Shown here: positions 1 to 64,000 of the stretch, piece after piece | Numbering within the stretch: position 1 is the first letter of the stretch | Layout: every line of letters starts with the position of its first letter | Source: Halalkalicoccus subterraneus | GTDB taxonomy: Archaea > Halobacteriota > Halobacteria > Halobacteriales > Halalkalicoccaceae | Length of the DNA: 64,000 nucleotides | Assembly: GCF_003697815.1 (NCBI RefSeq) | Contig: NZ_RDQG01000085.1 | Span: 186,001 to 250,000 of the forward strand | Direction of reading: 5' to 3' | Made by a program: the position numbers and the translations under genes | Notes under the pieces: generated by a model | The model's input: only the letters and a program-made list of their open reading frames with translations | Told to the model about the DNA's origin: nothing | The model's database searches: none

Positions 1-856
1 TGGCCAACTCGTAGTTCGTGCCCTCGGCGAAGCGGGCGATCCCGGCGACGTCCGCGTACCCCTCGTCGTGCAGCAGCGAGACCCGATGTTTCTCCATGTC
101 GTTACCGGAGCGCTCGGCGTAGATCCGGTCGTTCGAGTACGACACGATCACTGGCACCTCCTCCTCCTCGAACTGCGTGTAGACGTCCTCCCACGAGTCG
201 AGGATCCGAATGTCGTTGTTCCGCAGCTCCTCCCAGTACTCGAGATAGCCGTCCTCGCCGAAGTGATCGATCGTCCAGAGCAAAAACAGGAGTCCCGTGG
301 TCCCCTGTTGGGGGTTCGCCAGCGCGACCCGTCCCTCGTATTCGGGCGAGAGGAGGTCCTCGAACGTCTCCGGCTTTTCGACGGTTCGTCCATCGTAGAC
401 GATCGCACAGTAACTACTGTAGATCGGAATCGCCCGGTCGTTCGGGTCGAAGTAGTACTGTTCATCGATGTCCTCGGCGTGTTCGAGTTCGCTCCCGTCG
501 AGTTCGGCGAACAGCTCGTTTTCGGTGTTTTCATCGATCCGCACGAGGTCGTGAGGACCGAGGCCGAGATAGAGCCCGGGTTCGATCCCGGCGTCCTCGT
601 TGTGGCGCTCGATGTAGTGGTTGATCTCCTGATCGGGCGTATGCCACTCGAGTTCGACGTCGTGGCGCGCTTCGAACTCCTCTTTGATCCATTGTCCCGG
701 ACTGTCGCTGGGCGCGTCGACGAACGACCCGTAGGTCGCGACCGGCAGCGTATCGTCGTCAGTTCCTTCGTTGCCGCTGTCGACCGGGTTCGCGGAACAG
801 CCGGCCAAGCCGGTCGTTATCGCAGCCCCCGACGCGAGAAACGCTCGTCGTCTCAT
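1..856 (-). CDS. thiB: Thiamine-type ABC transporter substrate-binding lipoprotein (C-terminus outside window)
   Basis: Binding protein that would capture thiamine (or a related cation) outside the cell for an ABC importer. The protein starts at 856 (MRRRAFLASG): a twin-arginine signal followed by the lipobox LAGC, so it is probably Tat-exported and lipid-anchored. After an acid-rich linker come features of the ThiB-like family: an early 'VATYGSFVD' strand and later 'GLYLGLGPHDLV' and 'AIPIYSSYCAIVYD'. About 285 residues are present and the gene runs off the left edge; permease and ATPase genes would be expected beyond it. The family assignment comes from overall resemblance; iron or sulfate-type binding proteins are the alternative. 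Confidence 0.8.
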   Translation of the reverse strand, partial: MRRRAFLASGAAITTGLAGCSANPVDSGNEGTDDDTLPVATYGSFVDAPSDSPGQWIKEEFEARHDVELEWHTPDQEINHYIERHNEDAGIEPGLYLGLGPHDLVRIDENTENELFAELDGSELEHAEDIDEQYYFDPNDRAIPIYSSYCAIVYDGRTVEKPETFEDLLSPEYEGRVALANPQQGTTGLLFLLWTIDHFGEDGYLEYWEELRNNDIRILDSWEDVYTQFEEEEVPVIVSYSNDRIYAERSGNDMEKHRVSLLHDEGYADVAGIARFAEGTNYELA

Positions 857-980
857 TACCCGGTGTAATCACCGAGTGATGTATAGTCCTCTCGCTTTCA
901 GTTCGCTGGTCCGCGTGGTGGTCTTCGGCGGGGATCCGATATCGCTAGCGGTGCTTCGCCAACGCCACGCGAGTAGCTCC

Positions 981-2060
981 TCAGAGTTCGACGCGCTCGC
1001 CGCGCTCGGCGCTCTCGTAGACGGCCGCGAGCGTCCGCATGTCGACCAGTCCGTGTTCGGGCGTTCCCTCGGGGTCGCGTCCCGAGAGCAGGCAGTCCGC
1101 GAAGTAGTCGAACTCCTCTTCCATCTGGTCGACCCCTGGCGTGTCGAGGACGGCCGACGTCTCTCCTTTCACCAGTTCGAGGTTGCTCTCACCGTGGAAC
1201 GCGGGCTCGATCAGGATCGTTCCCTCGGTCCCGACGATCCGCAGGTGGCTGCCCTGCTGAGCGTTCTGGCTCGCGGTGCAGGTCGCGTAGACGTCGCCTT
1301 CGAGGGCGACGGTAAATGCCGCGACCTCGTCGGGGACCTCGGAGAAGTACTCGTGGTCGCTGTGCATCATCGCCTGTGCGGCGACCGGGTCGCGATCCAG
1401 GACGAACCGCGTCGTGTTGATCGAGTAGATGCCCAGGTCCGTCACGCTCGCCCCGTCGCCCGCGAGTTCGGGATCGAGACGCCACTGATCGGCTCCCCAG
1501 CCGACGATTCCCTGGGACATGTCACCGTGGACGTGGACCGGCTTGCCGATCGCACCGGCCCGCACCAGTTCGCGGGCCCGCCTGATGGTCGGCTCGGTGT
1601 GCATCCGGTAGGCGATCATTGCCGTCGCGTCCGCCTCGCTGTAAGCCTCGACGATCGCCTCGCTCCGCTCGACGGATGCCTCCATGGGCTTCTCACAGAG
1701 GATCGCCTTTCCCTGATCGGCGGCCGTCTCGACGTGTTCGAGGTGTGTGGCGTTCGGGGTGCAGACGTAGACCGCGTCGTAGGCGTCGCTTGCCTCGCCG
1801 TTCTGGAACTGGTCGTAGGTGAGCCCGGCTTCGATGGTTTCGTGTTCGTTCGCCACTTTCTCTGCCTTCTCGGCCGAGCCGCTGACGACGACGGTCGTCT
1901 CACAGAACGTCGAGTTCTCGACGGCGGGCATCGCCTCGTCCTGGGTCCACCAGCCGAGTCCGACCATCGCGAACCGGATCGGGCCCGCACCGTCGTCTGC
2001 TTCCTGCCAGTCGCGGTGCGAGAACGAGTCGAGATACGAGCCGATATCGTTCGGTTCCAT
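981..2060 (-). CDS. gfo6: Gfo/Idh/MocA oxidoreductase, D-xylose 1-dehydrogenase (Gfo6/XacA type)
   Basis: Predicted NADP-dependent oxidation of D-xylose to xylonolactone, the first step of oxidative pentose degradation in haloarchaea. The 359 residues show a Rossmann nucleotide site (GLGWWT near 34-39), the family's EKP catalytic-lysine motif (123-125), and the C-terminal beta-sheet domain with 'SQNAQQGSHL' and 'TEGTILIEPAF'. The order of motifs and the length match the characterised Haloferax volcanii xylose dehydrogenase closely, including 'DQMEEEFDYFA' near the C-terminus. No other pentose genes are adjacent, so a different sugar substrate cannot be excluded. An AT-rich dyad lies about 260 bases upstream. 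Confidence 0.85.
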   Translation of the reverse strand: MEPNDIGSYLDSFSHRDWQEADDGAGPIRFAMVGLGWWTQDEAMPAVENSTFCETTVVVSGSAEKAEKVANEHETIEAGLTYDQFQNGEASDAYDAVYVCTPNATHLEHVETAADQGKAILCEKPMEASVERSEAIVEAYSEADATAMIAYRMHTEPTIRRARELVRAGAIGKPVHVHGDMSQGIVGWGADQWRLDPELAGDGASVTDLGIYSINTTRFVLDRDPVAAQAMMHSDHEYFSEVPDEVAAFTVALEGDVYATCTASQNAQQGSHLRIVGTEGTILIEPAFHGESNLELVKGETSAVLDTPGVDQMEEEFDYFADCLLSGRDPEGTPEHGLVDMRTLAAVYESAERGERVEL

Positions 2061-2413
2061 ATGCCCGGTTTCGTGAACGAGCTACTAAATCACGGCGATG
2101 GAACTCGCGCTGCTTTGCGAACCCGCCGGTTTTCGGGGACCGGTGGTCCGCTCTCTTTAGCCCGTGCGGGGCGGCCGGGGATCAACGCCATCGCAGCGAG
2201 TCGTCCCGTTCACCGGAGCGGTCGCTTCCTCGTCGTGATTCGCTCCCGCAACTACCGGCTCTCTGCTGGTCTCACTCAACCATTCTTCCATATCATGTAG
2301 CGAATGAATATAGTCAAGATATATAGCCATATGGTATAGCTATAGGCTATAGTTCAATGGGTGGCCAGGGTAACCCATTCGATCCGGTCGATCCGGCACA
2401 GAGAGAGTAGCGC
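2061..2413. other. Gene-free interval between gfo6 and azlD with an AT-rich dyad
   Basis: No convincing gene on either strand. Positions 2321-2352 hold nested dyads: ATAGCC (2323-2328) pairs with GGCTAT (2345-2350), and TATAGCTATA lies between them. It could be a regulator site, or a terminator for the leftward azlCD pair, which ends at 2414; no T-run follows. Confidence 0.4.
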
Positions 2414-2728
2414 TCAGACGAGTGCCCTGAACAGGACGACGGCACCGACGCCCGCACACAGTGCCAGCAGGATGCTTCCGGTGCGCCACATCATCAGGAC
2501 GACGACGCCGGCCGCCGCCCACTCGGCGGGACCGCCGCCGGCGAGTTCGGGGCCTAACAGCGCGATCACGATCGCACCGGGGAGCACGGAGAGTCCGGCT
2601 TCGAGCCGGTCGCTCACCTCGATTCGACTCAGGAGCCACAGGCCCCCGAACTTCGTCACCACGGTGACCAACGCCATGGCGAGGACGACGCCGACGACGG
2701 CCGGATCGAGCGAGATCGCCTCAGTCAT
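2414..2728 (-). CDS. azlD: AzlD-family small membrane subunit of branched-chain amino acid exporter
   Basis: Small hydrophobic protein of 104 residues with about four predicted membrane segments, the usual size of AzlD. It should pair with AzlC in the membrane to export branched-chain amino acids or analogues. Its start overlaps the 3' end of azlC by 8 bases (2721-2728), typical of translational coupling. 'MALVTVVTKFGGLWLLSR' and 'LPGAIVIALLGPEL' resemble AzlD consensus patterns. Substrate is inferred from the family only. Confidence 0.85.
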   Translation of the reverse strand: MTEAISLDPAVVGVVLAMALVTVVTKFGGLWLLSRIEVSDRLEAGLSVLPGAIVIALLGPELAGGGPAEWAAAGVVVLMMWRTGSILLALCAGVGAVVLFRALV

Positions 2729-3443
2729 CGTGGCGGATCACCTCGACGACGGCGGCGGCACCACCGCCGATCAGGACGTACCACTGACCGGGCAACAGCG
2801 CCGAGCCGGCGAGGGCAGTACAGAGCGCGACCCCCCAGGGAACGACCGTCGAGGGCCCCTCCCAGAGTTCGACCGCCAGCGCGACGAACACCGCCGCGAG
2901 GATGAAGTCGATCCCGTAGCTCGCCGGATCTCCGATCACGCCGCCCGCGACGACGCCGAGCGCGGTCGACCCGACCCAGAACGACCAGACCGCGAGCCCG
3001 CTGCCGACGAGGAACGCGCCCCGACCGCTCCCCGATTTGAGCTCGCGCATCGTCAGCGCCCAGTTCTCATCGGCCATCAGGAACAGGCTTCCATAGGCTT
3101 GCTTCGGGGAGAGTCGCCGGAACCACGGCTCCAGGGCCGCCCCCATCAGTGAGTATCGGAGGTTGATCGCGAACGTCGCGAGGAGGATCGTCACGGCCGG
3201 GATCGGGTTCGCCCAGAGCTCGACCGCGACGATCTGCGAGGCACCGGCGACGACGGTCGCGCTCATCAGCGTCGCCTCCGCGACGCTCAGACCGGCCTGA
3301 TCGGCGAGGACGCCGAAGGCGATCCCGTATCCGCCGACGCCGACCGCGACCGGGAGCGTGGTCAGAAAGCCGTGTCGGACCCCCTCGCGGGTGAACGAGA
3401 CGCGTCCCTCCGCGTTCGCCGTTCTTTCTCCGTTCGGGTCCAT
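2721..3443 (-). CDS. azlC: AzlC-family branched-chain amino acid exporter, large subunit
   Basis: Polytopic membrane protein of 240 residues, the standard AzlC length. The early segment 'TTLPVAVGVGGYGIAFGVLA' and the following 'ATVVAGASQIVAVELW' are recognisable AzlC features, and 'NLRYSLMGAALEPWFR' is the conserved cytoplasmic loop. It forms a two-gene unit with azlD. The start at 3443 gives a short polar N-terminus. The family exports branched-chain amino acids or toxic analogues such as azaleucine; the actual substrate here is unknown. Confidence 0.88.
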   Translation of the reverse strand: MDPNGERTANAEGRVSFTREGVRHGFLTTLPVAVGVGGYGIAFGVLADQAGLSVAEATLMSATVVAGASQIVAVELWANPIPAVTILLATFAINLRYSLMGAALEPWFRRLSPKQAYGSLFLMADENWALTMRELKSGSGRGAFLVGSGLAVWSFWVGSTALGVVAGGVIGDPASYGIDFILAAVFVALAVELWEGPSTVVPWGVALCTALAGSALLPGQWYVLIGGGAAAVVEVIRHDD

Positions 3444-3524
3444 CGTTACCGGTCGGTTTTGATGTCACACGCGAATATACGTCCCCCGAAACGCCCGCGG
3501 TCGTCCTCCTCGGCCGATCCAATC

Positions 3525-4304
3525 TCAGACGACGATCCGCTTGCCGTCCTCCGCGTACTCCTCGTCGATCTCCGGGAGTCGCGAGAGCATATCGGCGCTC
3601 ATGTGTGTGAGCACGAGCCGTTCACAGTCGAATGCCCCGCGGTGGGCCGAGAGCGTCCGGTAGCTGAGGTGGTTCGGGATCTCCTTCCCGTAGAAGTACG
3701 ACTCGCAGACGAACAGCTCAGCACCGCGAGCGACCTCGATAAGGGCGTTGGTCCACTCCGTATCGCCCGAGTATGCGATGGTCTTCCCATCGATGTCGAG
3801 CCGAAGCGCGTACGGCGGAGCACCGCAGGCGTGGACGACCTCGATGGGCGTCACCTCGGCGGGGCCGACGGCGACTCGTCGGTCCGCCTCTAGCTCGACG
3901 ATCCGGAGATCGAAGCGCTGTTCGACGTCCGAAAGGCCCGGAAACATGACGTCCATCGCCCCGCGGAGCCTGTCTTCCAATCCCGGTGGGCCGGCGATCA
4001 CCAGTGGCTCCGTTCGTTTCGCGACGAGCTGTGCATCGAGCACGAAGTAGGGTAGACCACCGATGTGATCTCCATGGAGATGCGTGATGTAGATCGCCTC
4101 GATCGCGTTGCGGTCGATCCCCTCACGCTTTAGACCCGCCATGGTGGTCGCTCCACAATCGATGAGAAACCTTCCGGACGGTGCCTCGACGTGAAAGCAG
4201 GTCTGGAGGCGCCCGCCGCTTCCCAGCGGATCGCCCGTTCCGACGAACGTGACCGTTATCTCATCCGTCCCGTCCGCCTCGCGTCTCTCGCCGGATCCCG
4301 TCAT
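3525..4304 (-). CDS. Metallo-beta-lactamase-fold hydrolase, RNase Z/arylsulfatase-like
   Basis: MBL-fold metalloenzyme of 259 residues. The zinc motif HLHGDHIGG is intact, with a further metal aspartate in 'AYSGDTEW' and histidines in 'VHACG' and 'LTHMSAD', the order seen in RNase Z-type and arylsulfatase-type MBL proteins. The N-terminus 'TVTFVGTGDPLGSGGRLQTC' is typical of that group. It lacks a clear RNase Z exosite insertion, so it is probably a hydrolase of unknown substrate and not the housekeeping tRNA 3' processing enzyme. Start taken as ATG 4304; a GTG lies one codon upstream. Confidence 0.8.
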   Translation of the reverse strand: MTGSGERREADGTDEITVTFVGTGDPLGSGGRLQTCFHVEAPSGRFLIDCGATTMAGLKREGIDRNAIEAIYITHLHGDHIGGLPYFVLDAQLVAKRTEPLVIAGPPGLEDRLRGAMDVMFPGLSDVEQRFDLRIVELEADRRVAVGPAEVTPIEVVHACGAPPYALRLDIDGKTIAYSGDTEWTNALIEVARGAELFVCESYFYGKEIPNHLSYRTLSAHRGAFDCERLVLTHMSADMLSRLPEIDEEYAEDGKRIVV

Positions 4305-4307
4305 CAC

Positions 4308-4596
4308 TACCTGTTACACCCCGTTAAGAGATAGCAATACCTATTTCGGCGTCGGGTCTGACGACGGGATCGCCTCTGGTCTTCGAGAGCGCGAAGTACT
4401 GTCCAACGTAGTAACGGAAAAATCGACCCGCGACCCGTGCCGGTCGATCGGTTTCAATGGCTTCTCGCTCACGTTCGCATCCGATAGGCGTCCAGTCTCG
4501 ACCGCGATTTCGAGGCCGACGTGCCAGCCGTCGGTTCTGTTCGCCTACTTCGCCCGCGAAGGCGCGCTTCGAAGCCGTCCGTACTGCCGAGTCAGT
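4308..4596. other. Gene-free interval
   Basis: 289 bases between the MBL gene start and the katG stop. I see no coding potential, repeat or clear promoter beyond what the leftward MBL gene would need. Confidence 0.4.
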
Positions 4597-7223
<2,627 letters not shown>

Positions 7224-7478
7224 ATGGCTTCTTACGCCGATCTCGTCATGCTGGCCATTCCGGTGGGGTTCATCGGCATCACTGTCTCGTTCGTCCTGCT
7301 CGGTGCAAGCACCGTCGTGGCCGTTCCGGCCGGTTCGATGACTGTCATCGCGATCATGGTTCACGCACTGTTCGTGAACCCGCCCCGATCCGCACCGGCG
7401 ACTCCGGCCCGCACGCCCGAACCGGAGGCCGACGCCCGATCCGAGGCGCACGAACGGACCCGACCGGAACTCGCGTAG
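7224..7478 (+). CDS. Small two-helix membrane protein, unknown function
   Basis: 84 residues: two hydrophobic helices (about 6-28 and 31-50; 'LVMLAIPVGFIGITVSFVLL', 'VVAVPAGSMTVIAIMVHALF') followed by a proline-rich, charged cytoplasmic-type tail. An AT-rich promoter-like segment lies 20-35 bases before the start, suggesting a leaderless mRNA. I do not recognise the family. Strong codon bias and clear helices make it likely real. Confidence 0.65.
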   Translation: MASYADLVMLAIPVGFIGITVSFVLLGASTVVAVPAGSMTVIAIMVHALFVNPPRSAPATPARTPEPEADARSEAHERTRPELA

Positions 7479-7906
7479 GCCGTCCCCGAATCACCTCGCG
7501 ATCGAACCGGGAGACCGTCTATCGAACCCGGTCCAATTGACCGATACTTTCATTACAATTCATAGTGTGTGTTATCATGGATCAGCACATACGTGATCGT
7601 ACTAGGCGGGCTGGTCCGGGTCACGCGCGACTGGGCATCGGTTTCCCCCATACGGGGGTTGCGTGGCCCGTCGTGGTGGTTTTCCTCGGTCGAACAGTGC
7701 TCGGACGCTACTTCTCGGCCAGTGGTTCGCATCGTACCTCGACGACGGTCCGCTCGGGGAGTTCGTCGGTCGGTTCTCCGATGCCCCACACGCGCAAAAC
7801 GATGGTTCGTTCCGACCGGGCCGGAATCCGCCCCACACGTTCTGACCTGTCTCGTCCGTCGGAACCAAGTGCCAATCTTCATAACTGGCTGTCGTATTGG
7901 TCGATT
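7479..7906. other. Gene-free interval before the geranylgeranyl-reductase-like gene
   Basis: 428 bases. The downstream reading frame is open back to 7565, but residues encoded before 7907 show no protein character, so the frame is treated as fortuitous. No repeat or RNA gene recognised. Confidence 0.35.
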
Positions 7907-9139
7907 ATGGACGATTCAGTCGACGTACTTATCGCCGGTGCTGGTCCCGCCGGCGCACAGTGTGCACGCGACCTCGCTGCGCGGGATTACGACGTCACGG
8001 TCCTCGAAACCGAGCCGGAAGAGGGGTTTCCGCGCCAGAGCAACAAGTCCACCGGCGGGACGTTCCCGTCGATGCTCACGGCGTTCGGGATCCCCGACGA
8101 CGTCGTGATGAACTTCACCGACAACATCGTCATCGAATCGCCGAACGAACACTTCACGCAGGAACAGCCCGGTGGCGTGCTTGATTTCGGTGCGTTCAAG
8201 CGCTGGCTCGTCGAGGACGGCCGCGAGAAGGGTGCGCAGTTCCGATTCGATGCGCGCGTTTCGAACCCGATCACCGAGGGCGGCGAGGTCATTGGGGTGC
8301 AGTACGACGGTTCACGGGAGGCCTACGCCGACGTCGTGATCGACGCGACTGGACCGTCCGCCCCGCTGGCACGGGCACTCGGCGTCAGCGAGCTCAAACG
8401 AGGGAAACAAGCCATCGGGATCGAGTACGAGTTCGAAGGGGTCGACCTCGACGCACCGGGTTACGCCGACCTGACCGACGCGATGATGCTGCGACTCGAT
8501 CACTCCTACGCGCCCGGCGGCTACGCGTGGATCTTCCACACCGGCGCGGACACAGCAAAGGTCGGGCTCTGTTACATCCAAAACGAGAGCTATCGCCGGT
8601 ACGTCGACACGGACCGGACCGTCGACGGCTACCTCCAACACTGGCTCGACACCGACCCGCGCTTTGCCAACGCCGAGCAAATTGCCGGCCGCAACCACCG
8701 AGGCTCGGCCCATATTCAGCCGCCCGGATCGCTGTGTACGGATGGGTTCATGGCGATCGGCGACGCCGTCCCGTCGATCGATCCGCTCTGGGGAGAGGGG
8801 ATCCACAAGGGAATGCGCTCGGCGCGGGCCGCCGCCATCACCGCAGACAGAGCCCTCACTCCCGACGACCGTGACACCTCCGCGGAGAGCCTCTCGCTGT
8901 ACGAGCAGTTCTGGCACGAGTACGTCGCGCCGCGACAGAACGCCCGTCTCATGATGACCGAACTGCTGTATCTCGCGCCAAACGAGCGTTACGACGACCT
9001 GCTTCGCGACCTCAACCGTCTCGACTGGGAGACGCTGAGCAAAGCCAACGAAGGTAACAAGCTGGCGATGCTGCGCCTCCTCCAGCGTGAGGACCTGCCG
9101 TTGCTCGCCCGCTACGTCAAACACCGCCTCGCTGACTAA
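7907..9139 (+). CDS. Geranylgeranyl reductase-family FAD-dependent oxidoreductase
   Basis: Flavoprotein of 410 residues in the family that hydrogenates geranylgeranyl chains of archaeal lipids or other isoprenoids at the membrane surface. The start at ATG 7907 puts the Rossmann motif GAGPAGAQCA at residues 9-18 after the first strand, as in the family. A second FAD motif occurs in 'GFMAIGDAVPSIDPLWGEGI', with the typical GDA near the C-terminal third, and 'DVVIDATGPSAPLARALG' is the mid-domain FAD strand. Haloarchaea carry several paralogues, and this one may act on a non-lipid isoprenoid, carotenoid or quinone; its isolation gives no hint. Same strand, no close neighbours. Confidence 0.85.
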   Translation: MDDSVDVLIAGAGPAGAQCARDLAARDYDVTVLETEPEEGFPRQSNKSTGGTFPSMLTAFGIPDDVVMNFTDNIVIESPNEHFTQEQPGGVLDFGAFKRWLVEDGREKGAQFRFDARVSNPITEGGEVIGVQYDGSREAYADVVIDATGPSAPLARALGVSELKRGKQAIGIEYEFEGVDLDAPGYADLTDAMMLRLDHSYAPGGYAWIFHTGADTAKVGLCYIQNESYRRYVDTDRTVDGYLQHWLDTDPRFANAEQIAGRNHRGSAHIQPPGSLCTDGFMAIGDAVPSIDPLWGEGIHKGMRSARAAAITADRALTPDDRDTSAESLSLYEQFWHEYVAPRQNARLMMTELLYLAPNERYDDLLRDLNRLDWETLSKANEGNKLAMLRLLQREDLPLLARYVKHRLAD

Positions 9140-9238
9140 GCCCCCTGAGGCATCTCCGGCCGGAGACGACGAGTCGCTCGTGACTCACCACGTAACGAGG
9201 GAATTGTCCAGCCGGTTCGGCCCTTGCATCGAGGTGGG

Positions 9239-9484
9239 TCACTCGGCTTCGGTCAGCAGTTCGGCGATGTCGCGACAGATCACGGATGCCCGGACACTGC
9301 TCTCGGAGGGCGAGTCGGACGGCGGTGCGACCAGCGTCCCGCTCGTCGTCTCGGCGAACACCAGGTCGTGTTCGGCCCGGAGCCGCTTGGAGAGCGCCTG
9401 TAACTCCCGTTGATCCATCGCCAATAGGATCTCCTGAATCGACTCGGGTGCGGTCAGATCGGGCGATGAGGTGTCTCCGGCCAT
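9239..9484 (-). CDS. Small acidic conserved-type haloarchaeal protein
   Basis: 81 residues, soluble, with a predicted helical middle ('SIQEILLAMDQRELQALSKR') and an acidic C-terminus. No known domain or metal motif visible. Good haloarchaeal codon usage and a clean start at 9484 support it. Function unknown; it faces the geranylgeranyl-reductase-like gene tail to tail. Confidence 0.55.
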   Translation of the reverse strand: MAGDTSSPDLTAPESIQEILLAMDQRELQALSKRLRAEHDLVFAETTSGTLVAPPSDSPSESSVRASVICRDIAELLTEAE

Positions 9485-9635
9485 CGAGGTAGTCGTTCTT
9501 CATAGACGGACGGTTATAAACCGATCCCAAGCGCGATGAAAGTGAAACGGTCGTAACACTGTGACAGGGTGCGGGGATTGCAAGCCATACCATGAAGTTC
9601 GACGACCGGTAACCACCCGCTCGGGTTAGTGAAAC

Positions 9636-9806
9636 ATGGACTACCGATGTACCGAGTGTCGTTGGTCGACCGACGATAGCTCGACGGATGACCCGGGTGC
9701 CACGGCGATTCGACACTACGTCGAAACCGGGCACTCGGTCGAACAGTACTCGACGACTGTGGCGCCGACGGACGCCCACAAGCGACTCGAAACGCCTTCG
9801 GACTGA
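9636..9806 (+). CDS. 56-residue zinc-finger protein
   Basis: Short gene beginning MDYRCTECRWSTDD and ending at TGA 9804-9806. It carries CTEC at residues 5-8 and two histidines (His27 and His34, in 'AIRHYVETGHSVEQY'), a C2H2-like set able to bind one zinc ion. Haloarchaea encode many such one-finger microproteins, some of them regulators of metabolism or motility. The frame has typical third-position GC. Target unknown. Same strand as the flavoprotein gene, but 500 bases away. Confidence 0.7.
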   Translation: MDYRCTECRWSTDDSSTDDPGATAIRHYVETGHSVEQYSTTVAPTDAHKRLETPSD

Positions 9807-9874
9807 TCGACTGCCCACGTTTCACTTCCCGAACCCACTCATGCTCCTGTGGACCGTCGAATCCGCGACGGGAA

Positions 9875-10663
9875 CTATTTCCATGATCCTCGACCCGCCC
9901 GTTGGAACCGTCGTCCGTAGATCCGCGGCGGATTGCTCGTTCGGGAGTGACGGACCCGGGCGGGAACGCTCGAATACCGGGTCGAGGCGGAATCCGCGAG
10001 CGGCCCCCGGGAAAGCGTTGCACCCCTCGCTGGCCGGGAGGCGGACCGACTCGTCCCGCCGACTGAGTCGCGATTGTGCTCGTAGAACGCCCGGAGCGTT
10101 TCGTGGGCTTCGAACAGTGCCGTCCGGAACGCCTCGGTCGCGTTCCCGATCGATCGTAGTAGCGCCTCGCGTCGGGCGCCGACGCCGACCCGGCTCTCCG
10201 CGCCGCCCGTTCCGGTGGCTGTTTCGGTCTCCTCGTCCCCGAAATCGGCGTCCGTGTCGATGACGTCCGCGAGTTCGATGTCGAGATCGCGCTTGGCGTC
10301 GCGAAGCGCCGGGAGGTCGACCGCCTCCCAGAGCTCCCGGAGTTCGATCGCCTCGTTCAGTTCCCTGAGATCGATCGCCTCGCCCGCGTCGCCCGCGGCG
10401 ATCGCGTCGGGAACGGTTTCGACGTCGACGACGTCGGGCAACGCTTCGGGCGCGATCGCATCGGGAAGCTCCTCGAAATCGATCGTCGTGAGAAGGGCCT
10501 CGACCGCGGCGACGATGTCCCACAGCTCCCCCGCGATCTCGATGAGACGCGTGTCGTCCGTCTCGTCAACGATCGCCGCCTTGAACCGTTCGAGGTGTTC
10601 CGCGACGGCGGTAAACGGAGTCTCTACCCGATCCGGTCGGCTGGACGTTTCGGTGCGACTCAT
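9875..10663 (-). CDS. Haloarchaeal hypothetical protein with alanine/leucine-rich heptad-like repeats
   Basis: 262 residues from ATG 10663 (MSRTETSSRP). Residues ~20-130 are strongly helical with quasi-repeated elements (ELPDAIAPEALPDVVDVE, DLRELNEAIELRELWEAVD), suggesting an extended helical or coiled assembly. An acidic stretch follows, then a basic C-terminal tail containing 'RIYGRRF'. The composition change near residue 205 could mean a frameshift, but the tail still has regular codon bias, so it is taken as one gene. No enzymatic motif seen; function unknown. Confidence 0.65.
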   Translation of the reverse strand: MSRTETSSRPDRVETPFTAVAEHLERFKAAIVDETDDTRLIEIAGELWDIVAAVEALLTTIDFEELPDAIAPEALPDVVDVETVPDAIAAGDAGEAIDLRELNEAIELRELWEAVDLPALRDAKRDLDIELADVIDTDADFGDEETETATGTGGAESRVGVGARREALLRSIGNATEAFRTALFEAHETLRAFYEHNRDSVGGTSRSASRPARGATLSRGPLADSASTRYSSVPARVRHSRTSNPPRIYGRRFQRAGRGSWK

Positions 10664-10824
10664 CGCATTCCCTACGCCGCGCGACGAAATCAACCTTTCT
10701 CGTAGCCATCTACTGTGCTCCAGCCGTCGGTTCGGCTCTGCGTGCCTGTACGTGATCTTTTAGCGTCGGGGGGTATTGGCGCCGAAAAGAGATTCCTCGG
10801 AGAGCGGACCGCGCCCGCTCGCCG

Positions 10825-11226
10825 TTACTTGAACGCCCGGTGGAAGAAGGCGAGTGCCGCTCCCAGCATCGCACCGTTCTTGATGAAGTGGTTCAGTTCG
10901 TTCTGTTTCTGCTCGTCGGGCGCGTTCCAGAAGTCGTGCATCGTCGGAGTCACGCCCGCGAGGAACGTGACGACGGCGCCCGTCGCCAGTTTCGGGAACC
11001 GCCAGAGTGCGATCCCAACGCTCCCGAGTGCGAGCATCCCGCTCGTGGCAGGAACGAGGAGGTCGGCGTGTTTGATCTCCTTCGATTCGGCATAGGCGAT
11101 CTGGCCCTCCATTCCCCGGAAGCTGTTGATCGCCGCCGCGAGCAACATTCCGCCGAACAGCAGTCGTCCGAGCAGTGCGGGTGGATCGTGCTTTGCCGCC
11201 GGTTTCGAGCCGCGTCTGTCGCTCAT
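10825..11226 (-). CDS. DoxX-family membrane protein (MhqP-like context)
   Basis: 133 residues with four hydrophobic helices and the DoxX-type opening 'GRLLFGGMLLAAAINSFRGM'. DoxX proteins often accompany redox or quinone-detoxification enzymes; in Bacillus subtilis the DoxX protein MhqP is encoded with the ring-cleaving dioxygenase MhqO. Here the gene diverges from an MhqO-like gene with only 59 bases between the starts, and the palindromic operator at 11260-11273 lies in that gap, so both genes may answer to the same TetR regulator. The role in quinone response is inference from context. Confidence 0.82.
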   Translation of the reverse strand: MSDRRGSKPAAKHDPPALLGRLLFGGMLLAAAINSFRGMEGQIAYAESKEIKHADLLVPATSGMLALGSVGIALWRFPKLATGAVVTFLAGVTPTMHDFWNAPDEQKQNELNHFIKNGAMLGAALAFFHRAFK

Positions 11227-11250
11227 ATCACCCTCTATGGCCGGTAGGTA

Positions 11251-11257
11251 TTTATAG
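11251..11257 (+). promoter_or_regulatory. TATA element for the VOC dioxygenase gene
   Basis: TTTATAG centred about 32 bases before the ATG at 11286, the distance expected for a short-leader archaeal transcript. The operator 11260-11273 lies between it and the start, so repressor binding would block initiation. Confidence 0.55.
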
Positions 11258-11259
11258 AT

Positions 11260-11273
11260 TTACCACTTGGTAA
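11260..11273. promoter_or_regulatory. TetR operator candidate, copy 1
   Basis: TTACCACTTGGTAA: perfect 6-bp arms with a 2-base spacer. The same core (ACCA-N2-TGGT) recurs at 12916-12927 in the gap upstream of the tetR gene. The two copies mark both promoter regions of this locus, which is good evidence for a binding site of the regulator encoded between them. Confidence 0.7.
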
Positions 11274-11285
11274 GACCGTAGCAAT

Positions 11286-12233
11286 ATGGGACAGATCAAC
11301 GGTTTACATCACGTAACGGCGTTCGCAAGCGACGCACAGGCAAACCTCGATTTCTTCCGTAAGGTGCTAGGGATGCGGTTCGTCAAACGAACCGTCCGGT
11401 TCGACATCCCCGAGGAGATCTATCATTTCTACTACGGTGACGAGGTCGGAACCGCCGGTTCGATCGTGACGTTCTTCCCGATTCAGGACATGCCGGAGGG
11501 AAGCCTCGGGAAGGGACAGCTCAGTGCCGCCGGGCTGGTGATCCCCGAGGGATCGGTCGAGTACTGGACCGATCGGTTCGAGGAACACGACGTCGAGTAT
11601 ACCGTCGAGGAACGTTTCGACGAGACGGCCATCGGCTTTTCGGACCCCGACGGAACGCCGTTTGAACTCGTTACCGGCGAGTCCGACATCGAAGCGTGGG
11701 GCGACGGACCGGTTCCCGCCGAACACGGCATTGAGGGGCTTCACAGCGTGACGGTCCACTCGAACGACCCCACCGGAAGCTTCAGAGCGCTCGACACCAT
11801 GGACTGGGATCGGGTCGGCCGGCACGACGAACCACAGGCCGGCGACCGCGTTCGGTTCCAGGCTCCGGGCGACACGACGGGCGCGGAGTTCGTCGACGTG
11901 TTGATCCGCCCGAACGCTCCACAGGGCGTGATGGGCACCGGAACCTTCCTCCACGTCGCCTTCGACGCGGGCGAGATGTGGGAACAAAAGGAGTGGAGCG
12001 AGCGCTTTCGCGACGCCGACCTGATCACGACCTCCCGAAAGGATCGGGACTACTTCTGGTCGATGTACTTCACCGAGCCCGGCGGCTCGATCTTCGAGTT
12101 CGCGACCACCGGCCCTGGGGTCACCCTCGATGAGGACGTCTCGGAGCTCGGCGAGAAGCTCCGGGTACCCGACTGGCTCGACGTCGACGTCGAGTACATC
12201 GACGAACAGCTACCGGACATCACCGTCGACTGA
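11286..12233 (+). CDS. VOC-superfamily ring-cleaving dioxygenase-like protein (MhqO type)
   Basis: 315 residues forming two vicinal-oxygen-chelate modules: 'GLHHVTAFASDAQANLDFF' starts the first and 'GLHSVTVHSND' the second. Histidines open both modules and glutamates sit in 'GTPFELVTGE' and 'GSIFEFATT', matching metal-ligand positions of MhqO-type extradiol dioxygenases, which are induced by hydroquinones and catechol-like electrophiles. A paralogue is encoded at 57673-58620. The palindrome between its TATA element and ATG suggests repression by the TetR protein encoded convergently; the two genes overlap by 24 bases at their 3' ends. The substrate is not known. Confidence 0.85.
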   Translation: MGQINGLHHVTAFASDAQANLDFFRKVLGMRFVKRTVRFDIPEEIYHFYYGDEVGTAGSIVTFFPIQDMPEGSLGKGQLSAAGLVIPEGSVEYWTDRFEEHDVEYTVEERFDETAIGFSDPDGTPFELVTGESDIEAWGDGPVPAEHGIEGLHSVTVHSNDPTGSFRALDTMDWDRVGRHDEPQAGDRVRFQAPGDTTGAEFVDVLIRPNAPQGVMGTGTFLHVAFDAGEMWEQKEWSERFRDADLITTSRKDRDYFWSMYFTEPGGSIFEFATTGPGVTLDEDVSELGEKLRVPDWLDVDVEYIDEQLPDITVD

Positions 12234-12869
12234 GGCCCGATCGTTAGGAATATCGACGCTGACGTTCGGGACGAGACGCGGGAGGACGAACCGGTCGATC
12301 GCCGCACGCGCCCGCTCAGGGGCCTCTTTTTGTCCCAGTGAGATCCGGCGTGCCCGCGCCGAGTGGATGACGTCGGTCAGCAGCTGTGAGAACTCCATCG
12401 CGTCGACCTCGGTAAAGGTCCCGTCGTCGATCCCCGCCTGGATCACGTCGGCGAGCCCGACGACCATCCCCTCGTAGTGCTCGTTGAATAACTCCCTATG
12501 GGTCTCGTTGTGCTGGGCCTGTGAGAACAGCTCGTGATAGACTTTCATGCGTTCCCAGTGGTCGAACCCGTCGATGTCGGGCCCGAACATACACTGGTCG
12601 ATCCGGATCCGGAGGTGGTCCCAGTGGCCCTCGGCGTCGACGATGTCGTCGTCCTTGTACTGGGCGATGACGTACTCCAGAAACGACGAGATCAGCTCGT
12701 GTTTGCTGTTGTAGTGGTAGTGGATCACGGGACGGGTCATCTCGAATTCCTCGCCGATGTCGCGCATCCGGAGATCGGCGTAGCCGTGCTTGCTGAGCGC
12801 GCGGAAGGTCGCCTCCATGATGGCCTTCCGGGTTTCCTCCGAGGAGGCACGCCCGTCGGGACTGCTCAT
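12210..12869 (-). CDS. TetR/AcrR-family transcriptional regulator
   Basis: 219 residues. The N-terminal helix-turn-helix is clear ('EATFRALSKHGYADLRMRDI' then 'MTRPVIHYHYNSKHELISSF'), followed by the variable ligand-binding domain. It is placed between the VOC dioxygenase and the FAH/TatD pair. Identical-core palindromes lie upstream of the VOC gene and upstream of tetR itself, so autoregulation and control of the divergent 12993 operon are likely. A minus-strand TATA-like GTATAAAC is at 12892-12899. Probable ligand: an aromatic or quinoid compound, by context only. Confidence 0.88.
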   Translation of the reverse strand: MSSPDGRASSEETRKAIMEATFRALSKHGYADLRMRDIGEEFEMTRPVIHYHYNSKHELISSFLEYVIAQYKDDDIVDAEGHWDHLRIRIDQCMFGPDIDGFDHWERMKVYHELFSQAQHNETHRELFNEHYEGMVVGLADVIQAGIDDGTFTEVDAMEFSQLLTDVIHSARARRISLGQKEAPERARAAIDRFVLPRLVPNVSVDIPNDRASVDGDVR

Positions 12870-12915
12870 ACGGACGAATCGCGGTTCGAGCGTTTATACT
12901 CACCGCGCCGAAGCC

Positions 12916-12927
12916 TACCAGATGGTA
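12916..12927. promoter_or_regulatory. TetR operator candidate, copy 2
   Basis: TACCAGATGGTA, with perfect 5-bp arms, in the 123-base gap between divergent tetR (start 12869) and the FAH-family gene (start 12993). It shares ACCA-N2-TGGT with 11260-11273. Confidence 0.7.
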
Positions 12928-12992
12928 AGAGGTATGTGGCTGTGCGTCACAGGAATGTGTATGCGAACCAGCGACGAACACGGGGAGAAGCG

Positions 12993-13877
12993 ATGAGGCT
13001 CGGACAGTTCACCGCCGAGAGCGGCGACGATCCGTGGGCAGGCATTGAGAACGAGGACGGCGTCGTCCGGCTCGGAGAGGCGGCCGAAGCCGCCGGTGTC
13101 TCGTTTCCAGTGGAGCTTCGGGAAATCCTTGGCGAGTGGCGCTGGCGCGAGAAGGCGGATCTCGTGCTCGAGTACGCCCTCGAGACCGGGACGGGCCTCT
13201 ACGACCGGGACGGCCTCACCCAGTGCGAGCCGATTACCGACCCCCAGAAGGTGGTCTGCGTCGGGTTGAACTACGCCGACCACGCGGACGAGGGCGGGTT
13301 CGACGCGCCCGACGAGCCCGTGCTGTTCTCGAAGTTCCCCCAGTCGATCGTCGGTCCCGACGAGCCCGTCGAGTGGGACCCCGAGCTCACCGAAGCAGTC
13401 GATTACGAGGCCGAACTCGTGGCCGTGATCGGTGAACAGGCACGAAACGTCTCGGAGGAAGAGGCTCTCGACTACGTCGCGGGTTACACGGTCGGTAACG
13501 ACGTCTCGGCACGCGACCTTCAGATGGCCGACGAGCAGTGGGTGCGAGGAAAGAGCCTCGATACGTTCGCGCCCCTCGGTCCGGACCTCGTGACGCCCGA
13601 GGAGATCGACGACATCGGCGACCTCGATATCTGGGCCGAGGTGGACGGCGAGCGCCTGCAGGACGCGAACACGCAGTATCTCATCTTCGATATCGCCGAA
13701 CTCGTTTCCTTCTGTAGCCGGGCGTTCACCCTCAAACCGGGCGACCTGATCTATACGGGGACGCCCGACGGCGTCGGCTACTTCCGTGAGCCACAGGTGC
13801 TCCTCGACGACGGTGACACCGTCACGGTCGGCGTCGAGGGGATCGGTGAGCTGACCAACACCTGCCGGCACACCTGA
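12993..13877 (+). CDS. Fumarylacetoacetate hydrolase (FAH) family protein
   Basis: 294 residues; ATG 12993 (MRLGQFTAES) is chosen because upstream codons cross the regulatory gap. The FAH catalytic domain begins near residue 85 ('KVVCVGLNYADHADEGG'). Acidic metal ligands lie in 'VDYEAELVAVIG' and 'GYTVGNDVSARDLQ', and 'TGTPDGVGYFR' is the conserved C-terminal loop. Family members hydrolyse or decarboxylate beta-keto acids and ring-fission products of aromatic degradation, which fits a neighbour resembling a ring-cleaving dioxygenase. It forms a transcription unit with the amidohydrolase gene starting 4 bases after its stop. Confidence 0.88.
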   Translation: MRLGQFTAESGDDPWAGIENEDGVVRLGEAAEAAGVSFPVELREILGEWRWREKADLVLEYALETGTGLYDRDGLTQCEPITDPQKVVCVGLNYADHADEGGFDAPDEPVLFSKFPQSIVGPDEPVEWDPELTEAVDYEAELVAVIGEQARNVSEEEALDYVAGYTVGNDVSARDLQMADEQWVRGKSLDTFAPLGPDLVTPEEIDDIGDLDIWAEVDGERLQDANTQYLIFDIAELVSFCSRAFTLKPGDLIYTGTPDGVGYFREPQVLLDDGDTVTVGVEGIGELTNTCRHT

Positions 13878-13881
13878 GTCG

Positions 13882-14889
13882 ATGCCCCACGAGTATCCCA
13901 CCCGTCGGCCGACCGACCGCGATCACCGCACCGAGGGAGCGGCCGCCGACCTCCCGTCAGAACTGACGACCATCCCGTGGATCGACGTCCACAACCACGC
14001 GCACACGCTCTCGTGGAACGACCGTGAGAAGTTCGCCCTGAGTGGCTGTCATGCGATGGTGATGATGGCCGCCGCTTACTACTGGACGCCCTACAAACCC
14101 GTCGCGCCCGAGGACGTGCGCTCCCTCTGGGACGACGCGCTCGCCCGGCTCGGGCCGATCCGCGACGCCCACCCCTTCGACGCTTCGCTCGGGATCGGCA
14201 TCCACACCGGCGCGCGCGTCGAGGACTACGACGAGCTTCTCGATACCATGCCCGAGTACTGCGCGCTCGACGAGGTGAGTGCCGTCGGCGAGATCGGGAT
14301 CACCGAATCACAGCACGTCGCCGGGTGGGATCTCGAGGGACAGAAGGACGTGACCCGCCGGCAACTCGAAATCGCCGCCGACCACGACCTGCCGGCGATC
14401 CTGCACACGCCGGCGGATCTCAGGGACGTCGAGTTCCCCGACCGGGTCCACGGGTCGATTCCCGGCTACGAGGTCGACGCCTCGCTCGGACAGGAACCGG
14501 TCCTCACCGGCGAGAACCCGAAACGTGAGGCCATCGAGATCGACGTCGACCTCGCCGCCGAGGCGGGACTGCCCGAAGAGCGAGTGGTGCTCTCGCACGC
14601 CGACAAGACGGTCGCGCCGTACGTGCTCGAGAACACCGATTGCTATCTCAGTTTCACCGTCAGCTATCCCTGGTTGCTGGGCGTCGAGCCCCACCACGTC
14701 GCCGAGGTCGTCGCCGAGTACGGTCCCGAGCGGGTGCTGGTCGAGACGGACAGTGCGGGCATCCTCCGTAGCGACGTCTTCGCGTACAAGCGGACGATCT
14801 TCGAACTCTACCGGATGGGCCTGGACGTCGAGACGATCCGGCAGGTCGTCTACGAGAACCCGCGAGAGCTACTGGGCCGAAGGGAGTAG
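13882..14889 (+). CDS. TatD-like metal-dependent amidohydrolase
   Basis: 335-residue TIM-barrel metallohydrolase. Metal ligands in order: HNHAH in 'WIDVHNHAHTLSW', Glu in 'AVGEIGITES', His in 'AILHTPADL', His in 'VVLSHADKTVAP' and Asp in 'VLVETDSAG'. This order is that of TatD and archaeal TatD-related hydrolases. The gene starts 4 bases after the FAH gene stop, so the two are co-transcribed. A nuclease role, as for bacterial TatD, is possible; within this locus a role in hydrolysing a ring-cleavage product is equally plausible (inference). Confidence 0.82.
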   Translation: MPHEYPTRRPTDRDHRTEGAAADLPSELTTIPWIDVHNHAHTLSWNDREKFALSGCHAMVMMAAAYYWTPYKPVAPEDVRSLWDDALARLGPIRDAHPFDASLGIGIHTGARVEDYDELLDTMPEYCALDEVSAVGEIGITESQHVAGWDLEGQKDVTRRQLEIAADHDLPAILHTPADLRDVEFPDRVHGSIPGYEVDASLGQEPVLTGENPKREAIEIDVDLAAEAGLPEERVVLSHADKTVAPYVLENTDCYLSFTVSYPWLLGVEPHHVAEVVAEYGPERVLVETDSAGILRSDVFAYKRTIFELYRMGLDVETIRQVVYENPRELLGRRE

Positions 14890-14935
14890 AGTCACCTGTC
14901 CACGAGAAGCACTTCAAAGGGACCCGATGCCGGAG

Positions 14936-15292
14936 CTACTGGAGCCAGCCGCGCGTACGGAGGTAGTTCGCCCCCCAGTCGAAAAAGGCGGCCAGCCGGC
15001 CGGTGTTGTCGGTCCACTCGCGACGACAGTTCTGACACCGGTGGCGAATCCACACCTCGTCCTCGGGGGTCCACGATGTGATCGCGTCGTTCTCACAGTA
15101 CGGACACCGATCCGGGACGTTGATGTGGTCGGTCCTGCTGTCCCGGGTGGCAAACTGCACGAGCGATTCGGTCCTGTCGGTTTGTTTCAGGAGGATCCGA
15201 CACTGCGGACAGCGCCACTCGATAGGTGACTCCGAGTCGACCGGGTGGTGTTCACCGCATGAGGGACACTTGAGGCGGGTTCTCTCGGACAT
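14936..15292 (-). CDS. Zinc-ribbon protein with four CxxC knuckles
   Basis: 118 residues with CPSC, CPQC, CPYC and CQNC knuckles, enough for two zinc ribbons. The second pair flanks 'WTPEDEVWIRHRCQNC', and the C-terminus is 'FFDWGANYLRTRGWLQ'. Such proteins are common in haloarchaea and usually bind nucleic acid or protein partners. Convergent with the hydrolase gene; no operon partner. Function unknown. Confidence 0.7.
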   Translation of the reverse strand: MSERTRLKCPSCGEHHPVDSESPIEWRCPQCRILLKQTDRTESLVQFATRDSRTDHINVPDRCPYCENDAITSWTPEDEVWIRHRCQNCRREWTDNTGRLAAFFDWGANYLRTRGWLQ

Positions 15293-15451
15293 GATTGGAC
15301 ATCGCTGCGACCGCGACAGCGGGGCTCTCGATTCCTACGAGCCTCGCGCTCGTAACCTTGTTGGCCCGCGTCCCGGATCCCCGCCGGGGATACGCCCGCG
15401 ATTGCGGCCGGGATCGGAAGGGATTTGCATTACCGCGGTAGCCGATACCTA

Positions 15452-16510
15452 ATGACGCACGATATCGCAGTGATTCCGGGTGACGGGATCGGCACCGAGG
15501 TCGTCGAACACTCGATCCCGGCCGTCGAGGAGGCCGTCACCGCCGCCGGCGTCGACGTCGGGTTCACCCACTATGACTGGGGCAGCGATCGCTATCTCGC
15601 GGAGGGAGCGATGATACCCGCGGACGGGCTCGATCGACTTCAGGAGCACGACGCCATCTTTCTAGGCGCCGTGGGCCACCCGGACGTCCCCGATCACGTC
15701 ACTCTACACGGCTTGCGACTGGAGATCACGAAGGGGTTCAAACAGCACGTCTGTAAGCGCCCCACGTACCTGTACGAGGGGATCACCGGCCCGCTGCGTG
15801 GGTACTCCGGCGGCGACATCGACTTCGTCGTCTACCGGCAGAACACGGAGGGCGAGTACGCCCACATCGGCGGCCGGGAGTACCGGGGTCACGACAACGA
15901 GGTCGCGTTTCAGGGGGCGATGTTCACCCGCGAGGGAACCGAGACCATCGTTCGAGCGGCGTTCGAGGCCGCAACCGAGCGTGAAGGGGCGCTAACGAAC
16001 GTCACGAAGTCCAACGCCCAGGCCCACGGAATGGTCTTCTGGGACGACGTCGTCGAGGAGGTCGGTGCGGAGTACCCCGACGTCGAGGTGGAACGATTGC
16101 TCGTGGACGCGGCCAGCATGGACTTCGTCAGGCGCCCCGAGGAGTTCGACGTGATCGTCGCCTCGAACCTCTTCGGGGACATCCTCACCGACCTCGGGGC
16201 CGGTATCTCGGGGAGCATGGGACTCGCTCCGTCCTCGAACATCGACCCGACGCGCACCTATCCTTCGATGTTCGAGCCCGTCCACGGCAGCGCCTTCGAC
16301 ATCACCGGCGAAGGGATCGCCAACCCCATTGCCACTGTCCTCTCGTGGGGACTGCTCTGGGACCACCTCGGCGAAGAAGCGGTCGCGCGGGAACTCCGGG
16401 CGGCGGTCGCAGATCAGCTCGCGGATAGCGACGCCCCGCGCACCCCCGATATCGGCGGCGAGTCGGGAACCGAGGCGGTCGCAGGCGACCTCCGGACCCG
16501 AATCGAGTGA
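15452..16510 (+). CDS. Tartrate/D-malate dehydrogenase-like isocitrate/isopropylmalate-family enzyme
   Basis: 352 residues from ATG 15452 (MTHDIAVIPGDGIG). The family's NAD site and metal aspartates are present ('ASNLFGDILTDLGAGISGS', 'EPVHGSAFDITGEGIANPIAT'). The substrate-side region 'GAVGHPDVPDHVTLHGLRL' matches the tartrate dehydrogenase/D-malate dehydrogenase subgroup (TtuC/DmlA) better than LeuB or Icd, which differ in the first half. Predicted reaction: NAD-dependent oxidative decarboxylation of D-malate or a tartrate. It stands alone. Isopropylmalate dehydrogenase is the less likely alternative. Confidence 0.85.
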   Translation: MTHDIAVIPGDGIGTEVVEHSIPAVEEAVTAAGVDVGFTHYDWGSDRYLAEGAMIPADGLDRLQEHDAIFLGAVGHPDVPDHVTLHGLRLEITKGFKQHVCKRPTYLYEGITGPLRGYSGGDIDFVVYRQNTEGEYAHIGGREYRGHDNEVAFQGAMFTREGTETIVRAAFEAATEREGALTNVTKSNAQAHGMVFWDDVVEEVGAEYPDVEVERLLVDAASMDFVRRPEEFDVIVASNLFGDILTDLGAGISGSMGLAPSSNIDPTRTYPSMFEPVHGSAFDITGEGIANPIATVLSWGLLWDHLGEEAVARELRAAVADQLADSDAPRTPDIGGESGTEAVAGDLRTRIE

Positions 16511-16836
16511 ACGGCCTTCTTCGGTGGGGATGGTAATCGACCGATTCAACCCCACCGGTCGTCCGTACCCTCGTGAAATCCAAAAAACACTGCATAAGCA
16601 ACCAACGATACGATACCACGAATCGAAGTCGTCTCCGACAGTCAGCAGCCGTCACGCGGCCGATCGAAACCGGGTTCCTCGATCCGGTCATGACGTTCTA
16701 CAACGAAACAACCCACCCGGCGGTGTATCCACCGGTTCACTGGACGGCGTCGACCTGCCTTTTCGGCGTTTCGGTAACGAGCAAGCGGGCGCGTTCCATG
16801 TCTCGAGCAGGCACGGAACGCTTGCGTTCGACCCGA
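16511..16836. other. Gene-free interval
   Basis: 326 bases; the long open frames seen here have no protein-like composition. Nothing else recognised. Confidence 0.35.
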
Positions 16837-16995
16837 TCAGGGGTTGCTCTCATCCGTCCCCCACCGGCCGTGAGCGTCCGGCGCCCACTCGGTCGGGACC
16901 GTCCGATCCGGGTTTTCGGGGCACATCGACCGATGTCCGTTCAGCGCTCGTTTCGTCAGAAATCCCTTCTCGCAGCGGGGACACTCTACTACCAT
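16837..16995 (-). CDS. 52-residue C2H2-type zinc-finger protein
   Basis: Starts at 16995 (MVVECPRCEKGF) and stops at TGA 16837-16839. It contains CPRC (residues 5-8), His21 and Cys25 in the arrangement C-x2-C-x12-H-x3-C ('KGFLTKRALNGHRSMC'), close to a classical C2H2/C2HC finger including the finger-type 'F...L..H' core. The rest is a short proline/tryptophan tail. It is a plausible haloarchaeal microprotein regulator or DNA-binding factor; target unknown. Confidence 0.65.
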   Translation of the reverse strand: MVVECPRCEKGFLTKRALNGHRSMCPENPDRTVPTEWAPDAHGRWGTDESNP

Positions 16996-17206
16996 CGTTC
17001 GACGGCTAGTCCACTTCTCCCTATGTCAATTTTTTGATTGGCACTCCGTCGGACTTGCGTGACCACGGGGAACGCGGGACGGCGGCGATATGCTCTCGCA
17101 ATTGCCCTTTCAATAATATAATTTAATCTAGATATAGTTTAACGAATGTAGCTATCGGTGATATCGGGAAATGAGATATGAGGGATACCAGCGTACGGGT
17201 CGGTGT

Positions 17207-17485
17207 ATGGATGACTTGACGGGATTTCAGCGGGACCTCCTGTACGTGATCGCCGGCCTCGACGATCCACACGGGCTGGCGATCAAGAGCACTCTCGAGG
17301 AGTACTACGACGACGAGGTCCACCACGGGCGACTCTACCCCAATCTGGACACGCTCTGTGATAAGGGACTGGTCGAAAAGGGATCCCTGGACCGACGGAC
17401 CAACGTCTACGCCCTCACCGCCCGCGGCCGGCGAGAACTGGAGGCGCGACGGGAGTGGGAGATCCGGTACGTTCCAGCCGAATAG
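17207..17485 (+). CDS. PadR-family transcriptional regulator, copy A
   Basis: 92 residues (start MDDLTGFQRDLLY at 17207) comprising a single winged helix: 'HGLAIKSTLEEYY' is the recognition region and 'VHHGRLYPNLDTLCDKGLV' the typical PadR wing, with no C-terminal dimer domain. A close paralogue lies at 18053-18346, nearly identical in the DNA-contact region, so the two may share or compete for operators. AT-rich DNA at 17110-17160 probably holds the promoter. Target genes unknown; the terpene-synthase-like gene at 18476 is nearby. Confidence 0.85.
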   Translation: MDDLTGFQRDLLYVIAGLDDPHGLAIKSTLEEYYDDEVHHGRLYPNLDTLCDKGLVEKGSLDRRTNVYALTARGRRELEARREWEIRYVPAE

Positions 17486-17575
17486 CGATCTCGGATACGG
17501 GGACTGTTCGTCGCCTGATCGCCGTGTTTCGAGCGCGGCGAATCCCCCATCCGTCGTACTGTCCCGCGACCGCCG

Positions 17576-17860
17576 TTAGTGGTCGTGTCCCGTCATCTCG
17601 GCGAAGGACACGCCGAACCGGTCCTCGAACAGTGCCATCGTTTCCTCCTCGATCGTCCGGAGGTCGTCGTCGGGTTCGCCCGGCGAGTGGTGCAACATCG
17701 CGTGGACCTGCTGGGCGGCCGAAAGCATCGCCAGGTCGCCGAGAGTTTCCGCGGACGTCTCATCGCCGTCTGCGAGCGTCTCGAGGAGTGCGGTCGGGAC
17801 GACCACCTCGTCGCTCGACCCGTCGTCGCCGTCGATCGCGAACGTAACTGAGGGAGCCAT
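17576..17860 (-). CDS. Small acidic haloarchaeal protein
   Basis: 94 residues from ATG 17860 (MAPSVTFAIDGDD). It begins with a short beta-rich part ('VTFAIDGDDGSSDEVVVP') and continues helical to a His-containing tail (TGHDH). Highly acidic, soluble, no signal. It lies between the two PadR genes, on the opposite strand. Family not recognised with confidence; function unknown. A longer in-frame start at 17974 would add an arginine-rich extension unlike the rest. Confidence 0.6.
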   Translation of the reverse strand: MAPSVTFAIDGDDGSSDEVVVPTALLETLADGDETSAETLGDLAMLSAAQQVHAMLHHSPGEPDDDLRTIEEETMALFEDRFGVSFAEMTGHDH

Positions 17861-18052
17861 ACCCCGTACTGGGCGGGCGAACGAATAGATCCGTTGGTTG
17901 CGATCGGTCTCGCTTCCCCTTGACCGCCAAGGCCATCGGCTGCGTAGCCGGAGAACCAACTCGGATATTTTCATCGAGTCGTCACTCGAGACCAGAATCG
18001 TCTACCGACCGAGAGACGAAAAGTTGACAACGACCTCGTCCAGTGATCTGGC

Positions 18053-18346
18053 ATGGACGACCTGACCGGGTTTCAGCGGGATCTCCTGTGGGCAATCGCT
18101 GGACTCGATGAACCACACGGGCTTGCGATAAAGGACGTCATCGAGGAGTACTACGGCTCGGAGGTCCACCACGGGCGTCTGTATCCGAACCTCGATACCC
18201 TCGTCGAGAAGGGACTGGTCGAGAAAGGGGAGATGGACAAGCGAACGAACGTCTACTCGGTCTCCAAGCGTGGGCGTCGGGAACTCGAATCGCGACGCGA
18301 GTGGGAACGACAGTTCATGGACACGGAAGCCGAGCCGACCAACTGA
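18053..18346 (+). CDS. PadR-family transcriptional regulator, copy B
   Basis: 97-residue winged-helix paralogue of 17207-17485; both begin MDDLTGFQRDLL and share 'VHHGRLYPNLDTL', 'KGLVEKG' and 'RGRREL'. Differences cluster at the helix before the wing and in the C-terminal tail, where effector or partner contacts would lie. The convergent gene at 18476 is the nearest downstream neighbour. Duplicated regulators in such proximity suggest recent tandem duplication. Confidence 0.85.
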   Translation: MDDLTGFQRDLLWAIAGLDEPHGLAIKDVIEEYYGSEVHHGRLYPNLDTLVEKGLVEKGEMDKRTNVYSVSKRGRRELESRREWERQFMDTEAEPTN

Positions 18347-18475
18347 CCACCGGATACTCACCGTCCTTCGATACGCCTGACCCGTCTGCTCCCCGGTAGG
18401 AACGACGGGCCGTGGTTCGGACAGTCAGATCCCCGTCTTTCGTCCCCGTCGACGCGGACGATCAGTGTGATTCCT

Positions 18476-19456
18476 TTATAGATAGCCGCGGCCCGCCTCG
18501 TAGTAGCGGTCGACCCGGCGCATCCCATCGATAAACGCGGGCAGGTCGACGGAGACGGCCGTACAGTCGGTACGTTGCAGCTCGTAGAGGGTGTTTCGCC
18601 ATTCGGTTTCGAAGTGCTCCTCGATGCCGGCGGTCCGTATTCGGCGGGCGATCCGGTTTCGCGTCTCAGTGGAGACGCCGTCCACCGGAAGGTCATCGAC
18701 CACACCGGTTTCGAGGGCCCTCGCGATCACTCCGGAGGTGTAATCACCCTCGACCAGCTCCCGTTCCCAGGTCGCGATCCAGTTTCCGATTCGGGCCAGA
18801 TACTGAACGTACCAGGTGATCGAACGGAGGGTGCTGAGATCGGCCCGGGAGAACCCGGGGGAGTACATGAGATCGAGGTCGACGTAGGAGTAGACGGCCA
18901 TATTGTGCGAGTCGTAGAGCTTACACTCCCGGGTATTGCCCATCGCCGGGTTGTCGTTGAGGAGGAGGCTGTAATCGATGGCGTTGAGCGTCTGTCCGAC
19001 GTCGAAGTCGAACAGCGCCCGATACTCCCCGTAAAACGGCGCGTCCCGTTGGCGCTGCTCGAACCCGTTCCAGACCGTCTCGGCGAACCGAAGCCGCTTT
19101 TCGTCGAGCCCGTGTCGGTCATAGGAGATCTCCTGATGGGGACGGGACAGCTTTCGGGCCTCGTCGAACGTCTCGCCGTCGCCGTGGATCTCCGCGAGGT
19201 CGTCGAGCAATGTGATGTAGATCGCGAGGAGGAGTTTCTGCTCGAGGAGCTGGTCCGCATACCGCGCTTCGACGGTCGAGAGTCTGAACAGCGGGATCAC
19301 TTCGTAGAGCCATTTCCAGAGGTACGGATCCCGATCCCCGATGGTGTCGTTGTACTCGTCTGCGAGACGGGCGAGGCCGGGCGGCAGGGTGACCGCCCTT
19401 ACGTCCCGTAGAATCGCGTCGGAATCCCCGTCCTCGATGGCTGGCTGACTTACCAT
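18476..19456 (-). CDS. Class I terpene synthase-like protein (candidate terpene cyclase)
   Basis: 326 residues from ATG 19456 (MVSQPAIEDG). The all-helical protein carries both metal-binding signatures of class I terpene cyclases: DDLAE at residues 85-89 (first Asp-rich motif, DDxxE form) and NWIATWERE at 225-233, which fits the N-x3-S/T-x3-E metal triad. The 140-residue spacing between them is that of the family, and an arginine-tyrosine pair near the C-terminus ('RRVDRYYEAG') matches the common RY element. These features predict Mg-dependent ionisation and cyclisation of a prenyl diphosphate (farnesyl or geranylgeranyl). Overall similarity to known cyclases is low, so the reaction is inference. 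It is single-gene, with a TATA element 25 bases upstream. Confidence 0.68.
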   Translation of the reverse strand: MVSQPAIEDGDSDAILRDVRAVTLPPGLARLADEYNDTIGDRDPYLWKWLYEVIPLFRLSTVEARYADQLLEQKLLLAIYITLLDDLAEIHGDGETFDEARKLSRPHQEISYDRHGLDEKRLRFAETVWNGFEQRQRDAPFYGEYRALFDFDVGQTLNAIDYSLLLNDNPAMGNTRECKLYDSHNMAVYSYVDLDLMYSPGFSRADLSTLRSITWYVQYLARIGNWIATWERELVEGDYTSGVIARALETGVVDDLPVDGVSTETRNRIARRIRTAGIEEHFETEWRNTLYELQRTDCTAVSVDLPAFIDGMRRVDRYYEAGRGYL

Positions 19457-19474
19457 GAGCAATCCGATAACTCT

Positions 19475-19484
19475 ACTATAAATA
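19475..19484 (-). promoter_or_regulatory. TATA element of the terpene-synthase-like gene
   Basis: On the minus strand ATTTATAG lies about 20-28 bases before the ATG at 19456, implying a leaderless transcript. The surrounding 19470-19535 is AT-rich. Confidence 0.5.
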
Positions 19485-20057
19485 CATAGTTTTTGTGATC
19501 TAATTTTTCTAGTACTATATATGTAAATCATCATATGAGCCGAATACGACGTAACGATCCCCTTTTCAGGCCGGACCACGCTCCACCACCCTCTATCAGT
19601 GCCTCGTCACAAACGTGCAACAGACCGAATCGAGACCGCTCGAAACGCCGACGTCGGAGGAAGCGGTGCGGAAATCGGTCGGTACGCCCTGCTATGCGTA
19701 TCGGCTTTGCGCCGGCGACTGGCGCGAACGCGAGAACCGTCAAACCGGCCCTTCAGTCAATCGAACTCGCCGCGCTCGACGATCCGGCTGTATTCCGCTG
19801 GCGAGCCCGACGGGTGTCATGGAGGGGTACGCACGGCTCCGGCGGGAACGCGAGCTCTCACGTACGACGTCGCCTCTCGACGGAGTGAGGAAGTCCGCCT
19901 CGAATCAATGCACGGCGAGTTTCCCACGGTGGAGTTCCGAATGGATCTGTATAGCTCTCGTGCCGGTGAATCGCAGCTAGATCCGTAGTACCATCGCACG
20001 AGACCGGCCAAACGGTGTCGGTGAACATGGTCGCCCGATTCGGCGTTTCGGGCGACG
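19485..20057. other. Gene-free interval
   Basis: About 570 bases upstream of the terpene-synthase-like gene and downstream of the CAP-domain gene. Several overlapping open frames exist on both strands, but none has conserved-looking protein sequence. No repeat or RNA recognised. Confidence 0.35.
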
Positions 20058-21086
20058 TCAGTTCGGCGTACAGAACATCTGCGTGATGTAGACGTCCCGA
20101 CCGGTGACGGCAACGCCGATCCCCTCGGCCTCGTAGTCGCCGCGGATGTTCCGGCGGTGGCCCAACGAGTCGAGCCAGCCCTCGACGGTACTGTCGGCGA
20201 TCGAATCGGCGTCCTCGTCGCTGACGCTACCGGAGGACTCCCACGCGATGTTCTCGGCCCACGCGCGACAGTCGATGCCAGCAGCGTCGAGGCGATCGTC
20301 CGGTCCTTCCCCCTCGAGATTGTCGTGGTCGAAGTAGTCCCGGTCGGCCATGTCCTCCGAATGGGCGCGGGCGACGCTCGCGAGGTCGTCGTGATATGCA
20401 AGCCCGCCGAGCCCCTCGTCGGATCGGTAGGCGTTGATCTCGGCGTGGACGCGCTGCTCGACGCGCGCCTCGAACGACGACGGTTCGGGTTCGGGTCCCG
20501 GGTCCCCGCCCGAGTCGCCTCCCTCGCTATCGTCGTCGTCCGAATCGCCACTTCCGTCCGCACCCTGGTCCGACTCGTCGTCACCACCGTCGCCGTCAGC
20601 GTTATCGGACTCGTCCGGTTCAGGCTCCGGCTCGGGATCGTTCTCGCCCGGTTCCTCGCCCAAATCGTCGTCCTCCGGCTCGTCCTCATCGTCCTCGTTC
20701 CCTTCCTCATCATCCCACCAATCCCGATCCCCGTCCTCGGTCTCCCCGTCCCGATCGTCCCACCGGGTTCGATCGTCGCGGTGGTCCCGGTCGCGGTCGT
20801 AGCCCCATCCGTGCTCGCGGCCGCGTCCCTTGTGGCCGCGGCACCACTTCCCGCAGCCGCCGCGTCGGCGACGGCGGTTCCGGTCGCTCTTTCTCTTTCG
20901 TTTCCGGTCCCGATCGCGCTTCCGTCGGCGTTCGTATCTGCCGTGGGCGGCTGCCGGTGCGGAACAGCCCGTGAGGGCGAGCCCGGCCGCGCCGAGTGCT
21001 TGGAGGGTCGTTCGTCGGTTCTGCTGTGCGTCGCCGCTGTCGTTGTCGGTAGTGTCGGTTTCGTCGTCCATGGTTGGGATAGTCAT
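20058..21086 (-). CDS. CAP/SCP-domain secreted protein with basic and acidic linkers
   Basis: 342 residues. An RR-type signal with a lipobox-like LTGC near residue 40 suggests Tat export and lipid anchoring. Residues ~50-80 are dominated by Arg and Lys with a short Cys pair (CGKWC), then come ~110 residues of almost only Asp, Glu, Gly, Ser and Pro. The C-terminal ~130 residues form a CAP domain: 'HAEINAYRSDEGL', 'ARAHSEDMADRDYFDHDN', 'AENIAWESS', 'GWLDSLGHRRNI', with catalytic-type His and Glu. CAP proteins act outside the cell, with peptidase or binding roles. The abrupt charge reversal is unusual. An alternative start is at 21071. Confidence 0.85.
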   Translation of the reverse strand: MTIPTMDDETDTTDNDSGDAQQNRRTTLQALGAAGLALTGCSAPAAAHGRYERRRKRDRDRKRKRKSDRNRRRRRGGCGKWCRGHKGRGREHGWGYDRDRDHRDDRTRWDDRDGETEDGDRDWWDDEEGNEDDEDEPEDDDLGEEPGENDPEPEPEPDESDNADGDGGDDESDQGADGSGDSDDDDSEGGDSGGDPGPEPEPSSFEARVEQRVHAEINAYRSDEGLGGLAYHDDLASVARAHSEDMADRDYFDHDNLEGEGPDDRLDAAGIDCRAWAENIAWESSGSVSDEDADSIADSTVEGWLDSLGHRRNIRGDYEAEGIGVAVTGRDVYITQMFCTPN

Positions 21087-21278
21087 CCTCGATCGGTGGC
21101 AGCTCGCGCATAGATTATTTTTATTTATTTCTGACTAATCTTTATCTGTTAGCCACCACTATAAACTAAATTATTTTCCACTATATTAATCTACTGAATT
21201 TAATTATGCGTGATTAATAATGATAATATGACCCCCTCCCGTCGGGACCGACCGAACGGCCAGCGGGCGCGTCTCGGT

Positions 21279-22478
21279 TCAGTAGTCGACCGAGACGAGC
21301 ACGATGAGCATCACCACGCCGGCGAGTCCGGCGACGCCGAGAAACGCCTCGTCGAAGTAGCCCTGATCCGCGACGGCACCGAAGAGAACCGGGCTTAGCG
21401 CGCCGAGCCCGATGTAAACCGTCCGCAGCGCGCCGAGGTTCGTCCCCCGCGTTCCGTCCGGCAGGCGACGGGTGAGGTCCGAGATTACGATCGTCTCGAA
21501 CCCGAGGATGCTACTAGCGAGCGCGGTCAGGGGAACGAGCAGCCAGACGTCGTGCACGAACGGGAGTGCAACCAGAGCCAGACAGGTCGTGCTCATGATG
21601 GCCAACAGCGGGAGCTGTACGCCGACCCGGTCGTACGCCCGGCCGGCGATCGGTTTCATCAGGATTCCGAGGGCGAAAAAGGCGCCGAACAGGACGGTCG
21701 AGAGCTGCGTCGCGAGCCCCTTCTCGTCGATCAGATACGTCGGGTAGAACCCGATGAACGCCTGCATGATCACGCTCCACAGCATGAGCAACACGGTTCC
21801 ACGCAGTACGGCTGGTTGGAGTAGCGTCGAGACGACGCCGTCAAGCGCGAGGCTCTCGCGTAGCGTAGTCGTTCTCGACTCAGGTCTCGGAAGCGTCGAC
21901 CAGAGGCCGATCGCCGCGAGGACGAACAGCGGAACGGCGATCCCAAAACTGTACTGCCAGGTCACCGCAACCGCGACGAACCCGGCGGTGGGCGGCATGA
22001 TCGCGTTTCCGAGATCGCCGGCCGCCAACGTCACGCCCGTCGCCGTACCGATCTGCTCGGGGTAGATCTCGTTGAGGATCGTGAACCGTGAGACGCCGTA
22101 CAGCGCCGTCCCCAGCCCGAACAGGGCCGTCGCAGCGAACAGGACCAACGCCGAGTTCGCGAGGACGACGAGCGCGAGCATCGTCGCCGCTAAAAGGGAG
22201 CTGGCGATCAACAGCAGGCGCTCGCCGACCCAATCGGCGAGGATCCCGCCGGGGAGCTGTCCACACGCGTAGGCCACCCACAGGACGGTCAGGAGGAGTC
22301 CGGCGGTCGCGAGCGTGAGGCCATACGCATCGCGGAGATGGGGCAACAGCGCTGGATAGACCATCCGAACGCTGATCGAGAGGAACCAGCCGAAGGCGAC
22401 CGCGAGGAGCATCTTCCCGCGGCCGCCGCTTCGGAGGTCCGCGATCACCTGTTTCGAAGTCGAGAGGGAGCGTATCAA
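21279..22478 (-). CDS. MFS transporter (12-helix permease)
   Basis: 399 residues with 12 predicted membrane helices. The inter-helix 2-3 signature is visible as 'GILADWVGERLLL', with its repeat in the second half ('GRAYDRVGVQ'). N-terminal segments resemble oxalate/formate or multidrug-type permeases, but nothing fixes the substrate. It is leftward and not closely linked to the CAP gene (192 bases) or the DUF4399 gene (129 bases). Confidence 0.85.
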   Translation of the reverse strand: MIRSLSTSKQVIADLRSGGRGKMLLAVAFGWFLSISVRMVYPALLPHLRDAYGLTLATAGLLLTVLWVAYACGQLPGGILADWVGERLLLIASSLLAATMLALVVLANSALVLFAATALFGLGTALYGVSRFTILNEIYPEQIGTATGVTLAAGDLGNAIMPPTAGFVAVAVTWQYSFGIAVPLFVLAAIGLWSTLPRPESRTTTLRESLALDGVVSTLLQPAVLRGTVLLMLWSVIMQAFIGFYPTYLIDEKGLATQLSTVLFGAFFALGILMKPIAGRAYDRVGVQLPLLAIMSTTCLALVALPFVHDVWLLVPLTALASSILGFETIVISDLTRRLPDGTRGTNLGALRTVYIGLGALSPVLFGAVADQGYFDEAFLGVAGLAGVVMLIVLVSVDY

Positions 22479-22607
22479 CGGTGGTCGTCACCTACCTACT
22501 CGTTCTCGGTCACGCTGTTGAGTCTTCTTCTTTCCTCGGGCAAGAAGCGCGGATCACTCAGGTGGTCGAACACGAACGTCGATGTGTTCTCCGTCGGTGA
22601 CTGTCGC

Positions 22608-23450
22608 TTACTCCTCGACGGTTATCGTGATGGGATCCGTGGCGAGCGGGTAGGCCTCGTGTACGCCGTTTGCGACCTGAACGAGGACGTCGTGCTCGCC
22701 CACTTCGAGGTCGCTGGCGTCGACCTCCGGCGTTTCGGTTCCGTCCCCGAAATGCAGATGCTGGTCGTCGGTCGGGATGACCGTGCCCGTGTCGACGGGA
22801 TCCGTATCTATCAGTACGTGATGGTGGCCAGCGTTCTGGGTGACCTCGCCAGCCTCCTCGAGAACGACGTTCTCGACGCTCGGTTCGAACGTGATCGTCT
22901 CTCCGGTCGAGAACGTCGCACCGTCCTGGGGCGCGTCGAGACCGATCTCGCCGGCGCCGTCGACCGTAACGGACTGCGTATCGGTTAGCGATAGCGCGAC
23001 GTGTTCCCCATTGCCCATCTGAAGCGTGAGTTCGTGCTCGCCCGGTTCGAGATCGAGGACGCCGCGCTCGGAGCCATCGCCGAAGTGCAGATGCTGGTCG
23101 TCGTTCGGGATCGTCTCCCCCGGTTCGATTTGCTCGGTATCGATCAGGACGTGAAAGTGGCCTGCACCCTCGTTGACCTCCCCCGCTTCCTCTACGGTGA
23201 AGTTCTCGGCCTCGAAAAAAGCGACGAGCGGAGTATACAGACCGTCGAGTTCGTCGGCCGTCGGCACCGACAACGAGACGCTCGCGTCCTCCGGGACCGA
23301 CGGTTCGTCCGCCGCCGACCCGTTATCGTCCGTCGAGCCGTTCTCCTCCGTCTCGTCCGACTCTGATTGTGTACAACCGGCGACGCTGGCTGCAGCGACT
23401 CCCGTTGCTGTCCCTACAATGAACCCACGGCGTGAAACATCCTGTTGCAT
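22608..23450 (-). CDS. Tat lipoprotein with two DUF4399 domains
   Basis: 280 residues. The N-terminus MQQDVSRRGFIVGTATG plus lipobox VAGC predicts Tat secretion and lipid anchoring. Two tandem DUF4399 domains (roughly 55-150 and 165-280) each contain the His-rich pair 'GHFHVLID'/'QHLHFGDG' or 'GHHHVLID'/'QHLHFGDG', and both end with 'PGEHELTLQ'/'VGEHDVLVQ'. The clustered histidines suggest metal binding at the cell surface. DUF4399 proteins usually have one domain; function unknown. AT-rich DNA upstream (23451-23560) carries the promoter. Confidence 0.85.
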   Translation of the reverse strand: MQQDVSRRGFIVGTATGVAAASVAGCTQSESDETEENGSTDDNGSAADEPSVPEDASVSLSVPTADELDGLYTPLVAFFEAENFTVEEAGEVNEGAGHFHVLIDTEQIEPGETIPNDDQHLHFGDGSERGVLDLEPGEHELTLQMGNGEHVALSLTDTQSVTVDGAGEIGLDAPQDGATFSTGETITFEPSVENVVLEEAGEVTQNAGHHHVLIDTDPVDTGTVIPTDDQHLHFGDGTETPEVDASDLEVGEHDVLVQVANGVHEAYPLATDPITITVEE

Positions 23451-23613
23451 TCATATTTGAATCTGTATTGTATAGTCTAAAATTTTTCTATGGGTGCAAA
23501 TATAAAATAAATTATATAATATATAATTTAATATTAATTTTTCTGATAAACGGATATCGGCGGAACGGTCGCCAGTACGGAGACCGACGATGTCGTCACG
23601 CCCAGGAGATCGA

Positions 23614-23772
23614 TTATTTCGAAACCCTCTCCGTAAAGTCCGATTCCGTTCCGAGTCCGCCGATCGATTGCGCCGCTTTCAGACTGTTCTCCGACCAAAC
23701 GTGAACACAACCTCTCACGAGGAGCGCGGTTACCGCTGCCGAAAGAACGCCACTCACTGTTAATGCATTCAT
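23614..23772 (-). CDS. 52-residue single-helix membrane protein
   Basis: Starts at 23772 (MNALTVSGVLSAAVTALLVR) with one hydrophobic helix and a short soluble tail ending TERVSK. A TATA-like CTATAAATAA on the minus strand at 23808-23818 lies ~40 bases upstream. Size and design are those of many haloarchaeal small membrane proteins. Function unknown; confidence is limited by length. Confidence 0.5.
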   Translation of the reverse strand: MNALTVSGVLSAAVTALLVRGCVHVWSENSLKAAQSIGGLGTESDFTERVSK

Positions 23773-23922
23773 TTCTATATCTAAAAAAGATATTGTAATA
23801 ACTTTATTTATAGATAGAATGGAATGTACAATAGAGTCTCTCGATGTACTCGGGTTCGGTCGGCAACACTCGGAGGGACCGTTGTCGTGGCGTATTATAG
23901 GAATCCAGCACCGAAACACGGT

Positions 23923-24361
23923 ATGGAACAATCCGGACCGACAGCTCCCACGAAGGACGACTGGAGGCTTCGGACACTGGGGTTTCGTTCGGATTGACGA
24001 TCGCCGCAACCGTTCTCTCAGTCGTCTCGGGTGTTCTCGTTGTTATTCCTCTGTTCGTTCTGGGAGTCGATACGAGAGCCCGGCTGCCATCGTGATCCGC
24101 CTCGTCGGCGATCAGATCGGGTCCTCGCCGTTGGCCACCTGTACGTCCGTCGCTATGGCCTGTCCGTTCCGTTTCACCGACCGAACCGTCGTGGTATCAG
24201 GTATGCGATCGGCGGGGCTGTCACTGCGCTCGCCGTCGCTACCGGCGCGACTGTCCTCCTCACTCGTCTAGGACTCACCCCCGGAACGGTACTCGATTCC
24301 GATTACCGTCCACGCACTCTACAATACCGTTCTCTTCACGACGGGATACATCACCGTATAG
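23923..24361 (+). pseudogene. Decayed CPBP-family intramembrane protease gene
   Basis: Remnants appear in different frames. An N-terminal 'MEQSGPTAPTKDDW' starts at 23923, a first membrane helix is in another frame ('LTIAATVLSVVSGVLVVIPL', from 23991), then 'GHLYVRRYGLSVPF' and 'AIGGAVTALAVATGATVLL' follow in the first frame, and the C-terminal 'TVHALYNTVLFTTGYITV' ends at TAG 24359-24361. These are the beginning and end of a haloarchaeal CPBP protease. The central EE and FxxxH catalytic segments are missing, so several frameshifts and an internal deletion have killed the gene. Confidence 0.65.
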
Positions 24362-24684
24362 CCGGCGACACGATCCGATACAGGAGCGAACAGCAACCGA
24401 TCGTTCACCGTGAATCGCTGCCGCGATAGAACCCCCGAACTGGGTCTTCGAGAATACCTGCATAGCGCGTTCCCTCAGTTTCGCCTTCCGAAAACACCAA
24501 AACGCTTATTGGTATACACTATAGATTTATAGACGAGCTTTAGCTTTGTCATGATTATGGGGAATTAGTGTAGCCACCTGACCGCGAACGCTGACAATGC
24601 CTATCGCGTCAACCGGCGATCGGATATCGCCCATGTTCCTGATATATCCGTCGAGGTAGCTGGATCGAACGATATAATTCATCG

Positions 24685-24700
24685 TTTGTATATACTGAAC
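24685..24700 (+). promoter_or_regulatory. TTTGTATATA motif, copy 1
   Basis: TTTGTATATACTGAAC, matching the promoter-associated copy at 30649-30664 at 15 of 16 positions. No gene starts nearby on either strand, so it may serve a lost gene or an unannotated small RNA. Confidence 0.4.
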
Positions 24701-24837
24701 GGCTATCCAAAACGACCCTGTTCATGATTCTATTCTCTTCTTTTCCCACGATAATTACAGTCATATACTCGTCAAGCACGTTGTCGCCGCTTTCGATCCT
24801 CGGTAGGTCATGGGACTCCAGTCCCCTCGTTTCCTCG

Positions 24838-24853
24838 TTTGTATATATTGAAT
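24838..24853 (+). promoter_or_regulatory. TTTGTATATA motif, copy 2
   Basis: TTTGTATATATTGAAT, 153 bases from copy 1 in the same orientation. Confidence 0.4.
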
Positions 24854-25111
24854 AACGGTTCGATCGAGACCGTCGTCGGGAGAGATCGTCCTCGTCCCCT
24901 GTGATCGTCACCCCGTTGTGTGGCCATCCCGCCCGGAGCGATTACGATCCATCGGATCCCAGGGCGACGCTATCGACAACGAAGAGCGGCGGCTCAAGTC
25001 CTCCGAATCGCCGTAATTTGCTGTGATCGGCGTACCGGAGCACAAAAGCGGTTCAGTGCCCGACCGCAGCGACGGGTTCCACCGCGACCCCACTCCATGC
25101 GAAGGCGGTGG

Positions 25112-25462
25112 TCAACTCCCTCGGTACGTCGTATATCCTCCCGGAGACAGGAGGAGCGGCACGTGGTAGTGTTCGTCCGTGTCATCAATGACGAACCGGA
25201 CGGGAACCGTCTCTAAGAACGACGATTCCGACTCCCCCTGGCGGTAGTACTCCCCGACGTCGAACAGGAGCTGATACGTACCGGTTTCCATCCGATCAGC
25301 GGTCAACAGGGGCTCGTCGAGTCGCCCATCGTCGTTGGTCGTTCCTCGGTTGATCGTTTCCGCATTGCCCGAACTATCCAATCGCTGAAGCGTCACGTCG
25401 ACGCCGGACGCGGGCCCCTCGCGACCGGTATCAAGGACGTGGGTGGTCAGTCCCGCACTCAT
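25112..25462 (-). CDS. uraH: 5-Hydroxyisourate hydrolase (transthyretin-like)
   Basis: Hydrolyses 5-hydroxyisourate, the uricase product, to OHCU. 116 residues with the family's hallmarks: N-terminal 'LTTHVLDTGREGPASGVDV' containing the active-site His and the C-terminal 'LLLSPGGYTTYRGS' (YRGS ending). Middle strands 'TGTYQLLFDVGEYY' and 'ETVPVRFVIDD' also fit. It is the last gene of a leftward uraD-pucL-uraH group, and its start overlaps the pucL stop by 4 bases. Cytoplasmic; no targeting signal. Confidence 0.95.
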   Translation of the reverse strand: MSAGLTTHVLDTGREGPASGVDVTLQRLDSSGNAETINRGTTNDDGRLDEPLLTADRMETGTYQLLFDVGEYYRQGESESSFLETVPVRFVIDDTDEHYHVPLLLSPGGYTTYRGS

Positions 25463-26433
25463 TGTTCCTCCAGGTCACTGCGATCCATCGAGAACTGTTG
25501 ATAGCCGGTCGGACGGGGCGGCTCCCGGAGGACTTTCGCATCCCCCTCCAAATCGTCGCGCACCTCGATCCACGTCCGGTTGTTCGCTTCGAAACTGACG
25601 GATTCGAGCTGCGGATACCGTTCCAAGACACGGAGGCCGATCTGATAGATCAGGTCCTGGATCGAGTTCGAGTTCACCTCGTGGAACACGACGTGGGCGA
25701 TGTCGCGGACTTGCTCGGCCGGGACGTACCGCTGGGGGTCATCCCCCAGCGCGTCCTCCGGATCGGCGTAGGTCCAGAAGACGTCAAGCGCGATGTAGAG
25801 CGCGCGGTCCTCCCGTTCGGGAAGCGTGGTGTACTCGTCCTGAACGTACCCGGTAAAGGAGTTCTCCTTGACTTTGACGAGTTCGATCTCGGTAACACCG
25901 CTCGTTTGTTCTTCGAACCGCAACTCGTCGCCGTCCCGTTCGAGGGACACCTCGCCAAACGCCGATTCGTCGTCGGAGACGCGGAACACGAGGTCGCTCG
26001 GTTCGAACCCGTCCTCGCCCGGCACCGGTCGTTCGTCGAACGGATACTCGATGGCCGACATCTTCACCGCCTCGACGTGCGGGTAGGTCTCAAGGAACTC
26101 CGTTCCGACGAAATGGAGAAAGCCCTCCGCCGTCGCTCCCTCGTACTCCCCTGCCTGATGGAGCACGAAGTTCTTCATCGAATCCGTCGCTACCACCGTG
26201 GTGTTGTCCGCCTCGCTGAACGACGGCAAGAACTCCTCCCCCTCGAACTGTACGCGCACTTCCAGTCCGAAGAGGATGTTGTCACGGCCGTCGAAGGACG
26301 ATTCCGGAATAGTCCGAACGTCCTCCAACGGGTTCGCGTAGGTCCGGTAGACCGCAATCTTCTCCTTTCCGTAGTTCATCGTTCGTCGATCGGTACCCCG
26401 CTGTTCTGCGTCGGTTTCGTTGCTATAACTCAT
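25459..26433 (-). CDS. pucL: Uricase (urate oxidase)
   Basis: Cofactor-free oxidation of urate to 5-hydroxyisourate with release of hydrogen peroxide. 324 residues with tandem T-fold domains. Recognisable parts are 'NYGKEKIAVYRTYANP' (active-site Lys region), 'VVATDSMKNFVLHQA' with the catalytic Thr, and the second-half 'FHEVNSNSIQDLIYQIG' (NSxQ substrate loop). The start at 26433 gives a longer N-terminus than most; an internal Met at residue 19 (26379) is possible. The peroxide product suits an organism with KatG. It lies between uraD and uraH in one transcription unit. Confidence 0.95.
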   Translation of the reverse strand: MSYSNETDAEQRGTDRRTMNYGKEKIAVYRTYANPLEDVRTIPESSFDGRDNILFGLEVRVQFEGEEFLPSFSEADNTTVVATDSMKNFVLHQAGEYEGATAEGFLHFVGTEFLETYPHVEAVKMSAIEYPFDERPVPGEDGFEPSDLVFRVSDDESAFGEVSLERDGDELRFEEQTSGVTEIELVKVKENSFTGYVQDEYTTLPEREDRALYIALDVFWTYADPEDALGDDPQRYVPAEQVRDIAHVVFHEVNSNSIQDLIYQIGLRVLERYPQLESVSFEANNRTWIEVRDDLEGDAKVLREPPRPTGYQQFSMDRSDLEEQ

Positions 26434-26496
26434 GCGTAGTACGGCAGTGTTTGTGTCGCTGTTCTTCGGTGGTCGTGCTCAGTGGTTCGGTCGTCA

Positions 26497-27024
26497 TCAG
26501 TGTCGCTCCTGTCTCCCGTCGCGCGATGCCGTTAGCTCATCGAGTCGAAGTTCTGCGATGGCGTTGACCTCGTCCAAGGCGGTCCGGAACTCCTCGGACC
26601 GGGAGTGCTCGATCCGGTCTTCCATGGCCCGCTGGATCGCATCGACGGATTCGTCTTTCACCGCCATGATGAACGGGAACCCGAACGTCTCCCGGTAGGT
26701 CTCGTTCAGACGGTGAAACGTTTCGTACTGGTCGGGACTCAGCTGATCGAGTCCGGCGGAGGCCTGTTCCTCTCGGGACTCGTCGGTCATCTCCGTACGC
26801 TCGCCGAGATCGGGATGGGCCCGCAATAGCTCCAGCCGTTCGTCCCGTGAGGCGTTGCGAACGACGTCCGCCATGGTCCGCTGCAGGTCGTCGATGGAGG
26901 AGAACGGCCGTTCCGACCAGGCTCGCGTAGCTACCCACGGCGATTCCTCGTACACGCCACCGAGGGCGTCCACGAACTGTTCTTCGTCGGACTGATTCAG
27001 GTCCTCAACCGTGAGTCGCGTCAT
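26497..27024 (-). CDS. uraD: OHCU decarboxylase
   Basis: Decarboxylates 2-oxo-4-hydroxy-4-carboxy-5-ureidoimidazoline to S-allantoin, completing the uricase pathway. 175 residues, all helical. The catalytic and binding segments 'LGGVYEESPWVATRAW', 'LLRAHPDLGER', 'LNETYRETFGFPFIMAVK' (with the FGFPF signature) and 'RTALDEVNAIAELRL' are conserved. First gene of the leftward uraD-pucL-uraH group, 63 bases ahead of pucL. Divergent from the M20 amidohydrolase gene (27276). Confidence 0.95.
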   Translation of the reverse strand: MTRLTVEDLNQSDEEQFVDALGGVYEESPWVATRAWSERPFSSIDDLQRTMADVVRNASRDERLELLRAHPDLGERTEMTDESREEQASAGLDQLSPDQYETFHRLNETYRETFGFPFIMAVKDESVDAIQRAMEDRIEHSRSEEFRTALDEVNAIAELRLDELTASRDGRQERH

Positions 27025-27275
27025 CGCGTCTCAGATGGGGTACACTCAGTACTTAAACTTTTCCTTAGATGGGACCCGTCAAGAACGACGGACGATACGT
27101 CACAGCCGTCGGTCATTCCTTGTAACCGTCGTTACTGTCGTCTACCGTCCTGATAGCCGCGACGATCGACGGTCGGCTGTCTTCATGCGGGGCTGGCTGG
27201 TCGGTTCTCCGCCGTCGGATGAGTGGTTCCGATAGCTTCAAAAGAAAACGTGTGGTACCGTATCATACAAGACGA

Positions 27276-28544
27276 ATGGATCAGCAACTCCACCGGCATA
27301 TCGACGAGGATAGGCTCCGAACGGACATCACGCAGACTGCCGAGTTCGGGTCGGTGACCGGCGAAGAGGGGCACTGTCGAACGGTCCTGACCGGAACGGA
27401 CGCCAACAGACATGCCCGAGAGTACCTCGTCAAGGCACTCGCCGAGCGCGGTCTAGACGTGGCCATCGACGCGGTTGGCAACATCACCGGCCGGTGGGTA
27501 CCGGAGGGTGTCAACCCAGCCGCGAGTGCGGTTGCGACCGGCAGTCATCTCGACTCAGTCATTTCCGGGGGGATCTTCGACGGCGTACTCGGCGTCTATG
27601 CGGGCCTCGAGTCGATCCGCGCCATGCAAGACGCCGCGCTCTCCCCCGATCGTCCGATCGAAATCGTCTCGTTCACAGAGGAGGAGGGCGGACGGTTTTC
27701 CGACGGCGTGCTCGGCTCCTCAGTCGCGATCGGTGCGACCGGCGTAGCGGACGCGCTCGCAACAAGCGACGACGACGGCGTAGCGCTTGCCGAAGCGTTG
27801 GAACGGATCGGATTCCGGGGCGAGGGACGTCTGGACGCCACGGCGTGGGACTCGTGGCTCGAACTCCACGTCGAACAGGGGACTCGATTGGAGGACGTCG
27901 GCGCTTCCGCCGGTATCGTGACACATATCACCGGGACGATCCGCTGTCATATCGATGTTATCGGCGAGGCGGACCACGCCGGAACCACGTCGATGACCTC
28001 TCGGACCGATGCGTTGACTGCGGCGAGCGAACTGGCGCTCGAAATCGAGTCGGTAACGAACGGGATCGTCGAAACGGACAGCGAGACCGCCGTCGGAACC
28101 GTCGGCCAGTTCGACGTCGAACCGGGCTCGATCAACGTCATCCCCGGTTCGGTCCATCTCGGGGTCGACATCCGCGACGTCGAGTACGACTCCATGGAGC
28201 GGATCGTCGCGAGCATTCGGCGCTGCTTGGGACGGTTGGAGGACGAACGCGGCGTCGAGACGTCGTTCAGCCGCCCGTACGATATCGAACCCACCTCAAT
28301 GAGCGAACGCTGTATCACGGCCCTTCACGGTGCGGCCACGCGGACGGGTGTCGACACTGTAGATCTGCATTCCGGGGCCGGACACGATACGATGCACGTC
28401 GCAAAAGCGACCGATGGAGGCCTCGTTTTCGCCCCGTCGAAGGGCGGGTATTCACACAGCGCGGCCGAGTGGACCGACTGGAGCGACTGTGCCACCGCGA
28501 CGCGGGTGCTCGCGGAGGCGCTCTACGATCTGGCGAGCGCGTGA
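27276..28544 (+). CDS. M20-family allantoate amidohydrolase/N-carbamoyl-amino-acid hydrolase
   Basis: 422 residues from ATG 27276 (MDQQLHRHID). Zinc ligands of the AllC/HyuC group are visible: 'GSHLDSVISGGIFDGVLG' (HxD and D), 'FTEEEGGRF' (EE), 'LELHVEQGTRLE' (H) and 'SGAGHDTMHV' (C-terminal H). The dimerisation insert with 'EADHAGTTSM' is intact. In the setting of uricase and allantoinase, allantoate to ureidoglycolate is the most likely reaction; beta-ureidopropionase or N-carbamoyl amino acid hydrolase are alternatives. It is divergent from uraD. Confidence 0.85.
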   Translation: MDQQLHRHIDEDRLRTDITQTAEFGSVTGEEGHCRTVLTGTDANRHAREYLVKALAERGLDVAIDAVGNITGRWVPEGVNPAASAVATGSHLDSVISGGIFDGVLGVYAGLESIRAMQDAALSPDRPIEIVSFTEEEGGRFSDGVLGSSVAIGATGVADALATSDDDGVALAEALERIGFRGEGRLDATAWDSWLELHVEQGTRLEDVGASAGIVTHITGTIRCHIDVIGEADHAGTTSMTSRTDALTAASELALEIESVTNGIVETDSETAVGTVGQFDVEPGSINVIPGSVHLGVDIRDVEYDSMERIVASIRRCLGRLEDERGVETSFSRPYDIEPTSMSERCITALHGAATRTGVDTVDLHSGAGHDTMHVAKATDGGLVFAPSKGGYSHSAAEWTDWSDCATATRVLAEALYDLASA

Positions 28545-28591
28545 GTTCGCGACCGACGACATGAGAGGTACGTGGAGAAGCGCCGACCGAC

Positions 28592-29011
28592 CTACTCCTG
28601 CAGGCGGATCGTTACGTCCTTCAGTCCGGTTCGAAGCGTCTCCTGTTCCATCTCACGGAGTTCCTCGCGCGGTGCTTCAAGCGTCGCGACGTGGTTACCG
28701 GCGAGTTCGCCCGCCGGGCTCTTGAAACAGGTCGACCCGCACGGAACGAGGATCTCCTGTTCGTTCCTGTAGCCGGGGTAGAGGAGGATGTCCCCGTAGG
28801 AGGGATACACCGTGTGGTTCTCCCGTGGCAGCTCAGGCAGCTCGATCTCGTCGATGTTGATCCATGTCGCGTGACCACTCCAACGGACGTGCATCAACTC
28901 CGACTGCAGGGGAAGGAACTCCTTCACGGCAGCAACCGATTCGGGTGCCGCGTCCTCGTGCAGTTCCGCCGTAAACGACCGCTCTTCGATCTCGAATTCT
29001 AGTGCGCTCAT
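28592..29011 (-). CDS. DUF3830 family protein (cyclophilin-like fold)
   Basis: 139 residues. 'ESVAAVKEFLPLQSELMHVRWSG' and 'NIDEIELPELPRENHTVYPS' followed by 'GDILLYPGY' fit the DUF3830 family, predicted to have a cyclophilin-like beta-barrel. DUF3830 genes recur beside hydantoin, pyrimidine and purine amidohydrolases, and here it follows the allantoinase-like gene on the same strand (162 bases). Biochemical role unknown; a chaperone or isomerase for a ring-opened intermediate is only a guess. A 29-codon frame (29008-29097) ends overlapping its start and might be a leader peptide. Confidence 0.8.
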   Translation of the reverse strand: MSALEFEIEERSFTAELHEDAAPESVAAVKEFLPLQSELMHVRWSGHATWINIDEIELPELPRENHTVYPSYGDILLYPGYRNEQEILVPCGSTCFKSPAGELAGNHVATLEAPREELREMEQETLRTGLKDVTIRLQE

Positions 29012-29173
29012 TGGTACTGGCGTATGGCCGCCTCACAGTCGAGAGCGCTGGCAATTATCTCTTTCGGCTCCCCGAATGTGATAGGGCAGCGGTACATACC
29101 GTGGCATTGAACCGCTTCCCATGCCTCTGCCGAACCGCTATTGACTGGTCGCCCCGATTCCTGATCGCAATCG

Positions 29174-30556
29174 TTAGTTATCGTCCCAAACGGGGCACTC
29201 GCGGGGAACGAACTCGCCGCGACCGGCCTCGCCGACGACGACTCCGTCGTCGGCAACGGGTTCTCCCCGGAGATACGTCCGCTTTACCCTCCCGGTGACC
29301 TCGCGACCCTCGTAGATCGTGTAGTCGGCGATTGAGGCGTTGTCTCGCGCCGAGATCGTGTACGTTTCGTCCGGATCGAACAGCACGATATCCGCGTCGG
29401 TTCCCGGTTCGAGGGTCCCTTTCTGTGGGAGGCCGAACGTCTGTGCCGGGTTCGCACACATCACGCGGACGAGGAACGGGTACGACAACCCGCGCTCGTT
29501 CACGGCCTCGTCGTGAAACACCGGCAGACTCGTCTGCAAACCGTTCGCACCGAAGGGGTCCTCCCACCACTCGCTGTTCTCCTTCCGGTCGCGGGTTTGT
29601 GCGACGTGATCCGTCGAAACGACGCTCAGCGCGCCCTTTCTGAGGTGTTCGAACATCGCGTCGGTATCGTCACCGGTGCGGATCGGCGGCGCGATCTTCG
29701 GAAGGGTCCCCAGCTCCTCGTATACCTCATCGGTCAGGGTCGTATAGTGCGTACAGGTCTCGCCACGAACGTGACTACCGTCGTCTTGGTATCGGGCGAG
29801 GGCGTCTGCTGCCTTCCGACAGGAGGTGTGAATGCCGTAGTACTTCGTGCCGGTTTCCCGTGCGAGCCTGGCGACGTCGTCCGCCGCCATCGCCTCCGCA
29901 TAATCGGGCCGGGCAGCGGGAAGCCACGTCGGATCGTCCCGGTCCGCAGCCCGGAATTCGGCAGTCAGCGATTCGCAGACGCTGTCGTCCTCCGTGTGGG
30001 CGACGCCGACCGCATCCAGCTCTCCAAGCCGTTCGAGCACTGCACGGATGAACCCGTTCGAGAGCCCGAACTCGTAGGTGGTGTACATCTTGAACGAGGT
30101 GATCCCCGACTCGACGAGGGACGCTAACTCGTCGAACAGCGCCGGATCCTCGCGGAGGATCCCGCCGTGCAACCCGAAATCGACGAGCGCACCCTCGCCC
30201 TTCCCACGCTTTCGCTCGACACCGTCGTGGAGCGTCCTTTCCTCGTCCCAGGGGCTCTCGTCGGTGACGTAGGACTGCCAGGCGAAGTCGATAACCGTCG
30301 TTACGCCGCCCAATGCGGCTGCGCTCGTCGCTCTTTCGTACGTATCGAGCGAGACGTGGTCGTCGATATGGACGTGTGGATCGACGACCCCCGGTAGTAC
30401 GAGAAGACCGGATGCGTCGACGGTTTGTTCGGCGTCCGGCATGGCGTGTCCGGCTCCGATACTGACGATCGTTCCGTCGTCTATTGCGATATCAGCCGCA
30501 CGGGTCGTCCGGGTGGTAACAAGTGTTCCTCCGCTAATCACCGTGTCGATGGCCAT
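29174..30556 (-). CDS. Allantoinase/dihydropyrimidinase-type cyclic amidohydrolase
   Basis: 460 residues from ATG 30556. Metal site of the hydantoinase family: 'GVVDPHVHIDDH' (HxH), 'SFKMYTTYEFG' with the carboxylated Lys, 'GVAHTEDDS' and 'YGIHTSCRKAA' (His), and 'SVVSTDHVAQT' (Asp). The C-terminal strand domain with 'GTLEPGTDADIVLFDPDE' is standard. Opening of allantoin to allantoate fits its neighbours best; hydantoin or dihydropyrimidine substrates remain possible. Divergent from iclR with 150 bases between starts containing a shared motif. A leftward TATA (ATTATATAG) lies about 25 bases upstream. Confidence 0.88.
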   Translation of the reverse strand: MAIDTVISGGTLVTTRTTRAADIAIDDGTIVSIGAGHAMPDAEQTVDASGLLVLPGVVDPHVHIDDHVSLDTYERATSAAALGGVTTVIDFAWQSYVTDESPWDEERTLHDGVERKRGKGEGALVDFGLHGGILREDPALFDELASLVESGITSFKMYTTYEFGLSNGFIRAVLERLGELDAVGVAHTEDDSVCESLTAEFRAADRDDPTWLPAARPDYAEAMAADDVARLARETGTKYYGIHTSCRKAADALARYQDDGSHVRGETCTHYTTLTDEVYEELGTLPKIAPPIRTGDDTDAMFEHLRKGALSVVSTDHVAQTRDRKENSEWWEDPFGANGLQTSLPVFHDEAVNERGLSYPFLVRVMCANPAQTFGLPQKGTLEPGTDADIVLFDPDETYTISARDNASIADYTIYEGREVTGRVKRTYLRGEPVADDGVVVGEAGRGEFVPRECPVWDDN

Positions 30557-30648
30557 CACTCGCGTTTCCGCACACGGCTATATAATTGGTTGTGCTCCAC
30601 CGGAATACTAATGATGGGGCGAGAACACCGGAACGAAACGCGAACGTA

Positions 30649-30664
30649 TTTGTATATATTGAAC
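30649..30664 (+). promoter_or_regulatory. TTTGTATATA motif, copy 3 (iclR/allantoinase divergent promoter)
   Basis: TTTGTATATATTGAAC, ending 42 bases before the iclR start and about 90 bases upstream of the divergent amidohydrolase. It contains a TATA sequence and is imperfectly dyadic (TTGTATA/TATTGAA), so it could be both core promoter and IclR operator. Confidence 0.55.
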
Positions 30665-30706
30665 AACAACGAACTATTGAAGTGAGTCGGGTTCGGAGAC
30701 GGCTCT

Positions 30707-31525
30707 ATGCCGCCCACCGGTACGAAATCCGATCCACGGACGTTGACCACAGTGCTCAACGCGATCGAGATCACGCGTGCGCTCATGCGTCTCGATGGAG
30801 CGGGGGTGACGGAACTCGCGGACCACCTCGACGAATCGAAGAGCACGACGTACACCTATCTCAAATCGCTCGAGAAAGGCGGTCTCGTTACGAAAGCCGA
30901 TGACGACTATCGGCTATCGTACGAGATGCTGATTTTCGGCGAGTACGTGCGCAATCAGAGCCTCCTGTATACGATCGGCAAATCCGAAATAGACGGTTTG
31001 GCAGCGGAAACGGGCCAGTACGCACACCTAGTCGTGGCTGAAAACGGGCGCGGTCATAACCTGTACAAATCGAAGGGGGACCGAGCAGTCGGGGAGGACT
31101 ATCAAACGGCCAAGTTCCAGCAGCGAGATTACCTCCATATCACCGCTTCCGGGAAGGCAATCCTCGCGTACCTCCCCCACGAGCGGGCCGAAGAGATCAT
31201 CGGCCGCCATGGGCTCCCCGCTCGTACCGACCGAACGATAACCCATCGGGAACGCTTGTTCGAAGAGTTGGACGAGATACGCGAACAGGGCTACTCGCAC
31301 AACGACGAGGAGGAAATCGAGGGGTTCCGAGCTATCGGCGCTCCGATCAGGTCCCGCGACGAAGCGGTGCTTGGCTCGATAAGCGTTTCCGGTCCGAAAA
31401 GCGTGTTCGGCGACGAGTCCGAGTACCAGGAGATCGTCGACCTGGTGGTCAACACGGCGAACGTCATCGAGGTGAACGTGAATATGTCCACGAGGAGTTC
31501 GGAGATAATCGAAGACGAGAACTGA
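30707..31525 (+). CDS. IclR-family transcriptional regulator of the purine cluster
   Basis: 272 residues. The N-terminal winged helix ('LNAIEITRALMRLDGAGVTE', 'DESKSTTYTYLKSLEKGGLV') is followed by the IclR effector domain ('HITASGKAILAYLPHERAEEI', 'EEIEGFRAIGAPI', 'GSISVSGP'). Haloarchaeal IclR proteins control catabolic clusters in response to small substrates. Its position between the allantoinase-like gene and the permease, with a repeated motif before it and before the permease, makes it the likely local regulator. Effector perhaps allantoin, urate or xanthine (inference). Confidence 0.9.
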   Translation: MPPTGTKSDPRTLTTVLNAIEITRALMRLDGAGVTELADHLDESKSTTYTYLKSLEKGGLVTKADDDYRLSYEMLIFGEYVRNQSLLYTIGKSEIDGLAAETGQYAHLVVAENGRGHNLYKSKGDRAVGEDYQTAKFQQRDYLHITASGKAILAYLPHERAEEIIGRHGLPARTDRTITHRERLFEELDEIREQGYSHNDEEEIEGFRAIGAPIRSRDEAVLGSISVSGPKSVFGDESEYQEIVDLVVNTANVIEVNVNMSTRSSEIIEDEN

Positions 31526-31950
31526 GTATCGGCGTCCGACCCATTGTATGGTCTTTGCTCACGTCTCATACGATATCGCCCGAAAACGGTACGAGAATGG
31601 TCACGGCAATCACGTACAGCTCCGGGCGGTACGTAATACGTTACTATCCACTTCTGCTGTCATCCCAAGCCCAGATATTCGTAAAGATAGACCTATAGTT
31701 GGTGTATACTCAGTTATTCGGGACGAGTCGGATTACAACAGTACGAGCGTAACTAAATCCCATGAGCGTTCTCGGGGGATCGACTGACGAGAAAACCGCA
31801 CCGGGTGGCGCAATCGTGTTTGTATATATCGAACGATGTCCTGACCGTACTATCATCTGCGGTCAGTCCACCGCTCTCCGTTGGTCGAATTCCCGGAAAC
31901 AGAATGATGCAAAGGTTTAACAGGGTGCATACGTATCTCCCGATTGGAAA
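31526..31950. other. Intergenic region before the NCS2 permease
   Basis: 425 bases with no convincing gene. It contains motif copy 4 at 31819-31834. The last 40 bases before the permease start are AT-rich. The distance from motif to start (116 bases) would leave a longer leader than usual for this organism. Confidence 0.4.
31819..31834 (+). promoter_or_regulatory. TTTGTATATA motif, copy 4 (permease upstream region)
   Basis: TTTGTATATATCGAAC, 116 bases before the permease start codon; one mismatch to the copy before iclR. Confidence 0.5.
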
Positions 31951-33321
31951 ATGTCCAATGAACGCGGAAAAGAGATCAATTTAGAATACGGTCTCGACGA
32001 AAAACCACCATTACCGAAATCAATTCTCCTCGCATTACAACACGTGTCCGTCATGATCGTCCCCTCGACCGCGGTCGCGTTCATCGTCGCGGGGGCCGCG
32101 GGACTGGGCGCTGGCGATACGACGTATTTGGTCCAGATGGTGATCCTGTTCGCCGGAATCGCGACCGTGGTACAAGCGTACACCGTCGGCCCGGTCGGTG
32201 CGAGGCTCCCGATCGTCATGGGAACGAGCTTCGCCTTCGTGGGAGCGATGAGTTCTATCGGCGCGAGTTCCGGTCTCGACGTCGTCTTCGGGTCGATCGT
32301 CGTCGCGGCGACCGTCGTCCCTTTCCTGCTCGGGTGGCAGTTCAATCGGCTCCAATCGTTCTTCCCACCGCTGGTCACGGGGCTGATCGTGGTCATCATC
32401 GGACTCTATCTCATCCCCGTTGGAATGGAGTACGCCGCGGGTGGTGTGGACTCGGCCGGTTTCGGCGCGCCGTATAACCTCGCGCTCGCCGCGTTGGTGC
32501 TGGGAATCACCGTCGCGTTCAACCTGCTTCTAAAGGGGGTTTGGCGAATGATGAGTATTCTCATCGGTATCAGCGTCGGCTACGTCGCTGCGATCGCACT
32601 CGGGCTGGTCGATTTCATGCCGGTCGCCGATGCGGCGTGGATCACGATCCCAACGCCGGGTGAGTTCGGATTCAGCTTCGAGCCGATTCCACTGGTTACG
32701 TTCGCGTTCCTGTTTTTCGTCTCGGGGATGGAAACGATCGGCGATATGTCCGGGATCACCGCGGCGGAAGGACGAAACCCGACTGCGGACGAGTTTCGCG
32801 GTGGGATCTTCGCCGATGGGTTCATCAGCGCGATCGGCGCCGTCTTCGGATCGTTTCCCCAGACCTCCTTCTCACAGAACGTCGGTATCATCAACTTCAC
32901 CGGGATCATGAGCCGACACATCGTCGGGATCGGCGGCGTCATCCTCGTCGTGCTCGGGCTCGTTCCGAAGATCGGGGCGATCGTAACGACCATTCCCACC
33001 GCCGTCTTCGGGGGCGCAGTGCTGGTCATGGTGGGGATGGTGGCCGCGAGCGGAATGCGGTTGCTGTTCTTGAACGTCGAGATGAACCGCCGGAACATGG
33101 TCATCGTCGCGACCGCGCTCGGCCTCGGACTGGGTGTCGCGACTGTGCCTGAGGCACTCGCCGAGCTGCCTGCCGGCGTGGGGACCTTTTTCGGCGAGCC
33201 GGTGATCATGACCGGTCTGGCTGCACTGCTGTTGAACACGTTCGTTCCGGGCCACTCGAGTCCCCTGTTCGATGCACCCGAGCGCGTCCCGCCGCTCTCC
33301 GAGCCCGTCGACGACGACTGA
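31951..33321 (+). CDS. NCS2-family uracil/xanthine permease
   Basis: 456-residue membrane transporter with ~14 helices. Conserved features: 'ALQHVSVMIVPSTAVAFIV' at the start, the QH motif of the first helix, 'FVSGMETIGDMSGIT' and 'GSFPQTSFSQNVGIINFTGI', the NCS2 substrate-site helix with 'QN'. The xanthine/urate subgroup is favoured by the catabolic context and by 'TGIMSRHIVGIGG'. It would import xanthine, urate or related bases by proton or sodium symport to feed the cluster. Confidence 0.92.
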   Translation: MSNERGKEINLEYGLDEKPPLPKSILLALQHVSVMIVPSTAVAFIVAGAAGLGAGDTTYLVQMVILFAGIATVVQAYTVGPVGARLPIVMGTSFAFVGAMSSIGASSGLDVVFGSIVVAATVVPFLLGWQFNRLQSFFPPLVTGLIVVIIGLYLIPVGMEYAAGGVDSAGFGAPYNLALAALVLGITVAFNLLLKGVWRMMSILIGISVGYVAAIALGLVDFMPVADAAWITIPTPGEFGFSFEPIPLVTFAFLFFVSGMETIGDMSGITAAEGRNPTADEFRGGIFADGFISAIGAVFGSFPQTSFSQNVGIINFTGIMSRHIVGIGGVILVVLGLVPKIGAIVTTIPTAVFGGAVLVMVGMVAASGMRLLFLNVEMNRRNMVIVATALGLGLGVATVPEALAELPAGVGTFFGEPVIMTGLAALLLNTFVPGHSSPLFDAPERVPPLSEPVDDD

Positions 33322-33361
33322 TCCGTGAGCCCCTCGCGAAGCTCCCTCGAAAGGGGATCCG

Positions 33362-34780
33362 CTATGCGATGTTCGCTCTCCCGACGAGGTCCTCGGCGGC
33401 CGCCGTGGCCGCCGCAAGAACCGCGGGCAGTTCCCCGTCGATCCCGGTGATCTCGCGATCCTCCATGACAACAGTTCCCGCACAGAGGACGGTTTCCACT
33501 TCGGAGCCCCGGGTGCCGTAGACGAGCGCGTGGACGGGATCCGGCGACGGGGTGAGATGTGGTTCGTCGAGATCCAAGACGGCAATATCGGCCTGCTTGC
33601 CCGACTCTATCGAACCGAGAGTATCGGCGCGTCCGATAGCCGTAGCGGCATCGCGGGTCACCATATCGAACGCCCGTTGGGCGGGAACGACACCGGGGTC
33701 CCGATGGAAGCCCTTGTGTGCCGTCGCGACGCCACCGGCGTCAGAAAGGGGGTTGACGGTGTCGTTCAGGATCGAGTTGTCCGTCCCGATCGCCGTCAGT
33801 ACGCCCTTGTCGAGCATCGAGACGACCGGTGCGAACCCGGTCGCCAGCCGCATGTTCGCCCGGTAGTTGTGCACGACCGCCGTTCCGGACCGTGCGAGCA
33901 GTCGGACGTCGCGGGCGTCAGTCTGGACGCAGTGACCGAGCAGTGCGCGGTCGCCGAGACAGCCGATGTTGCGGAGATACTCGATGCTCGAGAGCGCGCC
34001 GCGCTCGCGCACCTCGGCTTTCGCCTCCGCGACGTGGGTGGTCGTCATCACGTCGTACCGCTCGGCGAGCCGATACGCGCCCCGGAGAGCGTCCGCCGTG
34101 GTCGTCGCGAGCGTTGCGGGCGCCGGCCAGACCGATTGTCTGCCCGCAGGGTCGTGAAACTCCTCGATGAGAGCCACGGTGTCCTCGAGGGCGTCGTCGG
34201 TCTCGACGACGAGCGCGTCGGGACCCGGATGGGGGACATCGGGATCACGCGCAGTGACGTCCTCGAACAGTTGTTCGAACCCTTCGTCCGGCGCGAGGTC
34301 CCTGATACCGGCGCCGTAGACGTTCCGAACACCCATCTCGTCGTATACGTCGAGCTTGCGTCGGGTCGGCTCGAGGTCCGTCCAGTCGAGCGCCGTGTCG
34401 TTCTCGACGAACGTCGTCGTTCCCGACCGTAACGCCTCGATACAGTACAACCGCGCCGCGAGCGCGTGCTCTTCGGGACCCATCTCGAAGAGTGCGGGTT
34501 GTTTCACGTTGAACAACCAGTCGTACAGGCCCCGATCCTGTGTGAACGCCCCTCGCAGAAGGATATCGGAGACGTGCGTATGCGCGTTGATCAGCCCCGG
34601 TATCACGACTCGGCCATCGATGTCGAGCGTTCGAGCCGGCGACGTGTCGGCCTCGAGTCGATCGGCCGGACCGACGTCGGAGATCCGGTTGCCGGTGATC
34701 GCAACCGCGCCGTCGGTAATGATCCGTCTGTTCTCGTCCTGCGTGACGATCGTCCCGTTGGTTAGTAGCGTATCGGTCAT
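33362..34780 (-). CDS. Guanine-deaminase-like amidohydrolase
   Basis: 472 residues of the chlorohydrolase/guanine deaminase/MTA-SAH deaminase superfamily. Zinc ligands: 'LINAHTHVSDILL' (HxH), 'MTTTHVAEAKAEV' (His with Glu), 'RALLGHCVQ' (His) and 'LTAIGTDNSILND' (Asp). Next to xanthine dehydrogenase, deamination of guanine to xanthine, or of a related purine, is the best guess; hydroxydechloroatrazine-type or 8-oxoguanine deaminases share the fold. Convergent with the permease gene and 80 bases downstream of the xdh large-subunit stop on the same strand. Confidence 0.82.
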   Translation of the reverse strand: MTDTLLTNGTIVTQDENRRIITDGAVAITGNRISDVGPADRLEADTSPARTLDIDGRVVIPGLINAHTHVSDILLRGAFTQDRGLYDWLFNVKQPALFEMGPEEHALAARLYCIEALRSGTTTFVENDTALDWTDLEPTRRKLDVYDEMGVRNVYGAGIRDLAPDEGFEQLFEDVTARDPDVPHPGPDALVVETDDALEDTVALIEEFHDPAGRQSVWPAPATLATTTADALRGAYRLAERYDVMTTTHVAEAKAEVRERGALSSIEYLRNIGCLGDRALLGHCVQTDARDVRLLARSGTAVVHNYRANMRLATGFAPVVSMLDKGVLTAIGTDNSILNDTVNPLSDAGGVATAHKGFHRDPGVVPAQRAFDMVTRDAATAIGRADTLGSIESGKQADIAVLDLDEPHLTPSPDPVHALVYGTRGSEVETVLCAGTVVMEDREITGIDGELPAVLAAATAAAEDLVGRANIA

Positions 34781-34860
34781 GATGTCGATGGTACTCCCAT
34801 CGGTTCGGTCGACCGCGCTAAACTCGTTTCGACTGTAAGAGGAGAGTCACGGCGCGCCGG

Positions 34861-37299
34861 TCAGTTCTCGTCGAGTTTCGCCCGTATCTTCTCGGCGGTG
34901 ATCGGCAGCTCGCTGATCCGAACCCCGACCGCCCGACGAATCGCGTTACTCAACGCCGGAGGAACGGCGTTAACGGGGATCTCGGCGACGGACTTCGCGC
35001 CGAACGGTCCCGTCGGCTCGTGGGTTTCGACGAGGATCGATTCGAGGGGGGGCTGATCGGCCGTCGTCGGCATTCCGTAGTCGCGAAAGCCGAGCGTCTC
35101 GGGCGTGCCGTCCTCGTCAAACGAGAGGCCCGCGGAGGTAGCCAGCTCGTAGCTCATGTGCATCGCGCCGTCGACTTGTCCCTCGGCGAGGTCCGGATTG
35201 ATCGCGACGCCGCAGTCGACCGCGAAGACGAGTTCGTGGATCTCGAACTCGCCGGTTTCCTCGTCCACGGTCACGTCCGCGAACTGCGCGCCGAAGGGCG
35301 GCGGCGATTCGTCCGTCGAGAAGCTCGCCTGTCCCATCACCTGTGCACGCAGTTCGTCGCCGTAGATCGACTCGTAGCCGATCTCCTCCATCGTGACCGA
35401 CTCGCCCGTCCGTTCGGAGAGCACCGCTCCGTCGCGCGTTTCGAGCGCCTCCGCCGATTCGTCGAGCATCCGCGAGGCGAACTCGAGCAGTTGGTCGCGT
35501 GCGTCCTCGGCGGCCTTCTTGACCGCGCTCCCGGTGACGTACGTCGTCGAGGAGGCGTACGCACCGTAATCGAACGGCGAGATATCGGTGTCCGATGGCT
35601 GAACGAGGACGTCTTCTGGTTCGACTCCGAGCACTTCGGCGGTGATCTGGGCCATCGCGGTGTCGGCTCCCGGCCCGATATCGACGGCCCCGGTCTGGAG
35701 GATGAACGAGCCGTCCTCGTTCATCTTGATGTGTGCGGCGCCGAGTTCGTCGCCGGCGACGCCGCTTTTCTGTGCGGTGAGGGCGACGCCGCAGGCCCGA
35801 TGGAGGTGCTCCTCGTCGGGCTGTTTGACGTCGTCCCAGCCGATGGCGGCCTTCCCGCGGGCGATGCACTCGTCGAGACCGCACGAGCGAATCCGGCGGA
35901 CGTGTTCGCCGTTCGTCGTGACACCCGACGCGGTGTCGAGATCTCCTTTCTGGATGTGGTTTCGCGAGCGGAGTTCGAGGGGGTCCATTCCCAGTTCGTG
36001 GGCGACTTCGTCCATGTGCCCTTCGAGCGCGAAATGGCCTTGGGGAGCCCCGTAGCCGCGTATCGCACCCCCGATCGGGAGGTTCGTGTGCACGGCTTTC
36101 ATCTCGAATCGGATGTTCGGCGTGTGCGTGTACAGCGGCAGCGGTTTCGTCGCGATCGAACCGGTTACCGTCAGTCCATGGGGACCGTACGCACCGGAGT
36201 TCGTGATCGCCGACATGTCGAGTGCCTCGATGTCGCCCTCGTCGGTGACGACGCTTCGCAGACGGATGCGGGCGGGACGCCGCGAGCGCATCGCGTAGAA
36301 CTCCTCTCGGCGCGTGGCCTCCAGTTTCACGGGCCGGTCGGCCGCGAGCATCAACGCCACCGTGATGGGTTCGATCAGCATCGACTGCTTGGAGCCGAAC
36401 CCGGCGCCGATCCGCGGTTTCGTTACCCGGACGTCTCGAATCGGAACGTCGAACAGGTGCGCGAGCTGCCGGCGCGTGTGGTACGGCACCTGCGTGCTCG
36501 TGACGAGGTGAAACCGGTTGTCCTCGTCGCGGTGGGCGATGGTCGTGTGCGGCTCGGGCACGCAGTGGGATTGGTACGGTGTTTCCCACTCGGTTTCGGT
36601 GACGACCCAATCCTCGCGGGTTTCGGCCTCCTCGAACGCCGCATCGACGTCGCCGATCTCGCCTTCAGTGTGAGCCTCGACGTTTCGTTCGTAGTCCGCA
36701 CCCGGCTGGGCGTTCTCCACCCGGTCGGGATCGTGTATCCGCGGCGCGTCAGGCTTCATCGCATCTTCGGGATCGAAAACGGCGTCCAACTCGTCGTACG
36801 TGACGTCGATCGTCCTGATGGCTCTGTCGGCGATATCGCCGTTCTCGGCGGCGACGGCGGCGATCGGATCGCCGACGAAACGCACCGTCCGCCGGAGTAC
36901 GTGCAGATCCCACGGGCTCGGTTCGGGATACGACTGTCCCGCGGAGGTGTACACCGCATCGGGCACCGTCTCGGAGTCCGGTGTGATGACCGCGTGGACG
37001 CCATCCATGGCCTCGGCGGCGCTCGTATCGATTTCGGTCACGTACCCGTGGGCGATCTCCGAGCGCAGGACCGCCGCCTCGGCGAGATCGGGATAGTTCT
37101 GCGCGTAATCGGCGGTGTATTTCGACTCGCCCGTGACGATCTTGCGGGCGTCGGTTTTCTCCTCGCGTTTGGAAATGGCCCGTCGATCGCTCTCTGCCTT
37201 TCTATTGTTCGGCGTTTCGGCCCATTCGAGGGGATGGTCGGTCTCGGCCGACGAGGACTGTTGCTGGTCGTCCTCGTGCGGCTCGTCGGTTCTACTCAC
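34861..37299 (-). CDS. Xanthine dehydrogenase/CO dehydrogenase-family molybdenum subunit
   Basis: 812 residues with the two-domain fold of the molybdopterin-cytosine-dinucleotide subunit. Segments seen include 'GESKYTADYA' near the start, the MCD-binding 'RIGAGFGSKQ', 'GGAIRGYGAPQGHFALEGHMDE' and the catalytic Glu region 'GPFGAKSVAEIPVNAVPPAL'. Surrounded by uricase and guanine-deaminase genes, it most likely hydroxylates xanthine (and hypoxanthine) to urate. The N-terminus is longer than usual, acidic and rich in Gln/Ser. Overlaps the iron-sulfur subunit stop by 4 bases. No FAD subunit gene is adjacent. Confidence 0.9.
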   Translation of the reverse strand: MSRTDEPHEDDQQQSSSAETDHPLEWAETPNNRKAESDRRAISKREEKTDARKIVTGESKYTADYAQNYPDLAEAAVLRSEIAHGYVTEIDTSAAEAMDGVHAVITPDSETVPDAVYTSAGQSYPEPSPWDLHVLRRTVRFVGDPIAAVAAENGDIADRAIRTIDVTYDELDAVFDPEDAMKPDAPRIHDPDRVENAQPGADYERNVEAHTEGEIGDVDAAFEEAETREDWVVTETEWETPYQSHCVPEPHTTIAHRDEDNRFHLVTSTQVPYHTRRQLAHLFDVPIRDVRVTKPRIGAGFGSKQSMLIEPITVALMLAADRPVKLEATRREEFYAMRSRRPARIRLRSVVTDEGDIEALDMSAITNSGAYGPHGLTVTGSIATKPLPLYTHTPNIRFEMKAVHTNLPIGGAIRGYGAPQGHFALEGHMDEVAHELGMDPLELRSRNHIQKGDLDTASGVTTNGEHVRRIRSCGLDECIARGKAAIGWDDVKQPDEEHLHRACGVALTAQKSGVAGDELGAAHIKMNEDGSFILQTGAVDIGPGADTAMAQITAEVLGVEPEDVLVQPSDTDISPFDYGAYASSTTYVTGSAVKKAAEDARDQLLEFASRMLDESAEALETRDGAVLSERTGESVTMEEIGYESIYGDELRAQVMGQASFSTDESPPPFGAQFADVTVDEETGEFEIHELVFAVDCGVAINPDLAEGQVDGAMHMSYELATSAGLSFDEDGTPETLGFRDYGMPTTADQPPLESILVETHEPTGPFGAKSVAEIPVNAVPPALSNAIRRAVGVRISELPITAEKIRAKLDEN

Positions 37300-37820
37300 T
37301 CGTTCTCACCTCCGCTCCGCTCACAGGGCGCGTCACCACCGTCGGTGGCGACGGTCCGCTCGTCGTTCATTCGACCGGCGGCGTCCTGCACGGCGTCGAT
37401 GATCTTCTCGTAGCCGGTGCACCGACAGAGGTTTTCGGAGAGCCCCTCGCGGATCTCGGTCTCGGTCGGATCGGGGGTCGCCTGCAGGAGGCTTCGCGTT
37501 TGCATGATCATCCCGGGGATACAGAACCCACACTGGAGGGCGGCGTTGTCCACGAACGCGGCTTGGATGGGGTGGAGATCGTCCTGGGTGCCGAGACTCT
37601 CGATCGTTTCGACGTCCGCTCCGTCGATGGTAGCAACCGGCTTGATACAGGCGCGTTCGGGTTCGTCGTCGACGGCTACGGTACAGAACCCACAGTTACC
37701 CGTATCACAGCCGCGTTTCGCACCGGTATACCCGTTGCGTCGGAGGACGTCGAGAAGCGACTCCGAACGTTCGGCTTCGAACGTTCGGTGTGTCCCATTC
37801 AACGTAATGTCTATTTCCAT
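37296..37820 (-). CDS. [2Fe-2S] subunit of the xanthine dehydrogenase-family enzyme
   Basis: 174 residues from ATG 37820 (MEIDITLNGT). The plant-ferredoxin-like cluster 'GAKRGCDTGNCGFCTVAVDD' and the helical second cluster domain ('ALQCGFCIPGMIMQ', 'LSENLCRCTGYEKI') give all eight Cys ligands of the CoxS/XdhC-type small subunit. It relays electrons from the Mo site. First gene of the leftward pair; a TATA-like element lies near 37845-37858. The C-terminal ~20 residues are an acidic extension. Confidence 0.93.
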   Translation of the reverse strand: MEIDITLNGTHRTFEAERSESLLDVLRRNGYTGAKRGCDTGNCGFCTVAVDDEPERACIKPVATIDGADVETIESLGTQDDLHPIQAAFVDNAALQCGFCIPGMIMQTRSLLQATPDPTETEIREGLSENLCRCTGYEKIIDAVQDAAGRMNDERTVATDGGDAPCERSGGENE

Positions 37821-38218
37821 GGGTATAGACTGTTCATGTGCGACGATAATACATATATGTGGCGGTCGGTTCACAAATCGATATACACGGTCAGGAATTC
37901 GTGACGTTCCACCACGGTTGGGATCCTCGGATACATCGGACGGTCTCTCAAGGAGAGCCTCCCGCTCGCGGTTATGGCGGTCGTTGACGCCGAAGGAGCT
38001 GCCTACCGACGACCCGGAGCCGAGACGGTGGTGGGTCCGACGGGCCGTTTCAGGACGAGGTACTGCCGGCTATCTCCGAGATCCGCTGTGGGCCTATCGG
38101 TTCGAGAGCTGTCCAGCCATAGAGATCTGATATAACGCAGTAGCCATCGCTACTACTCTTTGGTCGTCCCGTTACTAAATACTCGTCCCCTCTACTAACC
38201 ACGATTGCGGACGCAGAA
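37821..38218. other. Gene-free interval
   Basis: 398 bases between the divergent iron-sulfur subunit gene and the small ORF at 38219. It contains an AT-rich promoter-like sequence near 37845-37858 and nothing else that I recognise. Confidence 0.35.
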
Positions 38219-38398
38219 ATGGGCGAAGATAAGGCAAGACAGGGGTACTGTACCGTCCTCCAGCGCTACGATACCGGGGACGTACTCGCCGTTCAGGTCT
38301 ACCGGGACGGAACGGGTCTCGAAGGTGAGATCATCGGGAGGGGACTTGAACCGATTCGAACCACCGAAAACGATACCGGAGAACTGAGTGTATCGTGA
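38219..38398 (+). CDS. 59-residue hypothetical protein
   Basis: Starts MGEDKARQGYCTVLQRYDTG and ends at TGA 38396-38398. Predicted beta-rich small domain ('CTVLQRYDTGDVLAVQVYRD', 'EGEIIGRGLEPIRTT') with typical haloarchaeal codon choice. 85 bases ahead of the GMP reductase gene on the same strand, so possibly co-transcribed. No family recognised. Confidence 0.5.
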   Translation: MGEDKARQGYCTVLQRYDTGDVLAVQVYRDGTGLEGEIIGRGLEPIRTTENDTGELSVS

Positions 38399-38483
38399 CC
38401 GTGTCATCGTCGTCCCAATAGTCACCTCGATACGAGAGATCCGAGACGCTTATCCGTCAGGAACGGTTTCCATACTGGGGATA

Positions 38484-39593
38484 ATGAACGATTTGCGCAC
38501 CGGCTTGAGTTACGGCGATGTCCTGTTAGTACCGAAGCGGTCATCTGTTTACAGTCGGACCGACATCGATCTCTCGACGACACTCACCCCGACTGTGCAA
38601 CTGGATATGCCGCTCGTCTCGGCCGCGATGGATACCGTTACGGAAGCCGACCTGGCGATCGAACTCGCTCGTGCCGGGGGATTCGGGGTTCTCCACCGGT
38701 TCCTCACCGCCGATGAACAGGCCGCACAGGTCACACGAGTGAAAACCGCGGACGAACAAGTCGGCGCCGCCATCGGTATCGATGAAGATTACGTCGCACG
38801 CTCCGGTGCCGTGGTTGACGCTGGTGTGGACGCACTCGTCGTTGACGTCGCGCACGGACATCTCGAACGGACGCTCGACGCCGTCGAAACCCTCTCCGTG
38901 GAGTTCCCTGATACGGACCTCGTTGCCGGCAACGTCGCGACGCCTGCAGGCGTCGAGGACCTCGCTGCTGCCGGTGCCGACTGCGTGAAAGTCGGTATCG
39001 GACCCGGCTCTCACTGCACCACCCGAAAGGTCGCCGGTGCCGGCGTCCCCCAGCTGACCGCCATCGATGACTGTGCAACAGCGGCTGCGGATCTGGATGT
39101 CACTATCTGTGCGGACGGTGGAATTCGTACCTCGGGCGATGCGGTCAAGGCACTGATGGCCGGGGCGGATACCGTGATGCTCGGGAGCCTCTTTGCCGGT
39201 ACCGAGGAAGTACCTGGCGCGGTCATCGAAGTCGATGGAACGCGGTACAAGCGGTCCCGAGGGATGGCAACCACGGCAGCGGCGGAGGACCGTGAGGACA
39301 AGCAGAACGACGTCAGTGCCGACGAAGGAGTCGAAGCCCTCTCTCCATACAAAGGGCCAATCGCTGCTGTGGCCGAGGAGTTCTGTGCCGGGCTCCGCTC
39401 AGGGCTTTCCTATTGTGGCGGCCATACGATCCCGAAGGCCCGTGAAACGGCCGAATTCATCCGGGTCGCCCAAAGCGCGAAAGAACGCGAAGGGTTCCAT
39501 GCCGATCAGGACTGGGAAGGCATCACCGCAGATAGTGAGGTAACACAGACACCCGATTCCGCTTTCGAAACGACCGCCGAAAACGACGAGTGA
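38484..39593 (+). CDS. guaC: GMP reductase-type IMPDH/GMPR enzyme without CBS domains
   Basis: 369 residues (ATG 38484). TIM barrel with catalytic Cys178 in '[10 protein letters not shown]' and the phosphate-binding '[19 protein letters not shown]'. The CBS pair of classical IMP dehydrogenase is missing. The flap reads '[11 protein letters not shown]' and lacks the Arg-Tyr pair IMPDH uses to activate water, so GMP reductase (GMP to IMP with NADPH) is favoured. A short acidic tail (~30 residues) ends the protein. The location beside xanthine dehydrogenase suggests a purine recycling link. Confidence 0.8.
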
Positions 39594-39832
39594 GCCGAGA
39601 ACCCTCTCTCCCTCAAAAGAAAGCACTACGGACGAGGTGACGTACAACTGTTAGACACGATTCGGCTCGTGGCGAGGAGAACAGCCATTGTCGAAGCGGC
39701 GTACTTCGGGCGAGGTCTCTATCGGCCGATCGGAACTTCGGACCTATTTCGAACTGAGAGGACACCCTCCTCCCCGGAGTGAACGTGTGTTCGGAAAAGA
39801 CTACAAGATAGCGGATCCCTCTATCAGGAGAA

Positions 39833-41167
39833 ATGGATATCCTCATCGTCGGAGCAGGCGACGTGGGATCGAACCTCGCTCGTGATCTCGCTGACACGCA
39901 CGAGATCACGGTCATCGATCGAAACCCCGATCTGGTCGATACGCTCACCGCACAGCTCGATATAACGGGCATAACTGCCGACGGCCGATCACTGGTAACG
40001 CTCAAAGAGGCCGGGCTGGAGAACGCAGATATCGTCATTGCGAGCACCGATAATGACGCGACCAACGTGATGGTCTGTACTACTGCCAATCGAATCGGCA
40101 GTATTCGTACGATCGCTCGGGTCAAGGACGCAGGACTGTTTCAGGTATGGCAATCGTCGGACGGTGGATTCGGTGTCGATGCGATGCTCTGTGTCGACCT
40201 GCTCGCTGCACAAGACCTCGTCCAAACCTTGACAGTACCGGGAGCTCGATCCACCGGCGTCCTCGCCGATGGCATGGCGGAGGTCGCCGAATTCCACATT
40301 GGAGAGGACACACCGATAACGGATCGGACCGTTGCAGACGGAGACACCTATCCGTCCCTGACCTTCGCCGCCATCATTCGCGATGAGAGGATTCTCCCGG
40401 CAGAGAAGGAGAGCGTTATTCGTGCTGAGGACTCACTCGTGGTCATCGGGAGTCCCACGGCAGTGTCCCGACTCGCAAACGACATCGCTGCCCAACCGGT
40501 GCCACAGTCGGACGACACCGTTATAGTTGCTGGTGGGGGCACGATCGGCTATCAAATCGCTCGATTGTTCGAACAGCGCGGGTTAGACACGCGACTGGTA
40601 GAGCACGATCCCGAACGGATCTCCTGGCTCGAAGATCGGCTCAAGAACACGTCAGTCATCGAAGCCGACGTGACTGACGTCGAAGCGTTCGGCCGCAAAC
40701 AGCTCCCGAATACTGACCTTCTGGTTGGTGCGACCGACGACGATACGAACTACCTGCTGGCACAGTTGGCACAGGAACTTGGGACGGCCCGGACAGCCGC
40801 GATCGTTGATGATTCACAGGTGCTTGATATCTTCGAGGAGGGGGGTATCGAGGTAGCGGTTCACCCGGAAAACATCGTTACAGAAGAGATCCTACAATCG
40901 GTCTATCACCAGCGGACGGAGAGTGTGAGTATACTCAACCACGGCGCGGCTGAAGTTCTGGATATCGTCGTAGACGAACAGAGCATCTTAGCCGGGGATT
41001 CCCCGAACGATATCGCACAACATCTACCCGAGAGTTTCACCATCGGTGCGATTATTCGAGGGGAGACACTTCGAACACCGCGTGCAGGCACCATCATCGA
41101 AACCGGAGACCGAGTGATCGCGTTCGTCGCCACCAACCGGATGGATGAAGTAACGGAGAAGATCTGA
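39833..41167 (+). CDS. trkA: TrkA, potassium uptake regulatory subunit
   Basis: 444 residues with two RCK modules. The first NAD site is 'MDILIVGAGDVGSNLARDLA' at the N-terminus and the second is 'TVIVAGGGTIGYQIARLFEQ' near residue 225. Each is followed by a TrkA_C domain (e.g. 'NHGAAEVLDIVVDEQSIL'). It binds nucleotides on the cytoplasmic face and gates a TrkH/KtrB channel; no channel gene is in view. Potassium accumulation is central to haloarchaeal osmoadaptation, so this may be one of several trkA copies. Confidence 0.95.
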   Translation: MDILIVGAGDVGSNLARDLADTHEITVIDRNPDLVDTLTAQLDITGITADGRSLVTLKEAGLENADIVIASTDNDATNVMVCTTANRIGSIRTIARVKDAGLFQVWQSSDGGFGVDAMLCVDLLAAQDLVQTLTVPGARSTGVLADGMAEVAEFHIGEDTPITDRTVADGDTYPSLTFAAIIRDERILPAEKESVIRAEDSLVVIGSPTAVSRLANDIAAQPVPQSDDTVIVAGGGTIGYQIARLFEQRGLDTRLVEHDPERISWLEDRLKNTSVIEADVTDVEAFGRKQLPNTDLLVGATDDDTNYLLAQLAQELGTARTAAIVDDSQVLDIFEEGGIEVAVHPENIVTEEILQSVYHQRTESVSILNHGAAEVLDIVVDEQSILAGDSPNDIAQHLPESFTIGAIIRGETLRTPRAGTIIETGDRVIAFVATNRMDEVTEKI

Positions 41168-41426
41168 ACACGCAGGCTCATCGTTTCCCTTTCCTGTGAA
41201 TGGGACCGCACACAGCCACTATATGAGATCGGCGTTGCTGGGTCTCGAACTTAGCTGGCCGCTCTCGATACTTGGATTCCTGACCGGAGTTAAGTAACGG
41301 TCCCGCTCCCCTTCTTCGTCAGTATCACGCACACTCTTACTTGGTTCGAGATCGGCGGTTGTAAAACGGCCAACTGTAACGCGATAGTTGCGGATAGACG
41401 TCACAGCTATACGAATTTCGCTGATC

Positions 41427-42257
41427 CTAGTCCCCGTCGAGCCACGTTTCTTTTACTTCTGTAAGTGACTCACCGATCTTGTGTCCCTCATAGCCGAAGA
41501 GATCCTCATAGCCATGCGTGGACATCATTATCGGCCAGAATGACTCATCGGCGATCAGATCGGTCCCATCGACGCTCGCATAGGCCGTTCCCGCAGGAAC
41601 ACGCTCGAAGTTCTCTCCGTATAGCTCGTAGCACGTTCCGGAGGGTTTCGGAACGGGTTCGCTCATATGGAAATACTCCGGATCGGCGTCAGAGGGCTCG
41701 CCCGGAAGTGCGTCCACCCGCTTGAGGAACGCCCGGGCTTGGTGTTCAGCGGTCACAGCCGTTTCCTCGGAATCGTCCGACGCGAGCTCGATCTCGACGC
41801 TAAGACCACACACGGTGATCGTCTGCTCATTCACTCCCCAGTGATCAACGACATATGGGACAGGGAGCTCCGAGGCCAGATCGAACTCCTGGGGTCGAGA
41901 GCTGTGGATGAGCGCAAACGGCGTGGGTTCGGACTCAGTCGCGTGCAATGAGAGGGTTGTATGCCCTTCGATGAGTTCGCAGAGCTGGGCTGCGATCCGT
42001 TCTTCTCGATCACCGTCCGGGTCACCGGGAAAGACGCGATTGAGATCCGAATCGAGGTAGCGTTTGTCGGCTTCGATCGCAGCCGGGTTAGCGAGTACGA
42101 ATGCAACGCCCCGTTGGAGATCGAGATCGGCTTCGCGCAGGCGCCGCACCGCACGGATGCCACTTCGTTCGTCGCCGTGGACGCCACCGATAACTATGAC
42201 CTCCGGCTCTTTTGGACCCCGAATGGTCACGTCGAGTAGCCCGAAGTCACGTTGCAT
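41427..42257 (-). CDS. AstE/AspA-family zinc deacylase (succinylglutamate desuccinylase/aspartoacylase)
   Basis: 276 residues from ATG 42257 (MQRDFGLLDV). The zinc site 'VIVIGGVHGDERSGIRAVRR' (HGDE), 'NPAAIEADKRYLDSDLNRVFPG' (family loop with Asn/Arg) and 'TTLSLHATESEP' (second His) are clear. The family removes acyl groups from amino acids or takes part in compatible-solute catabolism. A longer frame to 42311 exists but the shorter start aligns with the family. Single gene; substrate unknown. Confidence 0.85.
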   Translation of the reverse strand: MQRDFGLLDVTIRGPKEPEVIVIGGVHGDERSGIRAVRRLREADLDLQRGVAFVLANPAAIEADKRYLDSDLNRVFPGDPDGDREERIAAQLCELIEGHTTLSLHATESEPTPFALIHSSRPQEFDLASELPVPYVVDHWGVNEQTITVCGLSVEIELASDDSEETAVTAEHQARAFLKRVDALPGEPSDADPEYFHMSEPVPKPSGTCYELYGENFERVPAGTAYASVDGTDLIADESFWPIMMSTHGYEDLFGYEGHKIGESLTEVKETWLDGD

Positions 42258-42367
42258 ACCACTACTGTTTTCGGGGTGATCGCTTGTAAATGCTCTGTTA
42301 ACGAATATCAAACATCATATATAGTGAATTTGAGAGACGGAGGAGGGCTGTAGTATATATTAGCACA

Positions 42368-42631
42368 TTACTCACGGAGATCTTTCGATCGAAGTTCACC
42401 TCTCGCATACCACGTTCGAGGGCGAACAGCCGCAATAACTGCACCAAGATAGAACAATCCAACAACGGCTATGACTACTACACCAGGGAGAATACCGACT
42501 GCAGCACTCGCTGTCCATGCTCCCGCATCAAAGGCCGTTATATGGACGAGCCATACAGCAAGCAATACCGCGAGTAACGGCAGATACACACGTCGAAGTC
42601 GGTGTGCAATGGCCTCCTCGGCGGTGCACGC
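42368..42631 (-). pseudogene. C-terminal remnant of a DUF2270 membrane protein
   Basis: The last ~85 codons encode two membrane helices ('RRVYLPLLAVLLAVWLVHIT', 'GILPGVVVIAVVGLFYLGAV') like the C-terminus of haloarchaeal DUF2270 proteins, which are normally about 220-250 residues. Upstream of ~42631 the frame stays open but turns into arginine/serine-rich sequence without the expected N-terminal part, so the gene looks truncated. A short functional protein is less likely. Confidence 0.5.
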
Positions 42632-42824
42632 GAGAACGCGGTCGGAAACGCCTGCGGATCGTCGTCCTCCTGATGCCGGACGGGACCGACCAGGACGAGA
42701 CGCTCGAGTACACGGCAGAATCGCTCGCGACGCCACACCGTTCACACCGCTGTAATCGTCGCCGTACTCCGCCGAGGACCTGTCGAGGGAACCCGTTTTT
42801 ACCAAGGAAATCGAAGCCTGAACC

Positions 42825-44069
42825 ATGCCACACACGTTGGTCGTCGCAGACGACCTCACCGGTGCGACCGACACCGCCCACGCGTTCGCGAAACGAGGTT
42901 ACGAGACGGCGGTACAGGTCGACTCCGACCGAACACCACCGGATGCGACCGTCCTCGCGGTCACTACCGACTCCCGGTACGTCGACCCCGAGATCGCCGC
43001 AGACCGGGTCCGAGGGGCGATCGAAACGACCGACACGAGGGCCGTCTATAAGAAGGTCGACTCGACGCTTCGGGGGAACGTCGTCTCCGAGATCCGGGGT
43101 GCGATGTCCTATGGCTTCGATCTCGCCCTCTTCGCGCCCGCCTCGCCCGCTCTCGGCCGGATCACGGCTGGCGGCTACCACCTCGTCGACGGTCAGTTAC
43201 TTACTGATACCGAATACGCAGACGACCCGAACGGTCCTCCGAATGCGCACCTGCCGACGCTCTTGGCCGAAGCCGAGTCTCCCATCGAACCTCTCGGAGT
43301 CGAAGTCGTCGCCGCCGGATCTGAATCGATTCACGAGGCGCTCGCCGAGGTTCCGTCCGGCGCGCTCGTCGCCTGTGACACGACCCACGAGCGGCACCTC
43401 GAAGCGATCGCACGGACGGACAGCGAACTCGACGGCCCGACGCTCTACGTCGGGAGCGCCGGCCTCGCCGCACACGTTGCCGTTTCGGGCGAACTCGATA
43501 GCGAGCCCCGCCGAATCGCCGGCGACGGAGGATCTCTGGGGATCGTTGGCAGCGTCAGCGAGCGCTCGTTGGACCAACTCTCGACCCTACCTACCGAGTG
43601 GGTACTCGCGCTCGACCCCGAGGAGATGCTCGCCGATCCCGAGGATGCGGGCCGGAAGGCGGGCCAGCGGACCACGAAACGTCTCGCAAACGGCGAGCAC
43701 ACCGTCGTCACGGCCGCACAGGACCGGGAGGCGGTCGATCGAACGCTCGAACTCGGTCGGGAGGGCGGCCTCGACGACGAGGTGACCAAAACGCGGGTCG
43801 CCAACGCGCTCGCGAGCGCTGCGCGGACGGGGATCGAGGAGGCGGCTGGGCTGTTCGTTACCGGTGGGAACGTCGCGATGGCCGTCTTCGATGCGCTGGA
43901 GGTGAGAGCGCTTTGTCTTTCGGGCGAGGAGATCGAGGCGGGAATCCCGGTCAGTCGGCTCGACGGTGGAATCGCTGACGGCACCCCAGCCGTCACGAAG
44001 GCGGGTGGGTTCGGACACGAGGGAACAGTAATTAACTGCCTGCGATTCCTCGGTAACGACCATGAGTAA
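42825..44069 (+). CDS. dtnK: Four-carbon acid sugar kinase (DtnK/OtnK type, DUF1537)
   Basis: 414 residues. The N-terminal domain begins 'LVVADDLTGATDTAHAFAKRG', the substrate motif of the DUF1537 family, and continues 'YKKVDSTLRGNV'. The C-terminal nucleotide domain has 'TGGNVAMAVFDAL' and 'PAVTKAGGFGHEG'. These kinases phosphorylate C4 acids such as D-threonate or D-erythronate. The stop overlaps the start of the PdxA2-like gene by 8 bases, the classical DtnK-PdxA2 arrangement, which makes a threonate/erythronate 4-phosphate route likely. First gene of a three-gene operon. Confidence 0.88.
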   Translation: MPHTLVVADDLTGATDTAHAFAKRGYETAVQVDSDRTPPDATVLAVTTDSRYVDPEIAADRVRGAIETTDTRAVYKKVDSTLRGNVVSEIRGAMSYGFDLALFAPASPALGRITAGGYHLVDGQLLTDTEYADDPNGPPNAHLPTLLAEAESPIEPLGVEVVAAGSESIHEALAEVPSGALVACDTTHERHLEAIARTDSELDGPTLYVGSAGLAAHVAVSGELDSEPRRIAGDGGSLGIVGSVSERSLDQLSTLPTEWVLALDPEEMLADPEDAGRKAGQRTTKRLANGEHTVVTAAQDREAVDRTLELGREGGLDDEVTKTRVANALASAARTGIEEAAGLFVTGGNVAMAVFDALEVRALCLSGEEIEAGIPVSRLDGGIADGTPAVTKAGGFGHEGTVINCLRFLGNDHE

Positions 44070-45090
44070 GCCCACGATCGGAATCACGATGGGTGACCCG
44101 GCCGGGATCGGCCCGGAGATCGTCGTCAAGGGATATTGCGAGCTTCGGGAGACCGCTGACGTGCTGGTGATCGGCGACGCCGGGGTCGTCGAGAGCGCCT
44201 GCGGGATCTGTGGGTCGGACCTCGGCGTCGAGCGGATCGGTTCGCCCACCGAGGCGTCGTTCGAGCGCGAGCGAATCCCTGTGCTCGATCTGGACAACGT
44301 CGCCGACTTGGAGCGCGGCATCGTCCACGAGGCGTACGGAACGGCGAGTCTGGAGTATATCGAGCGAGCGATTTCGCTCGCTCAGTCCGGCGCAATCGAC
44401 GCGATGGTGACCGCCCCGATCAACAAGCAGTCGACTGAACTCGCGGGCAGCGAGTATGCGGGCCACACGGGGATGCTTGCCGACTACACGGGTACGGAAA
44501 ACTACTCGATGATGCTGATCGAGGGCGATCTCCGGGTCACGCATGTCAGCACCCACGTCCCACTGCGAGAGGCCTGCGACCTCGTGAGCGAACAGTCGGT
44601 GCTCGACACCATCCGGGTGACCGACGAGGCGCTCCGTGAACTGGGCGTCGAGGAGCCGACGGTTGCGGTCGCAGGACTGAACCCCCACGCGAGTGATGGA
44701 GGGCTGCTCGGCGAGGAAGACAGTGAAGAGATCGAGCCCGCCGTCGAGAGAGCTCGTGAAGAAGGGATCGACGCCTTCGGGCCCGAATCCCCGGATACGG
44801 TTTATATACAGGCCGCTCGCGGCGCGGCGGACTGCGTCGTCTCGATGTATCACGATCAGGGCCACATTCCCATCAAGATGCTCGGCTTCGCGGAGGGCGG
44901 GGCGGTCTCGGGGGTCAACGTCACGATCGGCCTGCCGATCATTCGTACCAGTGTCGACCACGGTACCGCATTCGACATCGCGGGCGAAGGGGTCGCCAGC
45001 GAGCAGAGCCTGCTTCAGGCCGTCGAGGTCGCGAGCGAGATGGCGCGGGCTCGAGACGGGGCAAGCCTCGAAGCGGGTGACGCAGCGTGA
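44062..45090 (+). CDS. pdxA2: PdxA2-type 4-phosphotetronate dehydrogenase
   Basis: 342 residues of the PdxA fold. 'GITMGDPAGIGPEIVVK' opens the protein, metal His residues lie in 'AGHTGMLADYTG' and 'MYHDQGHIPIKMLGF', and 'VNVTIGLPIIRTSVDHGTA' closes the active site. Paired with a DtnK-like kinase, it should oxidise and decarboxylate D-threonate/D-erythronate 4-phosphate to dihydroxyacetone phosphate, unlike PdxA of vitamin B6 synthesis, which archaea with the PdxS/T route do not need. It overlaps both flanking genes. Confidence 0.87.
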   Translation: MSKPTIGITMGDPAGIGPEIVVKGYCELRETADVLVIGDAGVVESACGICGSDLGVERIGSPTEASFERERIPVLDLDNVADLERGIVHEAYGTASLEYIERAISLAQSGAIDAMVTAPINKQSTELAGSEYAGHTGMLADYTGTENYSMMLIEGDLRVTHVSTHVPLREACDLVSEQSVLDTIRVTDEALRELGVEEPTVAVAGLNPHASDGGLLGEEDSEEIEPAVERAREEGIDAFGPESPDTVYIQAARGAADCVVSMYHDQGHIPIKMLGFAEGGAVSGVNVTIGLPIIRTSVDHGTAFDIAGEGVASEQSLLQAVEVASEMARARDGASLEAGDAA

Positions 45091-46391
45091 ACCTCAAGTT
45101 TCCCGACGGCGATACCCTTCGGGGTGCCAATGACGTCGAGCGCGAGGACCTGCCCCGGTTCGCGCGGGCGACCCGCCACCGGGACCTTGAGTCGATCGAG
45201 GACGTTGAGGGGGTCGCCCGCCGGGCCGTCTCGAAGCTACCCCTCGACGCGCTCGACTCCGGCGCGGAGGTTGCAATCACGGCCGGGAGCCGTGGTATCC
45301 ACGACATGCCCACACTGCTGGAAGCGGCGGTCGACGAACTTCGCGAGCGTGGGTTTGAACCCTCCGTAATCGCGGCGATGGGTTCGCATGGCGGGGCGAC
45401 CAGCGAGGGCCAACGCGAGACGCTCGAATCGCTCGGCATCACCGAGGACCGTTTGGAGTGTCCGATCCGTACCTCGATGTCGGTCGCGGAGATCGGACGC
45501 GATGGTCTGGACCGGCCGGTCTACGTTGCGGAGGACGCGCTCGACGTCGATGGCGTGATCCTCGCGAACCGGATCAAGCCGCATACGGATTTTCATGGAC
45601 CTGTCGAGAGCGGACTCTGCAAGATAGCGGTGATCGGACTTGGAAAACACCGCGGCGCGGAGTCGCTTCACAACGCCGGGCTGGCGGCCGACTTCAGCGA
45701 GGTCATACGGGAACGAGCCGAACTGATCATCGAAGAGAGTCCTATCCTGGGTGGGCTCGGGTTGATCGAGAACGCCGCCGACAGGGCGAGCCATATCGAA
45801 GGTGTCCCCGCGGACCGGATTCTAGGGCGCGAACCGGAACTGCTTGACCGTGCGCGCGAGGAACTCCCGATGCTACCCGTTTCCGATCTCGACTTGCTAA
45901 TCGTCGACGAGATCGGCAAGGACGTCTCGGGGACGGGTATGGACACTAACGTGATCGGACGGGTGCTGTTTCACGGCGAGGACGAACCCGATAGCCCGAA
46001 CGTTACTCGGATTTATGCGTGTTCGATCACGCCCGCCTCGCACGGTAACGGACTGGGGCTCGGGCTAGCCGACTTCGTCCACCGGGATATGGTCGCGGAT
46101 CTCGAACTCTCGGACATGTACGTCAACATCGTCACCAGCGGCGAAACCTCACGGGCACGCATTCCCTTCGTCGTCCCCGACGACCTGACGGCCCTGATCC
46201 TCGCCTGCTCGACGACGGGGGTCGCGGATCCAACCGAACTCCGGGTCGCCCGGATCGAGAACACGATGGAACCCGACGACCTGCTCGTCTCGGAGGCCGT
46301 CGCCCGTGAACTGGAGGGGCGAGCGGACGTCGCGGTCGGCCCGCTTGAAGCGCTCGGATTCGAGGACGGGACGCTCCCCTCTCTCGATTGA
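45087..46391 (+). CDS. LarA-like nickel-pincer racemase family protein (DUF2088)
   Basis: 434 residues, GTG start at 45087 overlapping the pdxA2 stop. The N-terminal DUF2088 domain keeps ligands used by lactate racemase for the nickel-pincer cofactor: His101 ('MGSHGGAT'), His166/His170 ('KPHTDFHG'), Lys179 ('SGLCK') and His188 ('GKHRGAES'). LarA homologues racemise or epimerise 2-hydroxy acids. In this operon it could convert a tetronate stereoisomer into the form accepted by the kinase, which is not a described pathway (inference). No larB/larC/larE cofactor genes are in the window. Confidence 0.8.
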   Translation: MNLKFPDGDTLRGANDVEREDLPRFARATRHRDLESIEDVEGVARRAVSKLPLDALDSGAEVAITAGSRGIHDMPTLLEAAVDELRERGFEPSVIAAMGSHGGATSEGQRETLESLGITEDRLECPIRTSMSVAEIGRDGLDRPVYVAEDALDVDGVILANRIKPHTDFHGPVESGLCKIAVIGLGKHRGAESLHNAGLAADFSEVIRERAELIIEESPILGGLGLIENAADRASHIEGVPADRILGREPELLDRAREELPMLPVSDLDLLIVDEIGKDVSGTGMDTNVIGRVLFHGEDEPDSPNVTRIYACSITPASHGNGLGLGLADFVHRDMVADLELSDMYVNIVTSGETSRARIPFVVPDDLTALILACSTTGVADPTELRVARIENTMEPDDLLVSEAVARELEGRADVAVGPLEALGFEDGTLPSLD

Positions 46392-46596
46392 GTCGAGTTA
46401 CTGGGACGGAAATTCCTTTGGAGGTAATGCCCGGGTCGGCATAACCGTATCAGACTGTTCGTTTACTGGCGTGCTGTGCCCGATCGTCACTTCCTTTGAT
46501 GAAGGCGAAGGCGACGAGAAGTCTATGCTCTGTCTGTAGCGCTGGGCAACCCCAGCCGATCATCTGCGGCGGGTTCCAATAGAGCCATGTGGACAG

Positions 46597-46950
46597 TTAT
46601 CGTTCAGTTGAGGCGTCGTATCTCATTCGCTGACCAGTTGTAGAGCGTTCGCGCATGACTCGGTACAACGCGGCGACTCCGACGGATTCCACATAGAGAA
46701 CAACCGCCGTAGTCCCCCAGATGACGGGATCAGCCACGGCTTGAGTCAGGAACTGGTCCTGCAACCAAACAGGTGCCATCAGCGCAAAATATGCGAGCGC
46801 TGGGAAGACGAGAAGGAGCGTAAATGCAACCGCTACATCTCGGCCGATGAAGTATTTAATACGGTCTGTAGATCGGACCATGGCGCTGTATATGCTGTCT
46901 GAGGAGATAAACACGATAGTGACGAGAGATAACCCGCCACAGAAGCACAT
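46597..46950 (-). CDS. Three-helix membrane protein, unknown function
   Basis: 117 residues from ATG 46950 ('MCFCGGLSLVTIVFISSDSI'). Three hydrophobic helices: residues ~3-20, ~35-60 ('AVAFTLLLVFPALAYFALMA') and ~73-93 ('VIWGTTAVVLYVESVGVAAL'), then a basic tail. A TATA-like GATATACT on the minus strand (46969-46976) is 20-26 bases upstream, supporting this start over Met at 46881. No family recognised. Confidence 0.55.
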   Translation of the reverse strand: MCFCGGLSLVTIVFISSDSIYSAMVRSTDRIKYFIGRDVAVAFTLLLVFPALAYFALMAPVWLQDQFLTQAVADPVIWGTTAVVLYVESVGVAALYRVMRERSTTGQRMRYDASTER

Positions 46951-47217
46951 TAGACAGATCACACCAAGTATATCGCGCTCTGACGGGTTCACTATAGAGC
47001 TTCGCGAGACAATTGAGCTATCTGCGCGGACAATTCTGATTAAAGCCCAGAATACAGGTGTTGCTGGCCCGCGCGAACCAGAACGGAACTTTCCATCACA
47101 AGATGACGAAGAAGAACCAGACACTGGTGACCAAGCTGTCCTCGGCAAAGCGGGATCGATTACAGACCATATCAGCCGCATCGTCTTCCCAGCCTTCTCG
47201 TTAGATCGTGGCGATAG

Positions 47218-47415
47218 TTGTAAAATCCACGAGAACGCGTATTGGGACTTACAAACGCATCTTGGACGACTCTGGACGGTCATCGACGAACTCTATGATG
47301 CTGTGATCGTCGTTCTCGACGAGATCGACCGTCTCGCCCCACCTGATGACGCTCAAAACGTTCCAACAGAGGAGGCAGACGACAATAAACTCCTTATGCA
47401 GCTTTCTCGAGAGTC
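47218..47415 (+). pseudogene. Fragment of an Orc1/Cdc6-type replication initiator gene
   Basis: About 65 codons with 'HLGRLWTVIDELYDAVIVVL' followed by DEIDRL, the Walker B region of archaeal Orc1/Cdc6 AAA+ ATPases, then 'LLMQLSRES' in the spacing expected. The Walker A part, the rest of the AAA+ domain and the winged helix are absent on both sides. It is a relic of an extra orc gene as carried by haloarchaeal plasmids and islands. Confidence 0.6.
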
Positions 47416-47520
47416 GACCACTGGGAAGAGCGATCCAGCGAGACATCGAAGGATCGGATGCCCGATGAGACCTGTGTCAGTATCGCTTTGAGGTCGTAGT
47501 CCATTAGTGGCCAATCATTT

Positions 47521-47883
47521 TCAGTTGACATACCCGCCGATTGCACCACCGACCGAACTTGGGATCGCGGTGAGGAATGCGATCAGAACCCCGATAGCCA
47601 CTACACCCCCGCCGAACAGTGCCCCCAGTTCTGACGAGTCAAGTGCAAAACCAAGGAGAGAGATACCGATACCGGCGATGATTGCAACAATAATGCCACC
47701 AAGAGCGCCGGAGAGGAGCGAGTGCCATGCACCGGTTCTGGCACCATGATTGGTGAGGTAGGCCGAGACGAGGCCAGCGAGAAACCCAGCGATGACGGTC
47801 CCGACACCTAAGAACGCAAACGCGATGATTCCGAACACTACTTGCAAAACGAACCCGATACCGACGGAGTGCCAATCAGTCAT
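47521..47883 (-). CDS. DUF5518-type haloarchaeal membrane protein
   Basis: 120 residues starting MTDWHSVGIGFVLQVVFG, with four glycine-rich hydrophobic segments ('FAFLGVGTVIAGFLAGLV', 'LLSGALGGIIVAIIAGIG', 'ALFGGGVVAIGVLIAFLTA'). The pattern matches DUF5518, restricted to haloarchaea. A GTG two codons upstream overlaps the preceding small frame (47880-48089). Function unknown. Confidence 0.75.
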   Translation of the reverse strand: MTDWHSVGIGFVLQVVFGIIAFAFLGVGTVIAGFLAGLVSAYLTNHGARTGAWHSLLSGALGGIIVAIIAGIGISLLGFALDSSELGALFGGGVVAIGVLIAFLTAIPSSVGGAIGGYVN

Positions 47884-48089
47884 GAACACTTGATATGCAC
47901 TTGGGGCACTGAAACCAGTACGGCTTGCGACATTCGCGTCCGTGACTGTCGAGAGGTTCCTCGCTTGAGAGTTCTTACGAAATCATTGTCTTTCTCACGC
48001 TCCGAGAGGGCCGCCATTCGCCCCGACAGTACTCTCACTACCTCCGTATCGTGAATCTCACCATTGACGAAGGCTAGGTGTTCGTGCAT
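47880..48089 (-). CDS. Possible 69-residue protein overlapping DUF5518 gene
   Basis: Starts at ATG 48089 (MHEHLAFVNGEIHDTE) and its TGA overlaps the ATG of the DUF5518 gene. Basic and polar with no recognisable motif; codon usage is weaker than in neighbours. The stop/start overlap is the main argument for it. Confidence 0.3.
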   Translation of the reverse strand: MHEHLAFVNGEIHDTEVVRVLSGRMAALSEREKDNDFVRTLKRGTSRQSRTRMSQAVLVSVPQVHIKCS

Positions 48090-48154
48090 GACGCACACAA
48101 ATCACTCTCTGGATGTAAGATGCTTAAATAGTGGAGACCAGGCTCGATTGAGTA

Positions 48155-48571
48155 TCACGGGAAATCTGTTCTGGTCGGTGGGTGTGTATACCAGAGCGCC
48201 CAGAGAATCAACACGGCTTGGAGTGGAAGTTGTCCCCAGCGAACGACATCAGAGGGATTACCTCCGCCCGGTAACCCCTCAACAACAACACTGTGGGTCG
48301 CCATGTAGACGTTTGCCGGAAAAATGGCTACGAGCAACACAACCGTCGCCCATGCTGCATACTGGCGAGTTTGAGGAATCAATAGCCCGATCCCAACAGC
48401 AATTTCAGCGAGACCGGACAGATAGACGAGTGCAAGCGCTGCTGGAAAGACTGGGGGTACAATTTGAACATATAACTCCGGTACGACGAAATGCAAAACA
48501 CCTGCGACGACATATGCCGACCCCATCACATAGAGTAAGGGGCGTTTGATTTGGTGGAGAATCCCAGTCAT
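48155..48571 (-). CDS. DoxX-like membrane protein
   Basis: 138 residues (ATG 48571, MTGILHQIKRP) with four helices and the DoxX-like start 'LLYVMGSAYVVAGVLHFVVP', then 'YLSGLAEIAVGIGLLIPQTR'. It belongs to the DoxX/DoxD-like group with the PELY loop and is distinct from the DoxX protein at 10825. Single leftward gene; probable role in membrane redox or quinone balance by family association only. Confidence 0.75.
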   Translation of the reverse strand: MTGILHQIKRPLLYVMGSAYVVAGVLHFVVPELYVQIVPPVFPAALALVYLSGLAEIAVGIGLLIPQTRQYAAWATVVLLVAIFPANVYMATHSVVVEGLPGGGNPSDVVRWGQLPLQAVLILWALWYTHPPTRTDFP

Positions 48572-48898
48572 CGGTACCAAATACTTCTCACAGCGGGAAA
48601 CAGTTTCCTCATCTAGTAGTACGCAGTCTGTGCCAGCAAGCGATATTCCTTAGAGAAGAGAGTGAACAGACAATACGCAGGACTTGATCCAGTTATGTTC
48701 TACTTTTCCCGAATTTGGAAGACTGGTTATAACATCTATTCAGAATAGAGAGAGATATGAGAATCATTCAACATTTTGGACAATTTCGAGAGTGGGAGTA
48801 CTGGATACTGTGATGAACCACCTCTCTGGGATTACTGGAACGATAGGACAGTCAAACGGGACTCCTCCCCGTAGCCCAATGCGATACTCGATCGAACT
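48572..48898. other. Gene-free AT-rich interval
   Basis: 327 bases between the DoxX-like gene and the 3' end of the broken oxidase. No coding signal or repeat recognised. Confidence 0.35.
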
Positions 48899-50277
48899 TC
48901 ACTCATCACTAGGCAATGTCTTGCCGGGATTCATGATTCCTGTTGGATCGATTATATTCTTGATGTCGTTCATGACGTCAACGCCGTCGCCGTGTTCCTG
49001 GCGCATGAATTTTCGCTTCCCAATCCCGATTCCGTGTTCGCCTGTGGCGGTTCCACCGAGCTCGAGTGCTTCGCTCACGATCGCGTCGGTCAGTTTCTGT
49101 ACGCGATTCATGGCCGCCGGATCGTCCGTATCGACTATCGGCAGGAAGTGGATGTTTCCATCGCCCGCGTGTCCAACACACGGCGTCAGTAGTTCGAGAT
49201 CATCGCTGATCGTTTCAATTTGGCGGACGATCTCGGAATACTTCGAGATCGGAACGACGACGTCGCCGATGACGCCGACAGTCTGATCAGTGTAGTATTC
49301 ACACGCAGCTGGATACGCGTCTCGGCGCGCACGCCAGATTGACTCGATATCGTCAGTATCGGCCTCCGTCCACTCGATCGCATCATGGTCGTCACAGATC
49401 GCTCGTACACGATTCATCTGTGTGCTGAGATCACCGCTGTTGCCGTGCAGTTCGATCAACAAAGCGGCCCAACCGGGAAGTCGGCATCGTTATTGTAATC
49501 GTTGAGCAACTCGACCAGCTGTGTGTCCATGAACTCAAGTGCGCCTGGTTTGAGGCCTGACGCCATGATGGTCGAGACGGCTTGACTGGCGGCCACACTC
49601 GATGGAAACGTCACGAGTGCAGCATGGCGATGTTGAGCGATACCTTCCAAGGAGAGTGTTGCCTCCGTGATCACGCCGAGTGTTCCTTCACTACCGACAA
49701 AGAGATCCTTGAGGTTGTATCCGGCCGTACTTTTCGGGACGTCGCGACCACATTCGATGATCCGTCCGTCAGGGAGGACGACCTCCAATCGAAGAACGTG
49801 ATCACCGGTTACACCATAGCGGACTGCATTGAGACCACTCGCGTTGTTCGCGATCATGCCGCCGATCGTTGCGATATCGCCCGCGGCGATACCCGGTGCA
49901 AATCGGAGGTTATGCGGTGCTAAGACTGCGTTCAGATCATCGTAGACGACCCCCGGACCGACAACAGCCTGGAGATCGTCGTTCCGAACCGTGATCTCGT
50001 CGAACTCGTAGGTATTGAGGACGATTCCACCGGCGACGGGAATTGGATTTCCTTCGATACTGGTTCCACCGCTCCACGGTGTCACTGGAACCGAGCGCTC
50101 GTTTGCTTCGGTCAGAAGTGCAGCGATCTCCTCTACCGAATCGGGCCAGACGACGACATCGGGTCGGTGGGGTTTATGTGGTCCTTCATCCTTCGAATGA
50201 GCCTCGAGAACGTCTTCAGCGGTGCTAATGCGACCATCGGTAACGGCGTCAGCGACAAACGAACAGTCGTATTCCAT
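48899..50277 (-). pseudogene. FAD-linked hydroxyacid oxidase (GlcD-like), single frameshift
   Basis: The upstream part (50277 to 49456) encodes a complete FAD-binding PCMH domain ('VVVWPDSVEEIAALL', 'PVTPWSGGTSIEGN', 'GDIATIGGMIANNASG', 'DLFVGSEGTLGVITEATL'). At 'DADFPVGPLC' the frame ends at TGA (49456-49458). The next frame resumes at once with 'LIELHGNSGDLSTQ' and runs through the C-terminal domain ('PCVGHAGDGNIHFLP', 'GEHGIGIGKRKFM'). One base gained or lost near 49460 explains it. If restored, it would oxidise D-lactate or glycolate. The BASS transporter gene lies 77 bases upstream on the same strand. Confidence 0.8.
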
Positions 50278-50354
50278 TGGCTGTGTGATATCTGCTGGCG
50301 GGAGACTGGCTGATAGGCGTTTGCATCCGGTACTATTTGTAAAAGCCAGTCTCC

Positions 50355-51341
50355 TTAATCGGAATTCTGCGTACTTGGTTCGGTCGTGGGTTGTTCGATC
50401 GTTTGACGGGTGAAATACGTCGCGAGTGCAGGACCCGTTACGTTATGCCAGACGCTCGCGAGAGCGGGGACGAGTGCTGCCAAGGGGCTGAAAAAGGCGA
50501 CGGCGATAGCGACGGCTAAGCCACTGTTTTGCATCCCGACTTCGAACGCACAGGTCCTAGCTCGATCCTCTGGCATACCTGTTGTCTGTCCAATACCGTA
50601 CCCTGCCCCTAGTCCCAGTGCATTGTGAATGACCACTGCTGCTAAGGCGGCACCGCTCGCGGCGAGGATGTTCTCGACGTTAAGACCGACGATTGCGGCG
50701 ACGATCGTGACAATCGCGAGCACGCTAATCGCCGGGAAAACGGTCAGACCGATCTCGGCTGCGGTCGGTGCGGTTCGATCCAAGACCTGACGAATCACGA
50801 CGCCTGCGACAACCGGAATGAGAACGATCAGAATGATCTCCTGGAACATCTCGGCAAACGTTACTTGGATCTGCTCACCAGCCAAAAAGACGACCCAAGC
50901 AGGCATGACAATCGGGGCTGCGATCGTCGTCACTGATGTAATCGTTACTGAGAGAGCGACGTCACCTTTACCGAGGTATGTCATGACGTTCGAAGCCGTT
51001 CCACCCGGCGCAGCACCTAACAGAACGAGGCCGATTCCGACCTCCGTTGGGAGTCCAAGGCCGACGACGAGACCGTACGCCAGCGTCGGCATAATCACCC
51101 ATTGTGCACAGGAACCGATTGCGACGTCTCGTGGACGTTCAATGATGCGCCGAAAATCTGCTGGTGTAAGCGTCAGTCCCATTCCAAGCATAACTATTCC
51201 TAACAGGATTGAGATGTAATCGCCGATCCAGGCGAACGTAGTTGGTGTGATAATTGCGAGGGCGGCAGCGATGAGCACCCACACGACGAAGTATTTACTG
51301 ATAAACCGGCTAATTCGTTCGAGACCGCTTTCTGTCGACAT
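50355..51341 (-). CDS. Bile acid:sodium symporter (BASS) family transporter
   Basis: 328 residues with ten helices. 'LLGIVMLGMGLTLTPADFRR', 'GLVLLGAAPGGTASNVMTYL' and 'TCAFEVGMQNSGLAVAIAVA' carry the conserved BASS motifs, including the E..MQN.G sodium-site region. Family members import organic anions such as pantoate, pyruvate or glycolate. It is followed on the same strand by the hydroxyacid-oxidase gene, so a hydroxyacid is the likely cargo. The promoter contains TATATA on the minus strand near 51363-51371, about 25 bases before the ATG. Confidence 0.88.
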   Translation of the reverse strand: MSTESGLERISRFISKYFVVWVLIAAALAIITPTTFAWIGDYISILLGIVMLGMGLTLTPADFRRIIERPRDVAIGSCAQWVIMPTLAYGLVVGLGLPTEVGIGLVLLGAAPGGTASNVMTYLGKGDVALSVTITSVTTIAAPIVMPAWVVFLAGEQIQVTFAEMFQEIILIVLIPVVAGVVIRQVLDRTAPTAAEIGLTVFPAISVLAIVTIVAAIVGLNVENILAASGAALAAVVIHNALGLGAGYGIGQTTGMPEDRARTCAFEVGMQNSGLAVAIAVAFFSPLAALVPALASVWHNVTGPALATYFTRQTIEQPTTEPSTQNSD

Positions 51342-51610
51342 ATCTCATCCCAGTGCGGTGGTTTGTATATACTCACGGGATTCCGGCCAGCGTTACAGAT
51401 CCGCCATTATATGATTGAAATGCCTAGTTGAACCAGTATCGTACAACTCTCACTCAAGAACGTCTCCTGTTCGTTCAAACCACTCTACGTTAACGACCAG
51501 TCGGACTATACATCTGCGTATGGCTCTGGTGCTTGGAAGGGAATCGGGAGTGAGATATCCGTCGTCACCGACTCCCTGCTTTTGTACGGAAAGTGGACCG
51601 CGAGAGCGAT

Positions 51611-51823
51611 TCAGAGATAGTGTGCGCTTGCTGTCCGGTCGTCCGCATCTAGTTCCTTAAGATCACGTTCGACGGCGATCACCCTCTGTGTCGGGATATC
51701 GAGTTGCCGTTCATCCTCTACAATTCGTATCTGGAGATAGCGTTCTTGGGGCGTTATGTTCGCTTCATCAACGTGAACCGTCGTTATTTCACCAGTGGCG
51801 TCCTCGTACGTGACTTCGATCAT
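51611..51823 (-). CDS. Small haloarchaeal protein, beta-rich
   Basis: 70 residues from ATG 51823 (MIEVTYEDATGEITT), alternating strands 'ERYLQIRIVEDERQLDIPTQ' and 'VIAVERDLKEL'. An upstream ATG at 51856 would add 11 residues. Acidic, no motif. Function unknown. Confidence 0.5.
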   Translation of the reverse strand: MIEVTYEDATGEITTVHVDEANITPQERYLQIRIVEDERQLDIPTQRVIAVERDLKELDADDRTASAHYL

Positions 51824-52211
51824 AGAGCAACCAGTCTCTTGTGACAAATTAATCATTCCGTGCAGCTGCGAGTCGTGATCTCCGTTGCAGTAATACCTTG
51901 TGCAACGTCAACAATTGTTATCTGGACAGTGTGACAAGATGATTGATTACGCTCGCCTACAACTGAGCGTGGTCGTAAAATGGTAGATATTGGTATTGGT
52001 TCGAAGGGTAGAGGTGGATTCCAGGGACGTATGTCAATCAAGAGGTCTTGGGTGTCATGGGCCACCTTGGACCGCATTTTACACCTTCAGATACAGCGAG
52101 CGGAATAATTATGAAAATTCTAATGTGTTCGTCTGCTAGCTAAGTCGCGCTCTGGTTCTTGTTCTCGTGAAGTTCTTCGTATTCTGCTGCAGTATGCGTA
52201 GCACTACTCTT
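51824..52211. other. Gene-poor interval with one CCTTGTGCAAC copy
   Basis: 388 bases. A leftward 74-codon frame (51853-52077) overlaps the next start, but its sequence is unconvincing. CCTTGTGCAAC at 51896-51906 is also found either side of the VapBC module. Confidence 0.35.
51896..51906 (+). repeat. CCTTGTGCAAC repeat, copy 1
   Basis: 11-base sequence identical to 60099-60109; the copy at 59249-59258 is GCCTTGTGCAACA in context. It resembles the terminal sequences of haloarchaeal insertion elements as I recall them; that comparison is not verified. Confidence 0.35.
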
Positions 52212-52415
52212 TCACTCACCCAAAAGTGATTGAGACGTGATAGTGAACAGGTCTGCTTCCTCGCAATCCCAATAGTAGGCAATTGCACTGATCATCGCGT
52301 CGATCGTCTCTCGTTCGTATTCCGTGCATTTGGCCTGATAGCGATAGGTGAGGAGCGCAATTGCGATTAGTTGCCAGTCCTCAAATCGCCAGTCAGTAGG
52401 TGTCGTATGAGTCAT
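52212..52415 (-). CDS. Small protein of unknown function (67 residues)
   Basis: MTHTTPTDWRFEDWQLIAIA at the N-terminus, then a helical body with 'TYRYQAKCTEYERETIDAMI' and acidic end. A TATA-like TTTATAAA (52437-52446) is ~25 bases upstream. Its first 13 codons and promoter are duplicated at 53936-54006. No family recognised. Confidence 0.55.
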   Translation of the reverse strand: MTHTTPTDWRFEDWQLIAIALLTYRYQAKCTEYERETIDAMISAIAYYWDCEEADLFTITSQSLLGE

Positions 52416-52446
52416 ACTGACTCTACGGCTCCACCAGTGTTTATAA
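52379..52446. repeat. Promoter plus 5' end of the 52212 gene: duplicated segment, copy 1
   Basis: Covers codons 1-12 and the TATA region of the 52212-52415 gene; an imperfect second copy is at 53941-54006, sharing the core ATCGCCAGTCAG and the upstream TTTATAA. Confidence 0.5.
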
Positions 52447-52933
52447 ATTGTCTGCTAATATCCATGCTCACGGAACTGCGGCTGAGACGTAGCTACGGTG
52501 ATATCACTAACTCTGAGGCGCTTTCTCACTCAATAGTGAACCCGTAGTCGGCGAATCTCAATACCGGAATGAACCACTCTGTGGGGAAGAGGGAGTATAA
52601 TCCTCTTTATTCATAATCTGTTTGTCGCAGCGGCTGTGGATCCCATAGGGCCCACTAATTCATCACAGTCCGGCAGCGGTACTCTCTGAAGAAACCATCA
52701 TAACTTATCACTAATAACTTCTATGAAGTAATTTAAGTAGATGGTAAATTTATATAGAAATAATAATGTAAATATTTGGAACCAGAATCTGAAGAAGAGA
52801 GTAGCGTAACTAACGTTCCCTTCCTGCCACATCTCTCGGCGTTATCCCTTCTTTTCTCTTTGAGAGTGTGACTCAGATCATATCAGATGGTGGTGATACT
52901 TGAATAGAAACACATCGTCCGCCATGTAGTGAA
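52447..52933. other. Gene-free AT-rich interval
   Basis: About 490 bases of low GC with no coding signal. Nothing recognised. Confidence 0.4.
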
Positions 52934-53824
52934 TCACGGATCAAGCACAGTCACGATCGGGAGATGATCTGACCGGAACTCGCCGACTCGTATTGGAAGC
53001 GTTCGAAAACTCTGGACGTCGGCGCTCCGTGAAACTAGGATATAATCGATTCGTCTCCTGAGTTCATTGCTGAATTCATGATAGGTTTCTCGCGGACCGT
53101 CAACCGAATCGGCATGGTGAATCGTGTCGACCAGTGGACTCGCCATACCGTTGACGACGCTTTTGAGTAACAGACAGTACGGTTCCGAGTAGGGCTTGGC
53201 GTTCAGGTCGCCCGTGACGACTACGGTCGCGCCGGCATTCTCCTCGGCGGCAGCGCGCTCACGGAGCATCCGTGCAGACTCGAGGCGCGCTCGTTCACCG
53301 ACGTGATCGAAGTGAACGTTACCGTGCCAGAACAGACGGTCGGTTTCGCGATCGCGCAGTCTCGCCCAGACTGCCACTCGGGGTAAATCGGCATTCCACC
53401 CGACGCTGCCGGGTTCATTGGACGTCTCGGAGAACCAGAACTCCCCACTTTCGATCATTTCGAAACGGTCTGGACGCCAGGCGAGCGGTGCGAACTCGCC
53501 CTCTCGCTCACCGTCATCGCGACCAACGCCGTGCCACTCAAACTCATTTAATTCCTCTCGAAGGTCATCCCACTGGTTGGGTTGGGCTTCTTGTATACCA
53601 AGTAAGTCCGGATCGAGGTCTCGAATTGTTCCGGTGACGCGGTTAAATCGTTCCTCCCACGGGTATTCGTCCTCCGGATTGGAATACCGGATATTGAACG
53701 TGACCGTTCGCACGAACCTGTCGTGTAAAGAAGCAGCGCTAAGTCTTGGTGTTATGAGGGTGCCCAGCACTGCTGTGCTGCCGAGTATGAATCGTCGTCG
53801 GGAGATCCCTGGAGTTGAATCCAT
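52934..53824 (-). CDS. Secreted endonuclease/exonuclease/phosphatase-family protein
   Basis: 296 residues from ATG 53824 (MDSTPGISRRRFILGS), a Tat signal peptide without a lipobox. The EEP fold is shown by 'VRTVTFNIRYSNPEDEYPWEE' (Asn ligand), 'DPDLLGIQEAQPNQWDDL' (metal Glu), 'HGNVHFDHVGERARLESA', 'VVVTGDLNAKPYSEPY' (Asp/Asn) and 'RIDYILVS', with C-terminal 'RSDHLPIVTVL' (catalytic His). It is probably an extracellular phosphodiesterase, nuclease or sugar-phosphate phosphatase. Single gene. Confidence 0.88.
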   Translation of the reverse strand: MDSTPGISRRRFILGSTAVLGTLITPRLSAASLHDRFVRTVTFNIRYSNPEDEYPWEERFNRVTGTIRDLDPDLLGIQEAQPNQWDDLREELNEFEWHGVGRDDGEREGEFAPLAWRPDRFEMIESGEFWFSETSNEPGSVGWNADLPRVAVWARLRDRETDRLFWHGNVHFDHVGERARLESARMLRERAAAEENAGATVVVTGDLNAKPYSEPYCLLLKSVVNGMASPLVDTIHHADSVDGPRETYHEFSNELRRRIDYILVSRSADVQSFRTLPIRVGEFRSDHLPIVTVLDP

Positions 53825-53935
53825 AGGATGCTCTTCAAGAGAATGAAACAAATAATTATGTATTAAATTCTAGTGGGTTCTATCCGATTTAGATATAATA
53901 AAATAGATGATATATCTATGTAGCAGCTGTCACTA

Positions 53936-54006
53936 TCAGTCTTCGAATCGCCAGTCAGCAGGCGTCGCATGTTCCATACGGACGCTATGACTCACCATTA
54001 TTTATA
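53936..54006. repeat. Duplicated gene start, copy 2 (remnant)
   Basis: On the minus strand ATG at 53977 begins 'MEHATPADWRFED' and stops at 53936: 13 codons similar to the start of the 52212-52415 gene, preceded by the same kind of TATA sequence. It is a truncated duplicate. Confidence 0.5.
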
Positions 54007-54104
54007 ATATATTTGCTAGAAATTAATTCTATAAATTGAGATAACTACTGGAGTTGAAATAGCTAGTAGAAGGAATAGATTTTTTCTAGTACAATACTCG
54101 CCTT

Positions 54105-54314
54105 TCAGTAGATATTGGGACTCGCAGGAGCACATTTCGCGTTCTCGTCAACGAAATCGCCGCGTTCGAGTGCTGCGGCGGTTGCCTGATTGGCTTCCTC
54201 AATGGGGTACGTCCTATTCGCACAGAGATGGACGCGAATGTGGGCGGCGCTGATCGTGTCGGGTTCGCCAGCGTCCGTATTGTATTCGATGATGCGAACA
54301 ACCCGGTTGATCAT
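54105..54314 (-). CDS. Small hypothetical protein (69 residues)
   Basis: MINRVVRIIEYNTDAGEPDT followed by 'SAAHIRVHLCANRTYPIEEA' and an Ala-rich helix. Looks like a compact alpha/beta domain; acidic C-terminal half. The frame is clean and codons moderately biased. No family recognised. Confidence 0.45.
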   Translation of the reverse strand: MINRVVRIIEYNTDAGEPDTISAAHIRVHLCANRTYPIEEANQATAAALERGDFVDENAKCAPASPNIY

Positions 54315-54531
54315 TTTGTCTGTGGCATCGGTTATTCGATTATATTCGAACTATGTAATGGTATAATTATCCCCCTCTCAAACTATGGCCTGTTCAGAAA
54401 AATCGAGTATGATTTGGGAATACACTTCCAGTGGCGACAGTGATCCTGTCTGGCAACTCGAGCTATCCATACCCAGCACGACCGGACTAGGAACCTGACT
54501 TTCTTCGACCCAGTTGCATGCTCTCAACGCC

Positions 54532-54813
54532 TCACTCTACATGCACGCCGAGTTCGTCGGCGATCGCTTGCAGCTCATCTTTAATAAACGATCCAGCGCT
54601 GGCCGCCTCTTTGGACTCACTTAGTCCGATCTTCCATCGGATGCCCGCTCGCATCATCGACGTCGATGGTCGTGACCCCTCCTCAACAGCATATCCCACC
54701 TCGTTCGCGATCGCGACAAGCTCCTCTTTAGTGAACGAGGCACTCACCTCGCGTTCAAAGCGACCGACATTTGTGCGAATCGCGTTCTGTAGTTCAAGAA
54801 CAGTTGGACTCAT
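54532..54813 (-). CDS. Small protein with an internal SFxKxEL...IAxExG repeat
   Basis: 93 residues from ATG 54813 (MSPTVLELQNAIRTN). Two similar segments, 'SFTKEELVAIANEVGYAVE' (~25-43) and 'SFIKDELQAIADELGVHVE' (~75-93), each predicted helix-turn-helix-like, are separated by a basic linker with 'MMRAGIRWKIG'. Possibly a small nucleic-acid-binding or structural protein. Function unknown. Confidence 0.5.
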   Translation of the reverse strand: MSPTVLELQNAIRTNVGRFEREVSASFTKEELVAIANEVGYAVEEGSRPSTSMMRAGIRWKIGLSESKEAASAGSFIKDELQAIADELGVHVE

Positions 54814-55275
54814 ATCGACGTCAACGGCGAATAGATCCGTATAGATTGTGATGGCGCTCGATAGCTGGTAGTTCACAGCCCTGCTAATTGGGCTGGTATC
54901 AACGGACTATTGATGGTAACTAGTCTCGAGGCATTGATGAATTCAATTACTGAACAAGCCCGCCAGGATAGTAGTAGCGCCTACCTGAGAGTAATTGCCC
55001 TAAATCGCGTCGATAACGATTGCCGCAGTAACGATGGCAAGCCCGTTCGCGATGCTATCCTCTGGTCGGATAGTCAAGCGAGTGAGTAGATCGAACAGTG
55101 GCGCACCGACAGCATCCTCAAAGAGATCGAACGTATCTGTGGGTCAGAACTCTTTCCGGGTACTGTACTCAGACTCGCTCGCGTATGACCGAGATTTGGG
55201 CGCTTCACGCTGAGACTAGATCACCGTTATTTAACTGATGCTTTTGCGGTCTGACCTGCGAATCGACGAAATTAC
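54814..55275. other. Gene-poor interval containing a small coding relic
   Basis: 462 bases. On the minus strand 55000-55143 encodes 'DTFDLFEDAVGAPLFDLLTR' and a hydrophobic end 'NGLAIVTAAIVIDAI' before a TAG stop, with an in-frame TGA just upstream. It looks like the C-terminal piece of a lost gene; family unknown. Confidence 0.35.
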
Positions 55276-56269
55276 TTACTGAATCGTGTTTGCGATCGAC
55301 GAAAATGCTCGAAGCTGGTGACGTTGATCGGTAGTGGGGAACCTGACGACGAACTGTTCAACGCCCGCTTCGACATACTCCGCCAACAATGATTCGACTG
55401 CCGCGGATGTTCCGAACGCACCACGTTTCCGGATCTCTGCGTCCGAGAGCGAGCGATCGGACTGATAGGTGACCTGATCTCCGTAGTAGTTGTAATAGAA
55501 TTCGCGTGCGTCGTTGAGGGCCTCTGATTCGGAGTCAGCGATGACTACATCAAGATAATAGCCCGGCGTGATTGCCTCGGCGGGTCGGCCGGCTTTAACG
55601 AGCAACTCTCGAATGTGGTCTAAGCCTGCAGCATACGTATCGGGTGCCATTGCGATCGGGAGCCACCCGTCGCCACGTTCTGTGAGGCGACGCCGTATCG
55701 TCCGCGGAAATCCCTGACTTGGGTCGAAGGCAGCCGATGCAACATAGATTGATGGCGAATGTGCCGGTTCGAATCCGATTGCCGCATTCTCCAAGTGATA
55801 CTGATCGCCGTCGTGATCGACCGCGGTTCCGTCCCAGAGTTCGGAGATGATGGCCAGCGCTTCATTGAGTGTCGTCCCACGCTGTTCATCGTCGATACCG
55901 AATTGCCGCATCTCTTTGCGTTCGGGCGGTCTGACGCCTACTCCAACGCCCAAGGACAGACGACCACCGCTTACCTGATCAAGTGTTGCCGTCATGTGAG
56001 CGACGTGAATGGCGAAGCACCGGCAGGTAGACCGCCGTTCCGATCCCAATCGAATCGGTTGCCGCCGCGACGGCACCGAGCGTGACAAGTGGCTCGAAGC
56101 GCGGTTTCGCGAGGACGCTGTCGCCGACCCACGCCGAATCGTAGCCGAGTGATTCGGCACGCTGGGCGAGAGCAACGATATCAGCGCTGGCGCGAGCGGT
56201 GAGTTCCATTGTCGACGTGCTCGAAAAGACGATTCCCCGTGTCGGGAGTAAGTATCCGAATGTGGTCAC
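55276..56269 (-). pseudogene. F420-dependent LLM-class oxidoreductase, frameshifted
   Basis: A GTG start at 56269 begins 'VTTFGYLLPTRGIVFSS', the luciferase-like monooxygenase N-terminus, and continues 'ALAQRAESLGYDSAWVGDSV' to 'AVYLPVLRHS'. Near 56020 the reading shifts: the continuation 'HVAHMTATLDQVSGGRLSLG' is in another frame and runs to 55276. The total of 994 bases is 1 more than a multiple of 3, consistent with a single-base insertion. Intact relatives are F420- or FMN-dependent oxidoreductases of ~330 residues. Confidence 0.8.
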
Positions 56270-56418
56270 GATGATCCTACCGAGATCAATGACGGAGATC
56301 ATAATAACTGTGTACATACCACAATACTGCGATTGCTGCCGCCGTTCGCCCACTGGTTGGCTTGAACACACGTATGGTATTAACACGAGCAGCTCTCAAT
56401 CTCGATTCTCCCGAACAG

Positions 56419-56846
56419 CTAGACGCGTCGGATTCGACTATAAGTGCCACTCAACGTCGTAGTGGAATGAGCGTGTAATGTTTTACTCACCCTCCAACGC
56501 TGCGAAATGGCTGTTTTTAGTGCCCGCCACTGAGCGGGCAAATTGTGCCCAGCGGGGAGCGAGGTCGGTGGTAGTACGGCGAAGACGAAATCGATATCGT
56601 CGGTCTTGCACCGGATGATGATCGGATCCTTTTGGCCGAGTGTAAGTAGACCACTGACCCGGTATAGGATATGGGTTGTCAAAGCGCTCCAGGCGAAAAC
56701 GGAGCACGTTCGGTGGGGATCAAACGAGGGGACGAACGCTTCGCGCTCTTTTCGAAGTCCGGGTTCGTTGACGGACTGGTGGATGAACTCGATGATAAGA
56801 GGACACTCATCGATATTGATGAACTGGGGACTCTTCTATGAGACGT
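56419..56846 (-). pseudogene. Degenerate reading frame of unknown family
   Basis: A leftward frame from about 56842 to 56419 reads 'CPLIIEFIHQSVNEPGLRKE', 'AWSALTTHILYRVSGLLTLG' and 'TDDIDFVFAVLPPTSLPAGH', which has protein character, but it lacks a plausible start codon and an in-frame TAG lies at its 5' end. Probably a decayed gene. No family recognised. Confidence 0.35.
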
Positions 56847-57020
56847 TTCGAAGGATACTCTCTGATTCGCCTGTGGACTTTGCACTGGAACGCATAGATC
56901 GTGAATCCATGTCGATATCGTAGTTGCAAGACTGTCAGGTCGAGCAGGGGTAAGAGTAGTTCACAATCTATGCCGCCGCTCCCGTGTCTAGGACGGTCTC
57001 AACAACTTCGAGCCTGCTCC

Positions 57021-57680
57021 TCAGACGAGGTGGTTAACGAGTGTATTGATTGTCTGCATTTCATCGTCATTGATGGCGTGTCCCAGTCCATCGTAGAGCC
57101 GGCTCGTTACCTCACCATCAAGTTGTTCGAACACACGTGCCGTCTCGTGAATACGAGCAGCGGTGACATAGGGATCGTCGCTGCTGCACCCAAGAAAGAC
57201 CGACGTGCCATCGATAGAGCCGGCGTACTCTTCCCTCACTTCTGGACTGAGCAAACTTCCCGACAGTACCACGAGTCCGCCGTAGTGACGGGGATTTCGG
57301 GTAACGAACTCGCTTGCGAGACACCCGCCTTGTGAAAACCCGAGCAAAAGCGTGCGTTCGGGTGGAACGTCAGCGTCAGCGGCCACTTCGAGTGCCTCCG
57401 ATACACAATCGAGAGCGGACGAGAACCACGGTTCGTTGTCTTTGAACGGTGCATAGCCTGATCGAGGATACCACATGCGTCGGGCGGCCTGCGGAGCGAG
57501 ATACATCACTCTATGATGATGGAATTCGTCGGCGAGTCGAAGGATGTTCTTCGCGGTTGAACTGCGACCGTGAAGCAGTATGACGACTGCGGCTGCCGCC
57601 TCAGGTGGCGCTCCTGCAGTTTCGAGTGGCTGTCCCTGATGGGGATCGTCTCTCGACTCGACCGTAAATGGATCACTCAT
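57021..57680 (-). CDS. Alpha/beta-hydrolase carboxylesterase (MhqD-like)
   Basis: 219 residues of the phospholipase/carboxylesterase family: 'VVILLHGRSSTAKNILRLAD' (oxyanion region), nucleophile Ser in 'LLLGFSQGGCLASEF', Asp in 'LGCSSDDPYVTAARI' and His in 'YDGLGHAINDDEM'. The start overlaps the stop of the MhqO-like gene by 8 bases. In Bacillus subtilis the hydroquinone-induced MhqD hydrolase belongs to the same response as MhqO, so a role in aromatic/quinone detoxification is likely. Confidence 0.85.
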   Translation of the reverse strand: MSDPFTVESRDDPHQGQPLETAGAPPEAAAAVVILLHGRSSTAKNILRLADEFHHHRVMYLAPQAARRMWYPRSGYAPFKDNEPWFSSALDCVSEALEVAADADVPPERTLLLGFSQGGCLASEFVTRNPRHYGGLVVLSGSLLSPEVREEYAGSIDGTSVFLGCSSDDPYVTAARIHETARVFEQLDGEVTSRLYDGLGHAINDDEMQTINTLVNHLV

Positions 57681-58620
57681 CTAACTCAGGCAAAGATGGT
57701 ACGGTGAGCGGTTGGAGCTGGCTCTCGATCATCTCGCGGTCTTCTTCGAGCCACGGTGGAAGGAACAACGACTGGCCGAGCGTATCGAGGTCGGCCTCCG
57801 CTGTGAGTCCCCGTTGCTCCGTTGCGAGTTCGAAGAGGATCCCACCGGGTTCCCGGACGTACAACGAATAGAAGAAGTGTCGGTCTGTTACCCGCGAAAC
57901 ATCGTAGCCGCACTCTCGGAAGAGATCATGCCACTCGTAGAGCTGTTTTTCTTCCGGGACACGCATAGCAACGTGGTGGATCGACCCTGCGCCCTCTCGC
58001 CCAAAGTCACTGTCATGGTCGAGGAGATCTACGACAGTCGCACGATCGCCCGGTGCCCGATACCGAACGCGGTCACCCTCTTGATCGATGAGTTCGAATC
58101 CCAGCGTGTTCAACACGCTCGCGGTAACGAAGACGTTCGTCGAGAGCAGTGTTACACTATGGATGCCGCGAATCGCGTGGTGCGTTGGAATCGGTCCGTT
58201 CACCCACGGCTCTACGGCAGACTCGCCGGTGACGAGTTCAAGTTGCGTACCGTCCGGGTCGAAAAATCGAAGGACCGTCTCATCGAACCGTTCGGCCGGT
58301 CCCTCAACAGAGATCCCGTGTTCGGTGAGTCGGTCTCGCCAGTAGGACACCGACTTCGGCGGGATTACCAGTGCCGCGGTAGTGATCTGTGGTTTCCCCA
58401 TTCGGCCGTCGTCCTCTGCAGGATAGGGGAAGAATGTCAAACTCGTGCCGGGTGAGCCGGCTTCGTCGCCGTAGAATAGGTGACGCGTGAATTTCTCGTT
58501 GAAGTTTACCGTCTGTGTGACGAGACGTAGACCGAGGACACCCGTGTAGAAGTCGACGTTCTGCTGGGCGTCGCGAACGATGCCTGTGATGTGGTGAATA
58601 CCGAGCGTATCTGAGAGCAT
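57673..58620 (-). CDS. VOC ring-cleaving dioxygenase-like protein (MhqO type), second copy
   Basis: 315 residues, same length and layout as the product of 11286-12233. 'GIHHITGIVRDAQQNVDFY' opens module 1 and 'GIHSVTLLSTN' module 2; Glu residues sit in 'GTQLELVTGESAVEPW' and 'GGILFELATEQRG'. It heads a two-gene unit with the MhqD-like esterase. The ACCA-N2-TGGT operator of the first locus is not found upstream, so its regulation differs. Substrate unknown. Confidence 0.85.
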   Translation of the reverse strand: MLSDTLGIHHITGIVRDAQQNVDFYTGVLGLRLVTQTVNFNEKFTRHLFYGDEAGSPGTSLTFFPYPAEDDGRMGKPQITTAALVIPPKSVSYWRDRLTEHGISVEGPAERFDETVLRFFDPDGTQLELVTGESAVEPWVNGPIPTHHAIRGIHSVTLLSTNVFVTASVLNTLGFELIDQEGDRVRYRAPGDRATVVDLLDHDSDFGREGAGSIHHVAMRVPEEKQLYEWHDLFRECGYDVSRVTDRHFFYSLYVREPGGILFELATEQRGLTAEADLDTLGQSLFLPPWLEEDREMIESQLQPLTVPSLPELDE

Positions 58621-58770
58621 GGTTGGTGAACAGATGAAATACCCTACCGAGGCGAATCATCTTTCGGTTCTGGTGGGGTTGTCGAGTCCGTCTGCACCAG
58701 ACTATGCCTAGACCACGGAAACACCGCTCGAATGGATATTCGTATGCTCCCCAAACACGTCGCTGATTGA

Positions 58771-59073
58771 GAACTCACGATCAATCAGAAACGTGCTCGG
58801 TTCACCGTCCACGATGTTCGCGATTACGCCGAGAAGGCACCTGCAGGGCTCGTGCTCAATAGTCAGACGATCACAAAGGTGTTAACCGCTGCAGAAGGAA
58901 CGAAGCCTCATACGCAAACTGTGGCTCGTGTTATGGACTTCCTCAAGAAGATCGGTAAAGACGACGTCAAGCAGACGAAACCTCGCGGCAAGAAACTCAT
59001 CGTTATCGACGAGGAGGCAGCCGATCGGTATCACGATATCGAGCAAGCCCCCACAGGAAGCGTGATGTCCTAA
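58771..59073 (+). pseudogene. Truncated winged-helix-type gene
   Basis: Open from codon 58771 after TGA 58768-58770: 'KRARFTVHDVRDYAEKAPAG' then 'TITKVLTAAEGTKPHTQTVA' and a basic end 'TKPRGKKLIVIDEEAADRYH'. It looks like a DNA-binding helix-turn-helix domain without a proper start (only GTG 58852 internally). Probably the 3' part of a plasmid-type regulator gene. Alternatively a short functional protein from 58852. Confidence 0.4.
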
Positions 59074-59130
59074 CGATGGGATACAACACAGAGCATAGTC
59101 GACGACGACTACTCCGGGTAAGCTCTTCCT

Positions 59131-59180
59131 TCCTAGTGACAACTCCGAGCAGCCCTACCCTGGTGTAGTAGTAGTGTAGG
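59131..59180. repeat. Interspersed repeat, copy 1 (TAGTAGTAG-type)
   Basis: Contains CTAGTGACAACTCCGAGCAG followed by CCTG and TAGTAGTAG. Copy 2 is at 63946-63996 with about 70 percent identity in the same orientation. Confidence 0.45.
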
Positions 59181-59250
59181 GTGTAGAACTGAATTTGCTG
59201 GTTCTACCTTCGGAAGTATATCACACCACAGTGATTAGTCCGACAAGCCT

Positions 59251-59291
59251 TGTGCAACATCACATGTCTCTTATCACGTGTTTGTTGCACA
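59251..59291. repeat. Inverted repeat TGTGCAACA/TGTTGCACA
   Basis: Perfect 9-bp arms at 59251-59259 and 59283-59291 separated by 23 bases; the left arm continues the CCTTGTGCAAC repeat. It may be a miniature transposable element remnant or a hairpin. Confidence 0.5.
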
Positions 59292-59423
59292 TGATTCCTC
59301 AGTTATTTTCCGTTGTTCCATCATGAGTTGTTCATCCTTCCACAGAGAGTGTTGCTAGACAGATAGTGGGGAAAATTATAGTATAGGGGAATATATTTAT
59401 TTCTACCCATCGTAGAGCAGCGT

Positions 59424-59654
59424 ATGGCGGACACAAAACTCGATGACCGGGGCCGTCTCACACTCCCAAAGGAGCTTCGAGAACGATACGGTGAGCGCTA
59501 TCATATCGTTGAACTGCACGACGGAATCAAGCTCGTTCCCCTTGCGGACGATCCGCTCGCAATGCTCCGAGGAGAGTTCGCAGATATCGAACAATCAGCC
59601 GACGAACTTCGCAAGGAGGCACGGGACGCAGCACTCAACGAGGCTGGACGCTGA
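59424..59654 (+). CDS. vapB: AbrB/SpoVT-type antitoxin (VapB)
   Basis: 76 residues. 'DTKLDDRGRLTLPKELRERY' is the swapped-hairpin AbrB DNA-binding fold; the C-terminal helix ('EFADIEQSADELRKEARDAA') is suited to wrap the toxin. Adjacent vapC begins directly at the next base (TGA then ATG). Expected to autorepress the operon with the toxin. Confidence 0.9.
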   Translation: MADTKLDDRGRLTLPKELRERYGERYHIVELHDGIKLVPLADDPLAMLRGEFADIEQSADELRKEARDAALNEAGR

Positions 59655-60029
59655 ATGTACGCTGAGGTAGATTTCCTCCTCGCCCTTATCAAAGACGACG
59701 ATTGGCTAGGAGACGCCGCTGAGGAGGTTTATCAGAAGCATCGAAACGATCTGTGGACCTCACAGTTCACACTCATTGAGCTGCTCTTAGTCGCGTATCG
59801 CGAGGATCGGGATACCGAGCGAGTTATCGCGAACGCTGCAACCCTCCTGGAGGTACGTGGTGACGTAGACACCGTGGTCGCAGCGGCAACCTACGTTGAA
59901 GATCATGGCTTCACGCCCTTTGATGCGCTACATCTCGTCGAGTCTGCAGGCGATACCATTGTTTCTAGTGATAGCACCTATGAGAGGTTTGCACCACGAC
60001 TTGACCTTCGAGATATCATAGAAGAATGA
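59655..60029 (+). CDS. vapC: PIN-domain ribonuclease toxin (VapC)
   Basis: 124 residues. Acidic PIN residues: Glu4/Asp6 in 'MYAEVDFLLALIK', Glu in 'SQFTLIELLLVAYRE', Asp in 'GFTPFDALHLVESAGD' and 'IVSSDSTYERF'. The toxin would cleave RNA (tRNA or rRNA in studied cases) unless bound by the VapB protein. Codon use is less GC-rich than the core genes. The pair sits between CCTTGTGCAAC repeats. Confidence 0.9.
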   Translation: MYAEVDFLLALIKDDDWLGDAAEEVYQKHRNDLWTSQFTLIELLLVAYREDRDTERVIANAATLLEVRGDVDTVVAAATYVEDHGFTPFDALHLVESAGDTIVSSDSTYERFAPRLDLRDIIEE

Positions 60030-61004
60030 TGCCGGGTAGAGATACATCTGATTGGTTCTCGGGAGGACGACATCGAATATCCAGACAAGCTGACAGAGCC
60101 TTGTGCAACCATCTCTTGTCCGAGAACTCATAGCGGCACAAAAGAATTCTTAGTCCGATCCCCACTCATTGATTAGTAATCTGATTATTCAGAAAAAATC
60201 GCACTGCATACGATTTGACTGGTCGCTATCGATACTCAATATTCGTGGATGATTCAGTGGTGTCGCCTTCTACCAGTGGCCGTCATGGACACTTTGAGAA
60301 AAACGCGCATTTCCAGAGGAGCGCGTTGATCCAAATATTGACCCGTTCAAAATTTATTTTATCCTGTTGGGAAGTTCATTAGAAATGACAGCATCGTGTA
60401 CGCCCGCGCCCTTAGCGGTGAGAACCACTTAATCGTGGCGACAAGCTTGTACTAACAACTAGTGCCTTGCTACCGATCCAGCAACTTGCGCGGATGGACA
60501 ATGACATATTGCACTCTGTAGCATGAACCAGGCGTCAACAAAGAGTACGTCAGAAACTCGCCAGTCGAACGATCAACGTACTCACAGACCTGACAAAGGG
60601 ACGACTCTACGTTAAACAGAAAAATCTCGCAAGGATAGCCTCTCATACAAGCAACGGCGTGTTGTCCTTCCGGACGAATCTGAGACTCCTGGCGAGACGC
60701 CGTTCGAAATGGACTCCCTGAAGACAGCTGACGTCAGTGGCGAGTGATGTCCCCGGGTCCTAATTCCCGCGAGAGCGGATCAACCCTCTAACACGACACG
60801 ACGCCACCCCCCACGAAAGTGGTTATTCATACGGTACGATTACTAGTGGGTATCTTCTTGAACGGCTATTGACGGCTCTAGCCAAAGACCCCCCTGAGAG
60901 GTTCCACTCCCGACAACAGTTGTCTCCAGAGAATGAACTCCCTTTTCATGATCCATGGTAACATTTAACCATAAGGAATACTAATCATTGAGAGGTATGT
61001 AAGG
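60030..61004. other. Long gene-free interval with coding relics
   Basis: 975 bases without an intact gene. One CCTTGTGCAAC repeat at 60099-60109. Around 60640-60745 a frame reads 'SYKQRRVVLPDESETPGETP' and stops, interrupted upstream by a stop, which suggests a degraded gene of unknown kind. Confidence 0.4.
60099..60109 (+). repeat. CCTTGTGCAAC repeat, copy 3
   Basis: Lies 70 bases after the vapC stop in the same orientation as the copy before vapB (59249-59258). Confidence 0.4.
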
Positions 61005-61294
61005 ATGAGCAAATCCTTTCCGCTATCAAGCAATCGTGGTGAGCAATTAGCACCATCTCAAGATGAGGAAGCCGACGATAATCCGCTTAGAGATACGAAT
61101 TTGCAGTCCTTAGTCTCTTAATTACGGTTACTTTCGTGACTATCCTGCTTCCGGCTTTTGCTCCCGGGGGAGAATCAGTCAGTGTTCTCAATCCCACATG
61201 GCTTCTCAGTTTGTTTCTCGGTTGCTGGTTCGCACTGTAGATCTACCTTCAGGTCCTCTGGACGTGGAGCGATAACCGATTAAACCTATTATAA
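61005..61294 (+). pseudogene. Broken small membrane protein gene
   Basis: ATG 61005 gives 'MSKSFPLSSNRGEQLAPSQD' and runs into a stop near 61120. The next frame then encodes 'LLITVTFVTILLPAFAPGGE', 'NPTWLLSLFLGCWFAL', an in-frame TAG, and 'IYLQVLWTWSDNR' to TAA 61292-61294. One frameshift plus one stop interrupt what was a two-helix membrane protein. Family unknown. Confidence 0.45.
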
Positions 61295-61405
61295 CATTCA
61301 GACCATTTCCCATAATATACTTCCATATTATAATCAGTTATTATATATCACTGAGTGTATTTGGTATTCTTCTTAAGAATAGAGAATAGATAATTGGATA
61401 TCACT

Positions 61406-62416
61406 CTACGAGTAGCTCGTAACAAAATCATCTGTGATCGCGTTGCCAAGCTCATAGAGATGGTGTTCCTTGAGTGGCTCAGAGAGCTGATTGAGGGACC
61501 GCTGAGCGATCCATACGTACTCGGTGACACGATCTTGTGCGTAGGCAATGCTCCCAACGGATTTGAGTTCGGAAATGAGTGAGTCATAGGCTTCATCAGT
61601 CCCTTCGAGAAGTGCAGGAACATCGACCCCATACTGGTGTGCGTGAATCGTCATAATATTCACCGGCTCTAGGTTTCGACTCGAGATAGTGCCAGCTAGA
61701 TCTGGTTCTCTAGTGACTTTACGAATATTATGGTAGATATGGAATGCAACACCTATGTGACGGCCATATTCTGCCAATTGGTGAGCAATACACGTATCCT
61801 TTCCAGCGAGTATGGCGCCGATATAAGCTGATGAAGCGAACAGAGACCCTGTCTTTAGCCGCAGCATTTTGAGATATGTGGTTTCTGTAGCTGATTCATG
61901 GGAATTGAGTGAACAACTGAGCATCTGGCCTTCAAAAACATGCCTACACCCCCTCAGTAGGTTCCGTTGGCAGACGATAAGATCTTCAGCTGGTGCATCC
62001 GTCTCAAGGAGTATCTCGAGCGCTTTTGGAAATAGAGCATCTCCTGCTAGAATTGCAATTGATTGATCCTGTTTTGTATCAACCAGTGGCTTTCCTTGAC
62101 GTCGCTCGCTTTGCTTGATGACGTCATCATGCGCGACAGAGAGTATATAAGATAATTCTACCGCAAGCGCTGCAGGAATAATATCTTCCGTTTTGTCCTT
62201 CTCAATTTCAAAAGTATCGGCGACAAGTAAGAGGAGTGTCGCCCGAAGTCGGTATTCCTCAGGTTCAATTGAATACGGAATCGGTTCGGATAGGCTCGCT
62301 GGTAACTCATTCGCAAACAAAAAATCTAGTTCGGCAGATATTCGATCAGAATATTCAGTAACTACTGCTTCCAATGACGTGACGTCATTCATACTATTAT
62401 TTAAAGTTCCGTTCAT
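61406..62416 (-). CDS. Polyprenyl synthetase-like protein with lost Asp-rich motifs
   Basis: 336 residues aligned along the trans-prenyltransferase fold: 'ELSYILSVAHDDVIKQSERR' matches the first Asp-rich region, 'SIAILAGDALFPKALEIL' is a near-consensus helix, 'LKTGSLFASSAYIGAILAG' and 'YGRHIGVAFHIYHNIRK' correspond to later helices. However the first motif keeps only DD (97-98; third Asp is Lys101) and the second reads HIYHNIRK (226-233) with no Asp. Catalysis by the usual two-Mg mechanism seems unlikely; it may be a regulatory subunit or a diverged enzyme. Same strand as tetR upstream (90 bases). Start could be 62392. Confidence 0.75.
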   Translation of the reverse strand: MNGTLNNSMNDVTSLEAVVTEYSDRISAELDFLFANELPASLSEPIPYSIEPEEYRLRATLLLLVADTFEIEKDKTEDIIPAALAVELSYILSVAHDDVIKQSERRQGKPLVDTKQDQSIAILAGDALFPKALEILLETDAPAEDLIVCQRNLLRGCRHVFEGQMLSCSLNSHESATETTYLKMLRLKTGSLFASSAYIGAILAGKDTCIAHQLAEYGRHIGVAFHIYHNIRKVTREPDLAGTISSRNLEPVNIMTIHAHQYGVDVPALLEGTDEAYDSLISELKSVGSIAYAQDRVTEYVWIAQRSLNQLSEPLKEHHLYELGNAITDDFVTSYS

Positions 62417-62504
62417 ATATTATGAATATCTATAGGAAGAGAATATTATCAATGTAGAGTTGTTGATCTTCCGATTTTTCCTCGTCACAATTGACATTGT
62501 ATAG

Positions 62505-62520
62505 TCTCACGTGTGAGACC
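62505..62520. repeat. Inverted repeat at the 3' end of tetR
   Basis: GTCTCAC (62505-62511) and GTGAGAC (62514-62520), 7-bp arms with 2-base spacer, overlapping the tetR stop codon. Could be a terminator-like hairpin or a chance dyad. Confidence 0.35.
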
Positions 62521-63115
62521 TCAATTCGGAATCGAGATATGAGGAGATCGACACACGGGTTATTGCTGTCGCGTCTTCTCGAGTAGTTGTTGCCCGAGTA
62601 TACATTGTGCCATTAACGATGGCAAGAACATGCTCTGCAATCCGCGTGGCGTCAACATCTCGAAAAGTCCCGTTCTTGATTCCCTGTCTAATTATATTCT
62701 CTATAGTAGCCGCGATTTGTTCATCCATCTGTGTAAACTGTTCTTTGAAGGCTTCGTTCGTTACAGCTTGTGAGCGAAGGGCAATCATCACTTCCTGGGT
62801 CTGGCGCTGCTCCTCGTTGGGGCGGAGTGGCAAGAGTTTTTCGATGACATGCTCAAGGTCTTCGTCAGGATTATCTCCCGTCTCAGTACTAACTACCGTC
62901 TCGAATCGGTCGACAGCAAATTCGAGGAAAGCGACCAAGAGGTCCTCCTTGGAATCATAATGGTAGTAGAGGGCAGCTTTCGATTTCCCGAGTTCATCCG
63001 CAATTTGGGAGATCGATAGGCCTGGGTAACCGCGATCTAGAAGAACTTCATAGGTTGCCTGCATGATCTCTTCTTCAGCAGGGTTCCACTTCTCGGCAGG
63101 TGAGTCAGTTCCCAT
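62507..63115 (-). CDS. TetR/AcrR-family regulator
   Basis: 202 residues (ATG 63115, MGTDSPAEKWNP). Helix-turn-helix is clear: 'ATYEVLLDRGYPGLSISQIA' and 'GKSKAALYYHYDSKEDLLVA'. The C-terminal ligand domain is typical length. It follows the zinc-ribbon membrane protein gene by 7 bases, so the two are co-transcribed. An AACGTT-centred dyad occurs at the zinc-ribbon start and again at 63710-63731: a likely autoregulatory operator. Confidence 0.88.
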   Translation of the reverse strand: MGTDSPAEKWNPAEEEIMQATYEVLLDRGYPGLSISQIADELGKSKAALYYHYDSKEDLLVAFLEFAVDRFETVVSTETGDNPDEDLEHVIEKLLPLRPNEEQRQTQEVMIALRSQAVTNEAFKEQFTQMDEQIAATIENIIRQGIKNGTFRDVDATRIAEHVLAIVNGTMYTRATTTREDATAITRVSISSYLDSELRSHT

Positions 63116-63122
63116 TATCAAT

Positions 63123-63587
63123 TCACCTCTGTTTATCAGGTTTGTTTAGTGTATCGTCATCCATATCATCGAATTTGGTTCCACACCATTGGCAGAAGCT
63201 AAGCGATGGATCCACCTCCTCTCTACAAACCGGGCACGCCACTTCAGTGTCGGTTTCACTTTCGGTATCTTCAGCTAGTGCTTCGCGTTTATCAATCATT
63301 TGTTGTGACATTTGTTGAACTCTCGCGATAATATAAGCATCAATGACACTAGCAACGCCAACAAGAACAAGTGGAAGGACCGAAAGGGGATCGGCGATCG
63401 TCCCCCAACTGAGAGCGGACAGTGTTGAATCAGAGACAAATAGAACTGTCGTAACACTTATCACACTAAACCAGCCGAGTGCTCTGAGCCAGCGGCGAAG
63501 ATATAGGTGCCCAAGTCCAGTGGCAGCGGTAGCTAAGAGAGCAGCTAGCAATGGATTATTTCGGAGCGAAATTTGCACCATACACAT
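63123..63587 (-). CDS. Membrane protein with C-terminal zinc ribbon
   Basis: 154 residues (MCMVQISLRNNP). Three hydrophobic segments ('LAALLATAATGLGHLYLRRW', 'LGWFSVISVTTVLFVS', 'VLPLVLVGVASVIDAYIIAR'), an amphipathic helix and a zinc ribbon CPVC...CQWC at residues ~118-138. The layout matches haloarchaeal zinc-ribbon membrane proteins (DUF7575-like). First gene of the unit with tetR. The operator-like AACGTT dyad immediately precedes its ATG. Confidence 0.8.
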   Translation of the reverse strand: MCMVQISLRNNPLLAALLATAATGLGHLYLRRWLRALGWFSVISVTTVLFVSDSTLSALSWGTIADPLSVLPLVLVGVASVIDAYIIARVQQMSQQMIDKREALAEDTESETDTEVACPVCREEVDPSLSFCQWCGTKFDDMDDDTLNKPDKQR

Positions 63588-63604
63588 ACTGAACGTTCGT
63601 TAGA
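63588..63604. promoter_or_regulatory. AACGTT-centred operator candidate, copy 1
   Basis: ACTGAACGTTCGTTAG directly upstream of the zinc-ribbon gene ATG (63587); AT-rich core promoter at 63603-63612. Same core as 63710-63731. Confidence 0.5.
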
Positions 63605-63709
63605 TATTAAAAAAGCTTCGCTTTAAAACGAGCTGGCTATCTTTACTAAACCTTATGGAGACGTACACTGGGAAGGAAACAAGCAAAATAGTGGTCCAGA
63701 AAAATTAAT

Positions 63710-63731
63710 GGTTACCGAACGTTTAGTTACC
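63710..63731. promoter_or_regulatory. AACGTT-centred operator candidate, copy 2
   Basis: 22-base imperfect palindrome: arms GGTTAC and GTTACC around AACGTT, with 16 of 22 positions symmetric. About 120 bases upstream of the zinc-ribbon gene start. Confidence 0.5.
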
Positions 63732-64000
63732 CTCAAAAATACAAATTAACGCATTATACTAGTAATGACCAGAATCACCTAGATAATAAATCAGCGATCT
63801 CCTAACATGGGTACCATCTCTGTCGTTGGATAGTGAACCACCTCTTTATGTGCGGTTATAAACGTATAGCGACGTTACTGGTAATACTTGTTCTACAATA
63901 ACGGCATATATAAATCACGACAATTACTCCACACAAGCCATCCTGTTCTAGTCACAACTCTGAGTAGCCTCTTCCTGATTTAGTAGTAGGAGCGTGAATA
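63732..64000. other. Gene-free end of window
   Basis: No coding signal. AT-rich with GCATATATAAATC near 63903-63915, a possible promoter for a gene beyond the window, and repeat copy 2 at 63946-63996. Confidence 0.35.
63946..63996. repeat. Interspersed repeat, copy 2 (TAGTAGTAG-type)
   Basis: Contains TTCTAGTCACAACTCTGAGT, CCTG and TAGTAGTAG in the same order as 59131-59180. Confidence 0.45.

Follow-up and report, generated by a model that had tools for sequence, protein, structure and literature searches.

A divergent archaeal family of probable class I terpene synthases with a member in Halalkalicoccus subterraneus

A gene of the haloarchaeon Halalkalicoccus subterraneus, found in the 64,000-nucleotide stretch of DNA that was analysed here (the window), very likely codes for a protein from a divergent family of class I terpene synthases in archaea, as judged from sequence comparisons and structure models. 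The best reading of its sequence is a class I terpene synthase that would ionise a C15-C25 prenyl diphosphate. Homology to terpene synthases and conservation of their motifs were observed; the class I fold type is assigned from models with low to moderate confidence, and the substrate and product with low confidence. The minus-strand frame (19456..18476) starts with ATG, stops with TGA and encodes 326 aa, with a GC content of 62%, compared with 59% for the window, and a GC3 of 81%. A class I terpene synthase had been proposed, with no strand given, in the first-pass annotation of this DNA on the basis of two motifs, DDLAE (residues 85-89) and NWIATWERE (residues 225-233), spaced 140 residues apart. 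Both motifs were confirmed at this spacing in the translated frame (Table 1), and the proposed interpretation was supported by Pfam matches, profile-profile comparison, Foldseek and motif conservation, which concurred on homology.

Table 1. Coordinates in the window of the putative terpene synthase gene, its metal motifs and two candidate diphosphate-binding residues.
Feature	Coordinates	Strand	Basis or position
Divergent class I terpene synthase-like gene, 326 aa	18476..19456	(-)	Translation, homologues, PF19086 matches of relatives, hhalign
Asp-rich metal motif, D85-D86-L-A-E89	19190..19204	(-)	C-terminal end of predicted helix 64-91
NSE-type metal motif, N225-W-I-A-T229-W-E-R232-E233	18758..18784	(-)	Near C-terminal end of predicted helix 204-235
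Invariant Arg222, one helical turn before N225	18791..18793	(-)	Candidate stand-in for the diphosphate sensor Arg
Invariant Arg211, same predicted helix as Arg222	18824..18826	(-)	Second candidate diphosphate-binding Arg

The query protein alone had no match in Pfam, NCBIfam or PDB sequences, so that family membership rests on the relatives. NCBIfam contains no model for the family. An alignment of 79 family sequences was the basis of our conservation counts and profile searches. When the members were scanned singly, 63 of the 79 matched PF19086 (Terpene_syn_C_2; best 7e-8) and 14 matched PF03936, in a listing that admitted E-values up to 10, and therefore not all of these matches are significant alone. 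A genome-wide search with PF19086 recovered the same loci, spanning model positions 3-180 of 199. The curated cut-off of this model (23.7 bits) was passed in 29 of 195 genomes, including that of Actinarchaeum halophilum, which has separate canonical synthases; members of the query's family passed it in about 28 of the 195 genomes, with a best score of 35.5 bits, and the query itself gave no match.

Because the signal of the family profile against a single canonical synthase was too weak, we aligned 12 annotated synthases, of which eleven are bacterial, and compared this alignment with the family using hhalign. The comparison scored 45.9 (E 1.8e-5), and its register placed DD over DD and N..T...E over N..S...E, the bacterial form of the latter being ND(L/I/V)xSxx(K/R)E. 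A 13-sequence set that included distant relatives gave an E-value of 1.5e-5. As controls, neighbour proteins scored 14.0, prenyl synthases 19.4 and squalene/phytoene synthases 16.7 (E 0.24). These control alignments were shallow, with six prenyl synthases and three squalene/phytoene synthases, so that the fair match for the six prenyl synthases is a six-sequence subset of the terpene synthases, against which the family scored 42.8. Squalene/phytoene synthase (PF00494) was rejected as a candidate, its profile similarity to the family being at background. Among PDB sequences, the family profile matched Sat1646 best (7e4n; E 0.045), with the alignment falling in the NSE region; a second Sat1646 entry, 7e4o, bears the title 'Class I Pimarane-Type Diterpene Synthases from Actinomycetes'.

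Definitions of terpene synthase features were taken from PMC8450962. Of the features expected of class I enzymes, the DDxx(x)D/E motif around residue 90 and the N-x3-(S/T)-x3-E triad with its (K/R)E end near residue 230 are both present in the query. D86, N225, W226, R232 and E233 were invariant in all 79 members, as were R42, R211 and R222, and position 229 was Thr or Ser. Among 106 homologues, D85 was found in 102, and position 89 was Glu or Asp in every one. The family shares with PF19086 and the bacterial class I synthases DDxx(E/D) near residues 85-90 and N-x3-(S/T)-x2-(K/R)-E near 225-233, followed by a G-(E/D) acidic element.

In contrast to these shared features, the query is too low in identity to match PF19086, and the family departs from the bacterial enzymes at several positions. 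The usual Asp after the NSE Asn was replaced by Trp in 79 of 79 members. The pyrophosphate sensor Arg, which would precede the NSE motif by 46 residues, is Lys in the query and was Arg in 12 of the 79 members, as compared to 10 of 11 canonical sequences; this position has been called highly conserved, though not indispensable (PMC8450962). The Asn expected 8-9 residues past the NSE triad is missing, position 241 being Ser in 55, Ala in 20 and Asn in 4 of the 79 sequences, and no G-helix triad was found by alignment. Nor is the W/RY end conserved: the C-terminal RY pair to which the first-pass annotation pointed is present in the query (residues 317-318 of 326), but it is weak as evidence, being found in 29 of the 79 members, and the query has Gly at the Trp position, six residues before RY. 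SmTS1, a sesterterpene synthase of Streptomyces mobaraensis, likewise lacks the sensor Arg and the NSE-triad Asp, its Asn following the triad is also altered, and it is nevertheless active (PMC8450962), so that such absences leave activity possible. SmTS1 is a single unusual bacterial enzyme, whereas like departures are fixed throughout the query's family, and the two are likened by described features, not by sequence.

In the proposed mechanism, two Mg2+ ions would be held by DDxx(E/D) on helix D and a third by N-x3-T-x3-E on helix H. The trinuclear Mg2+ cluster would grip a linear prenyl diphosphate by its diphosphate group and then remove that group, and the allyl cation would be cyclised or quenched inside the helical cavity, giving a terpene in the form of a hydrocarbon or an alcohol. 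With the usual sensor Arg missing, we infer that R222, which precedes N225 by one turn, and/or R211 may bind the diphosphate instead. The substrate would be FPP, GGPP or the C25 compound GFPP; the host genome contains three prenyl synthase (PF00348) genes with both DDxxD motifs. Alternatively, the protein might be a diphosphate lyase or hydrolase of class I fold that yields linear products, either terpene alcohols or alkenes (from GGPP, for instance), and is no cyclase. The lack of the sensor Arg and of the G-helix triad in the alignment is consistent with such an activity, and the product class is not readable from sequence. However, synthases with linear products still belong to the terpene synthase family, so that this would change the product and not the membership, and it overlaps the terpene synthase reading as a sub-case. 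We regard a purely linear product as unlikely, although its probability is appreciable.

To compare folds, we used two AlphaFold2 models, one of the query and one of a Natrinema member, built from five sequences. The query model was helical throughout, in agreement with the earlier prediction of an all-helical protein, and had a pLDDT of 68 and a pTM of 0.67; the Natrinema model had a pLDDT of 74 and a pTM of 0.74. For each model, all 50 matches listed by Foldseek were class I isoprenoid synthases (probability 0.99-1.00), and these included prenyl synthases and the pentalenene, cucumene, 1-epi-cubenol and T-muurolol synthases. The modest pLDDT values of the models and their TM-scores of 0.34-0.52 to these matches reflect the use of only five sequences, and with E-values of 1e-3 to 4e-2 the matches support the fold type and not its detail. 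In the query model, the Asp-rich motif ends a long helix and the NSE motif lies near the end of another (Table 1), as in class I synthases. Structure prediction supported the class I fold type, but it did not separate the family from prenyl synthases, which scored equal to or above the terpene synthases in Foldseek.

This ranking of the prenyl synthases would be expected if the protein used a class I fold to ionise a prenyl diphosphate without making a terpene alone, either as a prenyltransferase with another acceptor or as a prenyl synthase-like enzyme, and the absence of the sensor Arg and helix-G features may signal a different reaction. We consider this improbable, since the second motif of the family is N-x3-T-x3-E and, unlike prenyl synthases, the family has no second DDxxD. 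In addition, the family resembles prenyl synthases in overall fold by Foldseek, whereas its profile score against them was at background, as compared to 42.8-45.9 against terpene synthases. A trans-prenyl synthase (PF00348) as such was rejected on the basis of the single Asp-rich motif and this hhalign score.

The view that terpene cyclases are rare in archaea, expressed in the first-pass annotation, proved wrong for the query's family. Of 394 Halobacteria genomes searched, 119 contained homologues (30-48% identity), representing 39 of 86 genera, whereas none was found in the 9 other genomes searched from the host's family-level group, six of which belong to the host's genus. Copies of the family on plasmids carry the annotation 'hypothetical protein'. 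When the 79-sequence alignment was used for searching, relatives were found in 19 genomes from other classes of the same phylum, some with E-values of about 1e-101 to 1e-84 and farther ones near 1e-24 to 1e-28, with the motif pairs DDIADK/NWLSTWERE, DDVSD/NWVGTWERE and DDSCD/NTINTWTRE. Some of these non-Halobacteria relatives are fragmentary copies with stops, indicating that the family is also decaying in some lineages. No relatives of the query were found in the viral contigs searched. From these sequence searches, terpene synthases of these archaea look common and unrecognised, not rare.

In the phylogenetic tree, the query grouped with two members of another family-level group (support 90/89). 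The family-level groups were intermixed, with groups f5 and f3 requiring 11 and 8 changes, respectively, a pattern in these sequences consistent with transfer, duplication and loss. The relatives found in the other classes fell outside the haloarchaeal sequences, at a split with weak support (82/69).

No conserved biosynthetic partner was found across the family loci. Two neighbour proteins among them are cytochromes P450. The commonest upstream neighbours were PAS-GAF-BAT-HTH_10 regulators. Bat is known from Halobacterium as its bacterio-opsin activator. In 27 of 100 loci, which come from 10 genera and 3 families, a Bat-type regulator lies no more than 3 kb upstream, with divergent orientation in 21 of them, and in three further loci it lies downstream. 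Each genome contains 8-36 BAT genes, from which we estimated that one would lie within 3 kb by chance at approximately 1-2% of loci. The association persisted through orientation changes; it occurs chiefly within a single clade of the tree, and the loci are therefore not independent. The adjoining Bat-type PAS/GAF/HTH_10 regulator suggests light or oxygen control in that clade.

The same association might be expected if catalysis had been lost and the protein retained the terpene synthase fold as a sensor or binding protein. This is very improbable, because both metal motifs are nearly unchanged in very divergent members, as expected for an active metal-dependent enzyme. Although the query alone has no library match, a chance occurrence of the motifs in an unrelated helical protein was rejected as extremely improbable, since members match Pfam independently, the profile comparison fits bacterial terpene synthases, and 103 of the 106 homologues have the motif pair, as against 3 of the 606 other ORFs from the same neighbourhoods.

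The window gene has no Bat neighbour, and no biosynthetic cluster was found around it. The putative terpene synthase appears to be a stand-alone accessory enzyme. Directly upstream lies a gene for a CAP/SCP-domain protein whose long linker is acidic and of low complexity (20058-21086, minus strand), and a convergent PadR gene lies downstream. Two similar small PadR genes (17171-17485 and 18053-18346, plus strand) flank a DUF7545 gene (17576-17974, minus strand). Each of the seven genomes of the genus contains PadR-like sequences in multiple copies, which made a search of sister species for an empty site uninformative. Two further genes had been mentioned in the first-pass annotation as lying in the window but unlinked to the synthase gene, and these remarks held. 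The ORF at 7565-9139, proposed as a geranylgeranyl-reductase-like flavoprotein, matched FAD oxidoreductase and GGR_cat models. The gene described as an aberrant prenyl synthase (61406-62416, minus strand) encodes a polyprenyl-synthetase-like protein (PF00348 at 1.8e-31) that lacks both DDxxD motifs, and its product is possibly a non-catalytic subunit or a decayed copy.

Class I terpene synthase genes are also present in another haloarchaeon, Actinarchaeum halophilum, where they have no close relation to the query's family. Its plasmid NZ_CP071308.1 (55502-72935) carries two canonical terpene synthases, in frames of 473-481 aa that match PF19086 at 1e-49 and 6e-48; one is annotated as SRPBCC (N-terminal extension) and the other as hypothetical, and a polyprenyl synthetase gene adjoins each. 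These synthase genes lie amid transposases and recombinases, and the plasmid genes are likely acquired terpene cassettes. A relative was observed in Halocatena marina.

Terpene cluster predictions of the antiSMASH type are often founded on phytoene synthase. Terpene clusters predicted by antiSMASH have been reported in Halobacteria (PMC8600319), and PMC10105419 also refers to terpene clusters in archaea. The preprint of Samusevich et al. (2024-25; bioRxiv 10.1101/2024.01.29.577750; cited in PMC12797696) concerns, by its title, archaeal terpenoid biosynthesis via enzyme function prediction. In the literature searched, where this preprint was represented by its title, no description of the query's family was found. 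We conclude that the divergent family is real and very likely one of class I terpene synthases. Archaeal terpenoid biosynthesis as such has, going by the preprint's title, already been reported.

It is conceivable, though doubtful as a whole, that the family represents an archaeal-native class I branch that is old in the phylum. Such a branch would release diphosphate without the classical sensor Arg/effector, through R222/R211 and W226, would use C20/C25 precursors of archaeal lipids as substrates, would be under Bat-type light or oxygen control in many haloarchaea, and would carry out archaea-specific terpenoid chemistry. If the enzyme is active, a family whose lack of both sensor Arg and NSE Asp is fixed would offer a test of which elements of the class I trigger are indispensable, and the link to the Bat-type regulator is a testable clue to the physiological signal. 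In that case, about one third of haloarchaeal species, together with members of other classes of the phylum, would carry an unrecognised terpene synthase labelled 'hypothetical protein', and the question of whether and why archaea make terpenes beyond lipids and carotenoids would become answerable by routine expression and GC-MS.

Follow-up and report, generated by a model that had tools for sequence, protein, structure and literature searches.

The closest described route is the degradation of D-threonate by DtnK and PdxA2, reportedly worked out by Zhang et al. in 2016 together with the DUF1537 kinases. L-threonate and D-erythronate are brought to dihydroxyacetone phosphate by OtnK, OtnC and OtnI, acting with LtnD or DenD. 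For the LarA family of nickel-pincer nucleotide (NPN) isomerases, the authors of a 2020 screen reported that the substrate of a LarA group could often not be read from its genomic surroundings. LarA homologues are described as epimerising 4-deoxy-D-threonate and 4-deoxy-D-erythronate in vitro (PMC11770544). Apart from these 4-deoxy compounds, our literature search returned no paper joining LarA with DtnK/PdxA2 or with a tetronate epimerase; Table S1 of PMC7583248, which gives the genome context of each group, lay outside that search and may already list the link.

In the window (the whole stretch of 64,000 nucleotides analysed here, from Halalkalicoccus subterraneus), a kinase, a PdxA-family protein and a LarA homologue are encoded in this order at 42825-46391, all on the plus strand. 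We consider it reasonably probable that this operon is a D-tetronate catabolic unit, in which the group-22 LarA would serve as a C2-epimerase, likely interconverting D-erythronate and D-threonate.

The operon and its flanks

A preliminary description of this DNA had reported three overlapping genes, and the coordinates of the open reading frames confirm overlaps of 8 and 4 bases. The features of the locus are:

42615..42824, plus strand: conserved stretch upstream, probable operon promoter region (blastn against congeners)
42825..44069, plus strand: DUF1537-type four-carbon acid sugar kinase, nearest to D-threonate kinase (414 aa)
44062..45090, plus strand: predicted 4-phosphotetronate dehydrogenase of the PdxA family, PdxA2-like (342 aa)
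45087..46391, plus strand: group-22 NPN isomerase homologous to LarA, proposed to epimerise tetronates at C2 (434 aa, GTG start)
46453..46536, plus strand: remnant (28 codons) of a dihydrodipicolinate-synthase (DHDPS)-family gene (tblastn against a congener protein)

Nucleotide similarity to four of five congeners begins at 42615-42618 and to the fifth at 42838, and for all five it stops at 46518-46523. In the congeners larA is followed by an intact DHDPS-family gene, to whose product the remnant is similar over residues 14-41 (64%, E 1e-6). The window genome has the three operon genes intact at a new site and the aldolase gene truncated. Further downstream lie genes for a FAD-linked oxidase (48899-50277), split into two frames, and for a bile-acid-symporter-type transporter; we rejected both as parts of the operon because they are on the opposite strand, the oxidase gene is split, and the five congeners showed neither of them close to the operon.

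The LarA homologue and its cofactor genes

The third protein scores 484.9 bits, against a cut-off of 400, with the NCBIfam profile NF052515 ("nickel pincer cofactor-dependent isomerase, group 22"), and just exceeds the cut-off of Pfam Lar_N. Its AlphaFold2 model (pLDDT 93.2) superposes on LarA, Mar2 and related entries with Z scores of 19.2-21.1, the next family reaching 6.6. Direct searches of the PDB, with the protein itself and with a 27-row profile, gave no match, and a canonical, lactate-racemase-like LarA from another genome was therefore used as a bridge to the LarA structure by hhalign profile alignment. By this route R69, H101 and H166 pair with R75, H108 and H174 of LarA. In LarA, H108 and H174 are the catalytic histidines, R75 binds phosphate, K184 is the lysine that tethers the cofactor and H200 is the nickel ligand. 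The profile alignment ended at H166, but the spacing of 16 between K179 and H195 is the same as that between K184 and H200 of LarA.

R69, H101, H166, K179 and H195 are invariant among the group-22 rows examined (158 of 158 for the last four). The preliminary description had listed H101, H166, H170, K179 and H188 as retained residues. H101, H166 and K179 stand, whereas H170 and H188 vary; position 188 is Q throughout clade B (28 rows) and in 17 of the 50 rows that make up clade C, to which the window LarA belongs. Since H195 is invariant and H188 is not, the nickel ligand is most likely H195. R69 did not figure in the earlier list. A column comparison singled out only R356 and A230 as common to clades C and D yet different in A and B; R356 may be regarded as a candidate substrate contact but, as it is also frequent in other rows, we place no weight on it.

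The group-22 profile, the LarA fold and the alignment of both catalytic histidines uphold the assignment of the protein to the LarA family, although the literature searched yielded no activity measurement for any group-22 protein. It had also been proposed to look for larB, larC and larE, whose absence was to count against the proposed epimerase. All three are in the window genome, each above its profile cut-off, so this objection falls. Moreover, larC occurs in 46 of 46 haloarchaeal genomes with the window LarA clade, as compared to 333 of 391 overall.

Association with the kinase and PdxA

PdxA is found in 45 of the 46 haloarchaeal genomes that carry the window LarA clade and in 19 of the 345 that do not (Fisher p 1.4e-42, uncorrected for kinship, which inflates the test). 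Of the 48 LarA copies, 31 have PdxA within 5 kb, and 43 have it on their contig at a distance of up to 100 kb; for the 17 copies outside the 5-kb limit, PdxA is more distant, lies on a different contig or is missing. Haloferax volcanii, too, gave matches for a group-22 LarA and for PdxA. In the tree, 31 of 50 clade-C rows have both kinase and PdxA nearby and four more have one of the two, while 15 have neither within the limits used. No such link is seen in the 61 rows of the sister haloarchaeal clades A and B; the kinase and PdxA occur there in a single Haladaptatus region, which contains a clade-C copy as well. It is seen again in a separate bacterial clade, D (Bacillaceae, Rubrobacter and others), in 13 of 21 rows. 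The conservation of the triplet, suggested earlier as a check, thus extends through haloarchaea and into a distinct bacterial LarA clade.

Gene order differs among these loci, with LarA first or last and the genes on the same or on opposite strands. The link between the three genes has therefore outlasted rearrangement, and its recurrence across genera in several orders argues that the arrangement is not due to chance. A permease of the GntP family, like that of the E. coli tetronate operon, is encoded near LarA in 13 of 50 clade-C and 5 of 21 clade-D stretches, and in none of clades A or B. Some LarA matches lie in long frames (e.g. 780 aa), but we rejected gene fusion as the cause, since PdxA and LarA matches were out of frame with each other in five stretches (spacing worked out by hand).

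These neighbourhoods also bear on the strongest competing reading, to which we give a small though appreciable chance: LarA would epimerise a larger aldonate or a uronate-derived acid, and the kinase and PdxA would be neighbours through sugar-acid gene islands. Clade-C copies in Halarchaeum and Halomarina are accompanied by mandelate-racemase-like enzymes, aldehyde dehydrogenase, IclR or aldo/keto reductase, a group-22 LarA of Sulfitobacter adjoins an altronate dehydratase-family gene and larC, and a DHDPS-family gene is found next to LarA in several clade-C loci. Where mandelate-racemase-like enzymes, aldehyde dehydrogenase or the DHDPS-family aldolase take the place of the kinase and PdxA, a larger sugar acid would suit as well. 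However, no other neighbours are shared by clades C and D nearly as often as the kinase and PdxA, which occur in 35 and 32 of the 50 clade-C stretches and in 13 each of the 21 of clade D; under clades A and B they are confined to the Haladaptatus region with its clade-C copy. In Halarchaeum CBA1220 itself, a second LarA on the same plasmid overlaps a kinase next to PdxA. Finally, it is the aldolase gene that is truncated in the window genome, while the three operon genes are kept whole.

The preliminary description had named the partners a four-carbon acid sugar kinase and a 4-phosphotetronate dehydrogenase. The families are right: the kinase has both Pfam domains, SBD_N (162.6 bits) and NBD_C (89.1 bits), and matches PDB 4xfm over its full length (E 2e-38), and the second protein reaches 362.7 bits with the PdxA model TIGR00557 (cut-off 290.35) and 267.7 bits with PDB 6e85, a D-threonate 4-phosphate dehydrogenase. 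In a phmmer alignment H165, H209 and H264 are conserved with 6e85; we presume them to be the three metal-binding histidines, a ligand assignment taken over from E. coli PdxA. The D-threonate models are another matter, as the kinase scores 235.6 bits with NF047819 and PdxA 297.1 bits with NF002891, below the equivalog cut-offs of 450 and 583, respectively. The assignment of both partners to tetronates consequently rests on subfamily similarity, and our classification stops at a DUF1537-type kinase closest to DtnK for the first and at membership of the PdxA family for the second. A role of this PdxA in vitamin B6 synthesis was rejected, as PdxS in the window genome makes that synthesis independent of it.

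The kinase score leaves the choice between tetronates unsettled, and DUF1537 kinases include both D-erythronate and D-threonate kinases (PMC10971088). The kinase could thus be DenK-like and prefer D-erythronate, with LarA converting D-threonate to D-erythronate, or LarA could act on a 4-phosphotetronate or an L-tetronate. We think this family of variants improbable. The D-threonate model outscored the 3-oxo-tetronate model in four of four haloarchaeal and bacterial kinases (92.5 bits for the latter in the window), although the NCBIfam matches included no D-erythronate-kinase model, and the characterised LarA substrates in the literature searched are unphosphorylated. Very improbable indeed is the reading that the operon link is incidental and that LarA supplies the FAD-linked oxidase by racemising a small acid such as lactate or glycerate: oxidases of this kind are often encoded next to LarA (PMC7583248) and this one is 2.5 kb from the operon, but its gene is split and it was seen in none of the other clade-C stretches examined.

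A proposed tetronate route and its relation to known systems

In the D-tetronate reading that we favour, LarB, LarE and LarC would make the nickel-pincer nucleotide, to which the group-22 LarA would bind. Through a proton-coupled hydride transfer between H101 and H166, this enzyme would epimerise C2 of a tetronate, the pair most likely being D-erythronate and D-threonate. The kinase would then phosphorylate O4 of D-threonate and PdxA would oxidise C3, the product losing C1 as CO2 to give dihydroxyacetone phosphate. As the chirality of C2 is lost in the PdxA step, an epimerase placed upstream would allow both epimers to be used by a single kinase and a single dehydrogenase. We propose NPN binding, the reaction, its substrate and its direction from the computed gene order, fold, cofactor genes, catalytic residues and gene association. 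The wider proposition, that clades C and D as a whole are nickel-pincer D-erythronate/D-threonate 2-epimerases and provide a redox-neutral tetronate route in archaea and bacteria, seems to us evenly balanced.

The context is unusually strong for a LarA group, and it yields one concrete reaction. Were it correct, a LarA group that has none would gain a physiological substrate, a nickel-dependent step would be added to four-carbon acid catabolism, the NPN cofactor genes kept by many haloarchaea would find a use, and an archaeal setting would become available for the genetic study of an NPN enzyme.

Like the DtnK/PdxA2 pathway as described in PMC10971088 and PMC9997740, the operon combines a DUF1537-type kinase with a subsequent PdxA-family dehydrogenase, and the predicted product is dihydroxyacetone phosphate. 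Unlike that pathway, it adds a LarA-type NPN isomerase as a third overlapping gene, and its proteins are archaeal and do not reach the equivalog cut-offs set for the bacterial models. The LarA homologue resembles the rest of group 22 in exceeding the NF052515 cut-off and in keeping the catalytic residues and the probable cofactor residues; whereas no substrate is assigned to that group, the operon gives one of its clades a pathway context. By analogy, the D-gluconate 2-epimerase GntE (LarAH19, LarAH20) may offer a precedent for a LarA-type C2 epimerisation of a sugar acid that feeds a downstream route, but GntE has a six-carbon substrate, belongs to a different LarA group and has different partners. 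Finally, where the routes of OtnK, OtnC and OtnI with LtnD or DenD employ a C2 dehydrogenase and an isomerase, a single redox-neutral epimerase would suffice here.

The operon and its LarA homologue

The preliminary description had read the locus as three overlapping genes, and the ORFs agree with it in coordinates and in overlaps (8 and 4 bases):

42825-44069, + strand, four-carbon acid sugar kinase (both family domains present)
44062-45090, + strand, PdxA (362.7 bits against a cut-off of 290.35)
45087-46391, + strand, nickel pincer cofactor-dependent isomerase group 22, the LarA homologue (NCBIfam NF052515, 484.9 against a cut-off of 400)

The families proposed for the kinase and the dehydrogenase stand, but both proteins miss the equivalog cut-offs of the D-threonate models; the best-scoring NCBI model for the kinase is indeed D-threonate kinase, at 235.6 bits under a cut-off of 450. 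A genome search for larB, larC and larE, suggested in the same description, found all three above cut-off: larB and larE share a contig, separated by 7 kb, and larC is on a different one.

The AlphaFold2 model of the LarA protein, built on a 41-row alignment, has a mean pLDDT of 93.2. At E <= 0.001 Foldseek returned solely LarA-family structures (18 chains), and a structural aligner gave Z scores of 19.2-21.1 over about 300-330 residues for the LarA family, the next family scoring 6.6. With a lactate-racemase-like homologue from Lederbergia as bridge to PDB 5huq, profile alignment paired R69, H101 and H166 with R75, H108 and H174 of LarA. These three residues, K179 and H195 are invariant in 158/158 group-22 rows. 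Hence H101, H166 and K179 hold among the residues first listed as kept, but H170 and H188, which vary among these rows, do not. The profile alignment stopped at H166, and the putative assignment of K179 and H195 rests on their invariance and 16-residue spacing. LarA groups 14, 15 and 17 are a different case from the window protein because they have no second histidine, as stated in PMC12611868. D168, two residues past H166 and at the position of LarA F176, is invariant in the window's clade C and in the kinase/PdxA-linked rows of the bacterial clade D, and is also found in 26/28 rows of the haloarchaeal clade B. Judging from its position in the sequence, a polar residue here would suit a polyhydroxylated acid.

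Linkage of LarA to the kinase and PdxA

In a tree of the 158 LarA rows (quick method, SH-aLRT support), partners were counted as near when PdxA lay within 3 kb and the kinase anywhere in the available stretch; two Alkalihalobacillus-type rows and one Bacillota row have their kinase at a distance of about 4 kb. The conservation of the triplet that had been proposed for checking is borne out by two separate clades. Clade C (50 rows, support 100) has both partners near in 31 rows, one in 4 and neither in 15, and one of the single-partner rows, Haladaptatus halobius, gains the second in a longer stretch. Clade D (Bacillaceae, Rubrobacter, Bacteroidota and other bacteria) has both in 13/21. In the sister haloarchaeal clades A (33 rows) and B (28 rows) the count is 0/61, for stretches that are mostly best-scoring group-22 matches and no random draw. 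A second full group-22 LarA of the same genome (contig C5; L042/L046) belongs to clade B and has neither kinase nor PdxA in its vicinity.

ORF clustering over 131 stretches, with families named by Pfam, placed the kinase in 35/50 clade-C and 13/21 clade-D stretches, PdxA in 32/50 and 13/21, and a GntP-family permease in 13/50 and 5/21; the few kinase and PdxA counts under clades A and B come from one Haladaptatus region holding copies of several clades. Eight clade-D stretches include a PrpR-type sigma-54 activator. The genes are arranged in several ways (kinase-PdxA-LarA, LarA-kinase-cupin-PdxA, opposite-strand arrangements), and Rubrobacter indicoceani has the order of the window, with a PdxA/LarA overlap of 4 bases. 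In the latter (L240:4603-11263), LutABC-type lactate oxidation genes adjoin the operon on the opposite strand. Some bacteria (L132, L137, L150) show LarA-kinase-PdxA, with kinases merely 26-29% identical to that of the window.

Group 22 is present in 179/391 sampled haloarchaeal genomes, with up to 4 matches per genome (here two full copies and two fragments), and PdxA in 64/391. Taking the window LarA as query, a closer clade separates at identity of at least 54% (48 copies, 46 genomes; 45/48 copies, the window's included, were examined in longer stretches). PdxA occurs in 45/46 of these genomes versus 19/345 others (p 1.4e-42, kinship not corrected); it lies within 5 kb of 31/48 copies, and for 43/48 it shares the contig at a distance of no more than 100 kb. 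Haladaptatus QDMS2, which has PdxA and no clade C, carries an other-clade LarA (DUF362-labelled) about 4 kb from the kinase and PdxA.

About a third of clade-C copies are without adjacent kinase or PdxA. Because such copies can neighbour mandelate-racemase-like enzymes and an aldehyde dehydrogenase, their substrate may possibly be a larger sugar acid. In Sulfitobacter (L239:8405-12489), a group-22 LarA is flanked by an altronate dehydratase-family gene on one side and by larC on the other, which suggests that this branch acts on a different sugar acid.

The window locus and the ancestral site

After the triplet, five congeners carry a DHDPS-family gene, which also adjoins LarA in some Haloferax relatives, and then GntP on the opposite strand. 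Similarity of the window to the congeners breaks off near 46,520, so that 28 codons of this aldolase gene remain. Of the window's flanking genes that were tested, none is close to the operon in a congener. The ancestral site lies on contig C33 of the same genome, which is collinear with congener G225 over this region. It has lost the kinase, PdxA, GntP and most of larA; the aldolase gene is intact, and the 3' part of larA persists in decayed form (L047:7808-9049). Since this remnant shares only 78% and 69% nucleotide identity with the window copy, the latter did not arise by a simple recent transfer from that site. That the triplet is intact and together at another site, without the aldolase, argues that kinase, PdxA and LarA are a working unit. 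Elsewhere the genome retains two GntP permeases with 54-57% identity to that of a congener.

Elsewhere in the window, a glycolate-oxidase-like FAD-linked oxidase (48899-50277, - strand) is split in two overlapping ORFs that share out its C-terminal domain, the result of either a frameshift in the gene or a sequencing error. By-eye ORF reading of 29174-37874, with profile evidence for the IclR protein only, gave a dihydropyrimidinase-like protein, an IclR regulator, a uracil/xanthine-type permease, an amidohydrolase and molybdenum hydroxylase subunits, a set that resembles a cluster for purine or pyrimidine catabolism.

A predicted epimerisation step

DtnK transfers a phosphate to O4 of D-threonate; PdxA2 then oxidises C3, and the product loses C1 to yield dihydroxyacetone phosphate. 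LarA enzymes invert C2 of 2-hydroxy acids. The predicted LarA step would interconvert D-erythronate and D-threonate by C2 inversion. As C2 stereochemistry is lost in the PdxA2 step, stereochemical selection in the route probably falls to the kinase. The authors of PMC7583248 themselves caution that genome context can be a misleading guide for LarA groups. In the literature searched, supplementary tables aside, we found no link between LarA and a tetronate pathway. The LarA group is already named and all three parts are known families. PdxA2 acts in organic-acid catabolism, according to PMC9997740, and LarA homologues slowly epimerise the 4-deoxy analogues of these tetronates, as described in PMC11770544.
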